Assembly: GCA_947624045.1 (NCBI GenBank)
Contig: CANQIL010000015.1
Coordinates: forward strand, 1-36,101
Direction of reading: 5' to 3'
From: an uncultured Bacilli bacterium
GTDB lineage: Bacteria; Bacillota_I; Bacilli_A; RF39; UBA660
DNA length: 36,101 nt
Of the stretch, positions 1 to 36,101 are shown piece after piece. The first letter of the stretch is position 1. Each line of letters opens with the position of its first letter. Made by a program: the position numbers and the translations under genes. Under the pieces are notes generated by a model, which worked only from the letters and a program-made list of their open reading frames with translations, was not told the origin of the DNA and searched no databases.

Positions 1-12
1 ATCTCAAAAACA

Positions 13-67
13 AACTAGAATTTACTTTTTCTTTTCTACACAAAATATTTAACTAGAATTTACTTTT
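13..67. repeat. two direct 17-bp repeats at the left edge
   Basis: The 17-bp sequence AACTAGAATTTACTTTT occurs at 13-29 and again at 51-67, a 38-bp period with a 21-bp AT-rich interval. Only two copies are visible and the window starts just before the first, so a longer array to the left cannot be excluded. The function is unknown; two copies are not enough to call CRISPR or an operator. Confidence 0.5.
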
Positions 68-83
68 AAAATCAACTATTTGT

Positions 84-112
84 AAAAAAAATAGGAAGCG
101 ATGTTCCTATTT
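84..112 (-). terminator. rho-independent terminator of the 107-526 gene
   Basis: On the minus strand an AATAGGAA / TTCCTATT stem with a 6-nt loop is followed by a run of U. The stem overlaps the stop codon of the gene ending at 107. Confidence 0.8.
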
Positions 113-526
113 ATCTAACATATTTAGTAAATTAATTTTAAACATATCTTTTTCTGGATTAGTCTTAGATATCATGACACCTTTATAAGTAGAAAGCTCA
201 GCTCTATGACCTTCATCTAATATTCCTTCAGGTGTAATATTAGTTAAAAGAATTATTTTCTTTTCTGTGTAAGCTGTATAATGTAGCGTTATTTCACCAT
301 GTACTTTAGCAAACAATTCATCAGTCGGTAATTTTAATTCATAACTAATTGTTTTATCTTTGTCATTTTTTGATACTTCTTTACCTAAAAAGTTACCTTG
401 TCTTAATTCTGGATAATAAGAAAATGTTAATTTTTTATAAGCAAGCATATTATATTTTCTTACTGATCTTTCTTTTTTTCTAAAATCATTTTCATCTAAG
501 TATTCGAATATGTATGAATTCTTCAT
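107..526 (-). CDS. hypothetical protein, 139 aa
   Basis: I do not recognise the family. The product is a soluble, basic 139-residue protein without a signal peptide or membrane segment. Its middle has alternating hydrophobic residues (for example ITLHYTAYTEKKIILLTNI, around residues 79-97) that suggest a beta-rich fold, and the N-terminus is charged (YLDENDFRKKERSVRKYN). The ATG start at 526 follows an AGGGGG Shine-Dalgarno at good spacing. It has its own promoter (584-612) and terminator, so it is a single-gene unit. Nothing in its neighbours indicates a role. It is a real gene by codon structure and signals, with unknown function. Confidence 0.75.
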   Translation of the reverse strand: MKNSYIFEYLDENDFRKKERSVRKYNMLAYKKLTFSYYPELRQGNFLGKEVSKNDKDKTISYELKLPTDELFAKVHGEITLHYTAYTEKKIILLTNITPEGILDEGHRAELSTYKGVMISKTNPEKDMFKINLLNMLDK

Positions 527-583
527 ATATTCAACCCCCTACTTTTAATTTTGATGACCCCCATTTATCATCAATGTGTCCAT

Positions 584-612
584 ATTATATCATAAATTTG
601 TCAAAAATGCAA
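584..612 (-). promoter_or_regulatory. sigma-A-type promoter for the 107-526 gene
   Basis: The minus strand reads TTGCAT (607-612), a 17-bp spacer and TATAAT (584-589). It lies between the terminator of the gene ending at 646 and the start of the gene at 526. Confidence 0.7.
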
Positions 613-615
613 GTT

Positions 616-650
616 TTTTAAAGAAAAAGATAAAGGATTTCTCCCTTATC
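616..650 (-). terminator. rho-independent terminator of the two-gene membrane operon
   Basis: The minus strand has GATAAGGG / CCTTTATC (8 pairs, one G-U) around a 6-nt loop, followed by TTTTTCTTT. The 5' arm includes the stop codon of the 873-aa gene. Confidence 0.8.
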
Positions 651-3267
651 TTAAGACATATTGGTAACCTTCTTCGTATTCTAATTCTGGATTATTAGCC
701 ATGTCTTCAACAATCATATCAGCTAATTCTTCATTAGAAATAGTTTCAGGTATTTCTGCATATTCTATAGTTTCTATAGTCTCAGCAACCGGCTCTTCAT
801 ATGTAATGATGGAATCTGCTTGGTCACTTACAGTATTTTCCTCTTCATATACATAAGCTTCAACTGGAGCTTGTGTTTGAGGAACATATTCAGGATCTAT
901 AGATTCTTTTGGATAACTTTCTTCAAATGCTTCTCCAGTAACGTTAGGGTCTGGTAATGGTTCATTACTTTGGTCTTTAGTAGAATCCGTAGTTAAGTCT
1001 TTAACAGAATCATCTAAATTACCATATTCATCTGAATAATTTTCATCAAAATCAACATTATGATCACCAAAGTCTTGTTCGTTAACTGGAACATCATTAG
1101 TGTTATCGGTATCAGAGTTATTTTGAGCTATTTTATCGTTAGCTTTATTAATATCTTCTTGTAAATCTTGAGCATCTTGAGCAACTTGTTCTTCAACTTG
1201 TTTTGTATGTTCATCTGCTTCAGATTGTAATTCTTTACGTTTTTCTTCAGCTTGAGTTTCAGCAGTTTCTTTAGCTTCTTCATTTTCTTTAGCTATTTCT
1301 TGATCCACTTTCTCTTCAGCTTTTTCTACTTCTTCTTTGCTAGACTTTTCAATAGCTTCATCTCTATCTGAAGTCTTAGTTTTTTCTTTCTTTTGTTTCT
1401 TATCAGTAGTTGTTACAGTGTGAGTTTTAGTAGTTGTATAAACTTCAGATGTATTTTCAACATATGTAGAAGAAGACTCTTCTATGTCATTATGATTATG
1501 CTTATTAACAGCTTCTTGGAATGCATCTAATTGAGTTAATTCTCTATCAGCATCAGCTATGTTGTAATTATTTTCAGCTTCTAACTCAGAAGTTATAGCA
1601 CTTTCATATTGAACATATAATGGTTGAGTATTATCTTCTGTTACTACTTCTGTAATTCTTTCAATTCTTTCAAAAGTATCATCAGCTAAATTACATAAGC
1701 CAGTGTCATTAAAGTAATTGATAGTTTTTTCAGATAATGTGTTATCAGTAGCTAGATTTTGATACATTATTTCAACAGCAGAGACCATTGGAACAATTGA
1801 TAATTTATATGGTTCAATTAGACGACTATCAGAATGAGCAATGCCTACTTCTCTTACATCGTCTGAGATTGGGAAATCTTCTAGTAAAGATTGTCTCCAA
1901 GCATTAACCTTATCTATTTTATCTTGACCTTCAGCTTCTTTAATTTGAAGGAACATTTCATGATATTTTCTATAGAAAGCTTTACCTTCTTCAGAATTGA
2001 TTAATATAGATAAATCTACAGGATTTTGTCTTGTTTCAATAACATGAGCACCCATTAATTGTAGATTAGCATTTTTATAAGCTTGACTAAATTCGTTAGC
2101 TTTAATTACGCTTCCATTGAATATAGCTTTTATATCTTCAGTAGAATATTCGTTATAAGCTTGTTGTAAGGAATTCATTTCTATCCAACTTAAAGCGGCT
2201 TTAATATTTTTTCCTTCTTCAACATGACTATTAGCAAAAATATTATTAAATTTTGTAAAAGCCCAATTGATTTTTTGCATAGCGTTTCTTTGAGCACTAT
2301 TTGTATTTACTTTTAATAAATCAACGTAAGAATAATCATCATAATAGTCATTGTCTCCGTAAACTAAGTTATTGTCATTATTAGTATTGTTATTCTTATT
2401 AGTTGAATCTTTAGAAAGAGCATTATTAAGGAATTTATTAATTTTACCTTCATTTTTTCCAATAATTAATCCGCCAGTTAAAGCAACGATTATAGATAAA
2501 GTGACTGCTGCTACTCTTACTTTAGTCTTATGGAAAAAGCTTTTAACTTTAGTAGAAATTTTTTCTTTTTTTGGTTTAGTCTTAACTTCATCAGCAACTT
2601 TTAAAGATTTCTCTTCATCATAATGTTCCTCACAGTTAAGGAATCTATCAAAAAAGTTATATAATTTAGTAGTAAATTTTACATTTTTATTTTTTGATTC
2701 AGTAGATGAAGATTCTTTAGTAGCTTCACTATTTTTTATTTCTTCTTCAGCATCTTCATCTTCATAATCAGTATGAGCTAAAGAATCATAACTATCTTCA
2801 TTTTTATCATCGTATTCATCATCGTCGTAATAGTCTTCCTCTTCATCATTATCGTATTCGTCATCGTCGTAATAGTCATCTTCATCGTCATCATAATAAT
2901 AGTCATCAGCATCATCATAATCATCATCGTCGTCTTCGGCTTCATCGATAACTTTTTCAGAAGGTGTAACTACTATTTCTTCTTTAATTTCCTCAACTGG
3001 TGTTTCTTCTTTTACAATAAATTTTTGAAGATTACTATTTAATTCTTTTCCTGACATAACGTGAATATTTTTGTTATTAATGATGTTTGATAATTCACCA
3101 GATGTAACTTTTTGTTCTTTTAATAATTCTAAAGTATGGTCAATACCTTCATCGAAAGAACAATTTTCTACTGTTCCATCGTTATAGAAAAGACAAGCTT
3201 GTCTTATTTCTTTAGAATCCTCATAAAAATTATAAAATACGATATTTACTATTTTTTTAGTTTTCAT
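646..3267 (-). CDS. large acidic single-pass membrane protein, 873 aa
   Basis: The family is not recognised. Order of parts: an N-terminal domain of about 85 residues; a very acidic stretch at about 108-175 rich in Asp, Glu and Tyr (EDDDDDYDDADDYYYDDDED at 111-130); a basic patch at about 228-250 (KPKKEKISTK); one membrane segment at about 252-270 (VAAVTLSIIVALTGGLIIG); an Asn-rich linker; a probably helical domain at about 310-560; a long charged coiled-coil-like stretch at about 640-730 rich in E, K, A and Q; and an acidic tail. The basic patch before the membrane segment suggests that the acidic N-terminus stays inside and the large C-terminal part is outside. The start follows AAAGGGGG. 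It is 13 bp downstream of the gene ending at 3281 and shares its transcript. A structural cell-envelope role is a guess. Confidence 0.8.
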   Translation of the reverse strand: MKTKKIVNIVFYNFYEDSKEIRQACLFYNDGTVENCSFDEGIDHTLELLKEQKVTSGELSNIINNKNIHVMSGKELNSNLQKFIVKEETPVEEIKEEIVVTPSEKVIDEAEDDDDDYDDADDYYYDDDEDDYYDDDEYDNDEEEDYYDDDEYDDKNEDSYDSLAHTDYEDEDAEEEIKNSEATKESSSTESKNKNVKFTTKLYNFFDRFLNCEEHYDEEKSLKVADEVKTKPKKEKISTKVKSFFHKTKVRVAAVTLSIIVALTGGLIIGKNEGKINKFLNNALSKDSTNKNNNTNNDNNLVYGDNDYYDDYSYVDLLKVNTNSAQRNAMQKINWAFTKFNNIFANSHVEEGKNIKAALSWIEMNSLQQAYNEYSTEDIKAIFNGSVIKANEFSQAYKNANLQLMGAHVIETRQNPVDLSILINSEEGKAFYRKYHEMFLQIKEAEGQDKIDKVNAWRQSLLEDFPISDDVREVGIAHSDSRLIEPYKLSIVPMVSAVEIMYQNLATDNTLSEKTINYFNDTGLCNLADDTFERIERITEVVTEDNTQPLYVQYESAITSELEAENNYNIADADRELTQLDAFQEAVNKHNHNDIEESSSTYVENTSEVYTTTKTHTVTTTDKKQKKEKTKTSDRDEAIEKSSKEEVEKAEEKVDQEIAKENEEAKETAETQAEEKRKELQSEADEHTKQVEEQVAQDAQDLQEDINKANDKIAQNNSDTDNTNDVPVNEQDFGDHNVDFDENYSDEYGNLDDSVKDLTTDSTKDQSNEPLPDPNVTGEAFEESYPKESIDPEYVPQTQAPVEAYVYEEENTVSDQADSIITYEEPVAETIETIEYAEIPETISNEELADMIVEDMANNPELEYEEGYQYVLR

Positions 3268-3280
3268 ATTTTATCCCCCT

Positions 3281-4849
3281 TTATTTAACTTTCTTAGATC
3301 CGGTATAGTACCAACCATTGTCAAGCAAGCTTCTATCATTATACTTACTCCATTTAGTATATACTTTACCGCTACTAGTTAATTTTCTAGTTTTTTCACT
3401 CATATAGCAAACTTTTCCATATAATGGTTCTTTTCTTGTTGCGATATCAGTTACATTGATTGTTGCATAAATAGGTATTGTTTTTACTACATAACTTCCA
3501 CATGTTGCAGATACTTTTGTATCAGTAGATGAAGATGTAGATGTTGATGTAGATGTTTGGCCTGGTGTTGAAGTAGTATTAGTTACTGTTGATAAGCCAC
3601 CAACATAAGTGTACGAATCATAGTAGAATGTAGGCATTGATGTACATGTTTCATTACAATAACTATAATCAGCTCCAACAAATTCATAATGAGTTGTTGC
3701 TGTGTCACTTGGTGGATTAGTATAACTTGTACGGCCATTATATCTCCAGCCACCATTAGTACCAACATTTGTTTTTGTAATTTTATCAATAGTTGTATAT
3801 GTTGTAGATGTGGTAGTTACATAAGTTGTGTTATTAATAATAACATAGTTGTATTTTGAGCAAGCTTTTTGTTGATAAGAACCAGTTTGAACAACTTCTT
3901 GTCTTGATTGGGTATATTTCTTATCATAAGTACCAATTTTTTCTACTCTATCATATAGTTGTACTTTTCTTAGACAAGTAATATCATCATCATAGCAATT
4001 AAAGGCTTGAGTAGAACAACTTGTTTTATTCCATGCACTCCAACTAGTCCATTTTGTAAACTCTGCACCTGTTCTCTTTTGATATTCATAAACATAACCT
4101 GGTTCTTTAGATGGTTTTGGACTTTCTGATGGTTTCGTTGTTGGCTCATCAGATGGTTTAGGTTTATCAGATGGCTTTGTTGTTGGATCATCTGATGGTT
4201 TAGTGCTTGGACTATTTGATGGTTTAGTACTTGGATTAGTATTTGGATTATTTGATGGTTCACTTGGGTTATCACCACTTGGAACATAATCACCTTTTAC
4301 TGGTACTAATGTTGTAGGCTTAGAAGCCTTAATTGGAACATCACTAGTCTTCTTAGCACATAAGTAAGAATCACAATAATTGTAGCAACCTAAATGTACT
4401 AATATGTAATCTTCTTTCTCACTGTCTTTTAAGTTAACCTTTAATAGATATTCATCATCCATTTTTGTTATCTTAACATAACTTTTTTCTACATCGCAGG
4501 CTTTATTATTTTTATCGATTAAAGCTACGATTAATTTTTTGCCAATCATGTCACTAAGTGTCATAGTGTCTGAATCGCCAACTTCTTTTGGAAGTCTTTC
4601 ATTAGTGTAGTATGATATTGCGGCATCTTTCATTCTTTCTAAGTTGTCAGCAAATATCTGTGAAGTAAGTGGTGATAAGTCCACAACTGATTCTCCTGCA
4701 CTAATTTTTTCTGTCTTATTAACTATTTTTGGTGAAATAAACTTAGGTAATAACCACACTAGTAAAAAGACAAAAATAATAATTAAAATGAGTTTTAATA
4801 AAAAATCTCTAAATGGAAAGCCTTTGCTTTCATATTCTTCAGTATACAT
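3281..4849 (-). CDS. membrane-anchored protein with Pro/Ser/Thr linker and Cys-rich C-terminal part, 522 aa
   Basis: The family is not recognised. I place the start at the ATG at 4849 because an AAAGGGG Shine-Dalgarno lies just before it; an in-frame ATG six codons upstream would contain that site inside the coding sequence. A membrane anchor lies at about 17-35 (LLKLILIIIFVFLLVWLL). It is followed by a domain of about 140 residues containing several Cys, and a low-complexity linker at about 189-247 made of PSTKPSD/PTTKPSD-like repeats, as seen in wall-spanning or glycosylated linkers. The C-terminal part is rich in Tyr and Thr with many Cys (TSCSTQAFNCYDDDITC, YSYCNETC), which suggests disulfides outside the cell. 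It is first in an operon with the acidic 873-aa protein. No sortase motif is seen. The pairing suggests an envelope complex, but the function is unknown. Confidence 0.8.
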   Translation of the reverse strand: MYTEEYESKGFPFRDFLLKLILIIIFVFLLVWLLPKFISPKIVNKTEKISAGESVVDLSPLTSQIFADNLERMKDAAISYYTNERLPKEVGDSDTMTLSDMIGKKLIVALIDKNNKACDVEKSYVKITKMDDEYLLKVNLKDSEKEDYILVHLGCYNYCDSYLCAKKTSDVPIKASKPTTLVPVKGDYVPSGDNPSEPSNNPNTNPSTKPSNSPSTKPSDDPTTKPSDKPKPSDEPTTKPSESPKPSKEPGYVYEYQKRTGAEFTKWTSWSAWNKTSCSTQAFNCYDDDITCLRKVQLYDRVEKIGTYDKKYTQSRQEVVQTGSYQQKACSKYNYVIINNTTYVTTTSTTYTTIDKITKTNVGTNGGWRYNGRTSYTNPPSDTATTHYEFVGADYSYCNETCTSMPTFYYDSYTYVGGLSTVTNTTSTPGQTSTSTSTSSSTDTKVSATCGSYVVKTIPIYATINVTDIATRKEPLYGKVCYMSEKTRKLTSSGKVYTKWSKYNDRSLLDNGWYYTGSKKVK

Positions 4850-4880
4850 CCGAATTTCCCCTTTCATTTATGTAGTGCCT

Positions 4881-4909
4881 ATTTTATCACTAAATGTCAA
4901 ATTTGTCAA
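4881..4909 (-). promoter_or_regulatory. sigma-A-type promoter of the two-gene membrane operon
   Basis: The minus strand reads TTGACA (4904-4909), a 17-bp spacer and TAAAAT (4881-4886), about 30 bp upstream of the start at 4849. Confidence 0.8.
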
Positions 4910-4922
4910 CCCACTAATTTTT

Positions 4923-5183
4923 TTAATCTCTTTTTAACGTGACAATTGTCTGTCCAGCATTAAAATTATCTATTTTAAAATTACTAACGAGCTTATTATT
5001 TTTTAGAGTTTCTTGAGTAGTTTTTTTAAGTATACCAGTACCATTACCATGAATAATTATAATTACATCTTTTTTCATTTTATAATTATCTGATACAAAG
5101 TCATTTATTAGTATCCTAGCATAATCTCTATCTAAGCCGTGTAAATCAAGTTTAGGATAATTTTCATATAATGTTGGTATCAT
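4923..5183 (-). CDS. small Smr-domain protein, 86 aa
   Basis: A stand-alone Smr domain, the fold found at the C-terminus of MutS2 and in small nucleic-acid nucleases or binders. The diagnostic motifs are present: LDLHG at about 13-17 and IIHGNGTGILK at about 43-53, which corresponds to the family HGxGxG loop. At 86 residues it is just the domain, without MutS2 ATPase parts. Small Smr proteins can nick or bind branched DNA or RNA; the substrate here is not known. The start at 5183 overlaps the end of the upstream PfkB-type kinase gene by 20 bp, so the two are probably translationally coupled. It is the last gene of the NUDIX-PMT-PfkB-Smr operon. Confidence 0.85.
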   Translation of the reverse strand: MIPTLYENYPKLDLHGLDRDYARILINDFVSDNYKMKKDVIIIIHGNGTGILKKTTQETLKNNKLVSNFKIDNFNAGQTIVTLKRD

Positions 5184-6063
5184 ATTCTAAGACCTCTTGG
5201 AGTGTAGGTATGGAATTTCTAGAACCAACTCTTGTTACAGAAATGCCACCGGTAATAGAAGCATAGTGAATACTATCTTTAAGAGAATAACCATTACTAA
5301 TAAAGTAAGTAAAAGCTCCATGGAATATATCCCCGGCTCCAGTTGAATCAATGGCGGTTACTTTAATACTAGGAATAATTTCGTATTTTCCAGAAATCTC
5401 AGTAAAACTACCCTTAGCTTCTAAAGTGATTATAATATTGGTATTAAAATAGTCTTTTAAGTAGTTATAGCACTCTATTAAACTATTTATGTTAGATGTA
5501 TCAATTTTAGAATTAGTAATTTCTTCCGCAAAGTCTTTAGAACATACTAAGTAAGTAACCATTTTCCCTAATTCTTTAGTATCATCATTTACTCTTCCAG
5601 CATCCAAAACGCTAATTGCTTGAGGGTTATTTAGAAGAACTTCTTTAGCAGTATCAGGATGTTCGCCATCTATTAAAATAACATCTGCTTTCATAGTAAT
5701 CTTTTTACTTAAAGCTCTAATAGGACTACTTTTAGCCGTAATAATAGTTCTTGAGCCATTACTTTTATTAGCAATTATATAACTACTTGATGTTTGATGA
5801 GTGGGAATTTGTTCAATGCAGGAAGTATCAGCATTAATACTTTTAAATTCAGCAATAATCCTATCTCCATAATAATCTTTTCCAACAATAGAGGCCATAG
5901 TTACATCCATACCCCACTTAGAAAGTAAGTAAGCACCATTAGAAGCTGGGCCTCCTCCACATTCAATATGCTTTTCAACACGATATTTAACATTTTCTTT
6001 AGGATATTCCTTCATCGCTAAAGTAGTATCATAAGTTGAATGTCCTACACAAAGTACCTTCAT
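5164..6063 (-). CDS. PfkB/ribokinase-family sugar or nucleoside kinase, 299 aa
   Basis: An ATP-dependent carbohydrate kinase of the PfkB (ribokinase) family. The N-terminal signature is present in the ECGGGPASNGAYLLSKWG region. The C-terminal signature DSTGAGDIFHGAFTY carries the GAGD anion hole and the catalytic Asp. The length is usual for the family. I choose the ATG at 6063 (MKVLCVGHS) because AAGGAG sits 8 bp upstream; the longer reading from 6084 would place that site inside the gene. The substrate cannot be told from sequence; ribose, fructose, adenosine and pseudouridine kinases share these motifs. It overlaps the Smr gene by 20 bp and follows the PMT-type glycosyltransferase by 41 bp. 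Confidence 0.88.
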   Translation of the reverse strand: MKVLCVGHSTYDTTLAMKEYPKENVKYRVEKHIECGGGPASNGAYLLSKWGMDVTMASIVGKDYYGDRIIAEFKSINADTSCIEQIPTHQTSSSYIIANKSNGSRTIITAKSSPIRALSKKITMKADVILIDGEHPDTAKEVLLNNPQAISVLDAGRVNDDTKELGKMVTYLVCSKDFAEEITNSKIDTSNINSLIECYNYLKDYFNTNIIITLEAKGSFTEISGKYEIIPSIKVTAIDSTGAGDIFHGAFTYFISNGYSLKDSIHYASITGGISVTRVGSRNSIPTLQEVLEYDTNII

Positions 6064-6104
6064 CAAATCACACTCCTTTTCCATTATACACTTTTTTTAC
6101 AAAT

Positions 6105-7727
6105 TTAGAAATACCAGGTACTAAAAATTTTAATATATTCAAAATAATTATTAGGCATATAAAGACCACTTACAGCAGGATAATAAATTATGAAAAAAGC
6201 AATCACGAAAATTAAATAGCAATAAGTTAAATAGTTACCTTTTATTTTTTTAGCTATATCACTTAAAAGATAAGTAACTGCTAACATGATAAATGGTAAA
6301 ATAGCAAAATAATGATATAAAAACATAGGTCTATTTATGAAAACAAATGGTAAAAAGGTAAAGATTATGGCACTTAGTAAAAAGTAAGAATTCTTATCTT
6401 TTTTACGAAATAATTTAACTAATAGGTATAAAAAGGCTCCTATTCCAAACCACCAGATAAAGATATTGCCTACGCCTGTTATACCGGCATGTAAGTTAGG
6501 TTCAATATCACTGCTATAATACCAAACCGGTTTATAAGAAAGGGGCCAGGTATAAAAACGTGATGAAAAGAAATGAGTATCGGTTAGGGTATCGTGGTAA
6601 TTAAACATTCTAATAGCTTGATTAAATACTTCTTTAATACTAAAATCATTAAACCACTCTACATTAGGATATATGTAGTAAGTACCTATATATATAAGGA
6701 AAGGAATTATAACAAAGAAAAGGAACCCTTGAGAAATTATTTTTAAAGAAAAGGCTTTGTTTTTGATGATATGAGTAAAGAAAATAACGGCTAAGGCAAG
6801 GCCCGCATATAAGCCTATCCATTTGGTCGCAACAGCTAAGCCAAAGAATAAGCCAGATAGGAAAAGATTACGATGTTTATTTTCATTATTTATATAATTA
6901 TACATGAAGTAAAAAGAAAGCAGGATAAATAAGACTAAAAAACTATCAGATGTACCCATACGGGTTTGGGCAAAATGAAAGGTATCAAAGGCCATAAGAA
7001 GAGCGCTTGTTGTGGCATAAAGTCTTTTTTGGAAAAGCTTCTTGCCAAAAAGATACATTACTAAAACCATTAATATACCGGCAATATTTCCCATTAAACG
7101 ATAGTAAAAAGGAGCCATTTTATGAAATATTTTTAGAGGAATACTTTGAATTAATTTACCAAGTGGTGGATGAGTCCATTCATAAGCTCTTTTATTATTA
7201 GCGTATTCATAGGCCGTTCTAGCAAAATATATTTCATCAAAGTAAGTTGAGTTTTTATAACTTATTTGTTCAGGGATAGTATCTTTTTCATCAGTTAGAG
7301 AAGTTATATTTTTATTATTTAGCGTTATTTTTTTGATTTTAATTTGTTCTTGGGAGTTATTATAGAAAGCTATTTCACCTAAAGAGGAATCTTCTTGAGG
7401 AATTAGGCGTAAGTATTTGGCAGATTCTAAAACTTTGGATTCTGTCCAAGCAAAGGCACTTGATTCTAGATTGTTAGAACTTTCATAAGTAATGTTATCA
7501 TTTGATAAAAGTAGTTCGTAGTTTTCACCTTTTTCACCTGTAAAAAATTTTAATTTGGCAACATAGGTTTCATTTTCTAATTCAATTAATACTTCTTCAT
7601 TAGCGTCTATATCAATAAAAGTATTAGGATTTGTAAAGGAGCCAAGGTTTATAAAAGATAAAATACCATAAAGAAAAGTAATTATTCCTATGATTAGGAA
7701 ATCTTTTTTATCAAAAGCTTTTTTCAT
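6105..7727 (-). CDS. PMT-family (GT39-like) membrane glycosyltransferase, 540 aa
   Basis: A polytopic membrane glycosyltransferase of the protein O-mannosyltransferase/ArnT-like superfamily, which uses polyprenyl-phosphate sugars as donors and modifies acceptors outside the cell. Evidence: many hydrophobic helices, and the signature YFDEIYFARTAYEY, with the catalytic Asp-Glu, followed by EWTHPPLGK in the first external loop. The first membrane segment is at about 12-28. Between it and the DE motif lies an extra region of about 110 residues (about 35-150) whose pattern (KYLRLIPQ, GEIAFYNN) resembles an F5/8-type discoidin fold. It overlaps the NUDIX gene by 4 bp, indicating coupling. It is a candidate for glycosylating the Ser/Thr-rich surface proteins encoded nearby; that link is inference. 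Confidence 0.85.
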   Translation of the reverse strand: MKKAFDKKDFLIIGIITFLYGILSFINLGSFTNPNTFIDIDANEEVLIELENETYVAKLKFFTGEKGENYELLLSNDNITYESSNNLESSAFAWTESKVLESAKYLRLIPQEDSSLGEIAFYNNSQEQIKIKKITLNNKNITSLTDEKDTIPEQISYKNSTYFDEIYFARTAYEYANNKRAYEWTHPPLGKLIQSIPLKIFHKMAPFYYRLMGNIAGILMVLVMYLFGKKLFQKRLYATTSALLMAFDTFHFAQTRMGTSDSFLVLFILLSFYFMYNYINNENKHRNLFLSGLFFGLAVATKWIGLYAGLALAVIFFTHIIKNKAFSLKIISQGFLFFVIIPFLIYIGTYYIYPNVEWFNDFSIKEVFNQAIRMFNYHDTLTDTHFFSSRFYTWPLSYKPVWYYSSDIEPNLHAGITGVGNIFIWWFGIGAFLYLLVKLFRKKDKNSYFLLSAIIFTFLPFVFINRPMFLYHYFAILPFIMLAVTYLLSDIAKKIKGNYLTYCYLIFVIAFFIIYYPAVSGLYMPNNYFEYIKIFSTWYF

Positions 7728-8161
7728 AATTTATGTCCTAATTTTTCAAGAGCAAAGGTCGCAAAAGGAGATAAAATTTCTTTTTTTAAATCTTTTATCT
7801 GATACCATTTAGCACCATTTGAGTCACGACCATCTCCATCTTCTTTTAAGGCATCAGAAAGTGTCACTACGGTATATAAAATGCCTATATGGTGCAAGTC
7901 TTCTTCTAAGTTAGGCTTTATTTTCCAAACAATATTAGTCGCAGTTACATCAAAGAGATTATATTTAAGTACTTCTACGTTTGCTTCTTCCATTAATTCT
8001 CTTTTAAGGGCTTCTTCAGGTAATTCAGTATGTTCAATGCCTCCTCCTGGTAAATCTAATTTTCCTTTATAGCCTCCCCTAGCCTTTTTGATTAAGGCGA
8101 TTTGTTCATTTTTTACTATTATGCCATATGCTCCAATGTACGTATTTACAATAGTTTTCAT
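7724..8161 (-). CDS. NUDIX hydrolase, 145 aa
   Basis: Hydrolyses a nucleoside diphosphate linked to another group. The Nudix box is present as GGIEHTELPEEALKRELMEE, which fits G-x5-E-x7-R-E-L-x-E-E; the usual final Gly is Asn here. The metal-binding Glu residues are intact. The length is typical. The ATG at 8161 is preceded by GGGAGG. It is first in the operon with the PMT-type glycosyltransferase, PfkB kinase and Smr protein, overlapping the PMT gene by 4 bp. The substrate (oxidised nucleotide, ADP-ribose, nucleotide sugar) cannot be assigned from the motif; the sugar-handling neighbours make a nucleotide sugar conceivable but unproven. Confidence 0.9.
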   Translation of the reverse strand: MKTIVNTYIGAYGIIVKNEQIALIKKARGGYKGKLDLPGGGIEHTELPEEALKRELMEEANVEVLKYNLFDVTATNIVWKIKPNLEEDLHHIGILYTVVTLSDALKEDGDGRDSNGAKWYQIKDLKKEILSPFATFALEKLGHKL

Positions 8162-8220
8162 GAATACCTCCCAACTTTTATTAAGCTTTTCTATGTAGTA
8201 ATTTACTCAATTGTATCATA

Positions 8221-8253
8221 AAAGAAAGAAAAACTCCATCGCGTGATGAAGTT
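8221..8253 (-). terminator. terminator shared with the first pseudoknot-repeat locus
   Basis: The minus strand has AACTTCATC / GATGGAGTT (9 pairs, one G-U) around loop ACGC, followed by TTTCTTTCTTT. The same hairpin with compensating or wobble changes follows the second array at 10504-10536. Confidence 0.8.
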
Positions 8254-8311
8254 ATTCTATATTTTCAACCAGAATTATTTATTAGTCGCACTTCTAAAAA
8301 AATTTTCAATT

Positions 8312-8405
8312 GTAAATTAAAAGGACCATTAAGAAATTAATTTGCTAACTTCCATCGGTCCCTTTGAATGACCTAGAGCTTCAAAAGTTTTCTAGGCACT
8401 ACTCG
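8312..8405 (-). ncRNA. putative small RNA with hairpin and terminator (copy 1)
   Basis: Downstream of the promoter at 8412-8440, the minus strand carries a hairpin with perfect arms CCTAGA / TCTAGG (8391-8396 and 8372-8377) around a loop containing AAACTTTTGAAGC. A second hairpin, GGACC / GGTCC, is followed by TTTTAATTT (terminator). A related unit with the same loop and changed but still pairing stem is at 10361-10428. There is no open reading frame of note. Function unknown; predicted from sequence signals only. Confidence 0.5.
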
Positions 8406-8411
8406 ATTTAT

Positions 8412-8440
8412 AATATATCAAACCTATATTTATTAGTCAA
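8412..8440 (-). promoter_or_regulatory. promoter of putative small RNA copy 1
   Basis: The minus strand reads TTGACT (8435-8440), a 17-bp spacer and TATATT (8412-8417). Confidence 0.65.
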
Positions 8441-8491
8441 TAACTTTTATGATTTTGTTAATTTATCTTGGAAGTTATTCTATATTTTCTA

Positions 8492-8584
8492 CCAGAATTA
8501 TTTATTAGTCGCACCACCTGGAAGCGAAAAACATTGTCGCCTGGAATCATTTATTTGTCGCACCATCCAGAAGCGAGAAACATT
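8492..8584 (-). ncRNA. pseudoknot-like tandem repeat array 1 (two units, degenerate locus)
   Basis: Two units with a 49-bp period (8541-8584, then 8492-8535 on the minus strand). In each, TCGC pairs with GCGA (stem 1), and a 5-nt segment in the stem-1 loop pairs with a segment downstream of an A/U-rich linker (stem 2): CUGGA with UCCAG in one unit, CCAGG with UCUGG (one G-U) in the other. This order of pairing halves is that of an H-type pseudoknot. A G-U pair that would be A-C on the other strand favours minus-strand RNA. A clear own promoter is not seen: a TTGACA at about 8641-8646 inside the 3' end of the preceding gene has only weak -10 candidates. A further half unit lies at 8264-8291. 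Confidence 0.6.
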
Positions 8585-8611
8585 TTCAAGTTTTTTTGCA
8601 TTTTGATAACA

Positions 8612-9238
8612 TTATCCGGAAATGTAAAATAGAATTGATTTTGTCAATTCAGAGCAGTTGGCAAAACTTTTAATTTTAAATTTATTCAAAATGGCTAATA
8701 GTGTTGTTTCATCTTCAGAATCTATTTTATCAATATCCATCCAAATATCAAAATATTCAATATGGATATCCACTTCATAATCAAAAGAACCAGTTAAATC
8801 GCAATCTCTAAGTAACCATAGTTCGGTATAAAAGCCAATGTCAAATTCACGAAAATTTTCATTAACAAAATAGCCATTATATTTTCTTCCATTCTTTCCA
8901 TATTTTTCATAGCCATAAACTATTTTAAATTTAAAATCATTGGAAAGAATTTCTTCCAAACTAGAGTATTCATCATCGGGAGGAAAAAGCGTATAATCTT
9001 GTTCAGTTACTTTCTTAAATTCACATAATGTTTTATATATTTCTTCTTTAGAAATATCTTTTAAGACAAATAAATCTCCTGTATCATATTCTTTATGAGA
9101 ATATAAATCCATACTAATATATTTTGATAATTTTTCATATAATTTTTTCAATCTAGACTTGTCAAAATTTTTAGATTTACAATATATATGAATACGTGCT
9201 GGTATTCCAGCTGCTAAATATCTTCCTATAAATATCAC
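8612..9238 (-). CDS. hypothetical protein, about 205-208 aa, uncertain start
   Basis: I do not recognise the family. It is a soluble protein rich in aromatic and acidic residues (FDYEVDIHIEYFDIWMDIDKID at its C-terminal third is split here as FDYEVDIHIEYF and DIWMDIDKID) without membrane segments. The start is odd: the only canonical in-frame start, GTG at 9236-9238, is part of the AAGGAG Shine-Dalgarno itself. Initiation at the ATA at 9227-9229, 8 bp after AAGGAG, would give IGRYLAAGIPARI as the N-terminus. Either a rare start codon is used or a former ATG has been lost. It has a strong own promoter (9321-9350). Downstream lies the degenerate pseudoknot array. Function unknown. Confidence 0.65.
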   Translation of the reverse strand: MIFIGRYLAAGIPARIHIYCKSKNFDKSRLKKLYEKLSKYISMDLYSHKEYDTGDLFVLKDISKEEIYKTLCEFKKVTEQDYTLFPPDDEYSSLEEILSNDFKFKIVYGYEKYGKNGRKYNGYFVNENFREFDIGFYTELWLLRDCDLTGSFDYEVDIHIEYFDIWMDIDKIDSEDETTLLAILNKFKIKSFANCSELTKSILFYISG

Positions 9239-9320
9239 TCCTTATTTTTAATCTTAGTTACTATAGTTACTATCATTAATTTAAAATAATCAATAATAAA
9301 TATTTCTTACTGATAATTAA

Positions 9321-9350
9321 ATTATAAAGCATACATTTTTTACTTGTCAA
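9321..9350 (-). promoter_or_regulatory. strong promoter of the 8612-9238 gene
   Basis: The minus strand reads TTGACA (9345-9350), an 18-bp spacer and TATAAT (9321-9326), both full consensus. The leader of about 75 nt contains a repeated TAGTAACTA-type sequence near 9255-9275. Confidence 0.8.
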
Positions 9351-9443
9351 TAAAATTATGTGTTTTTTTTTATACTTTTTTATTTTTTCAAAATCAATAT
9401 AATTTTATACAAAAAGTATTGATAAAATTTTCAAATAACTAAT

Positions 9444-9483
9444 ACAGAAAAATAGGGCTCTATCAATTAAGACAGGGCCCTTG
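9444..9483 (-). terminator. rho-independent terminator of the 9524-10102 gene
   Basis: The minus strand has AGGGCCCTGTC / GATAGAGCCCT (11 pairs with two G-U) around TTAATT, followed by ATTTTT. It is a GC-rich stem in an otherwise AT-rich region. Confidence 0.85.
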
Positions 9484-9523
9484 CAATAAGATTTAACATT
9501 TTTCCTTGCATAAAAAATGCTAA

Positions 9524-10102
9524 TTATGGCTCATTTTTTGAAAAATCAAATTTTTGAGGTATATAATCAAAGTCTTTTGGAATTTCATCTATTTTTACTT
9601 TCTTATTTATATCTTTATCAACTTTATAATATTTATTTTTGTATTTAAAGTAAATTTCTTTATCCTTTATTCCATAAACTTTATATTTTTTATTCATTTT
9701 ATGAACTTTTACTTTTTTTGTTTTTAAATTATAGACATTAATACTTTTATTAGTAAGAGCATATAGATAATTGCCTCTTGCTAATACATAATTTATACTT
9801 TTACAGGTCTTTTCATCTATTGTAAAACGTCTAGTATATGTTTCTCTTATATAAAAAGTTTCTTCAACGTTTGTTCTTTCAGCTATATAACAATTATTAA
9901 AATGACTGTCTTTGAAAAAGACTTTATTTCTAGAATCCCAATAAATATGATTTTTATCATCTATTACTCCCTCACCAGGTATATTAGTGAAAGATTCATA
10001 TTCTGATTTTGTTTTAAAAATAGAATTCTTATTCATAATAAGACAAATACATATACAATATATTAAAACTACAAAGAATACAATTGTTAAAAATTTTTTC
10101 AT
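9524..10102 (-). CDS. membrane-anchored hypothetical protein, 192 aa
   Basis: The family is not recognised. I choose ATG 10102 (MKKFLTIVFF) because GGCGG lies 7 bp upstream; an in-frame start nine codons earlier lacks such a site. One N-terminal membrane segment (FLTIVFFVVLIYCICICLIM, about 4-23) anchors a basic, Lys/Tyr-rich domain of about 165 residues, presumably outside the cell. The domain contains short beta-strand-like repeats with Asn/Lys/Tyr (GNYLYALTNKSINVYNLKTK, KYKVYGIKDKEIYFKYKNKY), which could be propeller-like strands. It has its own promoter (10245-10273) and terminator and sits downstream of the second non-coding cassette. No similarity to known type III toxins is evident. 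Confidence 0.75.
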   Translation of the reverse strand: MKKFLTIVFFVVLIYCICICLIMNKNSIFKTKSEYESFTNIPGEGVIDDKNHIYWDSRNKVFFKDSHFNNCYIAERTNVEETFYIRETYTRRFTIDEKTCKSINYVLARGNYLYALTNKSINVYNLKTKKVKVHKMNKKYKVYGIKDKEIYFKYKNKYYKVDKDINKKVKIDEIPKDFDYIPQKFDFSKNEP

Positions 10103-10244
10103 TAATGCACCGCCTATTCTATTAATCAAATCATCTTTATTGTAAAAGTAGTAAAATTAGACAAATCAATGATCGTTTTCAAATTATTATTATTTAAGTT
10201 ATTTTATATGTTGGATCTTAAAATACTTATGTTTTTCAATATTA

Positions 10245-10273
10245 ATACTATAAGCAATTCTAGAAAAAGTCAA
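10245..10273 (-). promoter_or_regulatory. promoter of the 9524-10102 gene
   Basis: The minus strand reads TTGACT (10268-10273), a 17-bp spacer and TAGTAT (10245-10250). Confidence 0.6.
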
Positions 10274-10360
10274 TTGTAAAGTTTTGAAGGACAGATATTT
10301 ATAAAAAATATAACTTATTAATCACAAAATTATATCTATGTCAAACTACTCATTAATTAG

Positions 10361-10428
10361 AAAAAATAAAACTCAATTTTAATAATTAGAAATTGAATCA
10401 CTTAAGGCTTCAAAAGTTTCTTAGGTAC
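10361..10428 (-). ncRNA. putative small RNA with hairpin and terminator (copy 2)
   Basis: The minus strand shows CCTAAG / CTTAAG arms (one G-U; 10420-10425 and 10401-10406) around a loop with AAACTTTTGAAGC, the same loop as the unit at 8312-8405 but with a different, still paired stem. A CAATTT / AAATTG hairpin followed by AGTTTTATTTTTT makes a terminator at 10361-10395. Predicted length is about 65-70 nt. Function unknown. Confidence 0.5.
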
Positions 10429-10431
10429 CGC

Positions 10432-10460
10432 TTAATATAAAATATGATAGATTGTGTCAA
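10432..10460 (-). promoter_or_regulatory. promoter of putative small RNA copy 2
   Basis: The minus strand reads TTGACA (10455-10460) and, after 17 bp, TATTAA (10432-10437); TATATT at 10434-10439 (15 bp) is an alternative -10. Confidence 0.55.
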
Positions 10461-10503
10461 TACTTTTTAAATTATATTTTCATTTTAATTTATAAAAGTC
10501 ATA

Positions 10504-10536
10504 AAGGAAAAGAAAACTCCATCTTGCGATGAAGCT
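10504..10536 (-). terminator. terminator of pseudoknot-like array 2
   Basis: The minus strand has GCTTCATC / GATGGAGT (8 pairs, two G-U) around GCAA, followed by TTTCTTTTCC. It is homologous to the terminator at 8221-8253. Confidence 0.75.
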
Positions 10537-10551
10537 ATCCTACATTTTCAA

Positions 10552-10648
10552 CTGGGATTATTTATTACTCGCTAGCCACCCAGAAGCGAGAAACATTGTC
10601 GACCGGGATTATTTATTACTCGCTAGCCACCCGGAAGCGAGAAACATT
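10552..10648 (-). ncRNA. pseudoknot-like tandem repeat RNA (array 2) with own promoter
   Basis: Two units with an exact 51-bp period (10603-10648, then 10552-10597 on the minus strand). Each unit has stem 1 CUCGCU/AGCGAG (6 bp). Its loop contains CCGGG (unit 1) or CUGGG (unit 2), complementary to CCCGG or CCCAG located after an 11-nt linker UAAUAAAUAAU. The halves interlock in H-type pseudoknot order with a 1-nt first loop and an A/U-rich third loop. The C-to-U change in one arm is matched by G-to-A in the other. A consensus promoter lies upstream and a terminator downstream, giving a transcript of about 160 nt. The architecture (promoter, tandem pseudoknots, terminator) recalls type III antitoxin RNAs such as ToxI/CptI, but no adjacent toxin gene is recognised. 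Confidence 0.65.
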
Positions 10649-10673
10649 TACGTACTTTTTCAAATGCAATATA

Positions 10674-10702
10674 AGTATACTATATTTTTATGAAAGTGTC
10701 AA
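10674..10702 (-). promoter_or_regulatory. promoter of pseudoknot-like array 2, flanked by inverted repeat
   Basis: The minus strand reads TTGACA (10697-10702), a 17-bp spacer and TATACT (10674-10679). Inverted sequences AGTATACTAT (10674-10683) and ATAGTATAC (about 10703-10711) lie at the -10 and just upstream of the -35, so a regulator could bind both sides. Confidence 0.75.
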
Positions 10703-10758
10703 ATAGTATACGTTAATATTTTTTAACTATGATTAATTATTTTAATTATATCGCAAAA

Positions 10759-13389
10759 TTATTTATTATTTTTTTCATTAATAGCGGCTATGGCAGCAGC
10801 AAGTCTTGCGATAGGTACTCTAAATGGTGAGCAAGAAACATATGATAAGCCAGCTTTATGACAGAATTCTACAGAAGATGGGTCGCCTCCATGTTCACCA
10901 CAGATTCCTAATTTAATATCTGGTCTTGTAGATTTACCTAATTCACAAGCCATTTTAACAAGCTTACCTACACCAACTTGGTCAAGTTTAGCAAATGGGT
11001 CTTGTTCGTAAATCTTTTTCTCATAATAAGAACTTAGGAACTTAGAAGCATCATCTCTAGAGAAACCAAATGTCATTTGTGTTAAATCATTAGTTCCAAA
11101 TGAGAAGAATTCTGCTTCTTTAGCAATCTCATCAGCTGTTAAGGCAGCACGAGGAATTTCTATCATGGTACCAATATGATAATTCATATCAGATTTCTTT
11201 TCAGCTTTTACAGCTTCTGCTGTTTCAATAACAATATCTTTTACATATTTTAATTCTTTTACTTCACCAACAAGAGGAATCATTATTTCAGGAACTATAT
11301 CAAAACCATCTTCTTCTTTTACTTCAATAGCAGCTTCCATTAAAGCTCTTGTTTGCATTTTAGCAATTTCTGGATATGTTACAGCTAAACGACAACCTCT
11401 ATGACCCATCATTGGATTAAATTCATGTAGCTCATCACATTTAGCTTTTAGTTTTTCAGTAGTTATATTCATATCTTTAGCTAAAGCTTCAATTTCACTA
11501 TCTTCTTTTGGTAAGAATTCATGTAGCGGTGGGTCTAGATAACGAACTGTCATTGGTCTGCCAGCTAATTCTTTATACATAGCTTTGAAGTCACCTTTTT
11601 GATATGGAATTAATTTTTCTAAAGCTTTTTCTCTTTCTTCAGTTGTTTCAGCTAGAATCATTTTTCTAATATTAAAGATTCTTTCTTCATCGAAGAACAT
11701 ATGCTCAGTACGGCATAGACCAATTCCCTCAGCACCAAGCTCAATGGCTTTTTTAGTATCTCTTGGTGTATCAGCATTTGTTCTTACACCTAGTTTTCTA
11801 AATTTATCAGCCCATTCCATAACACGACCAAATTCTCCAGAGATAGTAGCTTCAACTGTTGGAATTTCACCATCATAAATATTTCCAGTAGAGCCATCAA
11901 TAGAAATGACATCACCTTCATGGAATGTTTTACCACCAAGTTCAAACTCTTTTTTAGCCTCATTCATTTTAATATCGCCACAACCAGATACGCAGCAAGA
12001 ACCCATACCACGAGCAACAACGGCAGCGTGTGAAGTCATACCACCACGAACTGTTAAAATACCTTGAGATACTTTCATACCGGTAATATCTTCAGGTGAT
12101 GTTTCTAATCTAACTAAAATTACTTTTTTACCTTTATTATGCCAAACTTCAGCATCTTCAGCAGTAAAGACTATTTGACCACTTGCAGCACCAGGAGATG
12201 CTCCTAAACCTTTACCAATAGCTTTTACTTCTTTTAACTTAGCTTGGTCAAATTGTGGATGAAGTAAAGTGTCTAAGTTTCTTGGGTCTATCATCGCAAC
12301 GGCTTCTTCTTCAGTACGCATTTTTTCATCTACTAAGTCGCAAGCTATTTTTAAAGCAGCTTTAGCTGTACGTTTACCATTTCTTGTTTGTAACATATAA
12401 AGTTTACCATGTTCAACAGTAAATTCCATATCTTGCATATCTCGATAATGTTCTTCTAATGTTTTACAAACTTCTTTAAATTGACTGAATGCTTCTGGGA
12501 ACTTTTCTTCCATTTCGGCAATTTTCATTGGGGTACGAACTCCGGCAACAACATCTTCGCCTTGAGCATTAGTTAAAAATTCACCAAATAAGCCTTTTTC
12601 ACCGGTAGCTGGGTCACGAGTAAAGGCAACACCTGTACCACAGTCATCTCCCATATTGCCAAAAGCCATTGATTGAACATTTACAGCTGTTCCCCAAGAA
12701 TAAGGAATATCATTATCTCTTCTGTAAACGTTAGCTCTTGGATTATCCCATGAACGGAATACCGCTTTAATTGCGCCCATTAATTGTTCTTTAGGGTCAG
12801 TTGGGAAGTCACTTTCGATTTTATTTTTATATTCTTCTTTAAATTCTCTAGCTAATTCTTTTAAGTCATCAGCATCCAATTCAACATCTTGAGTTACATT
12901 CTTTTTAGCTTTCATTTTATCGATTAATTCTTCAAAGTATTTCTTACCAACTTCCATAACAACGTCGGAATACATTTGAATAAATCTTCTATAACAATCC
13001 CAAGCCCATCTTGGATTATTACTCTTTTTAGCTATTGTTTCAACAACATCTTCATTTAAACCAAGATTTAAAATAGTATCCATCATTCCTGGCATAGAGG
13101 CTCTAGCACCTGATCTTACAGATACTAATAATGGATTTTCTTTATCGCCAAATTTCTTTCCTGTTATTTCTTCCATTTTTAGGATATATTCATTAATTTG
13201 ACTTTGAATTTCAGAGTTTATTTCTCTTCCATCTTCATAGTACTTAGTGCAGGCTTCTGTTGTAATAGTAAAACCTTGTGGTACTGGCAAACCAATATTA
13301 GTCATTTCAGCTAAGTTAGCTCCCTTTCCGCCAAGAAGTTCTCGCATATTAGCATTTCCTTCACTAAATAAGTATACGTATTTATGCAT
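10759..13389 (-). CDS. ppdK: pyruvate, phosphate dikinase, 876 aa
   Basis: Interconverts pyruvate, ATP and phosphate with phosphoenolpyruvate, AMP and diphosphate in the cytosol; in fermentative bacteria it often works in glycolysis with PPi. The full-length three-domain enzyme is present: an N-terminal ATP-binding domain (GGKGANLAEM, LVSVRSGARASMPGMMDT), the swivelling phosphohistidine domain with the catalytic His in GGMTSHAAVVARGMG near residue 455, and the C-terminal PEP-binding barrel (GLCRTEHMFF, GICGEHGGDP with the family Cys). The length matches the family. The ATG at 13389 follows GGAGGA. It is a single-gene unit with its own promoter (13419-13447). The only terminator found downstream is that of the non-coding cassette at 10504, after the array promoter. 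Confidence 0.97.
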   Translation of the reverse strand: MHKYVYLFSEGNANMRELLGGKGANLAEMTNIGLPVPQGFTITTEACTKYYEDGREINSEIQSQINEYILKMEEITGKKFGDKENPLLVSVRSGARASMPGMMDTILNLGLNEDVVETIAKKSNNPRWAWDCYRRFIQMYSDVVMEVGKKYFEELIDKMKAKKNVTQDVELDADDLKELAREFKEEYKNKIESDFPTDPKEQLMGAIKAVFRSWDNPRANVYRRDNDIPYSWGTAVNVQSMAFGNMGDDCGTGVAFTRDPATGEKGLFGEFLTNAQGEDVVAGVRTPMKIAEMEEKFPEAFSQFKEVCKTLEEHYRDMQDMEFTVEHGKLYMLQTRNGKRTAKAALKIACDLVDEKMRTEEEAVAMIDPRNLDTLLHPQFDQAKLKEVKAIGKGLGASPGAASGQIVFTAEDAEVWHNKGKKVILVRLETSPEDITGMKVSQGILTVRGGMTSHAAVVARGMGSCCVSGCGDIKMNEAKKEFELGGKTFHEGDVISIDGSTGNIYDGEIPTVEATISGEFGRVMEWADKFRKLGVRTNADTPRDTKKAIELGAEGIGLCRTEHMFFDEERIFNIRKMILAETTEEREKALEKLIPYQKGDFKAMYKELAGRPMTVRYLDPPLHEFLPKEDSEIEALAKDMNITTEKLKAKCDELHEFNPMMGHRGCRLAVTYPEIAKMQTRALMEAAIEVKEEDGFDIVPEIMIPLVGEVKELKYVKDIVIETAEAVKAEKKSDMNYHIGTMIEIPRAALTADEIAKEAEFFSFGTNDLTQMTFGFSRDDASKFLSSYYEKKIYEQDPFAKLDQVGVGKLVKMACELGKSTRPDIKLGICGEHGGDPSSVEFCHKAGLSYVSCSPFRVPIARLAAAIAAINEKNNK

Positions 13390-13418
13390 TAATATTCCTC
13401 CTCTTAAAATACAAGTTT

Positions 13419-13447
13419 ATTATAGCAGTTATAAGCTTTATCGACAA
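13419..13447 (-). promoter_or_regulatory. promoter of ppdK
   Basis: The minus strand reads TTGTCG (13442-13447), a 17-bp spacer and TATAAT (13419-13424). Confidence 0.75.
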
Positions 13448-13479
13448 GAAAATTTGTGAAATATTAATACTTTTTTACA

Positions 13480-15477
13480 TTATGGAGTTAAGACTAGGCG
13501 TGTGGAACGACCTTCAGATGCAGAACCGTGTAATCCATAGGCACTGAAAATACCACTCGTATTTTCATAGTAAATGCCACCACGTCCAAACCATGGACTC
13601 CATATGCCAATATAATCCATCAGATTATTATACCAGCCAGATTCTACGGTATCTAATTCAAATGTTTCTGATAAAGCATGCCCATAGCATATTTTATTGT
13701 TACAAGCTTTATTAAAAGCTTCACCATTTGCAATACCATCTTTTCGCATATAAACATTATAATATTTTGAAGATGGAAAATCTACTCCATTTGTTTTTTT
13801 TGTACCATTTCCAACTTTTCCATTAAAACCCGAACTCCAATCAAGACTGTGTCCTGACATAGGAATCATATCATTATCATAGCTAATCACACTCATTACA
13901 TAATCAACTGCTCCTCCTGACATATCATATATTCCATATATATTTCCAGTCGTTGAAGCTCCGGGTCCGGCTTGACCTCTTCCTGTTCCTAAATTAGTCA
14001 TATCATTATAGGCATACTGTATTGATATAGTTTCTTCTTGACTAGGAGTCCCATTACTACTTCCTGTTATGTATTCACTTGATTTGTTTTGATATATTTG
14101 TTTATTTGCTCCAGTATACTCAGAATTACCATACTTTCCGTATTTGCTTTGAGATAGATAGGCAACGGACCCCCACTCATCATTCTTCATCATATGTAAG
14201 TCTCCACTATCTGCTTTAAAGCCAAACACATCATTATTATGTAATTGCATACTTCTTGACATGAAGTAGAAATTACTTACATTTCTATTTCTTAATGAAT
14301 TAATGCCTGGCTTTACTGTTACACTACTTACATTACAACTTGTATTGGTGCAATCTGGAGATGTACCAGTTGGCTCAAATTTGGAAACCCATATGCCACT
14401 TCTCTTAACACTATCAAAATCAAAGGCTTCGTTTGTACGCCAATTTGTTGGAGTATTTCCTGTATATTGAGCTGTTCCTGTTTCTGTTACTTTTGATATA
14501 AACTTGACATCTATTTCTCCAGGTAATTCTCTTGTTGGATTAGTATTTCCAAAACTAGCTTTGCCAAAATAGGCTGTTCCATTCTCACTTTTTATCGTAT
14601 AAGAATATCTTGGTATCCAGACCCACATCGTATTTATATTATCCATATTTATTGGTGTTCCAACAGGAGCTTTTTTTATTTCTTCTCTTACGTCAGAAGT
14701 AACTGTTACTGCGTTAGCCCATTGTTGCTTAGAATAATCATACCAATTATTATTTTCATTATTTATATCTGCTTTTTTCCAAGTCCCCTCAGTATCACTT
14801 GTAGTTTCATAATATACGGGTATCATATCTCCATTTAATTCTGGTGCATTCGGAATGTTATCAACTAAAGGAGTTACTGTACCACTAGTCTCTCCATCTA
14901 CAACACTTTCATAAATAAAGGCTCTATCTAATCCTCCTATTATTACTTCACCTGAAGGCATTTCTGTTGATGAATTTAAGAATGTAGCTTTTAACGTTAC
15001 TGTTTCTGTTTTTTGTTCATTTAATACTGGTATAGTAGAAAAATCAGTTGTACTTTTTATTTGAGTCGTTCCATAATTTACTTCATAAATAACATTGTTT
15101 CTTAAAATGTCTTGATCTTTTGAATCGCCTAAAAAAGTTAAGTTAGAACTCTTTCCTGTTACATCTACTAATCTTGCGGGAATATTTCCCATATTTTTAA
15201 CTGGAACAGTAAAAGTACAAGAATCTCCTGGTTTATTAAAAACTACACTCATACCTTCTATAGAAGTACCATTAACTTTACCTATATCACAATCTGCTGT
15301 ACCTGTTTTAGTAGTTTTTATTTCATCAGTTAAAAATACTACATCCCATTTAGCTTCTACTTTAGCTGTACCATTTATCTTTAAACTAGCTGAAAGCAAG
15401 GCATATCCAATAGATAACCCTAATACTGCTACACAAAGACAAGCTATTATAATTAATTTAGTTTTTCTATTATTCAT
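13480..15477 (-). CDS. surface protein A: anchored FGE/C-type-lectin-like protein with variable C-terminus, 665 aa
   Basis: Paralogue of the proteins at 20150 and 32505. Parts: a basic N-terminus and membrane segment at about 7-28 (LIIIACLCVAVLGLSIGYAL); a beta-type domain at about 35-195 (GTAKVEAKWDVVF, CTFTVPVKN, GGLDRAFIYES) that recalls TasA/camelysin-like exported domains; a linker; then a large domain starting near LNGDMIPVYYE with WVWIPRYSYTI and YDMSGG at 517-522. The latter resembles the DMxGNVWEW motif of formylglycine-generating-enzyme/C-type-lectin folds, but the Trp is Val here. The last 51 residues keep a framework (PW..RGG, GIF, RL.LTP) and differ strongly from the paralogues. 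Its promoter overlaps operators shared with a divergent HTH gene. An adhesin or ligand-binding role is inferred. Confidence 0.8.
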   Translation of the reverse strand: MNNRKTKLIIIACLCVAVLGLSIGYALLSASLKINGTAKVEAKWDVVFLTDEIKTTKTGTADCDIGKVNGTSIEGMSVVFNKPGDSCTFTVPVKNMGNIPARLVDVTGKSSNLTFLGDSKDQDILRNNVIYEVNYGTTQIKSTTDFSTIPVLNEQKTETVTLKATFLNSSTEMPSGEVIIGGLDRAFIYESVVDGETSGTVTPLVDNIPNAPELNGDMIPVYYETTSDTEGTWKKADINNENNNWYDYSKQQWANAVTVTSDVREEIKKAPVGTPINMDNINTMWVWIPRYSYTIKSENGTAYFGKASFGNTNPTRELPGEIDVKFISKVTETGTAQYTGNTPTNWRTNEAFDFDSVKRSGIWVSKFEPTGTSPDCTNTSCNVSSVTVKPGINSLRNRNVSNFYFMSRSMQLHNNDVFGFKADSGDLHMMKNDEWGSVAYLSQSKYGKYGNSEYTGANKQIYQNKSSEYITGSSNGTPSQEETISIQYAYNDMTNLGTGRGQAGPGASTTGNIYGIYDMSGGAVDYVMSVISYDNDMIPMSGHSLDWSSGFNGKVGNGTKKTNGVDFPSSKYYNVYMRKDGIANGEAFNKACNNKICYGHALSETFELDTVESGWYNNLMDYIGIWSPWFGRGGIYYENTSGIFSAYGLHGSASEGRSTRLVLTP
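13483..13635 (-). other. hypervariable C-terminal segment of surface protein A
   Basis: Encodes the last 51 residues. It has the same length as the segment of protein C but only 24 of 51 residues agree, whereas a 46-residue stretch in the middle of the two proteins agrees at 43. Differences fall between fixed PW, RGG, GIF and RL.LTP positions. This is the pattern of a binding-surface variable region; the cause is not shown by this sequence alone. Confidence 0.6.
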
Positions 15478-15491
15478 ATCGTGCCTCTTAT

Positions 15492-15565
15492 TATATCTAT
15501 TTAGATATATTTAATAAAATTGTATATCCATTTAGGTATAAAGTCAATATGTTTAATTAGATATA
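15492..15565. promoter_or_regulatory. three 18-bp operators between surface protein A and the HTH gene
   Basis: Site 1 (15492-15509) is a perfect palindrome, TATATCTA-TT-TAGATATA. Site 2 (15523-15540) and site 3 (15548-15565) match it with three mismatches each. Site 2 occupies the spacer of the surface-protein promoter and touches its -10; site 1 is just downstream, between promoter and start codon; site 3 is next to the HTH gene. The layout suits autoregulation and repression by the divergent HTH protein, which is inference. Confidence 0.7.
15519..15547 (-). promoter_or_regulatory. promoter of surface protein A
   Basis: The minus strand reads TTGACT (15542-15547), a 17-bp spacer and TACAAT (15519-15524). 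It has no G tract, unlike the promoters of paralogues B and C. AAGAGG precedes the ATG at 15477 by 6 bp. Confidence 0.8.
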
Positions 15566-15592
15566 TGTAAAAATATATTAGAGGTGGAACTA

Positions 15593-15811
15593 ATGAACAG
15601 ACTAAAAGACTTGCGAGAAGATAAAGACCTAAAACAAAGTGATATAGCTAAATTATTAAAAACAACCCAAAATCAATATAGTAGATATGAAACTGGATTA
15701 AGATACATGCCAATATATCATTTAAAAACACTAGCTAAATTTTATAATACTAGTGTTGATTATATTGTTGGTCTTACTAATACTAAAGAACCATATCCTA
15801 GAAATAAGTAA
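15593..15811 (+). CDS. small Cro/CI-type HTH transcriptional regulator, 72 aa
   Basis: An HTH_3 (Cro/CI, XRE) DNA-binding protein. The helix-turn-helix is in LKQSDIAKLLKTTQNQYSRYE (given as LKQSDIAKLL and KTTQNQYSRYE), followed by the usual third part YHLKTLAKFYNTSVDYIVGL. It consists of the DNA-binding domain alone, as in phage repressors and small regulators. I choose the ATG at 15593, with GAGGTG 6 bp upstream; the GTG at 15584 is part of that site. It is divergent from surface protein A, with three related 18-bp operators in between, so it probably controls that gene and itself. It is the only clear plus-strand gene in the window. Confidence 0.9.
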   Translation: MNRLKDLREDKDLKQSDIAKLLKTTQNQYSRYETGLRYMPIYHLKTLAKFYNTSVDYIVGLTNTKEPYPRNK

Positions 15812-15830
15812 TTGCTTATTTCTTTTTTTA
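15801..15830 (+). terminator. terminator of the HTH gene
   Basis: GAAATAAG / CTTATTTC (8 perfect pairs) around TAATTG, followed by seven T. The stop codon of the HTH gene lies in the loop, and the tmk stop codon begins right after the T run. Confidence 0.85.
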
Positions 15831-16499
15831 TTAAATTTCTTTGACAATGTTATAGATTTCTTCATTTATATCTTCAATAGAGCGAATACTTCCATCTTTA
15901 ATACATTCTACTTTATCCCAGTTATATAACTCTGATAATTCTATATAAGCTTTTTCGGCATTTTTTAAGTGTTCTTCAGACTTTTCGGCATCATCTAAGT
16001 TATCTCTGTTTTTACTTAAAATAACGTTATATTCATAAGGGACATGAAGAAAAATAGTTTTATCAGGCTTAGGTAATTGTAGTAACCAGTATTCTAATTT
16101 ATCAATCCATTGATACATATTAAATCTTTCATCTTTATCAGTAATTTTACTACCTTGATGAGCAAGAGATGAAGTTGTATATCGATCTAAAATAACATAG
16201 TAGTCTTCATCTAAATATTTTTTTATCTTATCCATATTATATTTTCTATCGGCAGCATAATAAAGACTGGCAACATGTGAGTCAACATTAACGGCTCCTT
16301 CTTCAAAATAGCTCTTACCTATTTCTTTTTTACCTAAGTAAGCTCCTCCTACTATTTTACCTGTTGGTGTTTCATACATAGGAAAACTAAATTTAATACA
16401 CTTTTTACCAGCAGCTAAAAATCTTTTTTCTAAAAGTGTACTTTGGGTTTCCTTACCAGAACAATCAGTTCCTTCAATAACAATAATTTTTCCAGCCAT
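15831..16499 (-). CDS. tmk: thymidylate (dTMP) kinase, 222 aa
   Basis: Phosphorylates dTMP to dTDP for DNA synthesis. The N-terminus has the P-loop VIEGTDCSGKETQ, and a DRY-type motif occurs in LDRYTTSSLAHQG. The length is typical. The residue after the P-loop Lys is Glu rather than the more usual Thr or Ser, with Thr one position later. This type of P-loop shift occurs in some relatives but is worth noting. The ATG at 16499 follows AAAGGAGG. It is the last gene of the lepA-hemW-HD-tmk run, 35 bp after the HD gene. Other nucleoside monophosphate kinases are less likely because of the DRY motif and gene length. Confidence 0.85.
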   Translation of the reverse strand: MAGKIIVIEGTDCSGKETQSTLLEKRFLAAGKKCIKFSFPMYETPTGKIVGGAYLGKKEIGKSYFEEGAVNVDSHVASLYYAADRKYNMDKIKKYLDEDYYVILDRYTTSSLAHQGSKITDKDERFNMYQWIDKLEYWLLQLPKPDKTIFLHVPYEYNVILSKNRDNLDDAEKSEEHLKNAEKAYIELSELYNWDKVECIKDGSIRSIEDINEEIYNIVKEI

Positions 16500-16534
16500 A
16501 AAGACCTCCTTTATTTAGCAAAAATAAGCAACAA

Positions 16535-17134
16535 TTAAGCGCTTATTTCGTTATTTTTATCAAATGGCAAGATTATACATTTACGTGATGCAAGATAGTC
16601 GCACATATGAACAAAGCTTTGATATTTTGTTTTAGGTTTTTCTAAAACTTCATTACCATTATAATCTGTTGTCCAAACACCCATATGTGTCTTTATAACA
16701 TCACCTAAAAAATCTATTTCAGTTGCTTCTAGTCCTAACTTATCACTATTAGTCTTAATATAATCTTTCATTAAAAGGGGATGGTCAAAACGAGTATATT
16801 TTTCCTTGTCAATTCCTAATTTTAAACCATCATGTAAAATAAGACCCATAATCATTAAATCTTTCTCATCACTTTTATACTTATCACCTATTAAAGGATT
16901 ACTTAACAATTCAAAAGCTATTCTAACAGCAGCCTTAGTATGACGAAGAAGTCCTCCTTCACCACCAGCATATTCTGGATGAAACTTACCAGTAGAAGAT
17001 GCTGGTATTTCAAAAAAATAATCTGGTAATAATTTAACCATTTCACAACAAGCTTTTTTTATTCTATCTGACTTAATATAATCAATTTCTGTTTGTAATA
17101 AACGCACCTTATCTAATTGTACTACTGTAGCCAT
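16535..17134 (-). CDS. HD-domain phosphohydrolase, 199 aa
   Basis: A metal-dependent HD-superfamily hydrolase. GGLLRHTKAAV carries the first His (about 65), ILHDGLKLG the His-Asp pair (about 101-102), and THMGVW a further His (about 151), in line with a complete HD site. It is related in general layout to the HD part of YhaM-type exonucleases but lacks an OB-fold, so the substrate is unassigned (nucleotide or RNA-linked phosphate). The start at 17134 is preceded by TGGAGG and overlaps hemW by 13 bp, so translation is probably coupled. The neighbours tmk and lepA point to housekeeping nucleotide or translation functions. Confidence 0.8.
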   Translation of the reverse strand: MATVVQLDKVRLLQTEIDYIKSDRIKKACCEMVKLLPDYFFEIPASSTGKFHPEYAGGEGGLLRHTKAAVRIAFELLSNPLIGDKYKSDEKDLMIMGLILHDGLKLGIDKEKYTRFDHPLLMKDYIKTNSDKLGLEATEIDFLGDVIKTHMGVWTTDYNGNEVLEKPKTKYQSFVHMCDYLASRKCIILPFDKNNEISA

Positions 17135-18237
17135 TTAACTCTTGCCTCCAAAAATCTTCTAATTATCTCATTACTAATATACCATTTTTCCGAAGAAATG
17201 AAAAGTCTATCTTTTGCTAAAACTAATAATTTGTCTTTTACTAAGTTTTCATAATTAAATAATTCATTTAAATTAACTTGATATTTTTGATAGAATCTTT
17301 CAAAGGAAATACCTTTTTTTAAGCGAAGATTCAAAATAATTTCATAATCAATTTTATCATCAATAGTTAAGACTTCTAAATAATCATTATATTCGCCTTT
17401 TAAGTACTTAGTTATACTTTTCGTATTAGTCATTCTCTTATTATCTATATAAGAACTAGCTCCAAGGCCAAAGCCATAATATTCTTCATTTTCCCAGTAA
17501 CATAAATTATGAATTGATTCATACCCTTCTTTAGCAAAATTACTTATTTCATAATGAATATAGCCTTTTTCTTCCATTCTTTGACAAATATTTTTATACA
17601 TTAAATAATCTAAATCTTCAGAAATGTTTTTAATATTTTTTATTTTTAATTTAGTATGCTCTTCAATAATTAAAGAATAAGTTGAATAATGATTTACATC
17701 AAGACTAAATAAAAAGTCTAAGTCTTTATTTAAAGTAGCCATATTCTCACTAGGCAGTGCATACATTAAATCTAGATTAATATCAAAGTCTAATTTTTTA
17801 GCTAGAGAAATTATTTCTTTTATCTTTTTTATATCATTAGTTCTTTCTAATAATTCTAAGTTTTTCTTATCAATACTTTCAATACCAAAGCTAAGTCTAG
17901 TAACATTGAAATTTTTATATAATTCTAGTTTTTCTTTAGTAATACTTTCAAAATTATTTTCAATAGTAAAGGAACAGTTTTTATCTTTTTTAAATATTTC
18001 TAATATATTAAATAGTCTTTTTAGTTGTTCAAGAGAAAGACAACTAGGAGTACCTCCACCAATATAGATAGACCTAATAAGATCATTTTGATAAAGCTCT
18101 TTTATTTCTTTTTCTAAGCTTTCTAAGTAAGCTTCAACAATTCTTTCATTATAAAACATTTTACAAAAATCACAGTAAGAACATATATTTTCACAAAAAG
18201 GTATATGGATATAGACGCATCTATTTAATTTATTCAT
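17122..18237 (-). CDS. hemW: HemW-like radical SAM protein, 371 aa
   Basis: A radical S-adenosylmethionine enzyme of the HemW/HemN group; HemW proteins are heme chaperones rather than true coproporphyrinogen oxidases. The [4Fe-4S] motif is CENICSYC with Cys 15, 19 and 22, followed by [11 protein letters not shown], the usual SAM-binding GGGTP segment. The length of 371 is typical for HemW and shorter than HemN. It overlaps lepA by 8 bp; the lepA-hemW order is very common in Firmicutes. Whether this organism makes heme is not visible here. The start at 18237 is supported by the overlap and by [15 protein letters not shown] matching family N-termini. Confidence 0.92.
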
Positions 18238-20023
18238 CTTGACTTAAAATGCTCATAAAAGCTTCTTGTGGTAATTCAACATTACCTATTTTTTTCATTC
18301 GTTTCTTACCTTCTTTTTGTTTTTCTAAGAGTTTTTTCTTACGAGTAATATCACCTCCATAACATTTAGCTAAGACATCTTTACGTAGAGCTTTAACAGT
18401 ACTTCTCGCAATTACTTTATTGGAAATACTAGCTTGAATAGGTATTTCAAATAAGGCTCTAGGTATTATTTCTTTTAATTTTTCGACAATAGCTTTACCT
18501 CGATTATAAGCAAAGTCTTTATGGACTATTACACTTAAGGCATCTATTATTTCACCATTTAGTAAAATATCCATCTTAACAAGATTACTTTCTTTATAAC
18601 CAATTACTTCATAATCAAAGGAAGCATAACCTTTAGTTATTGATTTTAGTTTATTAAAAAAGTCATATACTATTTCAGTTAAGGGCATTTCATAATTTAT
18701 ACATACTCTAACGTCATCTAAATAATCAATATTTATAAAACTGCCTCTTTTATTTTGACATAGTTCCATTATGGGACCTATATACGTATTAGGTGTATAA
18801 ATATTTACTTTGACAAATGGTTCTAATATTTTAGATATAGCTTCTTTTTTAGGCATTTTAGTAGGTGACTCAACCATAAGTATATCATTATTATTTAAAA
18901 TAACTTGATAAACAACAGATGGTGAAGTAGCGATTAAGTCGATATTAAATTCTCTATCTACTCTTTCTTCAATTATTTCCATATGAAGAAGTCCTAAAAA
19001 GCCACATCTAAAGCCAAAGCCTAGTGCTTTAGAGGTTTCTGGTTCAAAAGTTAAGGCCGCATCATTTAGTTTTAGTTTTTCTAGAGCTTCTCGTAAGTCT
19101 TCAAATTTAGAAGCATCTATTGGATAAAGGCCACAATAGACCATTGGCTTCATGGGCTTATAACCAGGAAGAGCTTTTGTAGCAGGATTTTTGGCTAGGG
19201 TTATGGTATCGCCTACTAAGACATCGCTTATACTTTTAATTGATGCATAAATATAACCAACTTCACCAGTCTTTAGAGAGTCTACTTGTTTTTCTTTAGG
19301 GGTATTGATAGAAAGACCAATTACTTCATAAGTAGCATTAGTTTCCATCATTTTAATTACATCACCGACGTGTATTTCACCGTCTTTTACTCTAATTGAA
19401 GTTATGATACCTCGATAACTATCAAAAAGACTATCAAAGATCAAGGCTCTTAGAGGAGCAGTTCTATCGCCTTTAGGTGGTTTGATGACTGTTATTATTT
19501 TTTCAAGTAGTTTTTCAATGCCCTCTCCTGTTTTAGCACTAGTCAAAACTATTTCTTCTTTTGAAAAGCCTAGTCCTTCTAATTCTTTTATAGTCTTATC
19601 AACATCAGCATTAGGCAAATCAATTTTATTTATAATGGGAATTATATCTAAGTTATTTTCTAAGGCTAAGTATAAATTCGCAACCGTTTGAGCTTCTATC
19701 CCTTGAGCGGCATCAACTACTAATAAGGCTCCCTCACAAGCCGCAAGACTACGAGATACTTCATAAGAAAAATCGACATGACCGGGAGTATCTATTAGAT
19801 GAAGATAATATTCTTCATTTTGATAAGTATATGTAAGTTGGACAGCATTTAGTTTTATTGTTATGCCTCGTTCTCTTTCTATATCCATATCATCTAACAT
19901 TTGATTTTTTAATTCACGTTTTGAGGTTGCATTAGTTATTTCAAGTATTCTATCAGCTAAGGTACTTTTTCCATGGTCAATATGAGCAATGATACAAAAA
20001 TTACGAATATTTTCTTGTTTCAT
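18230..20023 (-). CDS. lepA: elongation factor 4 (LepA), 597 aa
   Basis: A ribosome-associated GTPase, similar to EF-G, that acts on translating or assembling ribosomes. All G motifs are visible: G1 AHIDHGKS at 13-20, RERGITI (switch I end), DTPGHVD (G3), NKIDLP (G4). The C-terminal LepA-specific domain ends with a basic tail ([20 protein letters not shown]). The length of 597 is typical. The ATG at 20023 is preceded by a modest GGATGTGA. It is first in the operon with hemW, the HD hydrolase and tmk. Two candidate -10 elements are upstream (20118-20123 with TTGACA, and 20044-20049). Confidence 0.97.
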
Positions 20024-20117
20024 GAAAAATCACATCCATACTTATTATAAAGCAAATGAGTCCAAAAAAAAAGAAGGAGTTTCAAGCATAGTTAAGAGAT
20101 CCCAAAGTTAGGCCTTA

Positions 20118-20147
20118 GTTATATGCGATTCTTAATTAACTTGTCAA
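20118..20147 (-). promoter_or_regulatory. candidate promoter of the lepA operon
   Basis: The minus strand reads TTGACA (20142-20147), an 18-bp spacer and TATAAC (20118-20123), immediately after the stop codon of surface protein B. A TATAAT at 20044-20049, close to lepA, is a second candidate -10 with a poor -35. The 68 bp between them hold a T-rich run on the minus strand but no convincing hairpin. Confidence 0.55.
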
Positions 20148-20149
20148 GC

Positions 20150-22186
20150 TTATGGAGTTAGGGTTAAACGGGAACCAACATTGGCATACCCTGCACCAGA
20201 AGTGAAATAACTGCCAAAAATTCCTGCTGCAGTGGTATCACCAGATTCCTCGCCACGCCTGGACCAAGGGTATGAGACACTTATATAATTGGACGAATCC
20301 CTATACCAGCCTGATGTTTCTGATAAGGCTTGTCCATGGCATACTCCACCATTACAAGCTTTTAATGAGTTTGATAAGTTTGGATCAAACATCATTGTTT
20401 CCTTTGACGTTCCAATTTTATATAAATTATAATATTTTTCATCAGGAAAATTAAGCTCTTTTGGTGAATTTACAAAATTTTCATAGGTGCCGTTTTGATA
20501 TACTTTTCCGGTAAATCCTGAATTATAAGTAATTGAGTTCCCACTCATTGGTGAATTATCTTCATAATAAGCTAGTACTCCCATTACATATTCCCAAATT
20601 CCTCCAGACATATCATATATTCCTGTTATGTTTCCGGTTGTAGAAGCTCCAGGTCCAGCTTGGCCTTTTCCATCTCCTAATTTAGTCATATTATTATAAG
20701 CATATTGTGATTCAATTGCACTTTCTTGACTTGGTGTTCCATTACTTAAACCCGTTATATATTCACTAGATTTATTTTGATAGATTTCTTTATTTGCTCC
20801 GCTATAATCAGAATTACCATACTTTCCGTATTTGCTTTGAGAAAGGTAGGCAACGGACCCCCATTCATCATTTTTTATCATGTGCAAGTCTCCACTATTT
20901 TTATCAAAGCCATAAACACTTGCATTACTTAGTTGCATACTTCGGGCCATGTAAAAAAAACTACTTACTGTTTGACTGCTTAATGATGTCACTCCTGGTT
21001 TTATTGTGACATTACCTACATTACATTTTGTATCAGTACATACTTGAGTTCCATCAAATGAATTTCCCGTTGTCTCAAATTTGCCGACCCATATACCACT
21101 TCTCTTTTCTCCACCAAAATCAAAGGCTTCATTGGTACGCCAATTTGTTGGAGTATCTCCTGTATATTGAGCAGTTCCTGTTTCAGTTACTTTTGATATG
21201 AATTTTACATCTATTTCACCTGGTAATTCTTGTGATGGATTTTTATTTTCAAAACTAGCCTTACCATAATAATTATTTCCATCTTCACTTTTTATTGTAT
21301 AAGAGTATCTTGGTATCCAGACCCACATTGTATTTATATCGTCCATATTAATTGTTGTTCCTGCTTTGGCATTTTTATAATAATCTCTTGTTTGTTTTCC
21401 CTCTGCTACTACTGTTACAGCATTGGCCCATTGTTGTTTAGAATAATCATACCAATTATTATTTACATTATTTATATCAGCTTTCTTCCACTCACCTGTT
21501 GTATCATCTATTTTATCATAATAGACTGGTATCATATCGCCATTTAATTCCGGTGGATTTGGTATATTATCAACTATAGGTGTAGTTGAACCACTGTCTT
21601 CTCCATTTATAACGCTTTCATAAATAAAAGCTCTATCTAATCCTCCTATTATTACTTCACCTGTAGGCATTTCTGTTGATGAATTTAAGAAAGTTGCTTT
21701 TAAGGTTACTGTTTCTGTTTCTTGTTCATTTAAGACTGGTATAGTAGAAAAATCAGTTGTTCCCTTTATTTGTTCTTTTCCATAATTTACTTCATAAGTA
21801 ACATTCTTTCTTAAAAGATCTTGATCAGCTGAATCACCTAAAAAGGTTAGATTAGAACTTTTACCTGTTACATCAACAAGTTTTGCCGGAATAGTTCCTA
21901 TATTTTTAACTGGAACAGTAAAAGTACAAGAATCCCCTGGCTTATTAAATACTACACTCATACCCTCTATTGAAGTACCACTAACTGTACCTATGCTACA
22001 CTCGGCTGTACCTGTTTTAGTAGTTTCTATTTCACCAGTTAAAAATACTACATCCCATTTAGATTCTACTTTAGCTGTACCATTAATATTTAAATTAGCC
22101 GAAAGTAAAGCATAACCAATTGATAAGCCTAAGACTGCCACGCAAAGACAAGCTATTATAATTAATTTAGTTTTTCTACTATTCAT
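20150..22186 (-). CDS. surface protein B: anchored FGE/C-type-lectin-like protein, phase-variable promoter, 678 aa
   Basis: Closest to protein A: 54 of the first 60 residues agree. It has the same layout, with a membrane segment at about 7-28, a beta-type domain to about 195, and a C-terminal domain with WVWIPRYSYTI and YDMSGGIWEYVMG (524-536). Of the three paralogues this one keeps Trp in the DMxGNVWEW-like motif, which strengthens the formylglycine-generating-enzyme/C-type-lectin assignment. No catalytic cysteines of true FGE could be identified, so ligand binding is more likely than catalysis. The last 52 residues (SYPW..RRG, GIF, SRLTLTP framework) differ strongly from A and C. The promoter spacer contains ten G residues. 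The gene stands alone between the terminator of the 22313 operon and the lepA operon. Confidence 0.8.
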   Translation of the reverse strand: MNSRKTKLIIIACLCVAVLGLSIGYALLSANLNINGTAKVESKWDVVFLTGEIETTKTGTAECSIGTVSGTSIEGMSVVFNKPGDSCTFTVPVKNIGTIPAKLVDVTGKSSNLTFLGDSADQDLLRKNVTYEVNYGKEQIKGTTDFSTIPVLNEQETETVTLKATFLNSSTEMPTGEVIIGGLDRAFIYESVINGEDSGSTTPIVDNIPNPPELNGDMIPVYYDKIDDTTGEWKKADINNVNNNWYDYSKQQWANAVTVVAEGKQTRDYYKNAKAGTTINMDDINTMWVWIPRYSYTIKSEDGNNYYGKASFENKNPSQELPGEIDVKFISKVTETGTAQYTGDTPTNWRTNEAFDFGGEKRSGIWVGKFETTGNSFDGTQVCTDTKCNVGNVTIKPGVTSLSSQTVSSFFYMARSMQLSNASVYGFDKNSGDLHMIKNDEWGSVAYLSQSKYGKYGNSDYSGANKEIYQNKSSEYITGLSNGTPSQESAIESQYAYNNMTKLGDGKGQAGPGASTTGNITGIYDMSGGIWEYVMGVLAYYEDNSPMSGNSITYNSGFTGKVYQNGTYENFVNSPKELNFPDEKYYNLYKIGTSKETMMFDPNLSNSLKACNGGVCHGQALSETSGWYRDSSNYISVSYPWSRRGEESGDTTAAGIFGSYFTSGAGYANVGSRLTLTP
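20153..20308 (-). other. hypervariable C-terminal segment of surface protein B
   Basis: Encodes the last 52 residues, one more than in A and C. The fixed positions PW, RG, GIF and RL.LTP remain, while the residues between them differ from both paralogues. Third-codon-position differences at fixed residues (for example TTT against TTC in GIF) show that part of the divergence is ordinary. Confidence 0.55.
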
Positions 22187-22228
22187 TTTAACACCTTTTT
22201 TCCACTGTTTCTATTTTTATCTAACTAT

Positions 22229-22259
22229 AGCATACCCCCCCCCCATACCGTACTGTCAA
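22229..22259 (-). promoter_or_regulatory. phase-variable promoter of surface protein B with G10 tract
   Basis: The minus strand reads TTGACA (22254-22259), a 19-bp spacer ending in ten consecutive G (22235-22244), and TATGCT (22229-22234); TATAGT at 22224-22229 is an alternative -10 at 24 bp. Loss of two G would give the optimal 17-bp spacing. The same structure is upstream of surface protein C. A homopolymer G tract between -35 and -10 is the known layout of slipped-strand phase variation, as for Neisseria porA. Confidence 0.8.
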
Positions 22260-22296
22260 GAAAAAAAATAAAAAATGTGCAAAAGCTTTACACATT
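22260..22296 (-). terminator. terminator of the addB-to-22313 gene cluster
   Basis: The minus strand has AATGTGTAA / TTGCACATT (9 pairs, one G-U) followed by TTTTTATTTTTTTTC. It directly precedes the -35 of surface protein B, isolating that gene from read-through. Confidence 0.85.
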
Positions 22297-22312
22297 CTTA
22301 AAATTTTATATA

Positions 22313-23203
22313 TTAACTAGTAATAGTACTATTTACAAAATAATAACCATCTTCACCTTTTTTAAACTTATAATTAATAATAGATGCTTTATCATAATAA
22401 TTTGTAATATTAACTGTATTTTGATTTATTGATTCCTCCGTTAGATTAGGAACTGATTCCAAAAGAGAGCTTTTGGCAAAATCTTTGTAAATACTTAAAG
22501 TATAAGTATTATCAGTACCTTTAACTAAATCAGTATAAACAACTCGCTCTTGTAATTCTAGTGTGTCATCTGTTTTTTTAGTAGCCTTTGCTAAGGCAGC
22601 AATATATGGGGAAATTAAATTATTACTCTTTTCACTTACTCCAGTAAATGTTCCTAAAAAAGAATCACTAGTAGCGTCATATTTTAAAGTAGTCATATTA
22701 CTATTATCAATACTATAATCTAAAACTAATTTTACTTCAGAATTTGTATCATATGTAACAGTACTTCCAAAAAACTTTTGCATATATTCGTTTACTGTAT
22801 CATTAGAAATAGAATAAATATTTAGACCATTTTCATCTTTATTACCAGTTGTGATAAAGTCATCTTTAGTAGAAAACATAAAGGCATACATAAATTTCTC
22901 ATCATTTGTAAAGCTTTCTAAACTAACACCAGCCTCTTCGACAAATTTTTTATACCTTTCACCTTGAGGCCCATAAGTTACATAGCTATAGGCTTCTTGA
23001 ACATTACTATCAGTAAGACTAACAACTTCTGATGTAATAGGTGCTTCTGTTTTTTCACCAAAGAAATAATTACTAATTAAAAATACTGATACTCCTGCGA
23101 CTAAAGATACAATAATGACAATGACCATTTTCATACCATTAGACATATTCTTCTTTTTCTTAGGAGTTACTTCTTCAATATCATCACTTATTTTAAAATC
23201 CAT
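22313..23203 (-). CDS. single-pass membrane protein, 296 aa, unknown function
   Basis: The family is not recognised. A charged cytoplasmic N-terminus (TPKKKKN) is followed by one membrane segment at about 26-48 (VIVIIVSLVAGVSVFLISNYFF) and a large outside part. The latter is rich in Asp, Ser, Thr and Tyr and lacks Cys, with alternating patterns that suggest a mixed alpha/beta domain. The start at 23203 follows GAGGTGG. It lies 60 bp downstream of the active M16 peptidase gene and is last before a strong terminator, so it is probably co-transcribed with ymfF/ymfH-like genes. A link to the peptidase pair is possible but only by position. Confidence 0.75.
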   Translation of the reverse strand: MDFKISDDIEEVTPKKKKNMSNGMKMVIVIIVSLVAGVSVFLISNYFFGEKTEAPITSEVVSLTDSNVQEAYSYVTYGPQGERYKKFVEEAGVSLESFTNDEKFMYAFMFSTKDDFITTGNKDENGLNIYSISNDTVNEYMQKFFGSTVTYDTNSEVKLVLDYSIDNSNMTTLKYDATSDSFLGTFTGVSEKSNNLISPYIAALAKATKKTDDTLELQERVVYTDLVKGTDNTYTLSIYKDFAKSSLLESVPNLTEESINQNTVNITNYYDKASIINYKFKKGEDGYYFVNSTITS

Positions 23204-23263
23204 AGGTCCACCTCAATTTTTCTAAATTCATAATATCATAAATTAGAAAAAAAGAAAAGTAAT

Positions 23264-24529
23264 TTACTCTTCTTTGGCTTCCATTTCCACAATACTTTTA
23301 TTTGTAAAGTCTAGCTTTTTAATTAATTTATTTAATTCTTCTAAATCTAGTTTTCTAATTAAATCAATTTTATTAGGAATAACTTTACGATATTTTATTA
23401 AATCATCAAATAAATTACTTACGGTAGCATCAACATTATCAAATATCTTAACTTCGTTTGCGATCCAAACTTTTTTCATACGTTCAAACGATTCTTCACT
23501 AATCACTAAATCTTTAAGTTCATACTCTACTTCTTCTAATAATTTTTTAGTATCAGTAGTAGAAGCCATCATATAAAAGATATGATATTGCTGGTAAGTT
23601 TCCCATTCCATATAAAAGTTATTGATAATCTTTTCATTTCTAACTCTTTCTCTAAATTCTGATGAGCTTCCAAAAAGAATTGTTGTTATCATGTTGAGAT
23701 ATAAATCTAAAGTTATATCATCTATTTTTAAGTTACTTGCATCAATTTTAATACCGATACCTAGCTTATTAACTTTAACATTTCCATAAATTTTATCTTC
23801 ACTTTTCTTAACACTAGCTTCTTCTTTAGGTAATTTTACGGTAGGTAGCTTTTTATCTTTGATAGAGCCAACTTCACTTTTGATTATATTCATAGCTTCA
23901 TCGACATCAAAATTACCTACTACTAAAACAAACATATTACTTGGGGTATAAAAATTATCATAACATAAGTATAAATCATCTTTCGTTATCTTTTGGATAT
24001 CTTTTACTGAGCCACCAATATCAACACGTCTAGGTCCTTTATTATAAACATTTTCTCTTAAGCGCATTTCTAATTGAAAGTCGGGAATATCTTCATACAT
24101 TTTTAATTCTTCGGCAATAATACCTTTTTCTTTTTGAACATTTTCATCGGTATAATAAGGCTTATTTACAAATTGTAATAAGTAACGTAAGTTTTTATTA
24201 AAGTCTTTATTACCATAACAAATATAATGCGTATATTCATAACTTGTCGAAGCATTAGAGCCAGTACCACTTTCTGAAAAGAAAGTAAAAGGGTCAATTC
24301 CATCTTCTTGTTCAAACATTTTATGCTCCAAAAAGTGGGCTATACCATTAGGTACTTTTACTTCTTTTCTATTTACAACAAAAGAAGTTATATCAGCTCC
24401 AAAGTAAGTTCCATAGCTAATAAAATAATTTTTCTTATTCATAAAAGGCAATAAGACAACTTTTAAGCCATTAGCTAAGTCTTCTTCATAACAACTTACA
24501 TCTAATTTTTTTAATTTAATCTCCTTCAT
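23264..24529 (-). CDS. M16-family zinc peptidase, YmfH-like (active-type subunit), 421 aa
   Basis: A pitrilysin-like M16 metallopeptidase. The inverted zinc motif HxxEH is present as HFLEH in GIAHFLEHKMFEQEDG, and the downstream Glu ligand is likely in KGIIAEELKMYED. This is the subunit with the intact site, whereas the overlapping upstream partner lacks it. Such active/inactive pairs (YmfH/YmfF) are common in Firmicutes, where the heterodimer forms a closed chamber for short peptides. The length of 421 is typical. The start overlaps the partner gene by 14 bp, indicating coupled production of the two halves. The physiological substrate is unknown. Confidence 0.9.
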   Translation of the reverse strand: MKEIKLKKLDVSCYEEDLANGLKVVLLPFMNKKNYFISYGTYFGADITSFVVNRKEVKVPNGIAHFLEHKMFEQEDGIDPFTFFSESGTGSNASTSYEYTHYICYGNKDFNKNLRYLLQFVNKPYYTDENVQKEKGIIAEELKMYEDIPDFQLEMRLRENVYNKGPRRVDIGGSVKDIQKITKDDLYLCYDNFYTPSNMFVLVVGNFDVDEAMNIIKSEVGSIKDKKLPTVKLPKEEASVKKSEDKIYGNVKVNKLGIGIKIDASNLKIDDITLDLYLNMITTILFGSSSEFRERVRNEKIINNFYMEWETYQQYHIFYMMASTTDTKKLLEEVEYELKDLVISEESFERMKKVWIANEVKIFDNVDATVSNLFDDLIKYRKVIPNKIDLIRKLDLEELNKLIKKLDFTNKSIVEMEAKEE

Positions 24530-25784
24530 CTTTTATCCCTTCCAAACAGAATACTGTATCCATTTTTACTTTCTTGGCTACTTTCATAATATCTTTTTTA
24601 GTAACATTTAACATTTTTTCTCTTCTTATAGCAAAATCTTCGGTACCAAGTAATTCCATCATCAAATAATTATCGATTATACCAAGCTCACTTTCTAACA
24701 TTTCATCAATAGCGGTTGTGAAATATTCTTTAGCAACTTTCAAATCTTTCTCACCAAATTTACCCTTTTTCATATCAAGCATATTTTCTTCTATTAATTC
24801 TAAACATTTTTTATAATTACTCTTATCAATACCAGCCATTATGATAAGTAAGTTGTCTAATTTATTAGTAACTGACGATATTGTATAGCACAAGGAGTTT
24901 TCTTCTCTAACATTTTTAAATAATTTAGAATCACTGCCCCCACCTAATATTACATTATATAAAGTAAGTGGATAAAATCTTTCATAAGGCGTAAGATTGG
25001 TAGTTACATTACAAATAGCTATTTTACTTTGTGAGTTATCAATCGTCTCTTTAGCAAATAATCTTCTTTTCCGAACAGGACTATCGATTAAATAAGGAAC
25101 TTTTTTTCTTTTGACCGTTTTGAATTTAAAGTTTTCTTTTATTAAAGAGGTTATCTCTTCTTCTTTAACATCACCTACTACAAAGATATCGACAAAGTCT
25201 TTTTCAAGCATTTTTAAGTAATAGTCATATAAGTTTTCTTCATTTATTTTTTCTAAATCTTCTAAGTAACCTATCATACGATAAGAAATAGGAGAATCTT
25301 TAGAATAAGACTCAGCCATACGCATTAAGCTATAACTAGTGGCGTCTTCTTTAACGGAGTTAATATTATTAATGGTATTAGTTTTAACAATATCAAGTTT
25401 TTCTCTTTTGAATTTACCATTTTCAACATCAGGATTAAATATTACTTCACTTAAAAACTTTAGGCTTTCAGCAAAATTATTTTCTTCGGTATATTTATCA
25501 TTTAAAACAGATAAGTATATGTTAGTAACAATATAATTACCTAGACGATTATTAGTTGTTTCAATGGATGCGGCATATAAATCTTGGGCTTTTATAGTTA
25601 GTTTTCTTTTACTATCATAGTTTTTAGATGATAACATAAACATATCACTTAAAACATTTCTTAAAGTAATTTCTTCTTTTACTATGGGACTATGAAAGAT
25701 AACACGTACTGTTATTGTTTTAAATTTATCTGTTTTTATTATGTGTAGGTTATAAGAGCCTAAATCTTTTTTTAGATATTCCAT
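24516..25784 (-). CDS. M16-family peptidase-like protein, YmfF-like (inactive-type subunit), 422 aa
   Basis: Homologous in layout to the downstream M16 peptidase but without HxxEH: at the matching N-terminal place it has a segment (TLRNVLSDMFMLSSKNYDS) with no His/Glu pair. The C-terminal half has the conserved LYNVILGGGSDSKLFKNVREENSLCYTISS stretch (LYNVILGGGSDSKLF and REENSLCYTISS), typical for M16 substrate-binding halves. It is therefore the non-catalytic partner. It overlaps the ymfH-like gene by 14 bp and lies 14 bp after deoD. The start at 25784 follows an AGAGGGG site. Confidence 0.88.
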   Translation of the reverse strand: MEYLKKDLGSYNLHIIKTDKFKTITVRVIFHSPIVKEEITLRNVLSDMFMLSSKNYDSKRKLTIKAQDLYAASIETTNNRLGNYIVTNIYLSVLNDKYTEENNFAESLKFLSEVIFNPDVENGKFKREKLDIVKTNTINNINSVKEDATSYSLMRMAESYSKDSPISYRMIGYLEDLEKINEENLYDYYLKMLEKDFVDIFVVGDVKEEEITSLIKENFKFKTVKRKKVPYLIDSPVRKRRLFAKETIDNSQSKIAICNVTTNLTPYERFYPLTLYNVILGGGSDSKLFKNVREENSLCYTISSVTNKLDNLLIIMAGIDKSNYKKCLELIEENMLDMKKGKFGEKDLKVAKEYFTTAIDEMLESELGIIDNYLMMELLGTEDFAIRREKMLNVTKKDIMKVAKKVKMDTVFCLEGIKDEGD

Positions 25785-25798
25785 TTTTTCCCCTCTTT

Positions 25799-26512
25799 CT
25801 ATAAAGTTGCATCTAAAGCTAAAGTAATCATTTCATCTAAGGTTTTTTCTCTATCTTCACTAGATAGGCTGTCTTTATCATATAATGAGTCAACCACAGT
25901 CATTAGACAAGTTGCTTCTTTTTTGAGAAGTTTGGCTACGTAAAATAAACCAAAGGCTTCCATTTCGACAGCTAAGTATTTATCTTCTTCGAAGTTACTA
26001 CGAAATTTATCGATATCGACACAATAAAGGTCGAAGACATCACTAGTGATAGTTTGTCCTACTTTTAGGGAAATATTCCCATCTCTAGCAATTTTTGTTA
26101 TTTTTTCATTTAAGGAAGTAGATGAGTTAATAAAAGAAATATCTTCACCACCTAAAAGGTAAGGGAAATAGCTTTTACAGTAACTTCCAGTTGAGAGAAC
26201 TATATCTCTTAATTTTATATTTTTATTAAAACTACCAGAGGTACCTATTCTAATTATTTTTTTTACATCGTAAAATTTAAATAGTTCATAGGAATAAATA
26301 CCAATACTAGGAATACCCATACCAGAAGCAAAAACAGTAACTCTTTTGCCTTTGTAAAAGCCTGTATAGGCGAGCATATTTCTAACGGAGTTTACTTCTT
26401 TGGCATCGGTTAAGAATTTTTCCTTTATATATTTAGCTCTTAGTGGGTCACCGGGCATTAATACAACATCAGCAATATCTTCTTTATTACTTTCAATATG
26501 AAAAGTAGACAT
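25799..26512 (-). CDS. deoD: purine-nucleoside phosphorylase, DeoD type, 237 aa
   Basis: Cleaves purine (deoxy)nucleosides with phosphate to base and (deoxy)ribose-1-phosphate for salvage. The family pattern is clear: VLMPGDPLRAKYI at about 17-29 (phosphate site), ASGMGIPSIGIYSYELF, IRIGTSGSF, and VEMEAFGLFYVAK, where Glu-Met-Glu contacts the ribose. The length of 237 is typical for the hexameric DeoD type. The start at 26512 has AAAGGATGGTG upstream. It is 60 bp after the phosphatase gene and 14 bp before the M16 pair. Uridine phosphorylase is related but the DeoD motif set fits better. Confidence 0.93.
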   Translation of the reverse strand: MSTFHIESNKEDIADVVLMPGDPLRAKYIKEKFLTDAKEVNSVRNMLAYTGFYKGKRVTVFASGMGIPSIGIYSYELFKFYDVKKIIRIGTSGSFNKNIKLRDIVLSTGSYCKSYFPYLLGGEDISFINSSTSLNEKITKIARDGNISLKVGQTITSDVFDLYCVDIDKFRSNFEEDKYLAVEMEAFGLFYVAKLLKKEATCLMTVVDSLYDKDSLSSEDREKTLDEMITLALDATL

Positions 26513-26572
26513 AAATTACACCATCCTTTAATTTAATTATAAACAAAAATTTAGTAAAGAAAAAGGAAAATT

Positions 26573-26995
26573 TTATAAAAGCGAGCTAATTAACTCATCT
26601 AAGCCTTTATCTAGGTCATTATAAGTAGTTTCAAAATCATTTGTATACCAAGGGTCGGCAATGTCTTGGGGTAATAATTTTTTTATTTTGGCACTATCGT
26701 TAAATAAGTAAGACATACTTCTTATATTATAATCATCCATGCCGATAAAATAGTCATATTTATCATAATCTTCTTTAGTTAGTTTACTAGCATAGTGTCT
26801 TTGAAAAGGAATGTTTTTTTCGGTAAGTATTTCTTTAGCTTTATAATGCATATCATTTCCTTCTTCTTCATTAGATGTTCCTTTGGAATAAACCATAATA
26901 TTTTTGATATTTTTCTTTCTTAGTTTTTCTTCTAACATAAATTTAGCCATAGGAGAACGGCAAATATTACCTAGACATACAAAGCAAATCTTCAT
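26573..26995 (-). CDS. low-molecular-weight protein-tyrosine phosphatase, 140 aa
   Basis: Removes phosphate from tyrosine (or arginine, as in YwlE-type members) of proteins. The P-loop C-x5-R-S is CLGNICRS at residues 7-14 with nucleophile Cys7 and Arg13; the general acid is in DIADPWYTNDF, the family DP loop. I choose the ATG at 26995 with AGAGGTGG just upstream; the reading from 27022 would put this site inside the gene. The 5' end overlaps the end of addA by 29 bp. Tyr or Arg preference cannot be read safely from the sequence. Confidence 0.9.
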   Translation of the reverse strand: MKICFVCLGNICRSPMAKFMLEEKLRKKNIKNIMVYSKGTSNEEEGNDMHYKAKEILTEKNIPFQRHYASKLTKEDYDKYDYFIGMDDYNIRSMSYLFNDSAKIKKLLPQDIADPWYTNDFETTYNDLDKGLDELISSLL

Positions 26996-29900
26996 CTTCC
27001 ACCTCTCTAAATTTTTTATCAATTATTGAATAAAGATAACATTTTACGTACTTTTTAGTTTTATTTTTAATAAACTTTCTATAGCCATTTAACTGTTTAT
27101 CATAAAGTACATCATCAATATTTTTTAATTTATAATCTATAATTAGCATTTCCTGTTCTTTTTCAATTAATAAATCTATAATACCATGATTAAGTGTTTC
27201 ATCTTCATAAATAAACTCATATTCTTTATACATTTTTTTATGAATATTTTCTTTTATTAAAGGGGTATTAAGAAAATAGTTAATATTTTCTATTACTTCA
27301 TCAGATACATTAAATTTAGAAAAATCGGGATTAGTAAAGTCAATTTGTTCTAATATTTGATGAACTTCTTCACCAAAAGCCATAGCTTTTTTTTCGGAAG
27401 CTGTTACTAAGTGATGTTCTTTAGAAAAGCGGCTAGTAGTTATTTCTAAAAGTTCGGGATAGTTTTCATCTATTATTAAAGGTGCTGTTTTAGAAATATT
27501 TATATCTAGTTCTTTATTATTTTCTTTATAAAGAGGATTAACTATAACTTTACTTTCTTTTAAAAATGGCTCAATACTTGAATAAATACTTTTTAAAATA
27601 GTATAAAAGTTATTATATTTATATTTTTCATAGAATGATACATCATCAGTTTCTTTAGCTTCTAATTCTTTAGTTACGATAATCATTTTTTCTTTAGCTC
27701 TAGTCATCGCTACATATAGAAGTCGTATTTTTTCAGATATTTCTTCTTTTCTTGTTGTTTGTTTTAAAAGAGTTTTCGCAATAGTATCTTTATAGTAACC
27801 GTTAACTTTAGGTAAGACTAAGCCATATTTATTATCAAAAGTTATTCTTTCTCTTAATTCACTTAAGTTAAATTCATTAGAAAAACCAGCAAAGTAACAA
27901 ATAGGAAATTCTAGACCTTTTGATTTATGAATAGTCATTATTCTAACTGAGTCGTCTAATTTTTCTTTATTTTCAAATTTTAAATCAATACCTTTTTTAA
28001 ATAGTTCATCTAAATAATCGGCAAATTCATAAATAGTTTTACCCATTTTTTCATAGTCAGTAATTAGTTTATAAATATATTCTTCTCTAACTCTAAATGA
28101 TGAAATATTACCTAATGTTACTAGGGCTTCATCATAATTTAATTGGTCTAAAAGAAAGTACAAATATTCTGATGGGGATAACTCATCTATTTTTAAAGAT
28201 AGTTCAAGACATTTTTTGTAAAGAGTCGTATCTTTATAAGTATCATTTATATATATTTCATATATTTCTTCATCACTTAGGCGAAATAAGAAACTTCTAG
28301 CTAGAGAGATAAAGGTATATTTAAAGGTTAAGTCAAAGTCTTTTTCTTTTAAGCAAATTAGAAAACGTAAGAGATTTTTTATAACTAAAATGTCTTTATC
28401 TTTACCTATTTTTTCTTCTCTTAAAATATTAAGAGGTATTTTATTATATTCAAATATTTTTTTATATAAATCAAAGCTAGTACCTTTATCGATTAAGATT
28501 ACAAAGTCTTGATAAGTACAAGGGCGAACTGTTTTAGTGTCTTTATCAAAGATTTGAAAGTTAGATGTTATTTTTCTATTGATGTCATCGGCTATTATAA
28601 AGGCTTCTAGTTCATCACGATTAGCGCTTTTGATATTTTTATCATAAGTTAAAAGCTCAATATTATAATCTTGCTTAGTAAGTCCTTCTTCACTATAGCT
28701 TTTATTGCCAAAAATCATCTTATGAGCTTTTTTATAATTAGCTCCTCCTATCGTATCATCCATTATTAAGTCAAATATCATATTTATATTTTGTAAGACT
28801 TCATCACGGGAACGAAAGTTTTGTAAGAGGTCAATTTTTATACCGTCTTTTTTTTCACTATAGGTGTCATATTTATTTTTAAAGATATAGGGGTTAGCGT
28901 TACGAAAACGATAGATTGATTGTTTAATATCTCCTACCATATAGACATTATTATTACTTATTAAGGAAATAAATTTCTCTTGAATATCAGAAGTGTCTTG
29001 GTATTCATCAACTAGTATTTCTTTAAAAGTATTTTTAAGTTCTGCCAAGACATCTTTATTTTCAACCACGACATCAATAGCCATTTTACTTATATCATTA
29101 AAAGTATAGAAGTTATTTTCTTTTTTAAATTTAGTAAGACGCTTATCTAATTGTTGTAGTAGAGAAATTATGGTTGTAGCATTTTCCATAGTCGCCAGTA
29201 GTTCTTCTTTTATTTCCGTTTCATTTTCATAAGAAGCTAAGTCTTTTATTTCTGAATAGATGTCTGTTAAAGTACTTTTTAAAGTTTTTACTTCTGAATC
29301 ACTATTTCTAGGTAGCATTTTTATTTTTATATCAAGATTATTTCTGATATCTTGATAAGCTTTGGCTTCAAGTAGGCTCTTTAAAGATGTTTCTACTTCT
29401 TCTATGTAACTGCCGTCTAGATAAAGACTCATCTTTTGTAAAATATTTTTCATCTCAGTTATTTTTTCTAAAAGCATAGTGTTATATTCATTTAAAAGAT
29501 TGTCTATATTTTCAGATGAGTAGTATTTTTCGATATAAGTATTTAAAAAGGCTTCTTTATCATATTTTAGTTCTAGCTTTTTATAAATATTTAGCAGATA
29601 TTCTTGAAGTTTTTCATCGTCTTTAAGACAAAAGTTATTTATTAGATTTGTAAAATTTTTAGAACAAGTTAGATAGTTTTCTTCCATTATTTCGGCTAGG
29701 ATTCTTTTCTTTTCAAAATTAATTAAGACTTCATCAGTAATGGAAATGTTATGAGTGACATTAAGCTTAGTATGATATTTTTTAACTAAAGCTAAAGAGA
29801 AAGCATCAAAAGTTGTGATAAAGGCACTATCTATTAGATTAGCTTCTTCTTTTAAGTTAGCTTCTTTTAGTTTCTTACGGATACGCTCTTTCATTTCAAA

Positions 29901-30074
29901 AGCGGCGGCTTTTGTGAATGTTAGTATTAAAAGTTCATTTATATGAATACCACTTTTAACTTTACGAAGCACTCTTTCTGACAAAACAGCTGTTTTACCA
30001 GAGCCAGCTCCGGCGGAAACAATGATGTTTGTGCCTTCTAAATCAATGGCTTTTTGTTGGTCAATGGTCCACAT
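26967..30074 (-). CDS. addA: AddA-type helicase-nuclease subunit, 1035 aa
   Basis: The ATP-dependent 3'-5' helicase and nuclease subunit of AddAB, which resects double-strand breaks for recombination. It has UvrD/Rep-type helicase motifs: Walker A AGAGSGKT at 21-28, Walker B with VDEYQDTSDIQ, MVGDIKQSIYRFRNA (motif III region), RIMTIHKSKGLEF and LLYVAMTRAKEKM. The C-terminal PD-(D/E)xK nuclease shows AFGEEVHQILEQI and LIIDYKL, with Asp980 and Lys982. With 1035 residues it is shorter than the roughly 1,230 of Bacillus AddA, but all motifs are present. It starts in the TAATG overlap with the addB stop. Confidence 0.93.
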   Translation of the reverse strand: MWTIDQQKAIDLEGTNIIVSAGAGSGKTAVLSERVLRKVKSGIHINELLILTFTKAAAFEMKERIRKKLKEANLKEEANLIDSAFITTFDAFSLALVKKYHTKLNVTHNISITDEVLINFEKKRILAEIMEENYLTCSKNFTNLINNFCLKDDEKLQEYLLNIYKKLELKYDKEAFLNTYIEKYYSSENIDNLLNEYNTMLLEKITEMKNILQKMSLYLDGSYIEEVETSLKSLLEAKAYQDIRNNLDIKIKMLPRNSDSEVKTLKSTLTDIYSEIKDLASYENETEIKEELLATMENATTIISLLQQLDKRLTKFKKENNFYTFNDISKMAIDVVVENKDVLAELKNTFKEILVDEYQDTSDIQEKFISLISNNNVYMVGDIKQSIYRFRNANPYIFKNKYDTYSEKKDGIKIDLLQNFRSRDEVLQNINMIFDLIMDDTIGGANYKKAHKMIFGNKSYSEEGLTKQDYNIELLTYDKNIKSANRDELEAFIIADDINRKITSNFQIFDKDTKTVRPCTYQDFVILIDKGTSFDLYKKIFEYNKIPLNILREEKIGKDKDILVIKNLLRFLICLKEKDFDLTFKYTFISLARSFLFRLSDEEIYEIYINDTYKDTTLYKKCLELSLKIDELSPSEYLYFLLDQLNYDEALVTLGNISSFRVREEYIYKLITDYEKMGKTIYEFADYLDELFKKGIDLKFENKEKLDDSVRIMTIHKSKGLEFPICYFAGFSNEFNLSELRERITFDNKYGLVLPKVNGYYKDTIAKTLLKQTTRKEEISEKIRLLYVAMTRAKEKMIIVTKELEAKETDDVSFYEKYKYNNFYTILKSIYSSIEPFLKESKVIVNPLYKENNKELDINISKTAPLIIDENYPELLEITTSRFSKEHHLVTASEKKAMAFGEEVHQILEQIDFTNPDFSKFNVSDEVIENINYFLNTPLIKENIHKKMYKEYEFIYEDETLNHGIIDLLIEKEQEMLIIDYKLKNIDDVLYDKQLNGYRKFIKNKTKKYVKCYLYSIIDKKFREVEDEDLLCMSR

Positions 30075-32383
30075 TAGTATACCTCCTCTTCTAGAAATGA
30101 TAAGTCCTCTACTTTATCAAGATAAATAGTATCTTTATCTTTTTTATAACAAATATCTTTGTAAGGACAGTAACTACAAGCATCTTCTTTAGTAGCATAA
30201 TTTTTAGGATTTATAGAAAATTGAGCTTGTAGTAATGATGAAGTATTTTCATCTACTTTTCTTTTGGTGTATTTTATAAGATTATACATTAAGTCATTAG
30301 AGATAACTTTATTTTTGTAATAGTAACTAAAGCCTTTGTCATTATAACTTAGACTTTTAATTAGTTTACTATCGGTAAATGTTGAGTCAAATCTTTCTAA
30401 GATACTGGTATCTTCAGTAGAATAACCATTTAAGTAATATCTTTGTTCTAATTGCTCATTTACTTTATTAGACCAAGTAGGATAATCAAATAAAATATTT
30501 TGATAATATATACCTGTAAAGATAGGGTTATTAAAGACTTTACCATAGTTTATTAAATATAAATAGATAGGTAGTTGCATATGTAAGCCATATTTTAATG
30601 GGGTAATATTGGTATCAATTGTACCTGTTTTATAATCTATGATAGAAAAATAATAATCATCTACTTTTTGATAAAACATAATTCTATCTATATAGCCTAC
30701 TAAGTCAACCGCAATATCTTTTCGTAAAGGAATAGTTACTTCTTTTTCAAAGTAATTATCATCATACCCGGTAAGTAAATCTTGCTTTTTAATAGTATCT
30801 ATTAGTTCATAAAGATTCTTTTTTATTCTAACTAGTAAGATTTTTTCTTTTAAAGTTAGTTCTCTTTTTTCTAAGTATTTTAAATATTCTTTTTCTAAGT
30901 CAAAGTCTTTATTATGACAAACAGATAATATCTTATGAAACATATTACCAATATATTGATAAAACTCTTCCTCATAAGTATTTAGTTTTAAAACATAATC
31001 TAGGTAGTATTTGAATGAGCATTGATTATAAGTATTTAGCTTAGTATAAGATAATTTTAAAGGATAGTCTAAGTGTTTTAGATAAGTGTCTTGATTAATA
31101 CCTGTGAATGTGTTGTCATAGGTTGCATAAGAAATGTTGTAGGTTGATAAAAGCTCATCTAAGTAGTTTGCTTTTTCACCATATAATGAGTATTTATCAA
31201 GCATTATTCCTAGTCTTATTTTATTATAGGTATCTGAATAAATATAGGTATCTATTGGTGGATCTTTTTCTTCAATATTTAACTCATCAATTAAGAAAGA
31301 TTTATAGTAAGTATTAAATGATGAAGATAAACGGTATGATAGAAAGAGATTATTAATTTTACTTAAGAGGTAGATTAAGGTATCTTTATTTCTTTTATTT
31401 AGATAATTAGTTTTATAAAGAGGTACTTCATCTTTAATATTATCTTCTATAAAGGATACGTCTGTTACTGTCTTAGGTAAGATATCTTGATTAAAGCCCA
31501 TTACAAAAACATAGTCATTTTCGGTAAAAGTATAGTTATAAAGATTAACTATTCTAACAGCATTACTATATTCTTTACTAGGCAAAGTAATATTTTGCAG
31601 TTTGTCTTTTAAAAGGAGCTTTTTTAAAGGACTATCTTCAATAGTTACTAAGTCATTTAAAACTTCAATTATTTTTTTATTTATAAGAGGATAATCTTCA
31701 TTAAGAGTATCATTTTTTAAGAAGTCTGATACCGCTTTAGTACCATAAATTTTCTCAGTACTAGGCATATTAAGAGGAATTTTATAATAGGAAAATATCT
31801 TGCGTAATAAGTAATAGTCATCTTCTAAAACATTGGCTAGGTAGATATTATTTAGGGGAACATTTTTATTGATTAACTTTCTTATTTCAATAGCTATATA
31901 ATTTATTTCTTCTTCTAGAGTTTCACATTTATAAACAAAGGTATCTAGGGTACTATTAGGAACTTCTATTTTAGTAAAAAGCATTTCTTCTTCATATTTT
32001 TCTAAGTCATAATATCCTTTGACAATTACTTTTCTTGTTTTTAAAATATTGGGGAAATTGTTGTTATAGTGGAGGAAGTTATTATCGTTAAGTTCTTTTT
32101 TTAAGTTTTGTAAAAAGATTAATTTTTCAGAATGATAAGTTTTATTATCATCTATTATATATAAATTATTTAAGTATACTTTACATACATCTATATCGTA
32201 TTGATATTTTTCCATTAAATAAAGTATGGCTGAATCTTTATCTATTTTAAAGTAGTAATTATCTCTAAATTCTTCTTTAGTCATAAATTTAATATCATAT
32301 ATTTTATCAGTTTTACTTAAGTCTTTTAAAATACTTAATTTTAAATTATTTGGACACACTATTAACAAATTATCTTCTAGCAT
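30074..32383 (-). CDS. addB: compact AddB-type nuclease subunit, 769 aa
   Basis: The partner of AddA. The C-terminal nuclease has the iron-sulfur layout of AddB, with Cys455 in YNQCSFKYYL and Cys736, Cys739 and Cys745 in CSYCPYKDIC. The PD-(D/E)xK residues are in the DYKTG segment, and a GNMFHKIL helix precedes them. The N-terminal part is diverged and helicase-like without a recognisable Walker A, so motor activity is probably lost or weak. At 769 residues it is much shorter than Bacillus AddB (about 1,160), so this is a reduced form. The addB-addA gene order with a 1-bp overlap supports the assignment. Two possible promoters lie at 32403-32475. Confidence 0.88.
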   Translation of the reverse strand: MLEDNLLIVCPNNLKLSILKDLSKTDKIYDIKFMTKEEFRDNYYFKIDKDSAILYLMEKYQYDIDVCKVYLNNLYIIDDNKTYHSEKLIFLQNLKKELNDNNFLHYNNNFPNILKTRKVIVKGYYDLEKYEEEMLFTKIEVPNSTLDTFVYKCETLEEEINYIAIEIRKLINKNVPLNNIYLANVLEDDYYLLRKIFSYYKIPLNMPSTEKIYGTKAVSDFLKNDTLNEDYPLINKKIIEVLNDLVTIEDSPLKKLLLKDKLQNITLPSKEYSNAVRIVNLYNYTFTENDYVFVMGFNQDILPKTVTDVSFIEDNIKDEVPLYKTNYLNKRNKDTLIYLLSKINNLFLSYRLSSSFNTYYKSFLIDELNIEEKDPPIDTYIYSDTYNKIRLGIMLDKYSLYGEKANYLDELLSTYNISYATYDNTFTGINQDTYLKHLDYPLKLSYTKLNTYNQCSFKYYLDYVLKLNTYEEEFYQYIGNMFHKILSVCHNKDFDLEKEYLKYLEKRELTLKEKILLVRIKKNLYELIDTIKKQDLLTGYDDNYFEKEVTIPLRKDIAVDLVGYIDRIMFYQKVDDYYFSIIDYKTGTIDTNITPLKYGLHMQLPIYLYLINYGKVFNNPIFTGIYYQNILFDYPTWSNKVNEQLEQRYYLNGYSTEDTSILERFDSTFTDSKLIKSLSYNDKGFSYYYKNKVISNDLMYNLIKYTKRKVDENTSSLLQAQFSINPKNYATKEDACSYCPYKDICYKKDKDTIYLDKVEDLSFLEEEVY

Positions 32384-32402
32384 AAATTATCACCTACATT
32401 CT

Positions 32403-32475
32403 ATTATATATCAGAAAAAGAATAAAACAAAATTTTTTCTAGTAATAGAATATCAAACTTATGTTCTCTTGTCAA
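32403..32475 (-). promoter_or_regulatory. candidate promoters of the addB cluster
   Basis: Distal: TTGACA (32470-32475), 17 bp, TATTCT (32447-32452). Proximal: TTGTTT (32425-32430), 16 bp, TATAAT (32403-32408). AGGTGAT precedes the addB ATG at 32383. Confidence 0.55.
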
Positions 32476-32480
32476 TTAGC

Positions 32481-32504
32481 AAAAAAAGGAGATTTCAAAT
32501 CTCC
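32481..32504 (-). terminator. terminator of surface protein C
   Basis: The minus strand has GGAGATTT / AAATCTCC (8 perfect pairs) around one base, followed by seven T, directly after the stop codon at 32505-32507. Confidence 0.85.
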
Positions 32505-34517
32505 CTATGGGGTTAGAGTTAGGCGACATGAATTGTAGTTACTTGCATAGCCACTATCATCATTAGCACTGAAAATTCCAACAAGGATATCATCATAGTA
32601 GCCTCCACGTACTGACCAGGGGTACCTATGATTAACAAAATCAGTATAATCATTATACCATTTTGATGTTTCACTTATGGCATGTCCATAACATATACCA
32701 TTATTACAAGCATAATTTGTTTTTGAAGTTGTCCAATCATTAGATAGGGGAAGAGCATTTTTATATTTATTATAATATTTCATCTTAGGAAATTCATATG
32801 TTCCAATTTGGCTTCCATCGCTACTTAAACCAAAAAATTCTGAGCCACCAGTTACGACTTGACCATTATGTTCATATACACCTTGTTCATCATATTCTAC
32901 AATTCCCATGATATATTCACTAGCTCCACCACTCATATCATATACTCCATATATGTTTCCGGTAGTGGAAGCTCCGGGGCCGGCTTGGCCTTGCCCTGTT
33001 CCTAAGCTAGTCATGTCATTATATGCATATTTTTTGTCTGAACTACCTGTATTTGGACTTCCTCCACTATGGCCTGTTATAAAATTGCTATCGTTATTTT
33101 TGTATATTTCTTTATATTCTCCTGAATAATCTTTATTTCCATATTTTCCATATCTACTTTGCGAAAGATAAGCTACTGCTCCCCATTCATCGTTTTTCAT
33201 CAAATGTAAGTCACCGCTATTTTCATCGAATCCATAAATATCTGAATAACTTACTTGCATACTTCTTGACATAAAGTAAAAGCTACTTACTCGTTGAATT
33301 CTTAATGAATTTAGTCCCGGCTTTACTGTTACACTGCTTACATTACAACTTGTATTAGTACAAGCTTGAGCATCTAATAATAAATTTCCCGTTGTTTCAA
33401 ATTTGGAAACCCATATGCCACTTTTCTTTTCTCCACCAAAATCAAATGCTTCATTGGTACGCCAATTGGTTGGAGTACTTCCTGTATATTGAGCACTTCC
33501 CGTTTCGGTTACTTTTGCAATAAATTTTACATCTATTTCGCCTGGTAAGCTTCTCGTAGGTTTATCATTTTCAAAACTAGCTTTGCCATAATAATCTTTG
33601 CCATTTTCACTTTTTATGGTGTAAGAGTATCTTGGTATCCACACCCACATTGTATTTATATCTTCCATTGAAATAGTTGTTCCTACATTTGCTTCATTTT
33701 TATAGTAATTTCTTCTACTTTCTGTGACCGTTACAGCATTTGCCCATTGTTGCTTGCTATAATCATACCAATCATTATTTTCATTATTTATATCTGCTTT
33801 CTTCCAAGTTCCCTCTGTTGTACTTGTTGCTTCATAATAGACTGGTATCATATCTCCATTTAATTCTGGTGGATTTGGTATATTGTCTAAGCTTGAACCA
33901 CTTTGCCCTTCACTTTCTTCTTCAGATAAACTTTCAAAGATAAAACCCCTATCTAATCCCCCTAATGTTACAGGATTTTTAGGAATATCTTCGGCACTAT
34001 GATTAAAAGTTACTCTTAAAGTTACTGTTACTTGATTATTTGATTTTAACAAGTCTATACTTGAAAAATCAGTATTTCCATTTATTTGAGTAGTTCCATA
34101 ATTTACTTCATAAACGACATTACTTTGTAATAATTCTTGGTCACTTAAAGCAGTACTCCCCTTACCTACAAATGTTAAATTAGAACTTTTCCCTGTTACA
34201 TCTACTAATTTAGCTGATATGTTTCCATTATTTTTTACAGGTATACTAAAAGTACAAGCATCGCCTGGCTTTGTAAATTCTACACTCATTCCGGAAATAC
34301 TTGTTCCCTCAATTGTACCTATATTACATTTAGCCATTCCTGTCTTGGTAGTTTGTATTTCATCTGTTAAAAAAACTACATCCCACGTGCTAGCCGGCAC
34401 CTTAGCGGTACCTGTTATATTTAATCTAGTTGACAATAAAGCATAACCTATTGATAAACCTAGTACGACCAAGCATAGACAAGCTATTATAATTAATTTA
34501 ATTTTTCTACTATTCAT
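32505..34517 (-). CDS. surface protein C: anchored FGE/C-type-lectin-like protein, phase-variable promoter, 670 aa
   Basis: Third paralogue. I choose ATG 34517 (MNSRKIKL); the GTG four codons upstream is part of the AAAGGTG ribosome site, which protein B shares. Layout as in A and B: membrane segment at about 7-28, beta-type domain to about 200, then a domain with WVWIPRYSYTI and YDMSGGASEYIMG (526-538), in which the Trp of the DMxGNVWEW-like motif is Ser. A 46-residue stretch from LNGDMIPVYY agrees with A at 43 positions. The last 51 residues agree at only 24. Variable codons in this tail are mostly NNT or NNC. The promoter contains ten G residues. No sorting signal; display through the N-terminal anchor is inferred. 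Confidence 0.8.
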   Translation of the reverse strand: MNSRKIKLIIIACLCLVVLGLSIGYALLSTRLNITGTAKVPASTWDVVFLTDEIQTTKTGMAKCNIGTIEGTSISGMSVEFTKPGDACTFSIPVKNNGNISAKLVDVTGKSSNLTFVGKGSTALSDQELLQSNVVYEVNYGTTQINGNTDFSSIDLLKSNNQVTVTLRVTFNHSAEDIPKNPVTLGGLDRGFIFESLSEEESEGQSGSSLDNIPNPPELNGDMIPVYYEATSTTEGTWKKADINNENNDWYDYSKQQWANAVTVTESRRNYYKNEANVGTTISMEDINTMWVWIPRYSYTIKSENGKDYYGKASFENDKPTRSLPGEIDVKFIAKVTETGSAQYTGSTPTNWRTNEAFDFGGEKKSGIWVSKFETTGNLLLDAQACTNTSCNVSSVTVKPGLNSLRIQRVSSFYFMSRSMQVSYSDIYGFDENSGDLHLMKNDEWGAVAYLSQSRYGKYGNKDYSGEYKEIYKNNDSNFITGHSGGSPNTGSSDKKYAYNDMTSLGTGQGQAGPGASTTGNIYGVYDMSGGASEYIMGIVEYDEQGVYEHNGQVVTGGSEFFGLSSDGSQIGTYEFPKMKYYNKYKNALPLSNDWTTSKTNYACNNGICYGHAISETSKWYNDYTDFVNHRYPWSVRGGYYDDILVGIFSANDDSGYASNYNSCRLTLTP
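32508..32660 (-). other. hypervariable C-terminal segment of surface protein C
   Basis: Encodes the last 51 residues. Between fixed PW, RGG, GIF and RL.LTP positions, most variable codons end in T or C (AAT, GAT, TAT, ACT, GTT, CAT, TAC, ATC, CTT), the bias expected when AAC/AAT codons of a template are mutagenised at A. Paralogues A and B show this bias less clearly. Confidence 0.55.
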
Positions 34518-34562
34518 TTTTTCTAACACCTTTTTCCACTATTTCTATTTTTATCTAACTAT

Positions 34563-34593
34563 AGCATACCCCCCCCCCATACCGTATTGTCAA
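34563..34593 (-). promoter_or_regulatory. phase-variable promoter of surface protein C with G10 tract
   Basis: The minus strand reads TTGACA (34588-34593), a 19-bp spacer ending in ten G (34569-34578), and TATGCT (34563-34568). The spacer length and tract length equal those of surface protein B; the leaders are nearly identical. Confidence 0.8.
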
Positions 34594-34595
34594 GT

Positions 34596-34628
34596 GAAAA
34601 ATAAAAAAACTATAAGAAAAACTTATAG
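34596..34628 (-). terminator. terminator of the yceD-rpmF operon
   Basis: The minus strand has CTATAAG / CTTATAG (7 perfect pairs) around five T, followed by TTTTTTTATTTTT. It lies directly before the promoter of surface protein C. Confidence 0.85.
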
Positions 34629-34653
34629 CTCCCAAAAAGATTTCTAGTAAATA

Positions 34654-34863
34654 TTACTCACTTTCTTTTGTATCTAATACTTTTTTGCCCTTATAGCTTC
34701 CGCATTTAGGACAAACTCTATGTGGCTTAATAACTTCACCACAAGATGGACATTTTGTTGTTCCAGGTAATTCTAAAGCATTATGACTTCTTCTCATTCT
34801 TTTTCTTGTTTTTGAAACTCTATGAAAAGGAACAGCAAACATTTGAATATCTAATTTCATCAT
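34654..34863 (-). CDS. rpmF: 50S ribosomal protein L32, 69 aa
   Basis: A component of the large ribosomal subunit. It has [21 protein letters not shown], split here as [10 protein letters not shown] and [11 protein letters not shown], typical for L32, followed by a zinc ribbon with CPSC and CPKC. The zinc-binding version is therefore present. The N-terminus is extended by about eight residues (MMKLDIQMF) compared with the usual MAVP start. AAGGAG lies 8 bp before the ATG at 34863, which supports the extended start; an ATG codon directly before AVP region (MFAVP) has no such site. The gene follows yceD by 5 bp, the classical yceD-rpmF arrangement. Confidence 0.95.
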
Positions 34864-34868
34864 TATAA

Positions 34869-35333
34869 TCACTCCTTATTTTCTTTATCTAAAATTTCTT
34901 TAAATGGATTTGCCTCTTTAATTAGCTCTTCTTCACTAATTAATCTCCATCCATCCCCTTGATATTTACTTAAATCTTCCACTTTAGTAAACTGTAAGGG
35001 AACCTCTAGTACAATATTTTCCCACAAAAACTGAAATATATCAAGTATATTTTCACTTTTTTTGCAATTTTCTTCTAAAATATCATCATATTCTAAAGAA
35101 AATGGGTACTCTACAGGCTCTAAAGAAATAGAATCTTCTAAAAGCATAACCCCCTCTACTTGCATTTTTACATATAACTCATCTTCTTCTTTAGTAATAG
35201 CTCCTTTGACATTAATATTATCTAAAGAAATAACTTGGTTATTTGTAATATATTCCTTAGGAATACTATAAATATTAGAAATATCTATTTTATCTTTAGC
35301 ATTACTATATAAAAGACTTAAATCTATGTCCAT
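34869..35333 (-). CDS. YceD/DUF177 family protein, 154 aa
   Basis: The DUF177 family, whose Escherichia coli and plant members are needed for 23S rRNA accumulation. The assignment rests on its position directly before rpmF and on a beta-rich middle part with the usual order: [20 protein letters not shown], then [10 protein letters not shown] and a C-terminal part with PLQFTKVED. The family Cys residues common in some members are not seen. The start at 35333 is chosen for AGAGGTGG 5 bp upstream; an in-frame GTG three codons earlier is part of this site. It is 12 bp after the membrane protein gene and 5 bp before rpmF. Confidence 0.85.
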
Positions 35334-35345
35334 GTAAACCACCTC

Positions 35346-35900
35346 TTATTTTTCTTCTAAAACTTGAATTAAACCATGATAATGTAAAAGACTTCCTGAA
35401 GGTATACTATCTTGAGCTGTCCATAATCTAATCGAATAATCTTTTTCTCCTAAAGCAGGAATTTGAGTTTCCTTTAAAATATTATCTTCTAAATCAGCTA
35501 AACTATAAATAACATTATCATCTTTATCTTCTTTAATAGATACTTTAATATATTCTAGTGGTATTTGATAATCATCACACTCATCATCTTTAATTGCTTT
35601 TATATCTTTTACTAATTTTATTTTATAATTTACTTTTTCAGTTAAATTATTTTTTACTGTAAAAGTATATGCTTTAGAAGAAAGACCAACTGAGTCTGTG
35701 ACAGGTGTTATTTTATATAAAGCTACTTTAGATGCTGTTTTTTCATGAAAGACTACATCTATATTTTCAGAATTATAGTCAATATTACGTTCTTCTTTAA
35801 ATTTATAATATATGTAATGGGTTGAAAAAAGAGCAACAACTAATATTATAGTAATATAAATAATATTTTTAAGTCGTTCTTTCTTAGCATTATAATACAT
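35346..35900 (-). CDS. membrane-anchored protein with TasA-like domain, 184 aa
   Basis: The family is not recognised with certainty. I choose the ATG at 35900 with GGAGG 7 bp upstream. The anchor is at about 12-31 (NIIYITIILVVALFSTHYIY). The outside domain of about 140 residues has the order NIDVVFHEK, then AYTFTVKNNLTEKVNYKIKL. This matches in style the N-terminal beta domain of the three large surface proteins (WDVVF followed by CTFTVPVKN) and camelysin/TasA-like exported domains. It has its own promoter (35926-35954) and is first in the operon with yceD and rpmF, an unusual partner for a ribosomal protein gene. Function unknown. Confidence 0.75.
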   Translation of the reverse strand: MYYNAKKERLKNIIYITIILVVALFSTHYIYYKFKEERNIDYNSENIDVVFHEKTASKVALYKITPVTDSVGLSSKAYTFTVKNNLTEKVNYKIKLVKDIKAIKDDECDDYQIPLEYIKVSIKEDKDDNVIYSLADLEDNILKETQIPALGEKDYSIRLWTAQDSIPSGSLLHYHGLIQVLEEK

Positions 35901-35925
35901 AAGTAAACCTCCAAATTCTATATAA

Positions 35926-35954
35926 ATTATATAGGTATTTACCAATTTTGTAAA
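35926..35954 (-). promoter_or_regulatory. promoter of the membrane protein-yceD-rpmF operon
   Basis: The minus strand reads TTTACA (35949-35954), a 17-bp spacer and TATAAT (35926-35931). The -35 overlaps the stem of the upstream terminator. Confidence 0.75.
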
Positions 35955-35980
35955 GTTATTACGTCTAAAGTAATAACTTT
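35949..35980 (-). terminator. terminator of the right-edge dehydrogenase gene
   Basis: AAAGTTATTAC / GTAATAACTTT (11 perfect pairs) around a 7-nt loop, just after the stop codon at 35988. The T run on the minus strand is short (TTT), so termination may be partial. Confidence 0.65.
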
Positions 35981-35987
35981 TTAACGT

Positions 35988-36101
35988 TTAGTTTTTATAT
36001 TTTTGGGCTATTTTTTCAGCTAATTTTATACCATCGATACTAGCAGATGTTATTCCACCAGCATACCCTGCTCCCTCACCAGCAGGATAAATACCTTTTA
36101 T
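35988..36101 (-). CDS. C-terminal end of FAD-dependent dehydrogenase (partial)
   Basis: Only the last 37 codons are in the window; the gene continues beyond the right edge. The translated end contains GIYPAGEGAGYAGGITSASI and DGIKLAEKIAQKYKN. The PAGEGAGYAGGI pattern followed by a DGxxxAE helix is the final FAD-binding segment of the uncharacterised FAD-dependent dehydrogenase family (COG2509-type). The exact reaction is not known. The stop codon is followed by an 11-bp stem. Confidence 0.75.
   Translation of the reverse strand: MKGIYPAGEGAGYAGGITSASIDGIKLAEKIAQKYKN

What the first reader, a model, noticed from the sequence alone, without database searches (positions are those of the whole stretch)
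10552..10648. Free-standing tandem pseudoknot RNA with covarying stem
Seen: two exact 51-bp units between a consensus promoter (TTGACA-17-TATACT) and a terminator, without an open reading frame. Stem 1 (CUCGCU/AGCGAG) and stem 2 interlock in H-type order. Stem 2 is CCGGG/CCCGG, CUGGG/CCCAG, CUGGA/UCCAG and CCAGG/UCUGG in the four units of the two loci: sequence changes, pairing stays. Established: type III antitoxins (ToxI, CptI, TenpI) are tandem pseudoknot RNAs with a terminator before the toxin. Inference: a related RNA decoy, or a new class of repeat RNA, since no toxin is recognised.
Basis: partly seen in the sequence, partly recalled or inferred. Interest (0 to 1): 0.85.

Follow-up and report, generated by a model that had tools for sequence, protein, structure and literature searches.

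The report
Orphan antitoxin RNA without its toxin
A gut bacterium carries a small knotted RNA of a kind that normally holds a self-poisoning enzyme in check, but here the enzyme gene is gone; the RNA is either a leftover or a standing protection against that toxin when it arrives on mobile DNA.

Summary
On the minus strand, a promoter (10702-10674), two 51-nt units (10648-10598, 10597-10547) and a terminator form a free-standing RNA. Each unit is an H-type pseudoknot. Across 107 distinct relatives, stem 2 is paired in 511/535 cells, with 133 double changes (shuffle maximum 58).

In 35 of 67 assessable arrays of the same family, the pair and terminator are followed within about 150 nt by a CptN ribonuclease (NCBIfam CptIN, 160 bits against a cut-off of 90; PDB 4RMO, E 5e-18). 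The RNA is the antitoxin (CptI) of a CptIN type III toxin-antitoxin system. Both window arrays lack the toxin: A is intact and orphan, B decayed.

The same site, just after PPDK, holds complete cptI-cptN in relatives. The genome's only confident CptN is of another subtype. A second orphan RNA, normally upstream of Abi_2 genes, lies beside each array. Orphan cptI arrays recur (25 of 67). CptI-like pseudoknots without CptN also occur in phage genomes, often near tRNA genes.

Identity is nearly certain, toxin loss very likely; a protective (anti-addiction) role is plausible but unproven.

The parts
10674..10702 (-). promoter of array A, TTGACA-17-TATACT
   Evidence: 11 of 12 matches; same position, 51-63 nt before the first unit, in most toxin-linked arrays
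10598..10648 (-). CptI unit A1; pseudoknot core 10641-10603: S1 CUCGCU/AGCGAG, S2 CCGGG/CCCGG, A-rich loop UAAUAAAUAAU
   Evidence: R1 score 74.9 bits
10547..10597 (-). CptI unit A2; core 10590-10552: S2 CUGGG/CCCAG
10506..10540 (-). intrinsic terminator of array A (GGATAGCTTCATC GCAA GATGGAGTTTTCTTTTCC)
   Evidence: -12.8 kcal/mol
10401..10425 (-). orphan Abi_2-type leader hairpin next to array A, with promoter-like 10460-10434 and terminator-like 10396-10361
   Evidence: same hairpin stands directly before Abi_2 (PF07751) genes in relatives
8536..8584 (-). CptI unit B1 (S2 CUGGA/UCCAG)
8487..8535 (-). CptI unit B2 (S2 CCAGG/UCUGG)
   Evidence: no good promoter or terminator of its own
8372..8396 (-). 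second orphan Abi_2-type leader hairpin, with promoter-like 8440-8412
8227..8291 (-). 3' half of a third CptI unit of locus B (8291-8264) and its terminator (8258-8227); 8291-8248 repeats 8514-8471 with one mismatch in 44
   Evidence: (30.5 bits)
10759..13389 (-). pyruvate phosphate dikinase (PPDK), the gene after which cptI/cptN and Abi_2 modules recur in relatives

Best explanation
The element is an orphan antitoxin locus of the CptIN family of type III toxin-antitoxin systems. In a complete system the promoter makes a short RNA of two CptI pseudoknots ending at a terminator; occasional read-through expresses the CptN ribonuclease, which cuts the RNA into single units and is locked by them. 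In this genome the cptN gene at this site, after PPDK, has been lost, while the antitoxin gene of array A (promoter, both pseudoknots, terminator) is intact; array B is a decayed copy. Shown here: identity of the RNA, its covarying fold, its partner in relatives, absence of the partner here. Inferred: that it is still transcribed, and that it can bind in trans a CptN of its own subtype (the 'MQNH' subtype, absent from the binned genome) arriving on mobile DNA, so acting as an anti-addiction or anti-abortive-infection decoy.
For: R1 model hits 49 of 193 genomes of the family; 73 arrays, 57 with exactly two units; 35 followed by full CptN, 7 by a remnant, 25 by none within up to 2.5 kb, 6 at contig ends (with two rows re-assigned by hand as given in the full report). 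Toxins score 131-165 bits for NF047359 CptIN (cut-off 90) and match CptN 4RMO. Fold as published for CptI of E. rectale: two repeats, one-base L1, long A-rich L2. Same site in G034: PPDK-cptI-cptN. Array A units are 97% identical to those of complete systems with MQNH-type CptN, but only 79% to the resident C30 array. RNA and toxin divergence correlate (Mantel r 0.65, 0 of 5000 permutations). Only one confident CptN in the whole genome. CptIN occurs inside a conjugation gene cluster (L266).
Against: No transcript or toxin-binding data. The genome is a draft metagenome bin (94% complete, 5% contaminated), so a cognate cptN could lie on an unbinned contig. Intactness of array A may only mean that the toxin was lost recently. 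The Mantel test does not remove shared phylogeny.
Confidence: 0.87

Rival explanations
1. Pure relic: arrays A and B are debris of lost toxin-antitoxin modules with no function, persisting until mutation removes them.
For: Array B has lost promoter, terminator and part of a unit; 12 of 25 orphan arrays are down to a single unit, and 7 arrays keep a toxin fragment; Abi_2 genes beside the same RNA are often broken too.
Against: 13 of 25 orphan arrays keep both units; orphan units keep stem 2 at 94.6% of cells against 97.4% in toxin-linked ones; array A keeps every element.
Confidence: 0.45
2. Trans-acting supplement to the resident system: arrays A and B add antitoxin for the complete cptIN on contig C30 of the same genome.
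For: C30 carries a complete promoter-cptI-terminator-cptN.
Against: A and B units are about 79% identical to C30 units and belong with a different toxin subtype; published cross-inhibition tests show high specificity between CptI and CptN (PMC5086642).
Confidence: 0.12
3. New class of structured RNA (free-standing riboswitch or sponge) unrelated to toxin-antitoxin systems.
For: No Rfam family matches; no toxin in the window.
Against: The same RNA stands before CptN in 35 arrays with the diagnostic type III layout.
Confidence: 0.03
4. Assembly artefact: toxin genes collapsed or lost because near-identical arrays break assemblies.
For: Several relatives' contigs end within about 40-500 nt of an array.
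Against: Both window arrays are internal to a 36-kb contig with unique flanks of kilobases on both sides; the orphan state recurs in independent assemblies and at PPDK in L110, L115 and L189.
Confidence: 0.05

Closest known systems
CptIN type III toxin-antitoxin (CptI of Eubacterium rectale, PDB 4RMO; PMC4627078, PMC5086642)
   Same: Two tandem repeats, each an H-type pseudoknot with very short L1 and long A-rich loop (AUAAAU motif in both), terminator after the repeats; toxin next to relatives is CptN by curated HMM and by 4RMO match.
   Different: Units of 49-51 nt instead of 45, different stem sequences; in the window there is no toxin gene.
pseudo-ToxI of phage PhiTE (PMC3475682)
   Same: Type III antitoxin-like repeats without a toxin; shown to neutralise a type III toxin in trans.
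   Different: ToxI family, on a phage; the window copies are chromosomal and CptI family, trans activity untested.
Orphan OrzP (type I antitoxin RNA of E. coli without zor toxin; PMC11264685)
   Same: A solitary RNA antitoxin on a chromosome, there shown to be expressed.
   Different: Type I (antisense), not a protein-binding pseudoknot.
AbiF/Abi_2 with RNA RCd22 (PMC12373285)
   Same: The second RNA beside both window arrays precedes Abi_2 genes in relatives, as RCd22 precedes abiF.
   Different: One short hairpin not matched by the Rfam abiF model; orphan in the window.

Membership tests
CptI-type antitoxin RNA | tandem repeats of one short unit | tested here: met
   57 of 73 family arrays have exactly two units
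CptI-type antitoxin RNA | H-type pseudoknot, very short L1, A-rich long loop | tested here: met
   covariation; compared with PMC4627078
CptI-type antitoxin RNA | Rho-independent terminator after the repeats, own promoter | tested here: met
   array A; array B: not met
CptI-type antitoxin RNA | homologous arrays lie directly upstream of CptN | tested here: met
CptI-type antitoxin RNA | cleaved by and inhibits CptN | not testable with these tools
   needs expression experiment
complete CptIN system (at the window locus) | toxin gene downstream of the terminator | tested here: not met
   no convincing CptN trace in the window
ToxIN / TenpIN | toxin of ToxN or TenpN family | tested here: not met
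   Pfam ToxN_toxin at most 17.5 bits (cut-off 25); NCBIfam assigns CptIN
Rfam families (riboswitches, abiF and others) | score at or above gathering threshold | tested here: not met

The most novel reading that the evidence does not exclude
Solitary CptI pseudoknots are a recurrent class of RNA decoy: bacterial chromosomes keep orphan cptI arrays matching toxins they do not carry, as anti-addiction or anti-abortive-infection guards, and phages carry CptI-like pseudoknots, often near tRNA genes, to disarm CptN-type defence.
Probability: 0.35. Interest if true: 0.75.

Novelty: new variant of a known kind. Interest (0 to 1): 0.55.

Why it matters
It identifies an RNA without a Rfam match as the antitoxin of a large set of CptIN systems in uncultured gut Bacilli, with 107 distinct units that prove the pseudoknot by covariation. 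It shows that type III antitoxins often survive without their toxin, so toxin-based searches miss them. It also gives a directly testable case of an RNA antitoxin acting against toxins carried by others, on a chromosome and possibly in phages.

Tried and rejected
Rfam at gathering and at relaxed thresholds: nothing for either RNA. Pfam, PHROGs, PADLOC and NCBIfam on the 201-aa and 208-aa neighbours: no toxin; they are not CptN or Abi_2 by relaxed tblastn. Riboswitch idea (A-rich loop pseudoknot as in preQ1-I or SAM-II): dropped once CptN was found downstream in relatives. The marginal CptIN hit on contig C57 (16.9 bits) falls in a long zinc-ribbon-like ORF and was not counted. Chance pattern hits in viral contigs without a stem 2 (for example L279, L282, L283, L288) were discarded. 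Blower et al. 2012 (PMC3401426) is not held, so their catalogue could not be checked for orphan loci.

Full report
Observation. The stretch 10552-10648 lies in a gap between PPDK (10759-13389, minus) and small unknown ORFs. Read on the minus strand it is promoter TTGACA-17-TATACT, two 51-nt units and a terminator. The units are 92% identical rather than exact. The minus-strand frames are closed. Three more copies lie in the genome: 8584-8487 in the window, a pair on contig C30 and one unit on C4.

Structure. Ten units from three genomes gave stem 2 paired in every sequence, with double changes in all five pairs; sliding the partners by 1-3 columns dropped paired cells (both stems) from 97% to 29-47%. 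A covariance model of one unit (R1) found arrays in 49 of 193 sampled genomes of the family. In 107 distinct units, stem 2 is paired in 511 of 535 cells with 133 double-change cells (1000 shuffles: maximum 58). Stem 1 also covaries (UCGC/GCGA to CCGC/GCGG; 22 against a maximum of 12). The pseudoknot is real.

What it is. In most relatives the two units and terminator are followed on the same strand by a ~157-aa ORF beginning MKIQTGYLYHIKDEFF. It passes the curated NCBIfam model CptIN (131-165 bits against 90) and matches the solved CptN toxin 4RMO (E 4.9e-18). The published CptI of E. rectale has two repeats, an H-type pseudoknot, a one-base L1 and a long adenine-rich loop. Its repeat, read from the primer in that paper, shares the AUAAAU loop motif and the final GGUUGA. 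The window RNA is a CptI-type antitoxin.

Orphan state. Of 73 arrays, 57 have exactly two units and none has more. After re-assigning two rows by hand (G185:C25:18306 has its own toxin at +65; G053 is cut by the contig end), 35 have a full CptN, 7 a remnant, 25 none within up to 2.5 kb, and 6 stop at a contig end. Both window arrays are in the 'none' class; relaxed searches find no convincing trace of CptN or Abi_2 in 8001-10760. The site itself is informative: in G034, G185, G188, G093 and others the order after PPDK is cptI-cptN on the same strand. Orphan arrays at the same site recur in L110, L115 and L189. Array A keeps an 11/12 promoter and a -12.8 kcal/mol terminator; array B has neither and is followed by a half unit.

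Which toxin. Toxin and RNA divergence correlate over 33 complete systems (Mantel r 0.65, 0 of 5000 permutations, maximum 0.44), with the caveat of shared descent. Array A is closest (2.8% different) to arrays that guard 'MQNH' CptN, and array B to similar ones (6.9%). The only confident CptN of this genome (C30) is of the 'MTNH' subtype, and its own array differs from A and B by about 21%. Since CptI antitoxins are reported to be highly toxin-specific, A and B probably do not serve the C30 toxin. A role against incoming CptN is consistent with this, and a complete cptIN sits among conjugation genes in L266, but no experiment supports it yet.

Second RNA. Beside each array stands a hairpin CCTANN-AAACTTTTGAAGC-NNTAGG with a promoter-like sequence before it. 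In 193 genomes there are 27 exact matches. At least seven stand directly before an open Abi_2-like frame, two of them confirmed as Abi_2 by Pfam (150-155 bits). The stem varies with pairing kept. AbiF-type proteins are known to be held by an RNA. In the window this RNA also lacks its protein. The region after PPDK is thus a recurrent site of RNA-held abortive-infection modules, of which only the RNA parts remain here.

Phage copies. A pattern constraining only stem 1 and the start of the A-rich loop hit 13 viral stretches, and all 13 have a stem 2 (one through a G-U pair). Eleven of the 13 hold no CptN in the DNA fetched, although one of these (L271) ends right after the unit. L265 lies beside 14 tRNA genes and L260/L261 beside 4-5, on the same strand. 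Geobacillus virus E3 carries a tandem pair between PhoH-like and PolI genes. Of 128 Pseudomonas phage records matching a similar single unit, the Pakpunavirus and Roomu-2 records examined place it beside tRNA genes, with paired changes in EM and Roomu-2. Over 16 such units stem 2 is paired in 80 of 80 cells; permuting partners gives at most 61 (the units were partly chosen for having the fold). R1 recognises the L265 unit at E 1.7e-11, others weakly. Membership of the Pseudomonas units in the CptI family is not established. The analogue is pseudo-ToxI of phage PhiTE.

Verdict. Identity about 0.95; toxin loss about 0.87; retained protective function open, near even with plain relic.

Noticed in passing
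L260:1650-1830(-), L261:1790-1920(-), L265:2680-2830(-), L269:800-900, L270:7590-7720, L272:11030-11090, L275, L278; KP144388.1 (L296:1440-1560): CptI-like pseudoknots (single or tandem, stem 2 covarying) in phage contigs and in Geobacillus virus E3 without CptN in the DNA held, several beside tRNA genes: possible phage decoys against CptN.
   Followed up: partly
L281:1097-1142 and Pakpunavirus records (L298, L299), L297: A similar single pseudoknot beside tRNA-Gln/tRNA-Trp in Pseudomonas phages (128 records match by DNA), with compensatory changes in EM and Roomu-2; relation to CptI unproven.
   Followed up: partly
window 10425-10401 and 8396-8372 (minus); C4 and C14 of the genome; 27 places in the family: Conserved leader hairpin with invariant loop AAACUUUUGAAG found before Abi_2 genes, often orphan; no Rfam match.
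   Followed up: partly
3' flank of PPDK, window 10759 downwards; L044, L047, L054, L057, L060, L062, L091, L100, L217: Recurrent same-strand site for cptI-cptN and Abi_2 modules right after PPDK, a candidate defence hotspot.
   Followed up: partly
window 8471-8514 and 8248-8291: 44-nt direct repeat (one mismatch) of a CptI 3' half and terminator start on both sides of the Abi_2-type hairpin, probably the scar of a duplicated and deleted module.
   Followed up: partly
L266:4592-5239 (IMGVR_UViG_3300011008_002676): Complete promoter-cptI-terminator-cptN inside a gene cluster that looks like conjugation genes, labelled viral.
   Followed up: partly
window 9524-10129 and 8612-9238 (minus): Two unknown ORFs (201 and 208 aa) between the orphan RNAs, without any family match.
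   Followed up: no
L094:1637-2887: A 416-aa protein without a convincing Pfam match lies between two copies of the Abi_2-type hairpin, a possible other cargo of that RNA.
   Followed up: no
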